IMG/VR virus record: IMGVR_UViG_3300042945_000967
Span: 1 to 38,341 of that record
From: a virus
Strand: one strand, 5' to 3'
Length of the DNA stretch: 38,341 nt
Shown here piece by piece: positions 1 through 38,341 of the stretch. Below the pieces are notes generated by a model, which was not told where the DNA came from, did no database searches, and saw nothing but the letters and a program-made list of their open reading frames with translations. The position numbers and the translations under genes are program-made. Position 1 is the stretch's first letter; each line of letters opens with the position of its first letter.

Positions 1-127
1 GCTCGGCTGCCCGCCTGCCGTTATGGTTATGCCGCCCGATAGGGTTTGTGTGGCTGGCGTCTTGAAGTCTTGTGTGGTGGCAGTGCCAGCGCCGGTGAAT
101 TGAATGATCTTATCGGCGGCGCTTGTG
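1..127. repeat. Terminal direct repeat, left copy
   Basis: This stretch is repeated at 38215-38341 in the same orientation with one difference (C at 11, G at 38225). The minus-strand reading frame of the tail-fibre gene continues in phase across the join, so the two copies are one locus and the genome closes into a 38,214-bp circle. A length of exactly 127 equals a common assembler k-mer, so an assembly overlap is more likely than a biological terminal repeat. Confidence 0.93.
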
Positions 128-1116
128 GTGGATGCCACCGCCGCAAGTTCTGCATCATAGGCTTGGACGTTCGTTCCGATGACAAGCCCAAGCGCCGTGC
201 GTGCATCCGCAGGCGTCTTGTTCTCCCACACGCTATCGGTCGAGTTCCAATACAGGCCACACGTATTGGTGCCAGGCGTGGTGATACGAACATCGTGCAA
301 CTCCTCAAGTTCAAAGCCGTTGAGCGGGTCCACATAGATGATCCCAGCACCTCCTGCCTTCTTGATGCAGTAGCCGACACGCACCATGTGGTCCGGTGCC
401 TGCGGCTTGACGTTGGTGAGTCCTCCTGGCGTGCTTGGCGAGAGATACAACACATCGCCTTCGTTGAAAGCGTTTGTGTTGACGCTTCTGATGAGGCCTC
501 GTGTGATTACATACCCGCTTGAATTGTTACCGATCGACTCGGCGACCAGCCCGATGGTCTCTGCGCTGTTTGGATCTCCATCCGCCTGTGCGTAGGCGAT
601 CTTAAGGCGTGTGCCGCTGGAGCCGTTGACCCTTACCACCTCGCCTTTTGCGAACGCACTGCCAGTGTCGTTGTAACACAGCACGTGCAGATCGGTGCCC
701 ATCAGAGCCGTCACGTTGCCGCCTGATAGGCCAGCCGCAGGTGACCCTTCGGTGCTGTCCCAGATCATGCGACCAGCAGCAGGTGCGCTCGTCGGTGTAG
801 TGTCGAAGTCAATGGCGTCCACCTGCCCCAGCTTGCCGTTGTCGTCAATCAGGACCGTGCTGTTCTGTATCAGCTTGCCCGTGGCGAGGTTGTACCGCGC
901 GATGGCGTTGTCGGTGGCGGAGGCCGGGCCTACAACATCGCCGGTGCCACTGCCTCCACCGTTGATAGGCGTGAGAGCGTTGGCAGCGGTGACGCCATCA
1001 CCCACGTACACGTTGGTGCCGTCCTTGAACGTCTCGCCCTCGTTTGGGATGCGCGTCCAGTCGGCCACCGGAAGGTCCGGCAGTTCAATGCGTCGTGCGT
1101 AGCGCTCCGTGCTCAT
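1..1116 (-). CDS. Tail fibre protein, N-terminal 372 codons of a gene crossing the circular join
   Basis: The ATG at 1114-1116 overlaps the stop of the preceding gene as ATGA. The frame stays open to base 1 and continues in phase at 38214 down to the stop at 37873, giving about 485 residues. The N-terminal ~50 residues contain ADW, EGETFKD, YVGDGVTA and NALTPINGG, nearly the same as the start of the protein at 37223-37813, so they probably form a shared virion-attachment module. Next comes a segment with GDVVGPASATDNAIARYN, a pattern common in phage fibre proteins from environmental viromes. The C-terminal part lies at the other end of the window. Inferred role: an adhesive tail fibre acting outside the cell. 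Tip specificity cannot be read from the sequence. Confidence 0.82.
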   Translation of the reverse strand, partial: MSTERYARRIELPDLPVADWTRIPNEGETFKDGTNVYVGDGVTAANALTPINGGGSGTGDVVGPASATDNAIARYNLATGKLIQNSTVLIDDNGKLGQVDAIDFDTTPTSAPAAGRMIWDSTEGSPAAGLSGGNVTALMGTDLHVLCYNDTGSAFAKGEVVRVNGSSGTRLKIAYAQADGDPNSAETIGLVAESIGNNSSGYVITRGLIRSVNTNAFNEGDVLYLSPSTPGGLTNVKPQAPDHMVRVGYCIKKAGGAGIIYVDPLNGFELEELHDVRITTPGTNTCGLYWNSTDSVWENKTPADARTALGLVIGTNVQAYDAELAAVASTTSAADKIIQFTGAGTATTQDFKTPATQTLSGGITITAGGQPS

Positions 1117-1691
1117 TCGCAGCACTCACCATATTGGTTCCGACCATCCTCATACGGGTATGGGTTCTTGAGCCCGTACGGGTACTGGTAGCGGCTCTTG
1201 CGTGTGATGACGCCACCCTTGTAGGTCTTGCGCACGCGCTCCTCGCTATCCACGATGGTCTCGTAGGAGGTGAACACGTCGGTGTTGTCGCGCAGGTAGC
1301 GCAGCATCTCGTCGTAGCCAGCATCGGCATAGTCGCGTGCCTGTGCCACCTGCATAGCCAGCGTGCGGCTGTCCACCGGCGTGTAGTTGGCATCGCCTAC
1401 CATATGGATGCCGTTGGCCGTTGGCTCCGAGTACATACGGGGCAGGGCGTGCTGCAAGGTGCGCCACGCGAGCGGCGTCTTAGCCAAGTCCCACAGGGGC
1501 GAATAGATGGCATCGCCCCCGGCAAAGTTGGATGCGATGGCGCTCTCGACCTCGCCGTAGAGCGTCTCGCCGAACATCTTCTTCAGTTCGCGCTCGGCCT
1601 GCGTGGCGAAGGGCGTGTACTTGCGCGACTCGTCCACCAGCCCGCTGAGGCCCGTGATGGTCTTGAAGCTGGCGAAGGTCAGCAGGCTCAT
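1113..1691 (-). CDS. Probable head-tail adaptor (DUF6712-like)
   Basis: 192 residues, directly after the portal gene (ATGA overlap at 1688-1691) and coupled by ATGA to the tail-fibre gene. It is mostly helical, beginning MSLLTFASFKTITGL, and ends in a Tyr/Pro-rich tail that includes RYQYPYGLKNPYPYEDGRNQ. From memory, proteins of this size and composition lie next to portal genes in Bacteroidota phages and carry the label DUF6712; that match is unverified. Inferred role: a neck or adaptor protein acting in virion assembly. A minor head protein is the alternative. Confidence 0.55.
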   Translation of the reverse strand: MSLLTFASFKTITGLSGLVDESRKYTPFATQAERELKKMFGETLYGEVESAIASNFAGGDAIYSPLWDLAKTPLAWRTLQHALPRMYSEPTANGIHMVGDANYTPVDSRTLAMQVAQARDYADAGYDEMLRYLRDNTDVFTSYETIVDSEERVRKTYKGGVITRKSRYQYPYGLKNPYPYEDGRNQYGECCE

Positions 1692-3037
1692 GCTTCTTGG
1701 TCTGTTTCGTCCTCCGGTTCGACATCCTCCTCGTCCTCATCTTGCGGCTGCCTTGGCGGTGCGCTCACAGGCATCGCGGCGGGTGTCGGTGCCGTCAAGC
1801 CGGGTATTTTCTCGCCTCGCTCGTCTTCCAGCGGCGGCAGGTCCATCTCGTCACGGATCTCGTTGACAGTCATCGTTGCCAAGACGATCTTCTCGGTCTG
1901 TGCCTCTTCTTCGAAGGGCTCCAGCTCTTCGATCTCTGCCTCCCATACCTCCGTCAGCCCGTCGAGGTTCATCAGGCGCACCAAGTCCTTGCAGATCATC
2001 TGCTGCTTTGGCTCCACGAACGTGGCCTGGAACTGCTCCAGCGCGGCCTTCAACGCGCTGCCCTGCGAGGTGAGACCGCCGGTGGTGTCCATCCGGTACA
2101 GGATGTCGGGGATGCCGTATCCGCGCACGATGACGCGCTCGGCGTTGTCGCGGATGGTGTCAAGCTCCCCGGCGTGGTCACCACGCGGCAGCACGTTGAG
2201 CACCGGCGCGTTCTCCTCGCTCGATCCGAAGGTGTGGAAGATGCCACGACCTGCCGCGCCCGTATAGGCGTCCTCGATGTCCTTGTCGTACTGATCGAGG
2301 TCTTTGGTGTCCGGCGAGATGTACGTGTGCAGGTGGACGCTGGCCTTGAAGCCCGTGTCAATCTGCGTCCGGTTGAACACCGGCACCTTGGCCCACACCT
2401 CCGCGTCGGCCACGCAGGCTAGGTACCACGGCTCACCGTAGTAGTCGCGCCCCTGCTTGTACTGCTTGCTGTAGTGCAGCTCGGTTGGCGCCGGCCGCGA
2501 CGGGTCGAACGCGGGCAGCTCGATGGGCTTGTAGCGCTCTGTGGATACGCCACCCCTGGTGCCCACCTTGCTCCAGTCGCTGCTGAAGTAGTAGGACGGG
2601 ATGCGCCCTTCCATCATCTTGGCCGCACGGATACGGCTCACATCCATATGGTCAAGGCGCGCGATGGCGCCACCGGCAGCACGCCGCACGGCCCACGCCT
2701 TCGTGTTGAGCAGGGCGATGTCGAGGGCCGTGGCGTACAAGAACGACTCCTCGGTCGTATCGGTCATCCACTGCTGAAAGCGCTGCTGTGCGGCCTCCAC
2801 CTCGTTACCTTCACGGTCCTTGAACTTGATGCCCTTTCCAGCGATGAACATCGCCGCCATCTCCACGCAGCGCCCAAGCGGCACGCAGTTGTCGGCGAGC
2901 GTCCGCATCGCGTTGGGGAACAGGTTATCCAGCCCGAACCACACCCACGGGGAGCCGGTGTAGCGCTCCTCGACGATGGGGGCGCTCGTGCCGTCCTTCA
3001 GGTAGGCCCGGAACTTGAAACCCGTTTGAAGCTTCAT
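1688..3037 (-). CDS. Portal protein
   Basis: 449 residues, the usual portal size. The ATG at 3037 follows a hairpin at 3059-3084. The N-terminal half has RYTGSPWVWFGLDNLFP and a helical region. The centre has the conserved-looking YGEPWYLACVADAEVWAK and RGYGIPDILYRMD segments, and the C-terminus is very acidic (DEDEEDVEPEDETDQEA). These are typical of Bacteroidota-phage portals, the dodecameric ring through which TerL pumps DNA. The acidic tail is a plausible contact for scaffold or terminase. Unusually, the gene lies downstream of the capsid gene and about 12 kb from the terminase. The assignment rests on recognition and size. Confidence 0.8.
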   Translation of the reverse strand: MKLQTGFKFRAYLKDGTSAPIVEERYTGSPWVWFGLDNLFPNAMRTLADNCVPLGRCVEMAAMFIAGKGIKFKDREGNEVEAAQQRFQQWMTDTTEESFLYATALDIALLNTKAWAVRRAAGGAIARLDHMDVSRIRAAKMMEGRIPSYYFSSDWSKVGTRGGVSTERYKPIELPAFDPSRPAPTELHYSKQYKQGRDYYGEPWYLACVADAEVWAKVPVFNRTQIDTGFKASVHLHTYISPDTKDLDQYDKDIEDAYTGAAGRGIFHTFGSSEENAPVLNVLPRGDHAGELDTIRDNAERVIVRGYGIPDILYRMDTTGGLTSQGSALKAALEQFQATFVEPKQQMICKDLVRLMNLDGLTEVWEAEIEELEPFEEEAQTEKIVLATMTVNEIRDEMDLPPLEDERGEKIPGLTAPTPAAMPVSAPPRQPQDEDEEDVEPEDETDQEA

Positions 3038-3058
3038 AGACCTTGTGGTTAGTGAAAA

Positions 3059-3084
3059 GGGCGGGCACGTCGCCGCACCCGCCC
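3059..3084 (-). terminator. Stem-loop with U-tract between the 61-residue gene and the portal gene
   Basis: GGGCGGG at 3059-3065 pairs with CCCGCCC at 3078-3084. On the minus strand the stem is followed by CTTTTCAC, which looks like an intrinsic terminator or a stop-and-stabilise hairpin inside the structural operon. A full stop here would uncouple the portal and fibres from the capsid transcript, so partial termination or 3'-end protection of the capsid mRNA is the likely role. Confidence 0.5.
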
Positions 3085-3102
3085 ATCACACGCGTTCGTT
3101 CG

Positions 3103-3288
3103 TTAGGCGGGGATGATCAGGGTGCCGAACGCCTCAGGAGCCTTACGCGCGATCAGAGCGATCACGGTGGGGTTCTTCAGTTGGTCGTTCGTCACGTTCT
3201 TCAGCCCGGCCTTGGGGATGTCCACGGCAGCACCCTTTGCCAGCTTGTAGCCCTTGGCTACCTCCTTCTTGTTGTCGCTCATCTTCAT
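3103..3288 (-). CDS. Small virion-region protein, unknown
   Basis: 61 residues from ATG 3288; a second ATG at 3282 would remove two residues. It is a Lys-rich start followed by a mixed segment ending APEAFGTLIIPA. It lies 5 bp downstream of the 183-residue structural gene and upstream of a terminator-like hairpin. The family is not recognised. The position between capsid and portal genes suggests a minor head or connector protein. Confidence 0.55.
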   Translation of the reverse strand: MKMSDNKKEVAKGYKLAKGAAVDIPKAGLKNVTNDQLKNPTVIALIARKAPEAFGTLIIPA

Positions 3289-3293
3289 CAGAG

Positions 3294-3845
3294 TTAGGTC
3301 GTGGTAACCTTGGCAGCCAGCGTAGCCAGCGTCGTGGTCACATCGGTATCAAGGAAGTGCGGGCTGAGCTCGTCCATCTGCTGGGCGCGGAACTCCACCG
3401 CGTAGCCTACCTCCTCACCTTCGCTCGATCCTACCAGGCTGAACAGGTTGGCGCCGCTGTCCTTGCCGATGATCTGGAACACGCCAGCCTTGAGTTGGGC
3501 GATGATCACCATGTCCGGCCCCTTGGTGCTCTGGAGGAAGTTGCGGGCCTCGATGCCCAGATCCGGAACGCGGAAGCTCAGCGCCTGGAAGAACGACTGA
3601 GAGCCCTCGTCGAACTCGTTGCGCCACTGCACGGTGTCCTTCTCCACCTCCAGCTCGTAGAAGCCATCGCCAGCGCCGAAGGTCACGTCCTCGTACTGGT
3701 TAGGCGTTGCGCTCACCACCCATCCGGTGACCTCACGCAGGGACGCGATCCAGATGCGGTTGTGCCATACACCAGCGGCAATGCTGGCGCATTCGTTGTC
3801 GGCGAGGATGTACCCGCCGGTGAGTACTGAACAGTTCGTTGCCAT
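3294..3845 (-). CDS. Structural protein, possibly tail tube or capsid-associated
   Basis: 183 residues, 61 bp after the major capsid gene with a strong hairpin between them. It contains VQWRNEFDEGSQSFFQAL and a central ARNFLQSTKGPDMVIIAQL block, then FQIIGKDSGANLF, a composition consistent with beta-rich virion proteins. No definite family is recognised. A tail-tube subunit is a fair guess because the genome has no other obvious one and the gene sits in a probable high-expression position next to the capsid gene. A head decoration protein is the alternative. Confidence 0.6.
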   Translation of the reverse strand: MATNCSVLTGGYILADNECASIAAGVWHNRIWIASLREVTGWVVSATPNQYEDVTFGAGDGFYELEVEKDTVQWRNEFDEGSQSFFQALSFRVPDLGIEARNFLQSTKGPDMVIIAQLKAGVFQIIGKDSGANLFSLVGSSEGEEVGYAVEFRAQQMDELSPHFLDTDVTTTLATLAAKVTTT

Positions 3846-3865
3846 CTGGTGCGGTTTACGGCATC

Positions 3866-3890
3866 GGGGGAGGCTTACTGTTCCTCCCCC
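3866..3890 (-). terminator. Strong hairpin after the capsid gene
   Basis: GGGGGAGG at 3866-3873 pairs perfectly with CCTCCCCC at 3883-3890 around a 9-base loop, just downstream of the capsid gene in the direction of transcription. No U-tract follows, so it may act as a processing or mRNA-stability element rather than a simple terminator. Confidence 0.45.
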
Positions 3891-3906
3891 TCAGCCTCAG
3901 TTGTTG

Positions 3907-4896
3907 TTAGGTGGTCGGACCCCAGTACTTGATGCTGTTGCCGGTCAGGTCGCGGTAACCGACGCCGCCCTTGAAGCGGAACTTCCACCAGATGAACTCC
4001 TCGTACTGGTCCATGCCCAGCTTGATGTCCGTGAAGTCGCTCTCGAGGTCGAGGGCGGCCACCAGGTTGCCGTTGCGGCTGAGGATGATGGTGCCGGTGC
4101 CGGTGAGGAAGTTCTGCACCACTACGGGCACAGGGAAGCCGGGGAAGTTGAACTCGGCGAAGCTACCGTTCTGAAGGACGTTCAGGCCGGGGGTGATGAG
4201 GTTCTGGCCGTTCAGCTTCACGTAGTTCTGCTGAAGGAAGGCGTACTCCTTGGGGCTCATCACGATGTGGCAGTTGCCCGCCATCACATCGGAGGCGAAG
4301 TCCACATCGGCCATCGCGGCGTTCAGCAGGGCCTCGCAGATGTTGTACACACCGGCGGCGTCAGTACCAGCCGAGCCACCGCTGGTGGGAGTGGTGCTGC
4401 CGAGGATGGAGCTGCCCATGTTGGCGGCATACAGCAGATCGGTGAGGCCGCTGGTGATCCAGTTGCTGCCACCGTTCCACATCTCGTTGCCGATGGCCTT
4501 GGCCGTCTTCTTCGCCACATCCATCAGGATGCCAGCCTCGAAGGCACCGATGCCGGTGTAGTGCTGACCGGCGGTGAGGCCCTGTGCGGTGAAGTAGTCC
4601 TCGAAGCCATGCACGCAGATCTGGTCGCGCACCAGACCCTTCTTCAGGGTGATGGTGGACTGGCTGATCGTGCTGTCGTTGTTGCCGTCGATGTCCGTGA
4701 AGCAGTTGTCACCATCGGCGATGGTGATGCTGGTGGACAGCTTCGGGAGCTTCAGGGTATCGGCTTTCACGCCGGTGTACACCTGACCGTACTTGCGCAG
4801 GTACGGGAGCACGTCGTTCGACGCGATCGCCTGCGTGTAGAAGTCGAGCTTGGACTCATCGGTCCATGCGCTCAACCCAGAGAAAGTAACTGCCAT
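3907..4896 (-). CDS. Major capsid protein
   Basis: 329 residues, starting MAVTFSGLSAWTDESKLDF. It follows the ClpP-type protease/scaffold gene and is itself followed by a strong hairpin. It has a helical N-terminal region, a central Gly/Ser/Thr-rich loop (near GSTTPTSGGSAGTDAAGVYN) and a beta-rich C-terminal half with PKEYAFLQQNYVKLNG and EEFIWWKFRFKGGVGYRD. This resembles HK97-fold capsid proteins of Bacteroidota phages. It would assemble the icosahedral head around scaffold supplied by the upstream gene. No protease cleavage site can be placed with certainty. Confidence 0.8.
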   Translation of the reverse strand: MAVTFSGLSAWTDESKLDFYTQAIASNDVLPYLRKYGQVYTGVKADTLKLPKLSTSITIADGDNCFTDIDGNNDSTISQSTITLKKGLVRDQICVHGFEDYFTAQGLTAGQHYTGIGAFEAGILMDVAKKTAKAIGNEMWNGGSNWITSGLTDLLYAANMGSSILGSTTPTSGGSAGTDAAGVYNICEALLNAAMADVDFASDVMAGNCHIVMSPKEYAFLQQNYVKLNGQNLITPGLNVLQNGSFAEFNFPGFPVPVVVQNFLTGTGTIILSRNGNLVAALDLESDFTDIKLGMDQYEEFIWWKFRFKGGVGYRDLTGNSIKYWGPTT

Positions 4897-4914
4897 TGAA
4901 AAAGTTGGGTTTGG

Positions 4915-6021
4915 TTAGTTCTTGTTCTTGGAGCCGATGAAGCGGTCCAGCGCGTCCATCTGACGTGCGATGCTCTCGGCCTTCTTGCTGATGGTGCCGA
5001 TGTTGGCCTTCGCAGGAGCGCCGGGAGCCTGTGCAGCCGGTGCGGCATCGGCCACCACGGCAGGGGCCAGCGGCTCGCTCTTGAGCTTCTCCACCTCGGC
5101 GGTCACCTCGGCGACCTTGGCGGCAGCCTCCTGAGCAGCCTGCTCGGCAGCGACGGCAGCTTCGGCCTTGGGCGCAAGCGCCTCCACCTGTGCGTTGGCT
5201 TCATCCAGTTGGGCCTTGAGGGTGCGTACCTCGCTGGTGAGGGCCGCGACGATCTCGCCGTACTTGGCGGCCACGTTCACACGGGCCTTGATGCTGCCCT
5301 TGAGCGCAGCATGGATGGCCTCGGTGACGGTCATCGGCACCTCTACCTCCACCACCTCATCGGCGGCATCGGCATCGGCCTTGGGCTCAGGCTGCTCATC
5401 GCCGGGGTCGGCGTTCACCACCTCGGGGGTGATATCTGCGGCCTTCACCTCTTCGGCGGCGGCCTCGGTCTTGATGACCTCTTCCATCGGTTGCATGGTG
5501 TTTAGCGACGCCGCCATCTTCAGCGGGTCGAATACTGAATCAGCGAAGCCCTCGGCCTTGGCGGTCTGGGCGTCCATGAACGTCTCGGCATCCAGCATCC
5601 GGCGCACCTTGTCCTTGCTCTTGCCGCTCTTGGCAGCGAACAGGGCCACCTGGCGCTCGTTGATGCTGTCCAGCACGCCCGCATCCTCGCCGCTCACGGC
5701 GTAGGCGTTGTGGATCATCAGGAAGGCGGATGCGGCCATCTCTACGCGCTTGGCTGCTGCGGAGATAATCGCCGCACCGGATGCGGCGATGCCGTAGATG
5801 CGCACGGTGATGTCCTTGCCCTTGAGGAAGTCGTACAGCCCAAGGGAGGCGAAGGCGTCACCGCCACCGCTCATCATCGTGATGGTCACCGGCTGGTCGC
5901 GGAAGAACGACACGGCACGCATGATCTCCTCAGCCGTATAGGGCGTGATGTCGCCAAGGATGGCAAGCTCCACGCCTTCAGCGGTCTGCGCACACCGGAT
6001 GTTCAGAGATCGCACGGACAC
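4915..6021 (-). CDS. Head maturation protease (ClpP/S14 type) fused to a scaffold-like C-terminus
   Basis: 368 residues. The N-terminal ~170 residues are a ClpP-fold serine protease: SGGGDAFASLGLYDFL at 51-66, nucleophile in GIAASGAAI (Ser81), His104 in LMIHNAY, and an acidic residue in MLDAETFMD near 144-150. After about residue 190 the chain becomes Ala/Glu/Val-rich, with acidic stretches and a coiled coil (about 230-320), ending in a basic tail (FIGSKNKN). This fits a protease-scaffold fusion that cleaves itself and the capsid during maturation. The start is GTG at 6019-6021; no upstream in-frame ATG is available and the first internal ATG would remove part of the fold. Confidence 0.85.
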   Translation of the reverse strand: MSVRSLNIRCAQTAEGVELAILGDITPYTAEEIMRAVSFFRDQPVTITMMSGGGDAFASLGLYDFLKGKDITVRIYGIAASGAAIISAAAKRVEMAASAFLMIHNAYAVSGEDAGVLDSINERQVALFAAKSGKSKDKVRRMLDAETFMDAQTAKAEGFADSVFDPLKMAASLNTMQPMEEVIKTEAAAEEVKAADITPEVVNADPGDEQPEPKADADAADEVVEVEVPMTVTEAIHAALKGSIKARVNVAAKYGEIVAALTSEVRTLKAQLDEANAQVEALAPKAEAAVAAEQAAQEAAAKVAEVTAEVEKLKSEPLAPAVVADAAPAAQAPGAPAKANIGTISKKAESIARQMDALDRFIGSKNKN

Positions 6022-6050
6022 AAAAGTTCCGCGCTACGCCCCGTGCTGTT

Positions 6051-6065
6051 TGCGGACTTTCCGCA
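6051..6065. repeat. Palindromic hairpin TGCGGA-CTT-TCCGCA, copy 1
   Basis: A perfect 6-bp stem with a 3-base loop, 30 bp upstream of the GTG start of the protease/scaffold gene. The exact reverse complement lies at 13898-13912, 35 bp upstream of another GTG-started gene. It may be an RNA hairpin affecting processing or translation. Confidence 0.5.
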
Positions 6066-6069
6066 GAGC

Positions 6070-6324
6070 CTATCGGGTGACCTTGTATACCACGTCCCAC
6101 AGGGTGCGCTCACCCATACAGAAGCGCTCGGCCACCTCGCTCACGATGGAGGTGGTGCTGCGGCTGGTATCCGGCGCTTGCAGGAGGTACTCGTGCATGG
6201 CGCAGCCACGGCGTGCGAGGGTCTCGTCAAGGGCGGCAAGGGCGTATAGCTCGTCGATCACATCGGAGCAGTCCTTGCCAAGCGCGGCGCTTAGGCGGGC
6301 GGTCAGTTCGTCCTTGTACTTCAT
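6070..6324 (-). CDS. Small helical protein, unknown
   Basis: 84 residues, coupled to the tape-measure gene by ATGA (6321-6324). Mainly helical; the C-terminal segment [20 protein letters not shown] reads like a helix-turn-helix of the recognition-helix type. It lies between tape measure and protease. A regulatory or virion-assembly role is possible. The family is not recognised. Confidence 0.55.
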
Positions 6325-8522
6325 AAGGTGGAGCGTGTCTCGCGCACCTGTACGCGGTGCTGCACGCGGTTGAGGTCTTCGATCACCATGACGGGCTGGA
6401 GGTCAAGTGAGCCGATGGCAGCCATCATGCGCTCGGACTGAAGGGATGAGGCATCCGGTGTCGGTGCCGATGCGTTCAACAGAGATGAGCCACTGGTGAC
6501 CACGCCGCCGGTGAAGTACTGCCCCGGCACTCGGGGCTTCAGCCCTGCGAACAGTTCGTGCAGGAACTCCAGGTTCTTGACCCCGATGCGGCGGGTGGCC
6601 TCCTTGTTGAACACGAACTCCCCACGGTGGACGACACCGGCTGGTTCGTACTTGCCGCCGTTACCCGTGTAACCGCCCTCTGCGAACCCACGGATGCGGG
6701 CCACCGATGCAAGGCCGGAAGCAATCACGGCCACGGCCGCAGCGATGCGGGCGAAGGTGTTCGGGATGGTCTTATCCGTCAGCGCCTGTGTGGCTCCGAG
6801 GTAGGTGTTGATGAGGGCCGATGAGATGGCGAGCGCCTTTTGGGCGGCGCTCTGTTGTCCAGCTAGTTGACCAAAGGCTTGCAACGCCTGAGCAGTAGCA
6901 CCAAGCGCAGCCTGTTCGCTTTGCTTGGCAAATGCTGCGGCTTCTGATGCTGCAACCTGTTCTTCATAGGCTTCGTTCTGTTCTCTTATAGCCGCTGTCT
7001 GTTCCTCGGTAGCTTGTTTGAGCTTTAGGATTTGCTCTATCTGCTTGGCTGTTTCTACATCACCGCCATAAGTAGGACCACGAAATGGATCAAGCGGCTC
7101 AATGAACTCCGGCGCGTTTTGCTGATCTGCGGCCCGTTGCGCCTCCCGTGCCTTGGCGTAGGCCTTGGCCTGCCGTTCGGCTTCCTCTGCGGCCTTCTTT
7201 CGCGCCTCCGCCTCCGCATCCAACGCTTTGCGCTGTGCCTCAGCCTGAGCCTTGCGCTCCTCGGTAAAGGTGATTTTCTGTTCGGCTTCTAGCTGTTCGC
7301 GCAAAAGACGGATTTTAATCTCTGCGGCCTTGGCATCCACAAGGTTACCGGCCTCCAATGCCCGTTGCCTCTCAAGTTCCAGCTTCGTGAAGTCGTCCTG
7401 AAACTTGCGAGCCAGCTCGTTGCGATCGGCCTGTGCTTGCGTGAGGCGTCCCTGTGCTACGGCAAGGCGGTCCTGTGCTGCGGCCACCTCCTGCGCAAGC
7501 TGCCCAATTTCGGCAAGGCCGCTCTGTAAATCGTTCAGCGCCTCGAGGTTCTTTTCGTTCTGGTCCTCCACGGACATGAACGCGGCCACCAGCAAGCCGA
7601 GGGCGGACACTACCGCCACGATGGGCAGGGCATTCATGGCCAAGCCCAGCGCACGGGTCGCCACAGTTGCCGCACCCGTTGCCGTGGTCTGTGCCGTGGT
7701 AACAGCAGTCTCCACCGCCGTAGCGGCAGCCTTGGCTTCCGTGGCTGTGGTGGTAAGGCCGATGGCGATGGCTAGGCCCTTGCTGGCCTTGATAGCGTTG
7801 TTGATGCTCTCGATGCCCTGCGTGATGGCAAGCGCCGCCTGCACCTTCAGGATGGCCTTCTCGACCGCCTCGTTCTCTTCCCCGAACAGGGCCGCCGCCC
7901 CTTGCGCCACGGCGAACGCCCCGGCGATGCCCTCGGCCACGCGCCCGAAGGTCTGGATCTTGCCCTCGAAGTCGATCGCCTCGATGCTGATGTTCACCTC
8001 CTTCAGGCTGTCCTGAAGGTCGTCCACACGGGCGGCCGCAGTCTGGAACTCCTTGCTGTCCCGCCCGAACTGCTGGAAGGCCACCTGTGCCTCGCGTTGC
8101 GCCTCCCTGATCGCCTGCTTCAGCGAGTTGAACGCAGGAGTCACGGCGCCGCTGACGGCGTCGGCCATCTTATCGCGGAAGCGCAGACCGTTCTCTGTGA
8201 GCTTCGCAAGGTCGTTGCTCTGCTCGCGCATGAACGCGCTGTTCTTCTTGATCTCGATGCTGTTGGCCGCAATGATCTTGCGGTTCTTCTCCATCAACTC
8301 GTTCAGCGCCTTCTCAGCACTGGCGATCTCCCGCTTCGCCTTGGCGCTGCCGTTGCTCTCCTCTTTGAGTTTGTTGAGCTCCTTCTGCTGCTGTCTGATC
8401 TCAGTGTTCAGCGCCTTGTTCGCATCCTTCAGCTTCTCGGTCTCGATGAACAGCTTTTGGTACTCGCCAAGCGCATCCGATGCGTTAGCCCTTAGCTCTA
8501 CGATAACCTCGTTGGTCGCCAT
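6321..8522 (-). CDS. Tail tape-measure protein
   Basis: 733 residues. Long charged coiled coils occupy about 1-115 and 330-500. Hydrophobic Ala/Thr-rich segments (near [18 protein letters not shown], and [20 protein letters not shown]) could insert in membranes. The C-terminal part has [24 protein letters not shown] and [19 protein letters not shown], a signature of tape-measure proteins. It would span the tail lumen, set tail length and help DNA cross the envelope. At roughly 1.5 A per residue the tail would be near 110 nm; this is an estimate. Unlike the usual order, it precedes rather than follows the head genes. Confidence 0.85.
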
Positions 8523-8523
8523 G

Positions 8524-10488
8524 TCACATCGGTATCAGTTCGCACTCCGTGTAGCTGTCCTCGCCAAACCGCTTGCCCTTGACCTCGGCCACGTACATCC
8601 ATCGCTGGTGCCAGCCGTCATGCACAAGCCTTGGCCTGTCGAAGCTGAAGCCCATGAACTCGTCATCGAACACGCGCACCCTTGCTCTCAGCCTTGGGCT
8701 GGTGATGCGCCGTATGTACTCCCTCCAGCGCCGCGCCACCGTGCCTGGCACAGCACCGCCGTTCTCCACCTCCTCTCCGAAGGCAAGGGAGATGTCGCGC
8801 CCCTGCCCGCCAACGAAGTAGCTGCGTGGGTACTGGGTCCGCACAACGCTGTCGAACGTCCATGTCCCTGCCTCCACACCGTCCAGCACCAGGATGCGCG
8901 GCTGCCACTCGTAGATGTCCTGCTGGTAGTACGGTCCCTCCTTGCGCATGGCAGGCAGGACGAGGTTGCCGAATGTCATGCGCTGCACGGTGGCTGCGAA
9001 CGGCACCTCCACATCCTGCTCGCCATCCTTGCCGCCAACCTCATAGCGTAGCGACCCGTACTCACGGTCCTGCGCCTCCTTGAAGTCGCGCAGGTACTGG
9101 TCGTTGTTGTCGTCCTTGAATGCGAAGTTGTACACGCTCGGCACCTCTGGCTGCACCTTTTCCATCCCGCCGTGGTCTATGCGGTCACGCCAGTCGATGC
9201 CCTCGACGGTGCTCTTGGCGTACTCGTCGTAGTAGCTGAACGTCACCTCGTGGGTGGTGTCGTCGGTGCGGACGGTGAGGCGTAGGATGTTGCACAGCCC
9301 GCTGATCAGGTCGCCTACGCTCATCTTGGGAGCAACGCCTGCGATATCAAGCTGCACGTCCTCTTGGTACTCGACGTTCACCACCTCGTACTTCACGGTG
9401 ACGTTAGCGACAGCGCTCTTCTCGCCGGTGGTGTTGTATATGCCAAGGCCGATGGATGTGCCTTGCAAGATGTCGCCTTCCCAGACGATATAGTCGTTCA
9501 GGTTGAATGTGTATACAGGGCCTGACACGGTGAACTCATACTGCGCCAACGGCTGGTAGTCGGAGTTGTTGAAATAAACGACGAGCCTAAATGTTTCATC
9601 GTTGCCGAACGGGAAGAGCCCTGAGATGAACGTGATGGTGCCGTCTATCACCACGCGCATCCGCTGGTTGAGCGGTGCCGTATAGATGGTGCCGGAGACG
9701 TTGCCGCCGGGGTCCGTCTCCGTCACTGGAGTAGGAGGGAGCACCTGCGGAGCGTTGAACGGCGGGGGTGGCGATGGCGGAAAGCCCAGCGTGTACCACT
9801 CCTGCATCGATAACGCGCCCGAACCAGTCAGCGTGGCGCTGTTGCCCGCGAGGTACTGGTCGGACATCTGTATCCGCCCCGTGTTCGGCAGAAACAGCTT
9901 TTTCCAATGCCTGCGCAGCGTGCCTACGGCCTTGACCGTAAACCCGTTGGACTGGAAGAACTCCGTCAAGATGCGGTGTACGCGGATGCCGGGCCGCAGC
10001 TTCTCAACACCCACGTTGAACGAGGCGGTGCGATCAGCGAAGCCGCCGTAGTCGATCAGCGGGTACACGTCGGCCTGCTCCTCGTCGGTCCACGATGCGA
10101 TCTGGTAGGCGGCGTTGATGGTCCCTGACACGCCGAGGTCGAGGTCTTGGATGCGGGTGCCCTTGGCGGCGCTGAACCACCCGGCGTTGTCGCCGAAGGC
10201 GTTGACGGTGATGACGTCATCGCCCCACTCGGTAGGCACCGCTGTGCCGCCGAAGATGGTCACGCCACCGTCACCGATGCGCAAGGGCAGCGGGCCGGGC
10301 GATGCCTCCGCAAGGGTCACGCCCCCTAGCTCCTGACGCGCCGCGTTAGTAGCGGGGATTTCAAAGGTGGTGGAGCGTGCGCCACGCACCTTCGACGGGT
10401 CTGTCAGATCGAACAGCGAGTAGCTGAACTCCGGCAGCCTGTCGGCAGGCAGGAACACTTCGGTGTCACCGATGGTAACCTTGGGCAT
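8524..10488 (-). CDS. Large tail protein (distal tail/baseplate candidate)
   Basis: 654 residues. The opening block, [20 protein letters not shown] then [12 protein letters not shown], is a pattern I associate with tail proteins of Bacteroidota phages and prophages, in which a protein binds early in the tail tip. The rest is beta-rich with a Pro-rich linker near residues 250-265 ([12 protein letters not shown]). It lies immediately upstream of the tape-measure gene and downstream of another large tail protein, so a tail-tip or baseplate hub is inferred. No enzymatic motif was seen. Confidence 0.65.
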
Positions 10489-10489
10489 A

Positions 10490-12040
10490 TCACGTGCGCT
10501 GGCTTACGTTATCCACGCCGAGGCCGTACTCCAGCACCATGCGCTCCTTACGCTCCCGGCTGCCGTCTGCTGGCGTCTGGCCGGTGAAGATAAGCACATC
10601 GGTCCACCAGTCAGGATGGATGTTGGTGAACACATTCGCGCTCTCGAACAGCGGCTCGATGATGGACCGTATCATGTTCGGTGATAGGTAGCCGCTTTCG
10701 ATGGTGTACCGCCTGTCGTTGGTGGTGCGCCACGTGCGCCGCTGCCAGTCCCCGTTGAAGAAGCCCGGCATCGTGTTCATGTGTGGCTTCGACACGATCT
10801 GCCTCGATACGTTAAGCGAGCGCGTCTGGTCCCCTTGGAACGTGAAGGCATCAACGCCACCCATCTTGTTGAGGTAGAACATACGCACGTTGGCCCCGGC
10901 GCAGTCCACGATGTTCATCGTCCACGTCTCGGCGAGCTGGATGTCGTTGACGTTGAACACCGACACGCGATAGGAGAGGGCCGTGCCGGGGACGCTGCCC
11001 AAGTTGAGCGGACCCATCGGCACAAGGCAGGAGCGTCCGTATATCTCGCCTCTGTACGTGCTGCTGCTGATGAAGCCGCCCGCAGCGTTGGGCTGGCTGT
11101 AGTAGCTCACGCGCACCTTGGCCTCCACGGGGCGGCGGCCACCCCACAGGAAGGCGAGGTAGTGGCCGTCGGAGCCGGTCAGGAACTGGCCGAGGCTCTG
11201 CGCTTGGGTCAGGAACCGCTGGGTGGTGGACGGCACGCTGTCCCTGAGGACGAACCCATCGACGCCATCGTACCAGTCGAGGCGCACATCGCCATCGCGC
11301 TCGGTCTCGTGGTAGGGCTGCACGGAGTTGACCGCTATCTGGTCGGCGATGTTGACGCGGAACGCCTTGTCGTCGTACTTCTGGAACCTGCTGATGCCGT
11401 CGAAGCCCACGCGGTCGTATCCCTCGTAGGCCGACAGGCTGAACACCTGCGTGATGTACCCGTCGGCAGCGATGAACGGGGTGGCGTTGGTGTCGTTATC
11501 GGGATTGATGATGCGCTTGACGTCCTTGAAGTAGCGGGCCAGCGCATCGCGCACATCGACCTCGAACACGTCCACGCCGTCCGCATCCTTGGTCGGCATC
11601 ACCGTGAAGGTGACCGGCTCGGTCATGTTCTCCGATAGCACCTCCACGAACACCGTGAAGTTGGTGTAGTGGATGCGGAATCTGCCGCCGGTATCGATGC
11701 CGACGTCTTCCGCGTCGATCACCATCAGCTCGTTGGTGAGGCGCTCGGACACACGGTAGACGCCCGAATAGAGGCCGTCCGACGTGTTGTAGATGTCGAT
11801 GGAGGCGCCAGCGTAGAACGCCGACGGGTCTTGGTAGGCATGCTCCACCAGCACGTCGGTGGCGTCGAGCTGCGGGTAGCTTGCCAGCTCGGCGAGGGTG
11901 GGGTTGCGGATGGCGATGATGGGGAGGTTGCTCTCGCGCTGCGTGACGTTCGGGTACAGGTCCGAGCGGTACTGGAAGACCACGGGCCTGTACACGGGGT
12001 GCCACTGCGAGGACGGGCGATAGTAGACCTCCAGCGCCAT
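10490..12040 (-). CDS. Large virion protein, tail-associated
   Basis: 516 residues, start ATG 12040. Rich in Tyr, Asp and Val, with alternating beta-type sequence throughout (MALEVYYRPSSQWHPVYRPV at the start). It has no signal peptide or membrane segment. It sits in the tail block 1 bp before the 654-residue tail protein. The family is not recognised. A tail-tip or upper-baseplate component is inferred from size and position. Confidence 0.6.
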   Translation of the reverse strand: MALEVYYRPSSQWHPVYRPVVFQYRSDLYPNVTQRESNLPIIAIRNPTLAELASYPQLDATDVLVEHAYQDPSAFYAGASIDIYNTSDGLYSGVYRVSERLTNELMVIDAEDVGIDTGGRFRIHYTNFTVFVEVLSENMTEPVTFTVMPTKDADGVDVFEVDVRDALARYFKDVKRIINPDNDTNATPFIAADGYITQVFSLSAYEGYDRVGFDGISRFQKYDDKAFRVNIADQIAVNSVQPYHETERDGDVRLDWYDGVDGFVLRDSVPSTTQRFLTQAQSLGQFLTGSDGHYLAFLWGGRRPVEAKVRVSYYSQPNAAGGFISSSTYRGEIYGRSCLVPMGPLNLGSVPGTALSYRVSVFNVNDIQLAETWTMNIVDCAGANVRMFYLNKMGGVDAFTFQGDQTRSLNVSRQIVSKPHMNTMPGFFNGDWQRRTWRTTNDRRYTIESGYLSPNMIRSIIEPLFESANVFTNIHPDWWTDVLIFTGQTPADGSRERKERMVLEYGLGVDNVSQRT

Positions 12041-12043
12041 CGG

Positions 12044-12421
12044 TCAGCGGATGATGCAGTAGCGGATGTTAGCGGTGCCGCTGTTGGTGCGGGCGGACAC
12101 CGTCAATGTTCCGGGGCCGTCGTCCGTCTCATAGATCGGGGGCACCACGAACACGCCATCGGCAGGCACGGTGTAGCACACGTATTGGTTCGTGGTGTAG
12201 CGGCTCAGGGTGAACCGCACAGAAACGTCGACGGTGCCGGTGTTGTGCAGGATGATGGCGGTGAACGCCTTGGCCGACACCGCCAGCTCCTCGTACGTGT
12301 TGCCCACCGTCTGCGTGCCGGTTGTGACGGCGGAGGCGTCAAGGGTGGCGCTACTCGACAGCTCGCGGGTGGTGCCGTCGTTGTCCGCGCAGGAGGCGGT
12401 GAAGGAGATGGAGATAGCCAT
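12044..12421 (-). CDS. Small beta-rich virion protein
   Basis: 125 residues. The ATG at 12419-12421 overlaps the stop of the upstream gene as TAATG, which supports this start over longer in-frame options. Ser/Thr/Ala-rich with little charge, e.g. ATLDASAVTTGTQTVGNTYE, typical of head decoration, tail-tube-like or fibre-type beta sandwiches. It lies between two tail-block genes. No specific family recognised. Confidence 0.55.
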   Translation of the reverse strand: MAISISFTASCADNDGTTRELSSSATLDASAVTTGTQTVGNTYEELAVSAKAFTAIILHNTGTVDVSVRFTLSRYTTNQYVCYTVPADGVFVVPPIYETDDGPGTLTVSARTNSGTANIRYCIIR

Positions 12422-12891
12422 TAGCTTACCGCCTTGACCCCGGCGAGGGCTTTGAAGGAACCGAAGCCGAACCACGGGCCTGCGGCGATGCTCTGCACGT
12501 CAACCGTTGGGGTGGCCGTGGCGCTGCTGCCGATGTTCATGGCCCCGTTGAAGTCCGGCCCCTGGTATGTGATGACGGGGATGCCGGTGGGCACCACGAA
12601 CGCGCCATTGTCGTTCAGGCTACCGTCGTAAGGCGTGACCAGCGTCACGGTGCTGCCGCCTTCGCCCACCACGCACGACACGGCGATGCCGGTGTACGAC
12701 ATTAGGCCCACGCCCGAAGCGCCGATGCCTTCAGCGGTGATGATGCTCGCGCCGCTCTCCGTGGCCTGTGCGGCGTTGTGGCCGTTAAGGATGAGGGCGT
12801 CGATGTCCGCGACGGTGGCCGCCGCTGACCAGCTCACGGACTGGCCCCCTGCGGTGCCCGTCACGCGGATGGTGATGGTGAAGTCTGCCAT
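12421..12891 (-). CDS. Beta-rich virion protein, unknown
   Basis: 156 residues, ATG 12889-12891, stop shared with the next ATG. The start MADFTITIRVTGTAGGQSVS and many Gly, Ser, Thr and Val residues suggest a beta-sandwich virion protein. It is similar in style, but not obviously in sequence, to its 125-residue neighbour. It may be a tail or decoration protein. The function cannot be assigned. Confidence 0.55.
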   Translation of the reverse strand: MADFTITIRVTGTAGGQSVSWSAAATVADIDALILNGHNAAQATESGASIITAEGIGASGVGLMSYTGIAVSCVVGEGGSTVTLVTPYDGSLNDNGAFVVPTGIPVITYQGPDFNGAMNIGSSATATPTVDVQSIAAGPWFGFGSFKALAGVKAVS

Positions 12892-12892
12892 A

Positions 12893-13372
12893 TTAGGCTG
12901 TTGGTTTGAACGTGTCGCGCACCTGCTGGACGTAGGCCTCGCCGAACGCCTTGAGGCCAGCGTCACCTACCGCCTCCAACACATCGCTGTCCTCCCACGC
13001 GGCGATGCTGTCGGTGAAGATGTTGGTCCGCCGCAAGCGGTAGTCGCGGCTGCCCTCACGAGCCATCTTGAGCGCAACCGCATACGGCGACAGGCTCAGT
13101 CCCTTGCTCTGTATCCAAGCCCTGATAGGCTCGATGGGAGGCATACCACCGGGGCCACGCCCGTTGCCGACATACCGCCACCAGGAGCCACCCGTGAGGG
13201 TGCCAACCACGAAGCCGGGGGCCGACTGCACCGAGGTGCGCAGGGAGGCGAGGGTCTTGCCGCTTGCAACCTTGCCGCGTTCGTTCGCCTCCTCGCGGAT
13301 GCGACCAACAAGGTCAAGCATGGCAGCCTCAACCGCCCTGCCCACCGGGGTGATATCCACAGCCTGTGCCAT
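12893..13372 (-). CDS. Putative tail-completion/neck protein (HK97 gp10-like)
   Basis: 159 residues. A helical start (VGRAVEAAMLDLVGRIREEA) is followed by VASGKTLASLRTSV, then SWWRYVGNGRGPGGMPP and a C-terminal segment SRDYRLRRTNIFTDSIAAW. This arrangement resembles the HK97 gp10-type family that joins head and tail. The stop/start overlap with the preceding gene is TGATG. The size and the place before a tail block agree. I rate the family call as likely rather than sure. Confidence 0.6.
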   Translation of the reverse strand: MAQAVDITPVGRAVEAAMLDLVGRIREEANERGKVASGKTLASLRTSVQSAPGFVVGTLTGGSWWRYVGNGRGPGGMPPIEPIRAWIQSKGLSLSPYAVALKMAREGSRDYRLRRTNIFTDSIAAWEDSDVLEAVGDAGLKAFGEAYVQQVRDTFKPTA

Positions 13373-13863
13373 CAGCTAAGGGGGAAGGTTGCGTCGGTCA
13401 CGCACGTGGGGTTATTGTCGCGCAGCGTGAACGTCAGGGCCACACCTGTGACCATCGTGCCGGGCTTGTCCCAGTAAGGCGTTAGCGTGTAGGTGCCCTG
13501 AAGGGTGAAGTCGATGTCGTAGCCGCCGAAGGTGGTGATGCGGCGGCAGTACAAGTCGAGGAACCGGTTGAAGCACTCACGGGCCACCAGGCTCATGTCG
13601 CTGTGCGCCGTGTCACGCTGGTTGGTGGTGCGCTCGGTGGTCAGCTTGTCCTCGAAGAACACCTGACACTCATAGGTGTCGAGGATGTTGTTGGCACCGC
13701 TGGGCACGCCAGCCTGGTTGGGCTCCTTCCACACCGCACGCGGGTAGGCAAGGTCGGCGTCCTCGTCCAGCGGTATCGTCCAGATGGAGGCGAAGGACAG
13801 CCCGGCATCGTGGCTCTCCACGATATCCTGCCACATATCCTTGAGCGTGACGGCTGCGATCAC
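13372..13863 (-). CDS. Neck/tail protein, unknown family
   Basis: 163 residues from a GTG start at 13861-13863; the first internal ATG (MWQDIVESHD) would remove 8 residues, so the start is uncertain. It has FASIWTIPLDEDADLAYPRA and a C-terminal beta-rich half with TFTLRDNNP. A gap of 51 bp separates it from the frameshifted chaperone gene, holding the second TGCGGA hairpin. Its place between chaperone and tail-completion candidates suggests a tail-terminator or neck protein. Confidence 0.55.
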   Translation of the reverse strand: MIAAVTLKDMWQDIVESHDAGLSFASIWTIPLDEDADLAYPRAVWKEPNQAGVPSGANNILDTYECQVFFEDKLTTERTTNQRDTAHSDMSLVARECFNRFLDLYCRRITTFGGYDIDFTLQGTYTLTPYWDKPGTMVTGVALTFTLRDNNPTCVTDATFPLS

Positions 13864-13897
13864 CGTGCGAAGGTCCGCACCAATGGGTGCGAGGGCT

Positions 13898-13912
13898 TGC
13901 GGAAAGTCCGCA
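13898..13912. repeat. Palindromic hairpin TGCGGA-AAG-TCCGCA, copy 2
   Basis: The exact reverse complement of 6051-6065. It lies in a 51-bp gap upstream of a GTG-started gene, as does the other copy, with similar spacing (about 35 bp). Confidence 0.5.
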
Positions 13913-13914
13913 GA

Positions 13915-14214
13915 CTACCGTGAGGAGAGACCCTGCTGGTAGGCTCTGTTGGTGGCATCCATCAAGGCGTCCTCGTCACGCTCATAGGCGAGGGCATACA
14001 GGACCGCGAATGCTGAGTGCTCAAGGACGGTGGGCCTGTGCCCCCAGATGGCGTCGATCACAGGCTTGAGCCTTGCGGCTCTGACGATCGTGCCGAAGGG
14101 TCCATAGCGGGTAGCAAGGCGGTCAGATCCTGCGCGCTTGCTTGCAGCAACGAGCTCAGGCGGCGGCCTATACAGCTCGCCCAGATGGTCCGTAACTCGT
14201 CGTTCCCAACGAAA
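13915..14214 (-). CDS. Frameshift extension of the tail chaperone (gpGT-like C-terminus)
   Basis: This frame is open across the slip site and ends at TAG 13915-13917. A -1 shift in the T9 run (14212-14220) joins codon 184 of the zero frame to 99 further residues, total about 283. The extension is helical and coherent (TDHLGELYRPPPELVAASKR, then PVIDAIWGHRPTVLEHSAFA), better in composition than the zero-frame tail. An internal ATG at 14320-14322 heads a 135-residue frame that does not look like a real start. A sequencing error in the homopolymer would give the same picture with a single long gene. Confidence 0.6.
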   Translation of the reverse strand, partial: FRWERRVTDHLGELYRPPPELVAASKRAGSDRLATRYGPFGTIVRAARLKPVIDAIWGHRPTVLEHSAFAVLYALAYERDEDALMDATNRAYQQGLSSR

Positions 14215-14765
14215 AAAAAAGCGGTGATGCGCACGGCGTCGTTGGCGCTCAGGTTGTCCATCGCCTTGGCGCGGTCGTCGAACCCATCGCCGTTGTACTC
14301 CCTGCCCTCTGGCACCAGGCATCCGGCAAGGATGATGTTGAGGCTGTCGTGCTGGTCCTCGACCTTCTGGAGGCGGGCGGTGATGTCCTGTAGCTGCCCG
14401 AAGGTGATGCCCTCACCGATGTCACGTGGCACGGTGTAGGCCACCCCGTCAAGGGTTACGGTGGTGGGCACCACGGCCTTGTCATCCTCCGCCGCCTTCT
14501 GTCCTGCTGTGACCGACGATAGCACATCGAACAGGCGGCTCAGTTCGCTGGTGGGCATCTTGCGCAGCAGGGGCTCAGGGATGCCCGCATATACGGCTGC
14601 AAGCTGGTATGACAGGAGCAGGTCGTCCACCATGTCGCGCTGGCTCTCAAAGGTGGGCAGGGAGCGACGGAACGCCTTCCATTGGCCCAGCGACAGGTCG
14701 CCCCATTCGGGTGCGCGGAACTCGTGCACCTTGCCCTCCCCGTCGGTGATGCGTAGTATCATCAT
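14058..14765 (-). CDS. Tail assembly chaperone, unshifted product (gpG-like)
   Basis: 235 residues in the zero frame, start ATG 14763-14765 overlapping the TerL stop. Residues 1-184 look like a genuine domain (DLSLGQWKAF near the start, DIGEGITFGQLQDITARLQ in the middle, and SANDAVRITAFFF before the slip site). After the run of nine T the zero frame adds 51 residues ending PSARSSEPQGSSL that look less protein-like. The -1 frame adds 99 convincing residues. This matches the G/GT pair of long-tailed phages, in which a small share of ribosomes shifts to make a longer chaperone that recruits tape measure and tail tube. Unusually it lies seven genes away from the tape-measure gene. Confidence 0.6.
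   Translation of the reverse strand: MMILRITDGEGKVHEFRAPEWGDLSLGQWKAFRRSLPTFESQRDMVDDLLLSYQLAAVYAGIPEPLLRKMPTSELSRLFDVLSSVTAGQKAAEDDKAVVPTTVTLDGVAYTVPRDIGEGITFGQLQDITARLQKVEDQHDSLNIILAGCLVPEGREYNGDGFDDRAKAMDNLSANDAVRITAFFFVGNDELRTIWASCIGRRLSSLLQASAQDLTALLPAMDPSARSSEPQGSSL
14211..14222 (-). promoter_or_regulatory. -1 ribosomal frameshift slippery site
   Basis: On the minus strand the zero-frame codons are GCT TTT TTT TTC. The overlapping heptamers T TTT TTT and T TTT TTC are classical -1 slip sites. A possible stem CGAGCT/AGCTCG (14174-14179 with 14151-14156) starts about 32 bases downstream, farther than usual for a stimulatory hairpin. Confidence 0.6.
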
Positions 14766-16132
14766 GCTATCCTTCTGAAGTTGTCGCGTATCTGCTCGGT
14801 GACCTGCTCACGCCTGTGCCGCTTGCCCTTGGTGCGAAGGTAGTCAGAGCCCACCGGATCACCGCGCAGCTCCAGCACCATCCGCATCATCATGGCATCG
14901 GCGAAGTCGGGTGATCGACCCAGCCCTTCCTTCACCTTGTCCTTGCCCAGGATGCGCAGCTTGCCGTCGCTGTCCACCTTGTCGCGCTTGACCCAACGCA
15001 GCTCGGTGCTGACCTCCTCGTGGTAGCTGTCAGGTTCCCACGCCACCAGCCCATCGTTGACGTGCGCCGCCAGCTCGTAGGAACATTGGGCCTTGAGGTT
15101 CTGGTACTCGCCCTTGCCGATGACCTTGCCGCCCCCTTTGAAGGCGACGCAGCCCGGCAGCAGGTCCACCACGCCACCGCCGATGCCGTCGTCGTCCACC
15201 ACGATGCGTGACCGCGGCACGCCCTCCTGCTCGGCAAGCTGCTTGATGGCCGCTGCCGCCTCCGTGATGGCGTTGCGGTTCATCACTATGACGTGGACCA
15301 CCCGCAGCCCTGACCACAGCATGATGACCGTGCGGTCGCTGCCGTAGCGTGCGATGTCCGCGGTGATGGCCATCTTGCCTTCGGGAACCTGATCGGCCGT
15401 GAAGATGTCCATGATGGCGTCGGGGGCCATCAGCGCGGCAGGGTCGTGGTCGTAGTCCCAGTTGCCGAGGAGCAGGCGCTCACGGTCGGGGCCGGTGAGG
15501 CGCTTGAGGTTGTCGATGTAGTGCGGGCTGATGTGGCTGTTGTCCGTCACAAGGGCCGGCACGAACGCTCTATGTGGCGCGAGAGCACCCTTGCGCCACG
15601 GGTCATAGAAGTCGGTGTAGACCCAGTTGCGTGCCGGGTTGCAGGTGAGGAGAAGCTTGGGCGTGAGGCCGAACTCGTCCAGCTTGTAGCGGATGCGGCT
15701 GCCCACGATGGCCTTGGCCTTGGCGGACACCTGGTTGGCCTCATCGATGAAGGCGCCGGTGATCTCCAAGCTGCCGAGGTCATCGAAGTTGGGGTCGCTC
15801 GGGTAGGCGAACAAGTCCTTGAGGATGATGGTGGATGCCCCGATGGTGATCTGACCCGTCTGTGCGTTGTAGGTGTAGTGGTCACCGGCGCGGTAGCCAT
15901 GCTGTGCGCAGACATCGAAAAAGGAGTTGAGCGTGGTCTCCTTCAGCGTCTTGGCTACGGCCCTTCCCATCAGCCACCGCGACCCTTGGTATCGGAGCGC
16001 GTTGGTGAAGAGCCACAGCGCACCGAGCCACGACTTCCCGCCGCCAGCAGCACCGCCATACAGCACCTCGCTGTGCGTGCTATCCTCAAGGTATCGCCAC
16101 GCCAGACCTTGCTTAGGGCTGAGGTCCGCCAT
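14762..16132 (-). CDS. terL: Terminase large subunit
   Basis: 456 residues, the packaging motor. The ATPase domain has Walker A GGAAGGGKS at 26-34 and Walker B with acidic pair in TGAFIDEAN (about 125-132). The nuclease domain has the three acidic clusters of the RNase H-like fold: ITADIARYGSDRTV (Asp259), VVDDDGIGGG (313-315) and RSPDFADAMMM (Asp409, Asp412). It starts at ATG 16132, overlapping the probable small subunit by 20 bases, and ends at TGA overlapping the chaperone ATG. It cuts concatemers and drives DNA through the portal. The headful or cohesive-end mode cannot be decided from this sequence alone. Confidence 0.95.
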   Translation of the reverse strand: MADLSPKQGLAWRYLEDSTHSEVLYGGAAGGGKSWLGALWLFTNALRYQGSRWLMGRAVAKTLKETTLNSFFDVCAQHGYRAGDHYTYNAQTGQITIGASTIILKDLFAYPSDPNFDDLGSLEITGAFIDEANQVSAKAKAIVGSRIRYKLDEFGLTPKLLLTCNPARNWVYTDFYDPWRKGALAPHRAFVPALVTDNSHISPHYIDNLKRLTGPDRERLLLGNWDYDHDPAALMAPDAIMDIFTADQVPEGKMAITADIARYGSDRTVIMLWSGLRVVHVIVMNRNAITEAAAAIKQLAEQEGVPRSRIVVDDDGIGGGVVDLLPGCVAFKGGGKVIGKGEYQNLKAQCSYELAAHVNDGLVAWEPDSYHEEVSTELRWVKRDKVDSDGKLRILGKDKVKEGLGRSPDFADAMMMRMVLELRGDPVGSDYLRTKGKRHRREQVTEQIRDNFRRIA

Positions 16133-16409
16133 CGATGGGTGGCACGTTGATGGTCACAGCGGGCAGGGCGTTGCCACCGCTGGTGACATCCTGCGGGATG
16201 AGCTTCGAGTAGAGCTTGTAAAACTCGAGCAGGTTGTCGTTGTCCGACGCGGCCCACTGGGCAAGGCGCTCCCATCCGCCCAGCTTGTCGAACGCCATCT
16301 GGAAGGCGGTCTTTGCGGCCATGGTGGACTTGTTTGGCGTTCCAGCAGGACGCCCTCTGTTACCGGGGCCAAAGCGGCCCGATGTCGTCCGTTCTTTTCG
16401 GTCACTCAT
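16113..16409 (-). CDS. terS: Probable terminase small subunit
   Basis: 98 residues overlapping the TerL start. The N-terminus GRFGPGNRGRPAGTPNKST is the basic loop motif seen in DUF5681-type and other small-terminase-like proteins. A helical region follows (AAKTAFQMAFDKLGGWERLA) and a Pro-rich tail. Small subunits bind the packaging site and stimulate TerL. It is short for a terminase small subunit but its place directly before TerL supports the call. Confidence 0.65.
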   Translation of the reverse strand: MSDRKERTTSGRFGPGNRGRPAGTPNKSTMAAKTAFQMAFDKLGGWERLAQWAASDNDNLLEFYKLYSKLIPQDVTSGGNALPAVTINVPPIDGGPQP

Positions 16410-16842
16410 TGCGCTTGACTATTGCTTTGGCCCATGACCATCCTGGGTCACCACCCCAGAGCGCCCATGCGATGCGGCCATTGCTCGGGTATCCATCCTC
16501 GCCGGGTGACCATCCCTTGCCCTGCTTGTCGACCTCGTGCCGGTCGAAGTACGCCTTCATCCGCTTCACGGTATCGAGGCTCATGCCGCGCCTGTTCACG
16601 ATGTCGGTAGCACGGCCACGACCGATGTTGGTACCACCCCTGCCGTATTCTTCCACCCATGCCAGACCGCGCTTGGCCTCGGTCACCATGCCATCGGTAG
16701 GTGTGTAGGTCTGTGCGGCCCTGACCTTCTTCTGCTGTTCGTACCAGTGGCCGAAGCGCTCGGCAGCCTCCTTTGAAGGGAACGAGCAGGGGCCGTTCTC
16801 GCCCCACTTCCACTTGCCGTTCGGGCACTTTATCGCTGGCAT
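16402..16842 (-). CDS. Conserved phage protein with a helical DNA-packaging-region domain
   Basis: 146 residues. The N-terminal ~40 residues carry CPNGKWKWGENGPC and SKEAAERFGHWYEQ. The C-terminal half has GRATDIVNRRGMSLDTVKRM, KAYFDRHEVDKQGKGWSPGE and SNGRIAWALWGGDPGWSWA. From memory the latter block recurs in phage proteins near terminase, portal or protease genes, sometimes fused to them. Its function is not known to me. It precedes TerS with an 8-base overlap. Confidence 0.65.
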   Translation of the reverse strand: MPAIKCPNGKWKWGENGPCSFPSKEAAERFGHWYEQQKKVRAAQTYTPTDGMVTEAKRGLAWVEEYGRGGTNIGRGRATDIVNRRGMSLDTVKRMKAYFDRHEVDKQGKGWSPGEDGYPSNGRIAWALWGGDPGWSWAKAIVKRNE

Positions 16843-16845
16843 GGC

Positions 16846-17082
16846 TCAGGTGTTGTCGTCAAGGAGTCGCCCGATGACACGGCTCTTGAGCGATAGCTCA
16901 AGCCATGCTCGGTAGATGATGGCATCGTATCGCCTCAGGTCTCTTGGTGTCATGCGCCTCTCGATCGCGGCGCGGTCATGTCCTTCGGCGGTGATAAGGT
17001 GGGCTACCTCGTAGGCCTGCTCGGTGATGGCTATCTCTTCTGCACGGTCCATGACGGCGCAGAAGCGAGGCGTGCGTGTCAT
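16846..17082 (-). CDS. Small helical protein, unknown
   Basis: 78 residues. The ATG at 17080-17082 overlaps the preceding stop as ATGA, which decides this start over longer frames. Highly charged helices (MDRAEEIAITEQAYEVAHLI, then TPRDLRRYDAIIYRAWLELS). It is part of the operon leading to the terminase genes. No family recognised. Confidence 0.55.
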   Translation of the reverse strand: MTRTPRFCAVMDRAEEIAITEQAYEVAHLITAEGHDRAAIERRMTPRDLRRYDAIIYRAWLELSLKSRVIGRLLDDNT

Positions 17083-17351
17083 GGCTTGATCTTCTTGGGT
17101 CGGCCACGCTTGCGGGCCTGTTGTGGTGCAGGTGCCTCTGCTGGTGCGCTGTCCTGCGTCGGCTGCTCCTGCCCTATGATGAACCGCTCCCACTCCGGGG
17201 GGATGTTGCGGTTGGTCGGGGCCGGGTAGATGCGGCACCCGCTGGCGAAGGCTGCCTCGATAGCGCGGAGCATCGGGTTCTGGGCGGTGCCCATCTGGCG
17301 CCTGTGGCCCGGCGTCTTGCCGTCTGGTAGGGTCAGTAGCACGTCTATCAT
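17079..17351 (-). CDS. Small protein with an AT-hook-like C-terminus
   Basis: 90 residues. The body contains GCRIYPAPTNRNIPPEWERF, then a Pro/Ala/Gln linker, and the protein ends RKRGRPKKIKP, which has the GRP core flanked by basic residues that defines AT-hooks. The linker plus hook suggests minor-groove DNA binding. ATG 17349-17351 is coupled by ATGA to the upstream Cys-rich gene. The link to the glycan cassette or terminase is unknown. Confidence 0.55.
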   Translation of the reverse strand: MIDVLLTLPDGKTPGHRRQMGTAQNPMLRAIEAAFASGCRIYPAPTNRNIPPEWERFIIGQEQPTQDSAPAEAPAPQQARKRGRPKKIKP

Positions 17352-17845
17352 CGGCGGGGCCACTTGTTGGCGGGGCAGGTGAAGAACTTGAACGACGCCT
17401 TGACGCCAACGCAGCAACCGCACGGGTCGATGCGTCGTCCATCCTCCATGACGACCACCTCGGGGGTGAAGGCGTCCACCAGGAGGCGACCACAACTATC
17501 GGTGGCGCTGCGGTATGCCGGGCAGGCGTCGGAGCCATCGCCGGCCACCCCACGGCAGATGTTCAACCGTCTGGTGCGTAGGCTCTCGGAGGCCTCCCCT
17601 CCGATGGGCGGCAGGTCGATGGCCTCGCGCAGGATGTTGAGGACGCGGAAGTGACAGGCGAGGCAGGAGGAGGTGGGCTTGTAGGCGGCGAGTTCACGGG
17701 CCATGCGTGTGGCCTTGGGCCAGTCCTTCTCGCCATCGTGGTCGGTGCCCCACGTCACGCTCAGTTTAGGCGTGTAGCCCACGCGGGCGAGGATGCCCTC
17801 GATCTGCGCACGCTGCTCGGGCGTTACCTTTGACGCTATGGACAT
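17348..17845 (-). CDS. Cysteine-rich, probably zinc-binding protein
   Basis: 165 residues from ATG 17843-17845. Cysteines fall in pairs: SCLACHFR, ICRG, DACPAYR, DSCG, DPCGCC, FTCPANKW. The closing pattern Cys-Gly-Cys ... Cys-Pro-x-x-Lys-Trp is one I associate with Bacteroidota and their phages, sometimes at the end of glycosyltransferase genes. The start overlaps the start of the opposite-strand glycosyltransferase gene by 8 bp (17838-17845), so its promoter must lie within that gene. A longer start at 17869 is possible. Function unknown; a zinc-knuckle role is inferred. Confidence 0.6.
   Translation of the reverse strand: MSIASKVTPEQRAQIEGILARVGYTPKLSVTWGTDHDGEKDWPKATRMARELAAYKPTSSCLACHFRVLNILREAIDLPPIGGEASESLRTRRLNICRGVAGDGSDACPAYRSATDSCGRLLVDAFTPEVVVMEDGRRIDPCGCCVGVKASFKFFTCPANKWPRR
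17825..17832 (+). promoter_or_regulatory. Bacteroidota-type -7 box for the glycosyltransferase gene
   Basis: TACCTTTG matches TAnnTTTG. Only five bases separate it from the ATG at 17838, so the transcript would be nearly leaderless. No clear TTG is found at the -33 position. The box lies inside the first codons of the opposite-strand Cys-rich gene. Confidence 0.4.
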
Positions 17846-18536
17846 CGCGTTTGTCACCTGCCTGCACAAGCGTTCGTGGCTCTCATCGCTGTGGTACGGT
17901 CACACTGTTCAGTTCGGTAGCGTCCATGCGGCCTGCACCATCGGCGATGAGGACAACGCAAATATAGCGGCCCGGCATGGATCGTCTATCGCCTGCGAGA
18001 ACCTGCCCCTCGGTCGCAAGCACAACGCGGCGTTGGCGCTGGCGATGCAGGCAGACTGGCAGGCGATGATGGTATGCCCGTCGGATGACTTCGTGAGCCC
18101 GGCCTATGTTGAGGCGGCCACCGCGGCCATCGCTGCCGGTGCAAACTACGTGTTCCCCATGTCGTGCGGCCTGTTCGACGTGGCGACGGGGCAGGCGTGT
18201 GTGCTCAGGCACGAGCCGCGCCGTGGATGGCTGATGTTCGGTGCTGGGCGCATGCTGTCGCGCAGGGCGGCAGAGGCCATCGGGCCGCTGTGGACCGACG
18301 ACAAGAACAAGGGGCTCGACACCGACAGCCATGTGCGCATCCTGGCACATGGGTTCAAGCCCACCTTCGTGGATGTGGATGGCGTGTGCCTGACGGACGT
18401 CAAGACCGACGACAACCTGTGGCCGTATCGGACATGGGCGCACCGACCCGGTGTGCGGTCCTCCGATGCCGATGGGGTGCTGGGCCATGTGTCCGATGAT
18501 GTCAGGCAGGCTCTGCTATCAGCACGCCGCGCATAG
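17838..18536 (+). CDS. GT-A-type glycosyltransferase-like protein
   Basis: 232 residues. MDIAFVTCLHKRSW and later KHNAALALAMQADWQAMM followed by PSDDFVSPAYVEAA resemble the start and the metal-binding DxD region (Asp83-Asp84) of GT-A glycosyltransferases, which transfer a sugar from a nucleotide donor. The short N-terminal Rossmann part and the Asp-Asp are visible; no acceptor can be inferred. It is the only plus-strand gene in this region and overlaps the last 35 bases of the opposite-strand methyltransferase gene tail to tail (18502-18536). Its ATG lies 5 bp after a TAnnTTTG box. Confidence 0.6.
   Translation: MDIAFVTCLHKRSWLSSLWYGHTVQFGSVHAACTIGDEDNANIAARHGSSIACENLPLGRKHNAALALAMQADWQAMMVCPSDDFVSPAYVEAATAAIAAGANYVFPMSCGLFDVATGQACVLRHEPRRGWLMFGAGRMLSRRAAEAIGPLWTDDKNKGLDTDSHVRILAHGFKPTFVDVDGVCLTDVKTDDNLWPYRTWAHRPGVRSSDADGVLGHVSDDVRQALLSARRA
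17959..17966 (-). promoter_or_regulatory. Bacteroidota-type -7 box for the packaging/late operon
   Basis: On the minus strand TATATTTG, a full match to TAnnTTTG and identical to the box before the RHH regulator. It lies within the opposite-strand glycosyltransferase gene about 115 bp upstream of the Cys-rich gene. The coding frame here uses AAT ATA, rare in this GC-rich genome, as if the DNA signal were kept. No TTG was seen at -33, so chance is possible. Confidence 0.3.
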
Positions 18537-19173
18537 CCCCCTCTGCCTTGTCATTGTAGCTGACGGTGTAGCCACCTGCACCGTAGATGGCATCGAGGCG
18601 GGGGCGGATGCGGTCGGTGTTGAACGGCTCGCCATCGGGGAAGTGGTCGTAGCCAAGGTCGGTGCGACCCGGCACCCGCCAGTCGTGGATCATGATGACC
18701 GGCTTCTTGGAGAGTTCGTTGTGCTCAGGCGATGCGATGGCGTCAAGCTCGGCCTCCAATGGGCACACATCGCCCCAATGGGCATCAAGGAAGATGAAGT
18801 CGGCACGGCCGGCATCGTTCCATGCGGCCCTCGCGCTGTCACGAAGGCGGGCGGTGATGTTCTGCCAGTAGCGGTCTGTGGCATCGGCAACGGCCTCGGG
18901 CTTCTGGGCCATGCTGAACCGCTGGCAGGCCAGCTCGTAGAAGTCCCTGCTGATCTCGCACGTCCACACCTTGTCGAAGGTCTCTGCCAGCCACAAGGTC
19001 GTGGAGCCTAGGCAGGTGCCGGTCTCGAAGGCGCGGGTCAGGCCGTGGCGCGCCTTTAGCTCCAGCACCTTGGCGGCAAGGTACCCGTCACCGTTGAACG
19101 GGTAGGTCTGGTACGGCATCAGGCGCGGTGCGCCCGGCGGCATGGCGTAATCTGTCAGCGCAAGGTGGTCCAT
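18502..19173 (-). CDS. Class I SAM-dependent methyltransferase
   Basis: 223 residues, last of the minus-strand modification genes. SAM-binding motif I is ETGTCLGSTTLWLAE (50-64), the acidic strand follows as VWTCEIS, and ADFIFLDAHWGDVCPLEAEL (about 125-143) is the post-motif II strand seen in O-methyltransferases acting on sugars or small molecules. It overlaps the FkbM-like gene by 19 bases. The C-terminal end overlaps the plus-strand glycosyltransferase gene. Inferred role: methylating a sugar or glycan built by the neighbouring transferases. Confidence 0.75.
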   Translation of the reverse strand: MDHLALTDYAMPPGAPRLMPYQTYPFNGDGYLAAKVLELKARHGLTRAFETGTCLGSTTLWLAETFDKVWTCEISRDFYELACQRFSMAQKPEAVADATDRYWQNITARLRDSARAAWNDAGRADFIFLDAHWGDVCPLEAELDAIASPEHNELSKKPVIMIHDWRVPGRTDLGYDHFPDGEPFNTDRIRPRLDAIYGAGGYTVSYNDKAEGAMRGVLIAEPA

Positions 19174-19778
19174 GGGCGGTCGTGTGGGTCGCGGCGGTGG
19201 TCCTGCTTGATGCGGTAATCGATGGCACGCACAAGCTCAGGGTGCGCCTTGGCGTGGTCGTTGCGCAGGAGGAAGGCGTTGATGCCAGCGTGCAGGTATG
19301 CCAGCGTGTAGCCGTATCGGTCACCAAGGCGCTCGGCAGCGCAGAGGCTCATGCCGTAGTAGTCGGTGCCGTCCCACTGGTGGGATGCGTTGTACGGCAT
19401 CGTGACAGGTGCGTACCGTTCAAAGATGGGGTTGATCTCACAGACGATCAGGGCGGGCCTGACGCCGTGCTCGAAGATCTCCTTGAGGATGTGGAAGTCG
19501 TTGCCGTCGATGTCGAGATTCAGGAAGTCCACAACCTGCGTAGGCATCAGGCCACGCACCGTGTCACGGTCGATCCATGCCTTGCGCACGTCCTGTGAGC
19601 CCTTCGGGTCTCCGTCATACAGGTCGCCCGTCCAGCCACGATCGAGCAGGGCGCGGCTGTTGCTCATCGTGTAGCCATCACCTGCGCCAAGGTCTACCAG
19701 GTGGCCTGTGGTGAGGCCGATGGTGTCGAGATAGTGCAGGATATGTGCCTGCTCTCCGTTCTGACTGTAGTCCTTCAT
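19155..19778 (-). CDS. FkbM-family methyltransferase
   Basis: 207 residues. The start MKDYSQNGEQAHILHYLD and the SAM motif HLVDLGAGDGYTMSNSRA (about 27-43), followed by DGDPKG and FLNLDIDGNDFHILKEI (86-101), form the FkbM pattern. Family members O-methylate sugars or lipids. The ATG at 19776-19778 overlaps the stop of the GT-B-like gene as ATGA. Longer in-frame starts are less likely. It probably caps a glycan made by the adjacent transferases; the acceptor is unknown. Confidence 0.75.
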   Translation of the reverse strand: MKDYSQNGEQAHILHYLDTIGLTTGHLVDLGAGDGYTMSNSRALLDRGWTGDLYDGDPKGSQDVRKAWIDRDTVRGLMPTQVVDFLNLDIDGNDFHILKEIFEHGVRPALIVCEINPIFERYAPVTMPYNASHQWDGTDYYGMSLCAAERLGDRYGYTLAYLHAGINAFLLRNDHAKAHPELVRAIDYRIKQDHRRDPHDRPWTTLR

Positions 19779-20713
19779 GGCATAAAGGCGGTAATTTGCT
19801 TCACCCGCTCGTTCCAGCGGTGCTGCTTCAGCGTGTTCATGGCGTTCATCTTGCCTTCGTTGACCGCTGCTTCGCGGTCCAGCAGCAGCGTCTGCACCGC
19901 GCTGACCATGCCATCCACGCTGTGTGCGCTGCGCACCCACGGGTGCTCCTGCTCGATGCCGTCGTAATGCTGGTTTACCACGGCACACCCGCAGGCCGTG
20001 GCACGCAGGAGACGATCGGAGGCGAAGCCGGGGCGGTGAAAGTGGTCCCAGCCTACGGCCACGAGCGCAGAGCGCAGCACGTTGGCGCTCCACTGCTCGT
20101 GCAGATAGCCCCCGCAGTTCTTGGCGGGCACCACCCCCTCCCAGCTCATGCCGTAAACGGCGAAGTCGTCTGGGAAGGCATCAGCAAGGGCTTGCACCAT
20201 CGTCCGGCGGCTCTCGCTCTCGGCGTACTTGTAGCCGCCGTAGTTGTTGCCAAGGAACACCACCCCGCTGCGCTCACCGGCGCCATCGGTGTTGAACACG
20301 CGCTCATCGTAGCCGATTTGCAGGAACTCGCTGCGGTGCCCAGCGGCCCGCACCTCCTCCACGTCGGTCCAGTTGGTGAAGCTGGTGACGCTGAAGTGCG
20401 GGGCGAGATCCATGTACCAGTCGGGCAGCGGTGAACGCACATCGCCGGTCCAGTTGATGCTGAAGCAGCCGATGGATCGGAGCGCCTTGGGCAGGGCTGC
20501 GGTGATATATCCGGGCGCCTGGAACTGGCAAAAGGCGAGGTCCGGCCTGAACTCCATCGCCTCGCGGATAACGAACGGCTCGACCTTGTGGCGATGACTC
20601 TCCTTTTGGTACTTGCGCCAGTCCACCACGCGAACCGTGTGCCCCTCCTCCTCGAAGGCTCGGGCTATGCACTCGGTGAGCGGGTGCCAGATGATCGGCA
20701 GCAGCACCTTCAT
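19775..20713 (-). CDS. GT-B-type glycosyltransferase (CgeB-like)
   Basis: 312 residues. The N-terminal Rossmann-like half begins MKVLLPIIWHPLTECIARAF. The C-terminal half has FLGNNYGGYKYAESESRRTM and FASDRLLRATACGCAVVNQH, the loop and helix that hold the sugar nucleotide in GT-B enzymes such as CgeB-type spore-coat or phage transferases. No transmembrane segment is seen, so it acts in the cytoplasm. It is coupled by ATGA at both ends. A donor cannot be inferred. Confidence 0.75.
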   Translation of the reverse strand: MKVLLPIIWHPLTECIARAFEEEGHTVRVVDWRKYQKESHRHKVEPFVIREAMEFRPDLAFCQFQAPGYITAALPKALRSIGCFSINWTGDVRSPLPDWYMDLAPHFSVTSFTNWTDVEEVRAAGHRSEFLQIGYDERVFNTDGAGERSGVVFLGNNYGGYKYAESESRRTMVQALADAFPDDFAVYGMSWEGVVPAKNCGGYLHEQWSANVLRSALVAVGWDHFHRPGFASDRLLRATACGCAVVNQHYDGIEQEHPWVRSAHSVDGMVSAVQTLLLDREAAVNEGKMNAMNTLKQHRWNERVKQITAFMP

Positions 20714-21315
20714 GTCAGGGCAGTTGTTTTGACGAAAAGGTATGGTGGTAGGACGAGCTCGGCCTTCGCTCCGCCACGACCTTTGCCGTAGGTGCGGTAG
20801 CCGCTGTTGTGCAGGTGAAACATCCGCACCGTGCGGCTGGGGTTGATGACCGTGTAGCCGTGATCGGCGAACAGCCTGCACAGCCTGTTGTCGCAGCCGG
20901 GGATGCCCATCGGCACATGGAGCGCCGCCTCGATCAGCGCCTTGGGCGGCTTGCCAAGGTACACCCATGCGTCCTGGCTATCGCGGTGGTCGTAGAGCTT
21001 GGCCGTTACGCCATCGGGTCCGACGTCCCAGCGGCTCAGAGCCATGCAGACGTTGGCGTTCGCAGGCTTGGAGTAGAAGCCGGTGATGGCGCTGACGGCG
21101 TGGCTGCTGGTGTAGATGTCGCTGTTGGCGATGATGTTGATGCCTGTGCTGCTGCGCTGCATGAGGTCACCCCACGTGGTGCGCTCGTCGTGGTAGCCGA
21201 TGGCGACGTAGCCTGTGCCGAACATCATGCGGTTGAAATCGCGGCAGTGGGCCAGCTCGGCGTCACGGGCCTCGTCGCCGCTTGTCCAGCGCTGGGTGAT
21301 CCACGTGACGTTCAT
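20710..21315 (-). CDS. Putative glycosyltransferase, first gene of the cassette
   Basis: 201 residues from ATG 21313-21315. It has NIIANSDIYTSSHAVSAITG, ALSRWDVG, DSQDAWVYLGKP, GIPGCDNRLCRLFADHGYTV and VRMFHLHNSGYRTYGKGRGG. From memory this combination (NSDI, SRWD, SQDxW, PGCDN and a closing HLH segment) characterises a transferase-like family in bacterial polysaccharide loci and phages, with metal-binding acidic residues in NSDI and SQD. It is coupled by ATGA to the GT-B gene. The reaction is inferred, not seen. Confidence 0.55.
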   Translation of the reverse strand: MNVTWITQRWTSGDEARDAELAHCRDFNRMMFGTGYVAIGYHDERTTWGDLMQRSSTGINIIANSDIYTSSHAVSAITGFYSKPANANVCMALSRWDVGPDGVTAKLYDHRDSQDAWVYLGKPPKALIEAALHVPMGIPGCDNRLCRLFADHGYTVINPSRTVRMFHLHNSGYRTYGKGRGGAKAELVLPPYLFVKTTALT

Positions 21316-21364
21316 CGGGGCGAATGTATGCACGGCGGTCTGGTTTGGTGCCGGTGGTGGATAA

Positions 21365-22075
21365 TTAGGCGCGTGGGTTCCAGACGCCCGGCTCCTTGGG
21401 TATCTCGCCCTTGGCCTTGGCGTTGCGCTGCCAGGTGTCCATGCGCAGTGGTATCTCGAAGTGCTTTTGAGCCTCGAAGCGCATAATCCCATTTTCGTCA
21501 GACTCGGTCCAGTAGTTGAAGAATGCCTTGCGAAGGTCTGCATGAAGGCGATCGGGCTCCGACTCTATCACTGCCTTGCATTTCGACTTGAACGCTTCTC
21601 GGCGCTCCTCGATGGTCGCCTTCGCGGTCGCAACCCTTCTTTCCTTTTTCCCTTCTTCTCTTCTTATATTCTTATATAGTTGCCCTTCTTCTGCCCTGCT
21701 TCTGCCCTGATTCTGCCCTGGTTCTGCCCCTAACCCTGCCCCGGTGGACGCCTCGAATTGATAGAAGCCCCATTTGGCAAGGGTTACAAGCTGCCCTAAC
21801 CCTGCCCTGCTCACGCATATTTCTCCGGTCTTTTGGAGGTTGTTCAGCGCCCTTCTCACCTGTTTCATCGTCAAACCCGTGTCCTGCGCAAGTTTGGCGT
21901 GAGAGGTCACAAGGCTGCCAGCCTGAACATCCATTCCCAAGAACGTGCCCGGCTGCCAATTCACGGACACCAGCAGGTGCATGAACAGGTGGGAGGTTGG
22001 CACATCAGTGTACCAACCCCACGACTTGATTGACCGGAACAAGCGGACGAACCCCTCTTCGCCTGCCTTATTCAT
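21365..22075 (-). CDS. Replication initiator (winged-helix, lambda O/DnaD-like)
   Basis: 236 residues. The N-terminal ~95 residues form a winged-helix domain of phage replication proteins: SIKSWGWYTDVPTSHLFMHL, then LVTSHAKLAQDTGLTMKQVR, RALNNLQKTGEI. A Gln/Gly/Glu/Arg-rich linker (about 118-145) is encoded by an 11-bp tandem repeat, followed by a charged helical C-terminal half (SEPDRLHADLRKAFFNYW) ready to contact the helicase. In lambda, the same plan (initiator gene containing iterons and an AT-rich tract) forms the origin. It should bind these repeats and load the DnaB-type helicase encoded at 29726-31072. Codons continue undisturbed across the repeat. Confidence 0.7.
   Translation of the reverse strand: MNKAGEEGFVRLFRSIKSWGWYTDVPTSHLFMHLLVSVNWQPGTFLGMDVQAGSLVTSHAKLAQDTGLTMKQVRRALNNLQKTGEICVSRAGLGQLVTLAKWGFYQFEASTGAGLGAEPGQNQGRSRAEEGQLYKNIRREEGKKERRVATAKATIEERREAFKSKCKAVIESEPDRLHADLRKAFFNYWTESDENGIMRFEAQKHFEIPLRMDTWQRNAKAKGEIPKEPGVWNPRA
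21656..21811. other. Candidate origin of replication
   Basis: The 11-bp iterons are flanked on one side by a tract containing TTCTTATATTCTTATATAG (21661-21679), the only strongly AT-rich stretch nearby, and on the other side by a second CTGCCCTAACCCTGCCC element (21791 onwards). Iterons plus an adjacent AT-rich unwinding element inside the initiator gene repeat the lambda ori design. No experimental support is available. Confidence 0.6.
21681..21735 (-). repeat. 11-bp iteron array inside the initiator gene
   Basis: On the plus strand the units are TGCCCTTCTTC (21681-21691), TGCCCTGCTTC (21692-21702), TGCCCTGATTC (21703-21713), TGCCCTGGTTC (21714-21724) and a divergent TGCCCCTAACC (21725-21735). 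Four are near-identical and exactly one helical turn apart. A related CTGCCCTAACCCTGCCCTGC lies at 21791-21810. Confidence 0.75.
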
Positions 22076-22283
22076 GGACTGGAAGTTCAGGGTATTCTGG
22101 AGCTTCCTTCCACATCACAGGGTATGTACTTGGGCCGTAGTGATCGGCCTCCATTTGATCTACGTTCCACCCATGCCAGACCATTATGATCATGTTATAG
22201 TCCTGGACATCAGGACAGTAAAAGACAACCGTCACCCTATCGCCGTGCTTCGGCGGTGTTGCAAACGTCTTCCACTTTGCCAT
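22068..22283 (-). CDS. DUF551-like small protein
   Basis: 71 residues from ATG 22281-22283: AKWKTFATPPKHGDRVTVVF, then a Trp/Tyr-rich middle and STYPVMWKEAPEYPELP. The opening Trp, PP, Gly and the closing Trp before Pro residues fit the DUF551 pattern found in phages. A longer frame could start at ATG 22367 (or GTG 22370), closer to a promoter, but it would encode a Pro/Arg-rich stretch across a terminator-like hairpin, so I prefer the shorter start. Function unknown. It overlaps the initiator ATG by 8 bases. Confidence 0.55.
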   Translation of the reverse strand: MAKWKTFATPPKHGDRVTVVFYCPDVQDYNMIIMVWHGWNVDQMEADHYGPSTYPVMWKEAPEYPELPVHE

Positions 22284-22298
22284 GTGCTTAAAAGGAAA

Positions 22299-22348
22299 CG
22301 CCCCGCAGGTACTGACGCCGGTCGCAGCGGCGCGTTCCCTTTGGGGCG
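22299..22348 (-). promoter_or_regulatory. Leader hairpin followed by U-rich tract (possible attenuator)
   Basis: CGCCCC (transcribed from 22348-22343) can pair with GGGGCG (22304-22299), with an inner CGCCG/CGGCG pairing, then TTTCCTTTT. It lies between the 22413-22443 promoter and the DUF551-like start. It may be attenuating, or may simply be coding sequence of a longer protein. Confidence 0.3.
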
Positions 22349-22412
22349 GTTTGTTGGTCTGTTTCATCACGGCTGCGACCCGTGGCCGGTCTCCCGGCAG
22401 TTGTTAGACGGG

Positions 22413-22443
22413 CAAAGGTAGGTCACGGTTGCCTCCCTTGCAA
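22413..22443 (-). promoter_or_regulatory. Bacteroidota-type promoter for the initiator/glycan operon
   Basis: On the minus strand TTG (22443-22441), 20 bases, then TACCTTTG (22420-22413), a complete match to the TTG-N19-21-TAnnTTTG pattern. It overlaps the end of the upstream secreted-protein gene and is about 40 bp from the next start region. It would transcribe the DUF551-like gene, the initiator and the cassette. Confidence 0.55.
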
Positions 22444-22749
22444 CACCCTGCCCGCCTTTCGTTCGTTCTGCGAGGCGCCGATGTTGAGTCCCACATTCAC
22501 GCACAAGCCTACGGCGAACATAGCCGTGGCAGGTCCGGTGTTCTCGCTGTCAGCCGCCAGCAGCACCCCTGCAAAGGCCGCAGAGGCAAGCCCTATCACA
22601 AGGGCTTCGTTGCGCTGCTTTCCAGCCTTCTCCAGGTGCTGCCCGGCAAGGTGCAGGTCCGGCGTCGGTGCCGATGTGATCGTATCCAGCGCCTGTGCGC
22701 TGCTGGTCATGGCGCCCACAAGGGCTACGGTGGTCAGTAGTGTCTTCAT
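22423..22749 (-). CDS. Small secreted/membrane protein
   Basis: 108 residues. The start MKTLLTTVALVGAMTSSAQA is a good signal peptide with an AQA-L cleavage site. Later hydrophobic stretches ALVIGLASAAFAGVLLAA and ATAMFAVGLCVNVGLNIG could span the membrane. It is transcribed divergently from the RHH regulator with a TATACA half-site just before its start. Possible roles include superinfection exclusion or envelope modification early in infection; these are guesses. The longer in-frame start (22971) overlaps the RHH gene and is rejected. Confidence 0.65.
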   Translation of the reverse strand: MKTLLTTVALVGAMTSSAQALDTITSAPTPDLHLAGQHLEKAGKQRNEALVIGLASAAFAGVLLAADSENTGPATAMFAVGLCVNVGLNIGASQNERKAGRVLQGRQP

Positions 22750-22754
22750 GGGCG

Positions 22755-22762
22755 CAAGTATA
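22755..22762 (-). promoter_or_regulatory. Near-consensus -7 box for the secreted protein
   Basis: On the minus strand TATACTTG, one base from TAnnTTTG, 5 bases before the ATG at 22749. This would give an almost leaderless mRNA, mirroring the divergent regulator gene. It overlaps a TATACA operator half-site (22759-22764). Confidence 0.4.
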
Positions 22763-22816
22763 CATACTACATCACCCCATCGGCTCAAAAATATTTTTCG
22801 ACCCCCGTGTCGGGCG

Positions 22817-22834
22817 TATACATCTCGGTGTATA
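22817..22834. promoter_or_regulatory. Operator: inverted repeat TATACA-N6-TGTATA
   Basis: A perfect 6-bp inverted repeat overlapping the -7 box of the RHH regulator gene. It is the same half-site as in 23026-23042 with one more base of spacing. The likely ligand is the RHH protein encoded 9 bp downstream, giving autoregulation. Confidence 0.6.
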
Positions 22835-22838
22835 TTTG
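22831..22838 (+). promoter_or_regulatory. -7 box of the RHH regulator
   Basis: TATATTTG, an exact TAnnTTTG match, 4 bases before the ATG at 22843, overlapping the operator. No clear -33 TTG. Such spacing puts the transcription start at or near the start codon, so a leaderless mRNA is expected. Confidence 0.5.
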
Positions 22839-22842
22839 CCCC

Positions 22843-23022
22843 ATGCAAGACCAAGACACCAAGATCCTCCTGCGTATGCCTGTAAGGCTGCGCGAGGAGC
22901 TCAAGCAGCAAGCCGCACAGGACGGCATGAAGCACCTGACCCCCTACATCCTGCACATCCTGTCGCGGCACGCCAAGCGCACGGCACGAAAGGCGGCTAA
23001 CGTTCCGTCACAAATTTCTTGA
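22843..23022 (+). CDS. Ribbon-helix-helix transcriptional regulator
   Basis: 59 residues. The N-terminal KILLRMPVRL is the beta strand of the Arc/MetJ fold, followed by helix REELKQQAAQDGMKH and helix LTPYILHILSRHAKR. The tail is basic. ATG 22843 is chosen because longer frames would start within the promoter. It is flanked by TATACA/TGTATA repeats before its own gene and before the next gene. It likely represses itself and the downstream early operon and, through the divergent half-site, the secreted protein. No lysogeny genes accompany it, so it may time early gene expression. Confidence 0.7.
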   Translation: MQDQDTKILLRMPVRLREELKQQAAQDGMKHLTPYILHILSRHAKRTARKAANVPSQIS

Positions 23023-23048
23023 CGGTATACAGCCGCTGTATATCTTTG
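23019..23048 (+). promoter_or_regulatory. Early operon promoter
   Basis: TTG (23019-23021), 19 bases, then TATCTTTG (23041-23048), a complete match to the Bacteroidota promoter pattern. A 17-bp palindrome fills the end of the spacer and overlaps the -7 box. Confidence 0.6.
23026..23042. promoter_or_regulatory. Operator: 17-bp palindrome TATACAGC-C-GCTGTATA
   Basis: Perfect 8-bp arms around a single base, placed between the -33 and -7 elements. It shares the TATACA half-site with 22817-22834, which points to one regulator, presumably the RHH protein. Confidence 0.65.
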
Positions 23049-23079
23049 GCCCATCAAACAACGAAACAACCCCGCACTC

Positions 23080-23319
23080 ATGAAACTCAATCAGCACATC
23101 AGCCTCCTGTCCTTCAACGACGAAGCCCGGATCAGCAACGGCCCCATCGCCATCAAGTTCGCCAGGCTGCACGGCTTCACCGGAGGCTACGTCAGCCGCA
23201 TCACCAAGGCTGGCGTGTACGTGAAGTCATACACCAGCCCCGACACCGGCATCTTCATCACCAACGACGAACTCAACCAGCGCACCGCTGTCCGCATGGG
23301 CGTGGAGGCTGCTCGCTGA
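23080..23319 (+). CDS. Small early protein, unknown
   Basis: 79 residues, first gene after the palindrome-bearing promoter, start ATG 23080, with a leader of about 25 bases. It contains ISLLSFNDEARISNGPIAIK and RITKAGVYVKSYTSPDTGIF; no membrane or metal motif. The sequence does not match a family known to me. As the first early gene it may act on host processes. Confidence 0.5.
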   Translation: MKLNQHISLLSFNDEARISNGPIAIKFARLHGFTGGYVSRITKAGVYVKSYTSPDTGIFITNDELNQRTAVRMGVEAAR

Positions 23320-23346
23320 GGCGCAAACTCATAAAGGCTAACCCAC

Positions 23347-23502
23347 ATGAAAGGCCCACGCATCACCGAACAGCCCATCGACCAGCCAGACAACAACGGC
23401 GAGTGCAGCACCTGCGGGCGTGAAGTTGAGAACGAAGGGATGGATCAATGCAGGGACTGCTACCGCGATGACCACTGGGAAGACTACCGCGACAGAGACT
23501 GA
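23347..23502 (+). CDS. Small zinc-ribbon protein
   Basis: 51 residues, start ATG 23347, stop TGA 23500-23502. It contains CSTCG and CRDC in the spacing Cys-x2-Cys-x13-Cys-x2-Cys, the layout of a zinc ribbon, and an acidic C-terminus rich in Asp, Tyr and Arg. It lies between two early genes. The role is unknown; many such phage proteins bind nucleic acid or host enzymes. Confidence 0.55.
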   Translation: MKGPRITEQPIDQPDNNGECSTCGREVENEGMDQCRDCYRDDHWEDYRDRD

Positions 23503-23521
23503 ACAACTAAACCCCACACAC

Positions 23522-23839
23522 ATGAAGTCGCAATCCATTCAGTTCCGCCCCATTAAGTTCGACAACCCCTTCAGCGGGCCGTACCACATCAGCGTGTCTG
23601 ACTACAGCACCGAGGACATGGGCCATTGCATCGCCGTCTACCGTGATGGCGCCTCCATCCACCTGCACACGGTCAGCCTGGACGACCTGCGCAAGGTGGC
23701 GTTCCTGATCAGCTCCTACGTGGAGGACGTCGAGCGGTCCAAGGAGGCGTACAAGGATGGCCTCACCCCACGCATGGAAGAGGACACCACAGCCGACGTT
23801 CAGAACGCACGTGAGGCTGAGTACCTTGAGAACAAATAA
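23522..23839 (+). CDS. Early protein of unknown function
   Basis: 105 residues from ATG 23522. Beta-type N-terminus (FRPIKFDNPFSGPYHISVSD, CIAVYRDGASIHLHTVSL) then a helix LRKVAFLISSYVEDVERSKE and an acidic tail. Longer frames would overlap the upstream zinc-ribbon gene. No motif was recognised. Confidence 0.55.
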   Translation: MKSQSIQFRPIKFDNPFSGPYHISVSDYSTEDMGHCIAVYRDGASIHLHTVSLDDLRKVAFLISSYVEDVERSKEAYKDGLTPRMEEDTTADVQNAREAEYLENK

Positions 23840-23871
23840 CCAGCCGCAAGGCATAAACACCAAGTAAGAGC

Positions 23872-24447
23872 ATGAGTACCGTACTGACATCTGGTAGTTC
23901 CGGCAGCAAGGATTTCGCGCCCCACCCGGAGGGGCAATACATGGCCGTATGCGCCGACGTGTTTACGAAGGTCAAGCCGAACAAGTACAAGGGCACCGTT
24001 GGCAACAACGGCAAGGTGGACAGCCGCGAGACCATCACCTCCATCTGCGTGTCGTTCCTGACCGACGAGGCTATCGAGATCGACGGCCAGCTCAAGCCGC
24101 GCTACGCCTCGTTCTGGGCCACTGCATCGCTGGGCACGCCGGACTATCCGAGCAACCTGCGCAAGTTCCTGAAGGCGTGGATCCCGAGCCTGAAGGACAG
24201 CGACTTGGCGACGTTCGACGCGGACAAGCTGATCGGGCGGGGCGCGTACCTGACCATCACGCACAGCACGGATGTGGCGGGCAAGCGGTGGGCTAACGTG
24301 ATGGGGGCGATGACGCCGCCGAAGGGCGCGACCATCCCGCAGATTCCTGCCGACTTCGTGCGGCACAAGGACAAGGGCGATGCTCCTGCGGCTCCGGCTA
24401 CGCAGCCCAAGAGTGCGTTCCCCGAGAACGACAACGCACCGTTCTGA
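23872..24447 (+). CDS. Probable single-strand DNA-binding protein
   Basis: 191 residues. The middle has RETITSICVSFLTDEAIEID, YPSNLRKFLKAWIPSLKDSD and GRGAYLTITHSTDVAGKRWA, consistent with an OB-type phage ssDNA-binding family, and the C-terminus after a Pro/Ala-rich linker is ENDNAPF. The acidic tail ending Pro-Phe is the hallmark of bacterial SSB proteins, where it docks partner enzymes. The DnaB-like helicase of this phage ends DDAPF. Inferred role: covering ssDNA in replication and recombination. Confidence 0.6.
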   Translation: MSTVLTSGSSGSKDFAPHPEGQYMAVCADVFTKVKPNKYKGTVGNNGKVDSRETITSICVSFLTDEAIEIDGQLKPRYASFWATASLGTPDYPSNLRKFLKAWIPSLKDSDLATFDADKLIGRGAYLTITHSTDVAGKRWANVMGAMTPPKGATIPQIPADFVRHKDKGDAPAAPATQPKSAFPENDNAPF

Positions 24448-24489
24448 TTACCAACGCCGACCGCCCCGTAAGGCGCGAGGCACCCACCC

Positions 24490-24912
24490 ATGAGCACCAA
24501 GGGCGCACTACTTGACCAAGCTGTGAAGGAGGCAGGCCGCACGGACCTGTCCCCCGACCAGACCTCCGAGCTGCACGGCCGCATCGCCGTCATGTCCTAC
24601 TGGCTCAGTCAGGCCGTGGCCGATGCCTACCGCGCCTTCGCCAATGCCGAGGGCAACCGCAAAGCCCACATGGCAAAGCAGGTCATCGCCTTGCAAGCCA
24701 ACGGATGCAGCAACGCCAAGGCACAGGCCACCGTGGAGGGCAGCGACGAGTACCAGGGCCTACGCATGGCGGAGGTGGAGGCGGAGTGTGAGTATATCCG
24801 CTGGAAGCAGACCGCGCAGGGCGTTCAGAACGTCCTGAGCAGCCTCCAGATGCGGATCGCCATGCTGCGCGACGAGAGGAAGTGGACCGCAACAACACCA
24901 GCCGTGCGGTGA
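24490..24912 (+). CDS. Helical protein of recombination/replication region
   Basis: 140 residues, nearly all helix: a Glu/Gln/Ala-rich start, then RIAVMSYWLSQAVADAYRAF and a C-terminal coiled coil that ends QNVLSSLQMRIAMLRDERKW. From memory, similar small coiled-coil proteins lie next to SSB or nuclease genes in many phages; no function is known to me. It overlaps the next gene by 31 bases. Confidence 0.55.
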   Translation: MSTKGALLDQAVKEAGRTDLSPDQTSELHGRIAVMSYWLSQAVADAYRAFANAEGNRKAHMAKQVIALQANGCSNAKAQATVEGSDEYQGLRMAEVEAECEYIRWKQTAQGVQNVLSSLQMRIAMLRDERKWTATTPAVR

Positions 24913-25097
24913 AGGACGAACTTGCCACCGACCGACAGATTGCCTACGTGATCTCTGTGCTGGAGCGCGGCCCCATCACGCGAAGGGACATCGGGCGAAT
25001 CATCGCCATCCTTGACGACCGCCCTTGCAAGCACAGCGACGGCCTCGACCTTGACCACATCTGGCAGGAAGTAAACGATACACGAAATCAGAAGTGA
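24882..25097 (+). CDS. Small helical protein, GTG start
   Basis: 71 residues from GTG 24882. Helical, with a possible helix-turn-helix: TDRQIAYVISVLERGPITRR followed by DIGRIIAILDD. No in-frame ATG exists. The stop forms a GTGA overlap with the next gene. A DNA-binding role is only suggested. Confidence 0.45.
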   Translation: MDRNNTSRAVKDELATDRQIAYVISVLERGPITRRDIGRIIAILDDRPCKHSDGLDLDHIWQEVNDTRNQK

Positions 25098-25513
25098 ATA
25101 CGCGCGAGTTCCCCTTCGATGAGCCACGTGCAGACCATTGGATGCCGGAGCAGGGCAGCCCCGCATACCTGCGCGAGTACAGCCTTGGAGCGCTCATCAA
25201 GCTGGTGGGAGGTCGTGTTGATGTGGATGCTGGCAGCCTTGTTGAGATAGAAACTAGATTGCGTGCGATGATGGAGATGATGGAGTTCCGCAGGCGCATC
25301 AAGGTACCGGAGCCTGTGCTGTCGCGTGAGCAGATGCGGCAGAAGCGCAAGCAGAAGCGACACTGGGCTGGCTCCAAGATGTGCAACGCGGTCAAGAACC
25401 CGAAGGTGGTCAGGGTGTGGCCGCTGATGGACGATGAAGAGTTCGGCAATGCCATCTACGACGAGACGATCGACACCTGCACGAGCTGTGCGAACCAATA
25501 CCTGAACCGATGA
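25094..25513 (+). CDS. Unknown protein with C-terminal CxxC
   Basis: 139 residues from GTG 25094, coupled to the upstream stop as GTGA. Acidic/helical first half, then a basic stretch (REQMRQKRKQKRHWAGSK) and a closing TCTSCANQYLNR with one CxxC. Short of a full zinc finger. Unrecognised. Confidence 0.5.
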   Translation: MNTREFPFDEPRADHWMPEQGSPAYLREYSLGALIKLVGGRVDVDAGSLVEIETRLRAMMEMMEFRRRIKVPEPVLSREQMRQKRKQKRHWAGSKMCNAVKNPKVVRVWPLMDDEEFGNAIYDETIDTCTSCANQYLNR

Positions 25514-25626
25514 AACGCTTGAAGATCAAGAGCACTGTCACGCCGAAGGAGCGCCCCGGATACCTGGAGTGGTGCAGGATGTACCGCGTGAGCACGATGT
25601 ACCCCAAACAAGACACGAAGCGATGA
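25510..25626 (+). CDS. Tiny basic peptide
   Basis: 38 residues: MKRLKIKSTVTPKERPGYLE, then a Tyr/Met/Lys-rich end. ATGA overlaps with both the preceding and following genes support translation. It is too short for assignment. Confidence 0.4.
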   Translation: MKRLKIKSTVTPKERPGYLEWCRMYRVSTMYPKQDTKR

Positions 25627-25985
25627 GCGAGGAACGCTTACAGATGGCCGTTGCTCGCGTGCTGGACGCGGCGGGCCTGTGCTGGTGCCACGTCCCCAAC
25701 GGCGGGCAGCGCAACGCCATCGTCGGTGCTAAGCTGAAGGCTCAAGGGGTCAAGCGCGGCGTGCCCGATGTGCTGGTGTTCGATGCGCCGATACACAAGG
25801 CATGGCACAGCTATCATTGCGGCCTCGCCATCGAACTCAAGAACGGCAAGGCTGGCCGCGTGTCGCCTGAACAGAAGGCATGGCACGACAGCCTGCGCAA
25901 GAACGGATGGCGCGTGGATGTGTGCCGGAGCCTCGACGAAGTGCTCGATGTCCTGCGCGAGTGCTACCCCAACAAGATCAAGTAA
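25623..25985 (+). CDS. VRR-NUC domain nuclease
   Basis: 120 residues. RNAIVGAKLKAQGVKRGVPD (30-49) and GLAIELKNGKAGRVSPEQKA (67-86) carry the PD and ExK catalytic elements of the VRR-NUC fold (Asp49, Glu71, Lys73), and the end SLDEVLDVLREC is typical. Free-standing VRR-NUC proteins occur in many phages and are thought to cut branched or structured DNA, as in Holliday-junction processing. It is coupled by ATGA to the 38-residue gene. Confidence 0.85.
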   Translation: MSEERLQMAVARVLDAAGLCWCHVPNGGQRNAIVGAKLKAQGVKRGVPDVLVFDAPIHKAWHSYHCGLAIELKNGKAGRVSPEQKAWHDSLRKNGWRVDVCRSLDEVLDVLRECYPNKIK

Positions 25986-26007
25986 CCCCCTAAACACACA
26001 CGAACAC

Positions 26008-27198
26008 ATGGGAAGCCAAGTTTCTATTTTCGATGCGATTGATACAGCGGCCGCAAACCCTGTGATGAAAGCCATACAAACGCGGCTTGAGGCCGTGTCG
26101 GCCGATGGCATAGACGCGATGGTGAATGAAATCAACGCCATGCGCGAACTCATCCACAGGTTCAGCCCATTCAAAGACGAACCCGTAGACTTTGTAAAGT
26201 GGGTTCCGTCCAAAGCTGTTGTCGCCAACGAATACAACCCCAACAGCGTGGCACCTCCGGAAATGAAGCTGCTGGAGCATTCTATCAACCAAGACGGATA
26301 CACGCAACCCATCGTAACGTGGCCGCACGACAATGTGATCGAAGTTATTGATGGCTTTCACCGTCATCGCGTTGGGAAGGAAAGCCCGGACGTGTCCAAG
26401 CGCATCAAGGGATACCTGCCTACTGTCATCATCAAAAGCGACCGCAGCGACAAGAACGACCGCATGGCTGCAACAATCCGGCACAACAGGGCCAGGGGCA
26501 AGCACGCCGTAAATTCGATGTCCGACATCGTGGTGGAGCTGAAGCGCAGGAACTGGACGGACGAGCGCATTTGCCGTGAGCTTGGCATGGACAAAGACGA
26601 GGTGCTGCGCCTATGCCAGATTACCGGCCTTGCGGAACTATTCAGTGACCAACAGTTCAGCCGATCTTGGGATGTTGAAGGTGCCGTTAGCGAAGCCGAC
26701 TTCACGGAGCTAACGGACAACATCGATGAATACGGTGATGAGACCAGTGAATTCCGAACGGTCAACACTTCTGACGAGGGGCGCATCTTCCACACCTATG
26801 ACAAGTGGGAGTGCCACAAGGCTGGGTTCTATTCCACGTCATTTGAAGGTATGACGAAACAACAATGCCTTGAGGCTTATAGGGACTTCCTTGCAGACAT
26901 TCCGCGATTTGACGCTGCCCTTAAAGGCGTTATCACCGAATGGAAGCATTCGTGCGAGCACTACCTGACGAACAAAGCCATGAACCGAATTGCATGGCTA
27001 GGACAAGCTGCGATGTGCTACGCAACAGGGGTGCCAGCCGAGTTCCGTGGCGGCTTTTCAATGCTCGCGCAAGAACAGCAGCACGCGGCCGATGCAAAGG
27101 CCCTTGAATACCTGAACAAGTGGATGGAGGCCAACGGCCGCGAAGCCCTTACGATGGAGGAGGCATACAGCGGCGAACGTCAATCCCAGATTTACTAA
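26008..27198 (+). CDS. ParB-like protein (IbrB family)
   Basis: 396 residues from ATG 26008. The ParB/sulfiredoxin-like domain occupies about 60-165: VKWVPSKAVVANEYNPNSVA, LLEHSINQDGYTQPIVTW and IDGFHRHRVGKE, the GFHRH loop being the nucleotide-binding part. A DNA-binding helical region follows (SDIVVELKRRNWTDERICRE). The combination of this opening with a PAPS-reductase-fold partner immediately downstream is that of IbrB, known from E. coli ECOR-9 as a regulator of Ig-binding genes with IbrA. Lower G+C than its neighbours (52% in 26281-26340). Function in phages is not established. Confidence 0.75.
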   Translation: MGSQVSIFDAIDTAAANPVMKAIQTRLEAVSADGIDAMVNEINAMRELIHRFSPFKDEPVDFVKWVPSKAVVANEYNPNSVAPPEMKLLEHSINQDGYTQPIVTWPHDNVIEVIDGFHRHRVGKESPDVSKRIKGYLPTVIIKSDRSDKNDRMAATIRHNRARGKHAVNSMSDIVVELKRRNWTDERICRELGMDKDEVLRLCQITGLAELFSDQQFSRSWDVEGAVSEADFTELTDNIDEYGDETSEFRTVNTSDEGRIFHTYDKWECHKAGFYSTSFEGMTKQQCLEAYRDFLADIPRFDAALKGVITEWKHSCEHYLTNKAMNRIAWLGQAAMCYATGVPAEFRGGFSMLAQEQQHAADAKALEYLNKWMEANGREALTMEEAYSGERQSQIY

Positions 27199-28412
27199 TG
27201 GGCAAGGTGTACCAAGATGGCGATGTGCTAACGGCATCTCGCGAGCGCATCAGAAAGACGTTCGACAGTGTTGAGCGCGTCTATCTTGCGTTCAGCGGCG
27301 GCAAGGATAGTTCCGTCATGTTTCACCTTGTGATGGACGAAGCAATCAAGCGCGGCGTCAAAGTCGGCGTCATGTATATTGACTTCGAGGCGCAATACAC
27401 GGAGACAGAGAAGCACGTAGCTGAGATGTTCGCCATGTATGCGGACCACATTGAGCAGCACTGGATCTGTATTCCAATGCTCCTGCGCAATGCTGTCACC
27501 AATTACGAGCCACGGTGGACGTGCTGGGATGAGGAAAAGCGCGATGTATGGATCCGACAAAAGCCCGAAGGATGCAAGGGTGTTGATGACTATCCATTCG
27601 CGTTGCCGGGCATGGAATTCGAGGAGTTCATCGTGCTGTTCGGGCAATGGTACGGGCAAGGCAAAAGGACGGCAGGGTTTATCGGCATCCGAGCCCAGGA
27701 AAGCCTTCACCGCTATTGCGCCATCGCCACATGGGAAAAGCGCAACATGACACTGAACGGATGGCGATGGACAACGAAGATCGTGGATGACGTGTACAAC
27801 GTGTACCCGATATACGATTGGCTCACAGAAGACATTTGGCGTTATCACTCTAAGCATCATGACAGGCCGCACAATGCCATCTATGACAGGATGCAACAAG
27901 CTGGCGTTCCTTTGTCTAGCCAACGCCTATGCCAGCCGTTCGGAGATGACCAGCGGCGCGGCCTCTGGCTGTACCACATACTTGAGCCTCAGACATGGTT
28001 CAAACTTGTGGCGCGCGTGAACGGCGCAAATAGTGGCGCGCTCTATGTCGAGGAGAACGGCAACGTCATGGGGTACCACAAGATCACTCTTCCGGTTGGA
28101 CACACATGGAAGAGCTTCTGCAACCTGCTATTGCAGACTATGCCGCAGAAGACTCGAGACCACTACGTATACAGGTTCAAGAAGTTCATTTACGGATGGC
28201 ATAGCAGGGGCTATACGTCAATACCAGAGGAAGCCCCACCCGAACTAGAGGCAAAGTGTTGGGCGCCATCATGGAGGCGGATGTGCAAGGTGCTTCTGCG
28301 AAATGACTATTGGTGCAAGGGGCTTGGTCAGACTCAGCCAAAGAGCGATGCGTACCAGCAGTTCAAGCAAATGAAGGCGGCAAAGAAGGCGAAAGCAAAG
28401 CAGGCGCAATGA
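27198..28412 (+). CDS. PAPS-reductase-fold protein (IbrA family, DUF3440-like)
   Basis: 404 residues. The ATG overlaps the ParB-like stop as TAATG. The adenylate-binding PP-loop SGGKDSS lies at 33-39. It has KVGVMYIDFEAQYTETEKHV (sugar/sulphate region), EPRWTCWDEEKRDVWI and GFIGIRAQESLHRY, the pattern of the IbrA/DUF3440 group, and a basic C-terminus rich in Lys and Ala. It may transfer sulphur or adenylate to a nucleic acid, as DndC does in phosphorothioation, but the classical CysH end motif is not seen. The partner gene suggests a two-protein system. Confidence 0.8.
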   Translation: MGKVYQDGDVLTASRERIRKTFDSVERVYLAFSGGKDSSVMFHLVMDEAIKRGVKVGVMYIDFEAQYTETEKHVAEMFAMYADHIEQHWICIPMLLRNAVTNYEPRWTCWDEEKRDVWIRQKPEGCKGVDDYPFALPGMEFEEFIVLFGQWYGQGKRTAGFIGIRAQESLHRYCAIATWEKRNMTLNGWRWTTKIVDDVYNVYPIYDWLTEDIWRYHSKHHDRPHNAIYDRMQQAGVPLSSQRLCQPFGDDQRRGLWLYHILEPQTWFKLVARVNGANSGALYVEENGNVMGYHKITLPVGHTWKSFCNLLLQTMPQKTRDHYVYRFKKFIYGWHSRGYTSIPEEAPPELEAKCWAPSWRRMCKVLLRNDYWCKGLGQTQPKSDAYQQFKQMKAAKKAKAKQAQ

Positions 28413-28975
28413 AATACCCAAGCGTTACACGCATCCTTGACGCCACAATGCCGCCGGAAAAAAGAGCCGCGCTAAACGCGTGGAAGTTGCGCGTTGGCGA
28501 AGAAGAGGCCGAGCGCATCCGGCAGGCAGCAATTGAGCGAGGCAACCGGATTGACGCTAACGTTCTGAGCATCAAGAATGGGGGGCCGTGCGACGATGGC
28601 CGTATATCCAAATACCTTGATGGCTATCAGTTTGCCGCTCACGAGATGAACGTCCATAGTGATGTACACGGGTACTGCGGGCGATTTGATGCGGTGCTTC
28701 GGATGAATGATCGGAACATCCTGGTCGACTGGAAGGGAAGCAACAAGTGGAAACGGAAGAAATACTTGGCAGACTATCGGCTTCAGCTTGGCGCTTACTT
28801 TGGCGCGCTCGTGGAGATGGGATGGAACATCGATTGCGCCAAGGTCGTTCTGTTCGTTGATGGCATGGACAAGCCACAGGTGTTTTGGCAGCAACCCGAA
28901 GAGCTATGGGCCGCACACGCCGAGTTCGTTGAGCGCGTCAGGCAATACAATCAAATACAATCCCCTGCACAATGA
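28409..28975 (+). CDS. PD-(D/E)XK exonuclease (MGME1-like)
   Basis: 188 residues. YPSVTRILDATMPPEKRAAL at the start, then GRFDAVLRMNDRNILVDWKG (91-110) with catalytic Asp94, Asp107 and Lys109, and YRLQLGAYFGALVEMGW holding the Gln of the nuclease fold. It closely follows the layout of the MGME1-type phage exonucleases. It probably trims DNA ends in recombination or degrades host DNA. ATGA overlaps with both neighbours. Confidence 0.8.
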   Translation: MKYPSVTRILDATMPPEKRAALNAWKLRVGEEEAERIRQAAIERGNRIDANVLSIKNGGPCDDGRISKYLDGYQFAAHEMNVHSDVHGYCGRFDAVLRMNDRNILVDWKGSNKWKRKKYLADYRLQLGAYFGALVEMGWNIDCAKVVLFVDGMDKPQVFWQQPEELWAAHAEFVERVRQYNQIQSPAQ

Positions 28976-29142
28976 CCACCCGCCAACGCTTCGGCAGCGA
29001 CCTGATCGCCACGGGCATGACGCACGACAGCATGGGCCACCCGATCGACCCTGCCGCCATCTACGACTGCCGTGAGGACGGTCATGTTAGCCGATGCGGG
29101 CTCGACATTAAACGCAAGGGCCGCAAAAACGCGAGGGCATGA
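28972..29142 (+). CDS. Small unknown protein
   Basis: 56 residues from ATG 28972, coupled by ATGA on both sides. MTTRQRFGSDLIATGMTHDS then CREDGHVSRCGLDIKRKGRK: two Cys and a basic end. No family recognised. Translation is supported by the double overlap. Confidence 0.5.
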   Translation: MTTRQRFGSDLIATGMTHDSMGHPIDPAAIYDCREDGHVSRCGLDIKRKGRKNARA

Positions 29143-29729
29143 AAGTGCTGGTGGCCTGTGAGAGTTCCGGCACGGTGCGCGATGCGTTCCGAGCCCTTGG
29201 ACACAACGCCGTGAGCTGCGACCTGCTGCCCACCGATAGGCCGGGGCCGCATTACCAAGGCGACGTGCGTGACATCTTGGGCGATGGATGGGATCTGATG
29301 ATCGGGCATCCGCCATGCACATACCTGAGTAAGGCTGGCGCGAGGTGGTGGAAGGAGCCCGGCAGGGATCAGTTGGCGGCGCAGGCTGCGGAGTTTGTTC
29401 TGACGCTATGGAACGCCCCGATCGAAAAGATTGCCATCGAGAACCCGCGCGGGCAACTGAACACGCTATGGCGTACTCCTGACCAAACAATACAGCCGCA
29501 CTGGTTTGGCGACCCATACTCTAAGGCGACGTGTCTGTGGCTGAAAAACCTACCTCCTCTGATGGCTACGGCGCCGTGTGCCGCATGGGTGCCGTTGGTC
29601 AGGTCGAACACGGGAGGTGCAAGGCGCGGGCATCGAAGCCATCAAGGGGTAGCCAAAAACTGGAAGGAAGCGAGCAAAACATTCCAAGGCATCGCCGATG
29701 CGATGGCCCAGCAATGGGGCACACTATGA
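29139..29729 (+). CDS. Compact cytosine-methyltransferase-like protein
   Basis: 196 residues. VLVACESSGTVRDAFRALGH is a SAM motif I-like segment (3-22). LMIGHPPCTYLSKAG (53-67) contains the Pro-Pro-Cys of C5 methyltransferases (Cys60 candidate nucleophile), and IAIENPRGQLN (98-108) resembles the ENV motif. The target recognition domain and C-terminal motifs expected in full-length enzymes (about 300 residues or more) are missing. This short form is common in phages and often listed as DNA cytosine methyltransferase; activity is not shown. It may modify phage DNA or be a SAM-binding pseudo-enzyme. Confidence 0.7.
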   Translation: MKVLVACESSGTVRDAFRALGHNAVSCDLLPTDRPGPHYQGDVRDILGDGWDLMIGHPPCTYLSKAGARWWKEPGRDQLAAQAAEFVLTLWNAPIEKIAIENPRGQLNTLWRTPDQTIQPHWFGDPYSKATCLWLKNLPPLMATAPCAAWVPLVRSNTGGARRGHRSHQGVAKNWKEASKTFQGIADAMAQQWGTL

Positions 29730-31072
29730 ACACGCAGCCCATCCCATCCGCCCCCGAAGTCGAGCAGGCCGTGCTGGGCGCCCTGCTGATCGACCGCTCT
29801 CCGTGGCTCCTGGTGCCCGACATCCTCACCACGCCGGACGTGTTCCACCTCGACGACCACCGCCGCCTCTACACCGTGGGCCTCGACCTGTTCAGCGCCG
29901 GCAAGCCCATTGACCTCATCACCGTCATCCACGGGCTACGGGAACGGGCATGGCTGACCGACACGCTCACGCCCCACTACCTCAGCACCTTGGTCGCCAA
30001 GGTCGCATCCACCGCCAATGTGGAGTACCACTGCCGCATCCTGCTCGAACTGCACATCGCCCGCAAGCTGATCGGCCTGGGCAGCGACCTCACGACGCGC
30101 CTGTACGATCCCCGCACCGACGCCTTCGAGGCGCTCGACCGGGCGAGCACGGCCCTAACGGACCTCTACGGGATGGCCCTGCCGTCCACGATGGGCACCG
30201 CCGCCGATGAGCTGATCGGCCTGACGGATGGCAGCCCGGCCAAGTACTACACGTTCGGCATCCCAGAGCTGGACAGGATGGCCGTCCTGCAATGCGGCCT
30301 GCCCCATGTGTTCGCAGGCCGCCCCGGCATCGGCAAGTCCATCTTCGCCCTTGAGGTGTGCTGGCACCTGACGCAGGTCGGGCGGGTGCTGCTCTTCAGC
30401 CCGGAGATGACCAAGCGCCAGATCACCGCCCGCATCGTGGCACGCGAGGCAGGCGTGCCGTACTCCACCATCCTGCGGGGCAGCATGACCGAACAGGAGA
30501 TGGCGCTGGTGGTTGAGCACGGGCACCGCATCGCAGACCGACTCGCCCGCCTTGTGGTCGATCCGACCGGGGGCGTGACGCCTGAGCAGGTCCGCATACG
30601 CACGGAGCGTGAGCTGAAGAAGGGCGGGCTCGTGGCCTTCGCCGTGGACCACCTCCACAAGATGAAGACGGGCGACAAGCGCAGCGACCGTGATGACTTT
30701 GCCCGCGTGTCGCAGTGCATGAACGGGCTGACGGAGGCCGCCAAGAACACCGGCCTGCCTGCCCTTGTGATGGCGCAGCTCAACAGGGGGGTCGAGACGC
30801 GGGCCGACAAGCGCCCGAACATGGCCGACCTGAGAAGCAGCGGGGAGATCGAGCAGGATGCCGCCGTGGTGGGGCTGCTGTATCGGGAGGGGTACTACCA
30901 GCCGCAGCCACCAGCGTCGGACACGTTGGAGGTGAACATCGCCAAGAACAGGGACGGGGCCGTGGGCGTGGCAAGCACCACGATCGAGCCGCCGTATAGC
31001 CGCATCGGTGGCGTCCTGGCACTGCCTTCGATGCGGGCCGTGAGGACAGGAACAGACGATGCGCCGTTCTAA
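29726..31072 (+). CDS. dnaB: DnaB-type replicative helicase
   Basis: 448 residues from ATG 29726. The N-terminal domain (APEVEQAVLGALLIDRS and the two-helix region to about 105) is the primase-contacting part of DnaB. The RecA-like domain has Walker A GRPGIGKS at about 198-205, VLLFSPEMTKRQITARIVAR, Walker B AVDHLHKM (about 306-313), and the C-terminal DLRSSGEIEQDAAVVGLLYR with the arginine finger region. It is slightly short of full-length DnaB. Its C-terminus GTDDAPF is SSB-tail-like. It would be loaded by the phage initiator. Last gene of the early operon, followed by hairpins. Confidence 0.92.
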   Translation: MNTQPIPSAPEVEQAVLGALLIDRSPWLLVPDILTTPDVFHLDDHRRLYTVGLDLFSAGKPIDLITVIHGLRERAWLTDTLTPHYLSTLVAKVASTANVEYHCRILLELHIARKLIGLGSDLTTRLYDPRTDAFEALDRASTALTDLYGMALPSTMGTAADELIGLTDGSPAKYYTFGIPELDRMAVLQCGLPHVFAGRPGIGKSIFALEVCWHLTQVGRVLLFSPEMTKRQITARIVAREAGVPYSTILRGSMTEQEMALVVEHGHRIADRLARLVVDPTGGVTPEQVRIRTERELKKGGLVAFAVDHLHKMKTGDKRSDRDDFARVSQCMNGLTEAAKNTGLPALVMAQLNRGVETRADKRPNMADLRSSGEIEQDAAVVGLLYREGYYQPQPPASDTLEVNIAKNRDGAVGVASTTIEPPYSRIGGVLALPSMRAVRTGTDDAPF

Positions 31073-31175
31073 CTAGCTGCTATACGCAATTAACATAACA
31101 TCTGCCGAGGGGATTGGCAGCTCGCGGCCCGCAGGCGTTCGGCAACCGTGACTGTTACGAAGACCCGGCATTGCG

Positions 31176-31196
31176 GCCCCGCTTCGGCGGGGCTTT
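31176..31196. terminator. Intrinsic-type terminator after the early operon
   Basis: GCCCCGC (31176-31182), UUCG tetraloop (31183-31186), GCGGGGC (31187-31193), then TTT: a very stable UUCG-capped stem. It lies in the 187-bp gap between the two convergent operons. Confidence 0.65.
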
Positions 31197-31211
31197 GCCG
31201 TTCAACAGGAA

Positions 31212-31236
31212 CCCCCGGCCCATGACAGACCGGGGG
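31212..31236. terminator. Second hairpin between convergent operons
   Basis: CCCCCGG (31212-31218) pairs with CCGGGGG (31230-31236) around an 11-base loop. With the preceding hairpin it could stop transcription in both directions. Confidence 0.45.
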
Positions 31237-31259
31237 CACCCCTGAGCCACGCCACACAA

Positions 31260-31460
31260 CTAGCGCGGCTCCACACGTATCACTTGGCGGAGGTACGGGC
31301 CGATGATCTCGGCAGCCTCAACGGGGCCATCGGCATCGACCCACGTCCCATCCGGCACATCTTCGCGTCCCATCGTCATCAACGCCACGGCCTCGGTGCC
31401 GTCCTTCAGCTTCACGACGTGGCGCACACCAGGGGGCGCAACGGGTCCGATGAGCTTCAT
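31260..31460 (-). CDS. Small protein at the end of the late operon
   Basis: 66 residues. The ATG at 31458-31460 overlaps the lipoprotein stop as ATGA. MKLIGPVAPPGVRHVVKLKD then DGTEAVALMTMGREDVPDG. No family recognised. Compact, acidic/hydrophobic, probably soluble. It is the last gene transcribed before the bidirectional hairpins. Confidence 0.55.
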   Translation of the reverse strand: MKLIGPVAPPGVRHVVKLKDGTEAVALMTMGREDVPDGTWVDADGPVEAAEIIGPYLRQVIRVEPR

Positions 31461-31606
31461 GGGAATTGGCTTTGAAGTCGTTGCTGCTGTGCCTTCTGCC
31501 CCTTGGCGGCCGCCCCGGTGACGGGGTAGCTGTGCTGTGCGCAGCCCATCGCCAGCAGCACGAATGTGGCGGCCATAAGGACGGCACCAATGATGCGGGT
31601 CTTCAT
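31457..31606 (-). CDS. Small lipoprotein
   Basis: 49 residues. [20 protein letters not shown] then GCAQHSYPVTG: a signal peptide with LAMGC, a lipobox placing a lipid on Cys22. The mature part is only 28 residues, mostly polar. ATGA overlaps on both sides. It might serve in lysis (outer-membrane spanin-like) or superinfection exclusion. It is short for a spanin and has no partner gene in another frame. Confidence 0.6.
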   Translation of the reverse strand: MKTRIIGAVLMAATFVLLAMGCAQHSYPVTGAAAKGQKAQQQRLQSQFP

Positions 31607-33513
31607 GATGCGAACAGTTCAAGTTTGGTGGCCGTGTAGCGGAGGGCACCACCTTGCCCCGCCCATGTGCCAAGCCTGCTCACGGTCATCGGCGAAGGTA
31701 GCACAATGGTGGTGACGCCGCTAGCCGTTGTCACCGTGCAGCGCTGGCCGTTGGCGTACCAGTTGCCGTCCGGGTACACACCGAGGTAGTTCAGGCTCAC
31801 CTGCCCGGCTGATACAGCAAGGGCCGAATACCCGCCCGCTGCGGTGTTGTTCTTGAAGCCCGTGAGCACCACACGCCCAACCGCCACATCGGCGATGTCC
31901 TCCGAGTAGGTGTTGCTGCTGACCGCTACGTTGCTGCGCGTGAACAGGGCCGTACCCGAAGGCGGAGGCGTGGGAGTTGGTGTGGGCGTAGGCGTGGGGG
32001 TGGGGGTCGGAGTAGGCGTGGGTGTTGGCGTAGGGGTAGGGGTAGGGGTAGGCGTAGGGGTAGGCGTAGGCGTAGGTGTGGGAGTAGGGGCAGGCGTGGG
32101 AGTGCCGGCGGCGCCTGTGTAGCTGAAGGCAGGTGTGCCAGCCGCATGGCTGATGGCCGGTGCCCATGCCGTGCCGTTCCACCGCTGGAAGCCGAGGCGT
32201 TTTGGGTTGCCTACGACGCCAGCCAGCGGGGCCACCTCCTGCCTGTCGATCTGCACGATGCGGCGGCTGCCGTCGCGCTTGTAGAACACCTCGTTCTTAT
32301 CGAAGGGGAAGCCCGGCGTGGCGTACACGTTGCCGCCCACCTCGTGGATCAGATTGGCCGTGCTGTTCCACTCGCTCAGGATGCCCTTCACGAGTTGCGG
32401 CTGGATGCCGCCGTCGTCATGGCGCGGGTCGAGCACCAGCAGGCTCTCGGTCTTAATGCCAGCCGTGGCGTAGGCCAGCAGCCCGAAGTCGAGGGCCACG
32501 CGCCCCCGCAGGTCGCCAAGGATGGTGCCGTTCCACGGGCCCCGGCTCTCACTCGCCACGCCCGTCTCGACCTTGATGCAGCCCGATACCTTCAGCGATA
32601 CCCCGCTTTCGCGCCCGTAGCCCTTGCGGGCGAGGAACACGCACGGCACATCGTCCGTCTCGATGTCGCCGATGTGCCACATATTGTCCGTGCTGCCCAA
32701 GAAGATGAACGTGGCGACCGTGCCGTTCATCACCGTCACCTTCTGCACATCGCCGGGCGTGCCACGGGTGGCAAGGAACGCCGCGTCCACCTTGCTGCAA
32801 TAGATATTGCCGAACTTGCTGGCGCTCCCCGGATCCCAAGCGGCCACGCCCACGATCAGGCGGCCCGGCACGAAGTAGGGGTCAGCGTTGCCCCGGATGT
32901 GGATGCGGTCGATCCCGCACAGCTCCTGATACGCGCCCACCGTGCCCTCGTTGCTCCACGAGGTCGTCTTGAACGCAGCGTAGACCTTGTTGGCCTGTGG
33001 TCCGAGCACGTCGATGGTAGCGGTGAACGTATCGTCCACGATCCACTTGTCGGGGCGCATCACCAACTCAGTCCCGCCAGCACCACGCGGCTGCACGGAG
33101 TTGGGGAACACGTTGCCCGGCCCGTTGCCAGTCACGCTGTTGTAGCTCAGGGTCATGGAGCCGTTGATCTGGAACTGCCCACGTTCGATGACGATGGGGG
33201 CGCGGCTGATGTTGGGGCCGGATGGTCCGAGGCCGGACGTTCCCCAGATGACATCTTCGTAAGAGGCGACGAGCGGCGTCATGCGGCCGATCTTGTCATC
33301 GGCCCAGCCGAGCGCCTTGTACCGGGCGTAGGCCTGCGCCCACTTGGTCTGCCAGCCTGCGATGTCCTTGATCTCACGGTAGATGCCTTCGGCGTCCTGC
33401 TGGAGGCCGTACATCTCCACCAGCGGGTAGAAGTCTCGGAACGGTATCATGTGTTGGGTTTTGGTTCGTTTGATGATGGCCCGCGTCAGTTCGATGCGTC
33501 GGGCCTTTTTCAT
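31603..33513 (-). CDS. Tail spike with beta-helix core and Pro-Thr linker
   Basis: 636 residues. The N-terminal ~70 residues ([20 protein letters not shown], then [20 protein letters not shown]) look like an attachment part. From about 100-450 the chain has repeated short strands with Gly, Asn and Asp turns ([27 protein letters not shown]), like a right-handed beta-helix with possible depolymerase activity. Residues ~471-517 are an unbroken run of Thr-Pro repeats, followed by a C-terminal beta domain that ends [14 protein letters not shown]. The linker probably separates the spike core from a receptor-binding or trimerising head. Catalytic residues cannot be named. Confidence 0.65.
31971..32100. 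repeat. Minisatellite encoding the Thr-Pro linker
   Basis: Plus-strand units of the form GG(N)GT(N), six bases each, repeat more than 20 times. In the coding direction they read ACN CCN. Such tracts change length by slippage, so the linker length may differ among isolates. Plus-strand frames here give artefactual Gly-Val repeats. Confidence 0.85.
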
Positions 33514-33521
33514 TCAGGGTA

Positions 33522-33977
33522 TTATACCCAGCGGTAGAACGCGAAGCAGGACAGCACCATCATGCCCTCGGTCATGTAGGCCACCATGCCTGCCTTGCGT
33601 GCGTCACGCGAGTCCATGTAGATGTGCCATGCTTCCACCGCCTCGGTCCTGTCGAATGGCAGGAACAGGCGCAGGAACTGCCAGTCGTACCATGACGATG
33701 GCGAGATATAGACCGCACGAACGCCGCGCCACTTGTTGAGCCTCCACCGGAAGCAGGCGCTGAAAATACAGGCAGAGGCTATCAACGCAGCCACCACCTG
33801 CCACCCGGAGGTGATGGCACCCATGCCATACAGGCCGCCAACGGCGAACACCATGAACGCGGCCCGTGTCACCCAACCTACAAGGTGATCGATGGGCTTG
33901 TGGTCGATGATATCCTGAGCATCGTTGCGTGCCTCCACATATGCCAGCAGGATGGCAAGGATGAGTGCTGCTATCAT
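33522..33977 (-). CDS. Multi-pass membrane protein
   Basis: 151 residues from ATG 33975-33977, coupled by ATGA. Hydrophobic segments: MIAALILAILLAY, WVTRAAFMVFAVGGLYGMGA, WQVVAALIASACIFSACF, and a weaker one at the end (MMVLSCFAFYRWV). Between them lies a polar loop. Position beside the spanin and amidase genes suggests a lysis or envelope role, possibly a holin variant; it is larger and less regular than usual holins. Confidence 0.6.
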   Translation of the reverse strand: MIAALILAILLAYVEARNDAQDIIDHKPIDHLVGWVTRAAFMVFAVGGLYGMGAITSGWQVVAALIASACIFSACFRWRLNKWRGVRAVYISPSSWYDWQFLRLFLPFDRTEAVEAWHIYMDSRDARKAGMVAYMTEGMMVLSCFAFYRWV

Positions 33978-34294
33978 TGGTCGATCGGGTTGTTGATGAT
34001 GTCGTCCGCCCACTGCGCCGCCTCGCGTTCGCTCTGGTGGGGCAGGTGACCCAGCTCGCCGTTGTGCGCCACGGCGGTGATCCACCAGCGTAGGTTGGAC
34101 ACGATGAGCTTTTGGCGGTGCAGGGCCGTGCCGAGGAGGTAGCCGAGGAAGAGGGCCACGCCCCATCCCAGGACCGCCGCGGCAGCGCCAAGGTCTTCTT
34201 CGATCAGGGCCGATGCGGTGCCCCACAGGAACACGAACGGGATGCCGTAGAACGCCACGGGGGACGTGCGGCGGGCGAAGGTGAGGAGGTTCAT
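33974..34294 (-). CDS. Two-helix membrane protein (holin candidate)
   Basis: 106 residues. MNLLTFARRTSPVAFYGIPF leads into a membrane helix (about 13-33), a short acidic loop (EEDLG), then a second helix AAAAVLGWGVALFLGYLLGT, and a polar C-terminal tail. This two-helix plan with a short loop matches class II holins. It lies between the spanin and the other membrane protein. Longer frame (34357) is less likely, because ATGA overlap with the spanin stop fixes this start. Confidence 0.5.
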   Translation of the reverse strand: MNLLTFARRTSPVAFYGIPFVFLWGTASALIEEDLGAAAAVLGWGVALFLGYLLGTALHRQKLIVSNLRWWITAVAHNGELGHLPHQSEREAAQWADDIINNPIDQ

Positions 34295-34713
34295 CGGCGA
34301 AGGGATGTTAGGATGACTGCCAAGATAAGGCCCCCGACCAACACCCAATACCACCACGGGATTTGTTCAATGATCTTGGTCGGCTGCACAACCGGCACCT
34401 CCACGCGATACGGCACGAGAATGGTGTCCTGCAAGCACTCACCAGACAGGTAGACCGTATCACCAAGCATCCGCACGTATCGCACCCGAACGCGGTCCTT
34501 GGTGAGCGTCACGGTGTCGCCACGGTCACGGAACACCGTATCAGCCCGCACGTACTCCACCACGGCCTCCACGGTATCGTGTATCACCACCGTGTCGCGC
34601 AGCTCCGGGTACCTCATCAGCAGCCTGTTGAGGCGCTTCTGTGGGTTACACGCCACACAGATCGCCATAACTGCCGCAATGAGGAATATAAACCGCAAGT
34701 TTAGATTTCTCAT
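34291..34713 (-). CDS. Candidate unimolecular spanin (lipoprotein with C-terminal transmembrane segment)
   Basis: 140 residues. The N-terminal signal ends IFLIAAVMAICVAC with Cys22 as the lipidation site, followed by a polar, mostly beta/coiled part (NPQKRLNRLLMRYPELRDTV, then DTVFRDRGDTVTL). The C-terminus IPWWYWVLVGGLILAVILTS (about 118-137) is a membrane helix with a basic end. An outer-membrane lipid at one end and an inner-membrane helix at the other is the plan of u-spanins, which fuse the two membranes at the last step of lysis. It lies among other lysis genes. Confidence 0.6.
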   Translation of the reverse strand: MRNLNLRFIFLIAAVMAICVACNPQKRLNRLLMRYPELRDTVVIHDTVEAVVEYVRADTVFRDRGDTVTLTKDRVRVRYVRMLGDTVYLSGECLQDTILVPYRVEVPVVQPTKIIEQIPWWYWVLVGGLILAVILTSLRR

Positions 34714-34946
34714 TCCTCGTACGTGTCTGGTGGGCTGAACGGCAGCCCGGTGGGGATGTGATAGTCGCGAATCTTCACCCGCTTGGGCCTATCTGCGAAG
34801 GTAATGCGCCATGTGTACGCCTTCAAGCCGTACTCCTCTACCGCCAAGACGATGGCACGCATCAACGTCTCAGCTGTCGGGTTTCCGATCACGGTCACCT
34901 CGCGGCGCGTGCTGCTGACCTCTATGCGGGGGCGCTCCCTGCTCAT
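34710..34946 (-). CDS. Small protein, unknown
   Basis: 78 residues. MSRERPRIEVSSTRREVTVI begins with a basic stretch, then a beta-type segment YTWRITFADRPKRVKIRDY. ATGA overlaps with both neighbours decide the start over a longer frame at 35000. No family recognised. Confidence 0.5.
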   Translation of the reverse strand: MSRERPRIEVSSTRREVTVIGNPTAETLMRAIVLAVEEYGLKAYTWRITFADRPKRVKIRDYHIPTGLPFSPPDTYEE

Positions 34947-35089
34947 CGCGTTGCATACCAGAACATCGCCACCGACAAGGCCCGGCGGTATAGCTCCCAT
35001 TGGCGGACGGTCTGTGGCTCGGCAATGCCGCCTATATCCACGCCCTTCACAGAGAGGATGTAAAGTCTGATTAGTTCAGGTCCGCTCAT
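34943..35089 (-). CDS. Small helical protein
   Basis: 48 residues: MSGPELIRLYILSVKGVDIG then EPQTVRQWELYRRALSVAMF. ATGA overlaps with both flanking genes support translation. No membrane signal. Unrecognised. Confidence 0.5.
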   Translation of the reverse strand: MSGPELIRLYILSVKGVDIGGIAEPQTVRQWELYRRALSVAMFWYATR

Positions 35090-36102
35090 CGCACCTTGCC
35101 CTGGATGATGGTCTTGTTGTCCACCTCGAAGCTGCCGTCCTCGTTGAGATGCACGATAGCGAAGCCGTGGTTCCAGTTGTTGAACGGCATATAGTGCGGC
35201 TGTAACTCACACAGGCATCCGGTGCTCCACCACCCACGCACCGTCTGTCGCACGGTCCTCTCGATATGCTGGCTGGTGCGATGGAAGTGCCCGATCACCA
35301 TGCTTTCGCCAGCCCGTAGCGATAGCCACCGGGCCGGGTTCACGCCACCGGCACCCCTCCACTCGTCACCGTGGCCGATGGTCAGGCTACCAGCGTACAC
35401 GGGCCGCTTGTTTCTGATGTACTCGATGCCGCTCTCGCCAAGGCGCAGCAGCGTTGGCAGCTCGAATTCGGCCATGCCAAGCAGCAGCTGCGCGTGCTTC
35501 ATCAGGTACCGCTCCATGCGGTACTCATGGTTGCCCTCCTTTAAGTAGATGGGCACGCCGGGGAAGGCCGACCGTATCATCTTTAACGCCTCTCGGCACG
35601 CCTCAAGCTCCTCGTGCCACTTGACCTTGCGAGGGTCTTTCTCGTGGTCGCTGACGCCGTAGAAGTCCAGCGTGTCTCCGTTGAGCATCACCGCATCTGG
35701 ACGCACCTTGATGCCGTACTCGATGGCAGCAGCAAGAGCCGATGGCTCGTGGAATGGTACGTGAATATCCGAAAGCACCAGCACCGAGCGCACGGCCTTC
35801 GGCATTACGAACGGCACGATGGGCTCGCTCCAGCTTTCGGGCATCATCGCCTCCCACGCATCAGCACCTGCCATACCCTTGGGGCGCATCAGTCCGTGCT
35901 TGACAGGATGGGTGCGCGACTTGTCACCCTGCGCACCTGTGTAGTACTGGATCGCACTACGGCACGATGTGATGTTGGTGTATAGCCCCGGCTGCTCCTT
36001 CATGATCAGCTTGGCAAGCGTTAGCCGAGGCATCGCCGGGTGGCGGCGGAGGTAATCCATCACCACTTCGCTTGCCATTCCTTTGTTGCATTTCACGCCC
36101 AT
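35086..36102 (-). CDS. Calcineurin-like metallophosphoesterase with N-terminal helical domain
   Basis: 338 residues. Metal-binding motifs run in order: SDIH at 111-114, GDTLD at 142-146, GNHE at 190-193, GHGDE at 243-247 and GHFH at 271-274. The first ~65 residues (SEVVMDYLRRHPAMPRLTLA, then SCRSAIQYYTGAQGD) look like a winged-helix or DNA-binding domain. A nuclease or phosphatase of this kind might act on DNA ends or RNA. Its place between amidase and spanin is odd for a DNA enzyme, so a lysis-timing or late DNA-processing role is open. Confidence 0.82.
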   Translation of the reverse strand: MGVKCNKGMASEVVMDYLRRHPAMPRLTLAKLIMKEQPGLYTNITSCRSAIQYYTGAQGDKSRTHPVKHGLMRPKGMAGADAWEAMMPESWSEPIVPFVMPKAVRSVLVLSDIHVPFHEPSALAAAIEYGIKVRPDAVMLNGDTLDFYGVSDHEKDPRKVKWHEELEACREALKMIRSAFPGVPIYLKEGNHEYRMERYLMKHAQLLLGMAEFELPTLLRLGESGIEYIRNKRPVYAGSLTIGHGDEWRGAGGVNPARWLSLRAGESMVIGHFHRTSQHIERTVRQTVRGWWSTGCLCELQPHYMPFNNWNHGFAIVHLNEDGSFEVDNKTIIQGKVR

Positions 36103-36175
36103 GATCAGAGGTTATGCGTTTGTGCAGTTGATCGCTGTACTCGCCGTCCCCCCTGTTCAGATGGAGCGGCATGGC

Positions 36176-36712
36176 CTACCGGATCTGCTCCACCGCCTCG
36201 CGGCCCCAGTACCCGGGGCACTTCGTCTGTTTCGTCTCGCTGTGCAGCACTATGCGCAGCGGGGCGTATTCACTATTTAGCACCTCGATCAAATGGATGA
36301 GGCTGTGGACCGTCTCAGGCGGCACAGGGTGGGCCTCGTAGTCGCCGATGAGGCACACACCTATCGAGCGGCTGTTGAACCCCTGTGCGTGGTTGGTGCG
36401 CCGCTCAACATCGTTTAGTTGATACACTTTACCATCCCACCCCACGGCGAAGTGGTAGGCGATGGCCGGCCACCCCCGCGTGGCGGTGTGGAACTCGGCG
36501 ATGTTGCGAATCGTCTGCCCACGGGTGGCCGAATGATGCACCACCACGGCATCGACGCGCTCCATGCTGCGGATGGGATACTCGCCCGTGATGGGCAGCT
36601 TGCCACGAAGGTCGATGAAGGGGATGCCGTCGAAGGACACCACGCATCCCATGCACACCGCACCCCGGATAACTGCCTTGGCGGCGATGCGGTATGCGAT
36701 GGTCTTGAGCAT
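36176..36712 (-). CDS. N-acetylmuramoyl-L-alanine amidase (endolysin)
   Basis: 178 residues from ATG 36710-36712. Amidase_2 features: AVVVHHSATRG (54-64), AYHFAVGWDGKVYQLND (85-101), RSIGVCLIGDYE (115-126), and LHSETKQTKCPGYW (156-169), giving a zinc site from His59 or His60, His157 and Cys165. It cuts the amide between muramic acid and L-alanine. The first ~28 residues include a hydrophobic stretch with two Cys that may target the membrane (a signal-arrest-type start is possible). Overlaps the 42-residue membrane gene as TGATG. Confidence 0.85.
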   Translation of the reverse strand: MLKTIAYRIAAKAVIRGAVCMGCVVSFDGIPFIDLRGKLPITGEYPIRSMERVDAVVVHHSATRGQTIRNIAEFHTATRGWPAIAYHFAVGWDGKVYQLNDVERRTNHAQGFNSRSIGVCLIGDYEAHPVPPETVHSLIHLIEVLNSEYAPLRIVLHSETKQTKCPGYWGREAVEQIR

Positions 36713-36840
36713 CACTTGTATGGGATGCCCAGCGCCTTCTTGATGGCGGCCTTGGCGAGTTCATGCACCACGGCCCACACGACAGCGCAGACGGCGGTGA
36801 GGATCACAGCGTCCTGATGAAAGGCCCACCAGTCAAGCAT
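36712..36840 (-). CDS. Tiny membrane protein upstream of the amidase (holin-like)
   Basis: 42 residues. DAVILTAVCAVVWAVVHELA is one membrane helix, with a short acidic/aromatic start (MLDWWAFHQ) and a basic end (KAAIKKALGIPYK). It is directly coupled to the amidase and is a good pinholin-size candidate. Confidence 0.5.
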   Translation of the reverse strand: MLDWWAFHQDAVILTAVCAVVWAVVHELAKAAIKKALGIPYK

Positions 36841-36964
36841 GACTGTCCCAGAGGCTTTTCACTTTCTGAACCGTAAACTTGAAAAGCGTGGTGAGCTTTT
36901 CAAAGATCTCTGGGGCGAAGGTGGCGATAGCCAGGACGGCGGCGATGACGAAGATGGTGTCCAT
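36833..36964 (-). CDS. Tiny membrane protein
   Basis: 43 residues. MDTIFVIAAVLAIATFAPEI is an N-terminal membrane helix, then a basic amphipathic tail (KLTTLFKFTVQKVKSLWDS). It overlaps the next small membrane gene by 8 bases. A holin or anti-holin role is possible; the pair recalls short overlapping holin genes. Confidence 0.5.
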   Translation of the reverse strand: MDTIFVIAAVLAIATFAPEIFEKLTTLFKFTVQKVKSLWDSHA

Positions 36965-36965
36965 A

Positions 36966-37226
36966 TCAGTTGATGTTGAGGCGGTCGGTGATGCGTTCAA
37001 CGTGTCGCAGCCTGTCGTCTATGTCGTTCACGGTGTCGGCTATTCCCGCCATTTGGGTCTCGAGTCCTTTGATCCGCTCACCGCTGGCGGTGCGGTGGGC
37101 GGAAAGCTCCCCCCTCATCTCCTTCATTTCGGAGGACAGGTCGCGGAGGGCTTGGACGATGAGCTTCGCGCCCCAGAACAGGATTGCACCAAGGGCGGCG
37201 AGGAGGTATGGAATGAGCGGGGTCAT
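36966..37226 (-). CDS. Membrane-anchored coiled-coil protein
   Basis: 86 residues from ATG 37224-37226, chosen by the ATGA overlap. One N-terminal membrane helix (IPYLLAALGAILFWGAKLIV) then a long coiled coil (RDLSSEMKEMRGELSAHRTA to RLRHVERITDRLNIN). It looks like phage DUF2730-type or XhlA-like proteins near holins. The first gene of the lysis region, downstream of the second tail-fibre gene. Confidence 0.55.
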   Translation of the reverse strand: MTPLIPYLLAALGAILFWGAKLIVQALRDLSSEMKEMRGELSAHRTASGERIKGLETQMAGIADTVNDIDDRLRHVERITDRLNIN

Positions 37227-37813
37227 GGCTGTGTGTTTATCCACTGCCCATTGCTCCATGTAAGGATATCACCTTCTGTGAGGTCGGTGATCTTGATAGG
37301 CAGCAACGATGGCACGATCAATATGCGTACAGTGGCCCCATCAGGCGGCAGTCCCCCTCCTTCATAGCTGGCTGTTAGTACATACGCACTACCACCATCT
37401 GCTGCTCCAGTAACGTGCCAGACACAATATGCACTTGAGTCATCCTCTACACTGATGTATACGATACCACCACCAGCTAATTGATCAAACGTGCTTGCGA
37501 AGTTTTGACCATTAGTATCGCTCTCATGAATGTATATCTCAGTAGAGTTCTCAGGTGGCGTCTGGTTGAATCGAATATATCCTAACGAGATGCCAGTACT
37601 TGTTTGATTTTGCAGATCAACCGTGTATGGCAGACCACTAGGCGCACCGCCACCAGCTCCACCGTTGATAGGCGTCAGGGCGTTGGACGCAGTGACGTTG
37701 TCGCCGCAGTAGAAGTTGCCGCTGCTGTCGCGGAAGATCTCTCCCTCTTCGGGGAACCAATCGGCGCTCAGTTCCTTTGTCGGCGCCAGGATGCGGTTGG
37801 TGTAGAGTCCCAT
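37223..37813 (-). CDS. Short tail fibre/tip protein sharing an N-terminal module with the larger fibre
   Basis: 196 residues. The first ~55 residues (SADWFPEEGEIFRD, GNFYCGDNVTASNALTPINGG) match the N-terminus of the 485-residue fibre, at both protein and DNA level. The rest is Gly/Ser/Tyr/Asn-rich, beta-type. Hand counts show about 60% G+C in the shared part (37681-37740) but about 41% in 37441-37620, a sharp change at the module border. This is what swapping of a receptor-binding tip onto a conserved anchor would produce. Function: virion adhesion. Confidence 0.65.
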   Translation of the reverse strand: MGLYTNRILAPTKELSADWFPEEGEIFRDSSGNFYCGDNVTASNALTPINGGAGGGAPSGLPYTVDLQNQTSTGISLGYIRFNQTPPENSTEIYIHESDTNGQNFASTFDQLAGGGIVYISVEDDSSAYCVWHVTGAADGGSAYVLTASYEGGGLPPDGATVRILIVPSLLPIKITDLTEGDILTWSNGQWINTQP

Positions 37814-37872
37814 GGTTGGTTAGTAGTGTGTTTAGACCTGTGCTTGATCACGCTGGATGTAATGCGTCTGCA

Positions 37873-38341
37873 TCATTGCGTGAAATAGCTGCCGAACAGA
37901 TAGAACACCGAGTATGTGCCTGATCCAATCGGTGAGTTGAACTCATACGCTGTATCGCCAGAGTTGCGACGAAACGACCCAACGTTGTTGGCCGTTGTGC
38001 TTCCCGTTGTTCCGTTTGCGGCGCGCAACGTCGTCGGATACAGATTGGCACTTGCTCCCGTCAGATTCGACTGCTCGTATGGATCAGGCATATCACTCGG
38101 CTTGGTGATGAGCACGTTGGTTACCGTGGTGCCTGCATTTGCCCAGCGCAGGGTGAACTGATAGGTCACAAAGTTGCCTATCTGGTTCCACGAATATGCG
38201 TGGTTGGTAGTGCCGCTCGGCTGCGCGCCTGCCGTTATGGTTATGCCGCCCGATAGGGTTTGTGTGGCTGGCGTCTTGAAGTCTTGTGTGGTGGCAGTGC
38301 CAGCGCCGGTGAATTGAATGATCTTATCGGCGGCGCTTGTG
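37873..38341 (-). CDS. Tail fibre protein, C-terminal part (continues at 1-1116)
   Basis: This is the 3' part of the fibre gene beginning at 1116. Bases 38215-38341 duplicate 1-127, so the non-redundant contribution is 37873-38214 (113 residues plus stop TGA). A GTG-started frame at 38169 could be mistaken for a separate 98-residue gene, but the phase is the same as that of the upstream part and no stop intervenes. The end is Gly/Ser/Thr/Asn-rich with alternating small and aromatic residues (TYSVFYLFGSYF), as in beta-structured fibre tips. A 59-bp gap separates it from the next tail protein. A hand count of 37921-37980 gives about 52% G+C, below the late-gene average by eye. Confidence 0.8.
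   Translation of the reverse strand, partial: TSAADKIIQFTGAGTATTQDFKTPATQTLSGGITITAGAQPSGTTNHAYSWNQIGNFVTYQFTLRWANAGTTVTNVLITKPSDMPDPYEQSNLTGASANLYPTTLRAANGTTGSTTANNVGSFRRNSGDTAYEFNSPIGSGTYSVFYLFGSYFTQ
38215..38341. repeat. Terminal direct repeat, right copy
   Basis: Same sequence as 1-127 with one substitution (38225 G for 11 C). On the coding strand this changes a Gly codon to an Ala codon in the fibre gene. It marks the circular join of the assembly. Confidence 0.93.

Follow-up and report, generated by a model that had tools for sequence, protein, structure and literature searches.

A predicted helical third module accompanies IbrB and IbrA in a phage replication operon and in related viral loci

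Introduction

A replication operon within a 38,341-nucleotide stretch of viral DNA (IMG/VR record IMGVR_UViG_3300042945_000967, hereafter the window) carries an IbrB/IbrA-like gene pair and raises the question of what such a pair does for a virus. In many phages and plasmids the annotation of IbrAB genes reads regulator or PAPS reductase, with no activity attached, and to our knowledge no IbrAB has a known activity, complex or modified product. The presence of IbrA/IbrB pairs in phages and viruses has been reported previously (PMC5874904, PMC4490671, PMC8813620). The only functional report found describes gene activation by IbrAB (Sandt et al. 2002, as cited in PMC6008420). A first-pass annotation of the window, made from the letters alone, recognized the pair and proposed that it acts on DNA or RNA chemistry or counters host defence. 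The locus was compared with related loci in viruses, plasmids and cellular genomes.

Results

Organization of the locus

Two genes on the plus strand make up the pair. The first (P0001, 26008..27198, 396 amino acids) encodes IbrB fused to a C-terminal module designated here as X, and the second (P0002, 27198..28412, 404 amino acids) encodes IbrA, with a PAPS_reductase-type ATP-pyrophosphatase domain and a DUF3440 region. A TAATG stop/start overlap at 27196..27200 (+) couples both frames and places IbrA in immediate linkage with IbrB, and the IbrA stop codon in turn overlaps the ATG of an exonuclease gene (ATGA, 28409-28412). Coordinates, motifs (VKWVPSKAVVANEYNPNSVA, GFHRH and SGGKDSS) and the TAATG overlap were re-read in the sequence and are exactly as the first-pass annotation had given them. 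The flanking genes that it had named were borne out by profile matches: a VRR-NUC nuclease upstream (PF08774, E 4.6e-10) and the exonuclease downstream (phrog_298, E 2e-29). As a clue to function these flanks proved uninformative, the neighbours being different around related pairs. SF2 helicase, exonuclease, VRR-NUC, SSB, primase, DnaB and terminase genes, as named by reading of cluster representatives, vary by subtype and were rejected as diagnostic neighbours. Elsewhere in the window, an open reading frame at 29139-29729 matched phrog_757, 'DNA methyltransferase' (E 4e-61), and no Pfam family, and that annotation may be unreliable. A minus-strand gene at 31603-33513 encodes a probable tail or appendage protein, in which a long run of Pro-Thr repeats (PTPTPTPT...) forms a low-complexity linker.

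The IbrB and IbrA proteins

The IbrB core (26122..26691, +; residues 39-228) consists of a ParB/Srx-like domain followed by a putative HTH-like region, the latter assigned from ParB homology. The residues of two motifs of this core, D115-G-F-H-R119 and T156-x-R-H-N-R-A-R-G-x-H, show 96% conservation or more across 94 sequences. Residues 42-223 share 55-58% identity with E. coli YbdM and the IbrB of phage PhiR5_2, and homology to E. coli IbrB/YbdM extends over the whole core of about 180 residues. The protein belongs to phrog_2159 (E 2e-70), with a match confined to residues 43-241. It did not reach the curated cut-off for ParB_N (19.2 versus 26.3 bits) or that of the ParB partition protein profile TIGR00180 (17.6 versus 58.45). 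Its 396 residues do not fit the size of a single-module IbrB (about 170-220 amino acids); it is twice the length of IbrB owing to the extra C-terminal module, which the first-pass annotation had overlooked.

IbrA is about 40% identical over its full length to E. coli K-12 YbdN and to PhiR5_2 IbrA, so that identities of 40-58% to YbdM/YbdN and to phage IbrB/IbrA uphold the proposed identity of the pair. The protein belongs to phrog_2302 (E 1e-81) and scored above the gathering thresholds for both PF01507 (52.6 bits, E 7e-14; cut-off 22.5) and PF11922, DUF3440 (127.4 bits, E 6.8e-37; cut-off 25). These matches, that of IbrB to phrog_2159 and the low dN/dS given below put the pair well outside chance expectation. 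The PP-loop S-G-G-K-D-S (27294..27311, +; residues 33-38) has S33, G35, K36, D37 and S38 in 68 of 68 IbrA sequences, and R165, E168, S169 and R172 of an R-x-x-E-S-x-x-R motif (27690..27713, +; R165-R172) are likewise found in all 68. The DUF3440 region (27903..28349, +, in profile segments 27903-28247 and 28263-28349) includes an N369-D370-x-x-C373 tail, in which N369 and D370 are present in 68/68 sequences. The sole near-invariant cysteine is C373 (28314-28316, +), found in 66/68; other cysteines vary, and no conserved Fe-S cysteine set was found in the alignment of the 68 sequences.

The nearest solved folds to IbrA are those of CysH (6vpu, E 1.6e-8) and CysD (1zun, E 4e-7), with FAD synthase also among the closest. 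Profile and fold comparison place this protein in the fold common to CysH, CysD and DndC, in agreement with the PAPS-reductase fold claimed earlier. The family cut-offs themselves were missed by a wide margin, for DndC (TIGR03183, 22.8 versus 290.4 bits), CysH (TIGR00434, 17.0 versus 165.1 bits) and CysD (23.6 versus 396.6 bits), and a PADLOC search with IbrA gave weak matches only (DndC, 24.6 bits). The protein has the canonical SGGKDS PP-loop and lacks the CysH catalytic tail E-C-G-L-H. IbrA further differs from CysH and CysD in an extra C-terminal half and in its setting, which is not one of sulphate assimilation. It shares with DndC/SspD the PP-loop PAPS-reductase-like domain, but has DUF3440, and a Pfam scan of 10 ORFs around the pair turned up no Dnd/Ssp partner such as DndD, DndE or a desulphurase.

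Module X

Module X (26770..27195, +) spans about residues 255-396 of the fusion protein (~140 residues) and is predicted to form an all-helical domain. Its AlphaFold2 model is confident (pLDDT 91.8, pTM 0.86). Foldseek returned no match to this model in the PDB (best E 2.2), although a negative search of this kind does not establish that the fold is new. One match was obtained in BFVD (E 3.5e-4), to an unnamed 116-residue protein; its length equals that of the X gene of Pseudoalteromonas phage XCL1123, and it is probably X itself. The X of the window matched nothing in Pfam or PHROG. Other X members gave isolated weak matches in family libraries including PHROG, NCBIfam and PADLOC (DarA_C in 1/77, DruK, CIS13 and two PHROGs), which were taken as chance. 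The single weak matches to DruK (E 3e-4) and DarA_C (E 0.0065), from the X at L313:6995-7378 and one member of group A4, are to defence-related names and are probably chance.

The family has the core W-E ... W-x-x-S-x-E ... N-x-x-A-W-x-G, situated directly before IbrA or a copy of its tail, and the X of the window fits this description. Residues invariant in group A1 are H, E (of W-E), W, S-x-E, N and W-x-G. The E. coli IbrB lacks any counterpart of X. A stand-alone X gene lies between IbrB and IbrA in Microcystis phage Mwe-JY13 and Pseudomonas phage Amjad_SA, and 3' of IbrB in Mycobacterium phage Gaia and in XCL1123. The literature searched describes neither X nor the five-gene form. The occurrence of IbrAB in phages is already known; the new element is X, together with the defined module of several parts to which it belongs.

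Linkage and gene order

Viral contig scans seeded with X and with IbrA yielded 277 distinct loci, 242 of them with X; these counts rest on the best 80 matches per scan, and rare solitary X genes are possible among more distant relatives beyond those matches. Within this sample both IbrA and IbrB were adjacent to X in all but 7 of the 242 loci, and each of the seven exceptions is cut by a contig end. Among the matches listed, the gene directly after X was either IbrA (180/180) or a tail mini-gene (60/60), with no exception; three X genes run into a contig end. About ten gene orders were seen among these matches. The commonest is the form found in the window, fused IbrB and X followed by IbrA (103 distinct loci), then IbrB-X-IbrA (49), IbrA-cupin+IbrB-X-tail with cupin and IbrB fused (30), X-IbrA-IbrB (22) and IbrA-cupin-IbrB-X-tail (12), and there are several rarer ones. 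The constant adjacency of X can also stem from translational coupling.

The tail gene resembles the end of DUF3440 (Y...W..RCY..GIPDEVP..APS...L.ND..L..LGF) and lacks the tail cysteine of IbrA. It occurs in about 60 type II loci, always directly after X (for example L009:8949-9146 and L008:9547-9855). In type II loci an ectoine-synthase-like cupin (PF06339; E about 1e-33 to 1e-35) either forms one protein with IbrB or is encoded beside it (L009:7311-8207, L008:8332-8721 and related loci), and most loci with a separate tail gene have the cupin so joined to IbrB or next to it.

Among the closest known systems, three contain IbrA and IbrB. The IbrA/IbrB genes of E. coli ECOR-9 and the YbdN/YbdM genes of K-12 are likewise adjacent and overlapping and encode homologous proteins, but their order is IbrA-IbrB and X is absent, whereas in the window a fused IbrB-X precedes IbrA. 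Mwe-JY13 has the order IbrB, X, IbrA, with IbrA 67% and X 47% identical to those of the window; its X is a gene of its own, annotated as a second ParB/sulfiredoxin. The type II operon of Gaia (gp103-107) comprises IbrA, IbrB, X (gp106) and an IbrA-tail copy (gp107). It differs in that IbrB is fused to the cupin and the separate X is only about 25% identical to that of the window, which has neither the cupin nor a separate tail gene. In Fusobacterium phage phiFN37 (L011:10745-13054), a second ParB-like gene lies by a queuine tRNA-ribosyltransferase and a queuosine precursor transporter, a neighbourhood that recalls 7-deazaguanine DNA modification.

Distribution, selection and history

X is essentially confined to phages. 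Of 144 viral loci taken in order of their similarity to IbrA queries that lack X, 101 had X (some contigs counted twice). Two different X queries found no X in 72,556 plasmids, and about 85,000 species genomes gave X in five contigs only, all from MAGs. Six isolate phage records have X, each with adjacent IbrA and IbrB, and IbrA and IbrB occur in 216 and 218 records, respectively, of the phage collection. IbrA homologues without X are present in 605 plasmid records, mostly of Klebsiella and Escherichia. Among 370 genomes of one class, IbrA was found in the seed genome only.

IbrA, IbrB and X are under purifying selection (dN/dS about 0.04-0.10), with median values for closely related pairs of 0.037, 0.038 and 0.099, respectively. 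Distances of X track those of IbrA, the one comparison of this kind made (Mantel r 0.72 overall and 0.82 in type I, reached by none of the shuffles), which shows co-inheritance to which adjacency contributes. In an IbrA tree built with a quick method, both halves defined by midpoint rooting contain X, types I and II form clusters, and no fewer than 8 state changes are needed. In several X-less phages nested among X-bearing ones, IbrA and IbrB adjoin each other and no hidden X or remnant of it was detected; X is an accessory to a working core.

The nearest relatives of the locus have an IbrA up to about 80% identical and few other genes in common with the window, mostly at 50% identity or less, which shows movement of the cassette between phages. 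A separate origin had been suggested earlier from local base composition. The figures were right (51.7% G+C at 26281-26340 versus 66.7% at 30301-30360), and GC3 is 0.63-0.67 over 26008-28975 versus 0.80 for VRR-NUC and 0.89 for DnaB. The lower-G+C block takes in the exonuclease as well as the pair. Base composition gives less support to a separate origin than do the relatives.

Discussion

A tentative preference, somewhat short of an even chance, is given to the reading in which IbrA and IbrB work as an ATP-dependent complex for modification or transfer, X being a phage-specific subunit seated on IbrA. Judged from the sequences, X forms a third module that can be encoded separately, is invariably linked to IbrAB and lies directly before IbrA or a tail copy; IbrA has an intact ATP-pyrophosphatase site and DUF3440, and IbrB a ParB/Srx-like core. 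The linkage and fixed placement of X, the tracking of X and IbrA divergence and the purifying selection argue for this reading, as do the invariant PP-loop and R-x-x-E-S-x-x-R residues, the near-invariant C373 and the fold resembling CysH, CysD and FAD synthase. IbrA would convert ATP to AMP and PPi, activating a target or group, and C373 may serve as nucleophile or sulphur carrier. IbrB, through a putative NTP site and its HTH-like part, would direct the complex to a nucleic-acid target, probably the DNA of phage or host, or RNA. X may dock on the IbrA tail, since the one constant neighbour of X is this tail, be it part of IbrA or encoded apart, and would make targeting or control phage-specific. 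Phage genes would in the end be altered in expression or protection through a covalent change. The sulphur or adenylate transfer suggested in the first-pass annotation would be allowed by the IbrA sequence, and the type II cupin hints at small-molecule chemistry or sensing. A weak hint comes from E. coli, in which loss of CitR raises ybdNM (ybdN +5.5 log2 in the citR mutant, cysD/N/C/J/I about +2.4-2.8 log2; PMC9068703); these data fit a sulphur drain and are confounded by many other changes. Against the complex, X is dispensable to the core, being absent from the E. coli pair, from plasmid pairs and from many phage pairs, and C373 alone is no proof of sulphur chemistry.

A purely regulatory role would accord with the activation of prophage eib genes by ECOR-9 IbrAB (Sandt et al. 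2002, as cited in PMC6008420). IbrB would then be an NTP-dependent ParB-type promoter binder, as its ParB core and HTH-like part might suggest, with IbrA modulating it and X coupling it to the phage late programme, and nucleic acid would not be covalently modified. Such a co-activator is rather doubtful here: it leaves the invariant ATP-pyrophosphatase site, the conserved C-terminal cysteine and the linked cupin unexplained, and related pairs have no conserved target neighbourhood. The varied contexts of a horizontally moving accessory cassette, its enrichment on mobile elements and the faster evolution of X than of IbrA and IbrB would also suit a part in phage-host or phage-phage conflict, as counter-defence, superinfection exclusion or a toxin-antitoxin-like system, and a guilt-by-association listing includes Listeria lmo1309/lmo1310 as a putative TA pair (PMC7020466). 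This is unlikely, given that the neighbour survey, in which small genes were left unannotated, found no recurrent defence partner, and that PADLOC gave, apart from the weak IbrA match, one stray DruK match for X in five members.

The two remaining alternatives turn on sulphur. A minimal phosphorothioation-like system, in which IbrA would carry sulphur in the manner of DndC/SspD, IbrB would be a ParB/Srx partner that binds or nicks DNA and host IscS would be the donor, is recommended by the weak DndC profile matches, by C373 and by the membership of DndB and nicking enzymes among ParB/Srx proteins (PMC12839542, PMC11662687). It seems improbable in view of the distance from the DndC cut-off, the lack of conservation of other IbrA cysteines and the operon ORFs scanned, which include no DndD, DndE or desulphurase. 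That IbrA is an auxiliary enzyme boosting host sulphur metabolism can be set aside almost entirely: many phages annotate it as a PAPS reductase, but the scores far under the CysH and CysD cut-offs, the PP-loop and tail features and the IbrB partner speak against it, and an ordinary sulphate-assimilation enzyme, the identity that would have undone the first-pass proposal, is ruled out by those scores.

Returning to the modification complex, a stronger form of it can be put forward as a possibility that is itself doubtful: X would be an undescribed phage-restricted fold and a dedicated IbrA subunit, and IbrAB-X, with cupin and tail in type II, would be no regulator pair but a multi-subunit system of a new class that modifies nucleic acid in an ATP-dependent manner. 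The X family is in any case of considerable size, and its confidently predicted structure matched nothing in the PDB and, in BFVD, only what is probably X itself. Contact between X and the IbrA tail, and residues K36 and C373, offer testable points. With a strictly linked third component in most of the viral IbrAB sampled, and a second subtype that adds a cupin and a detached IbrA tail, a vague annotation becomes a defined multi-part machine.
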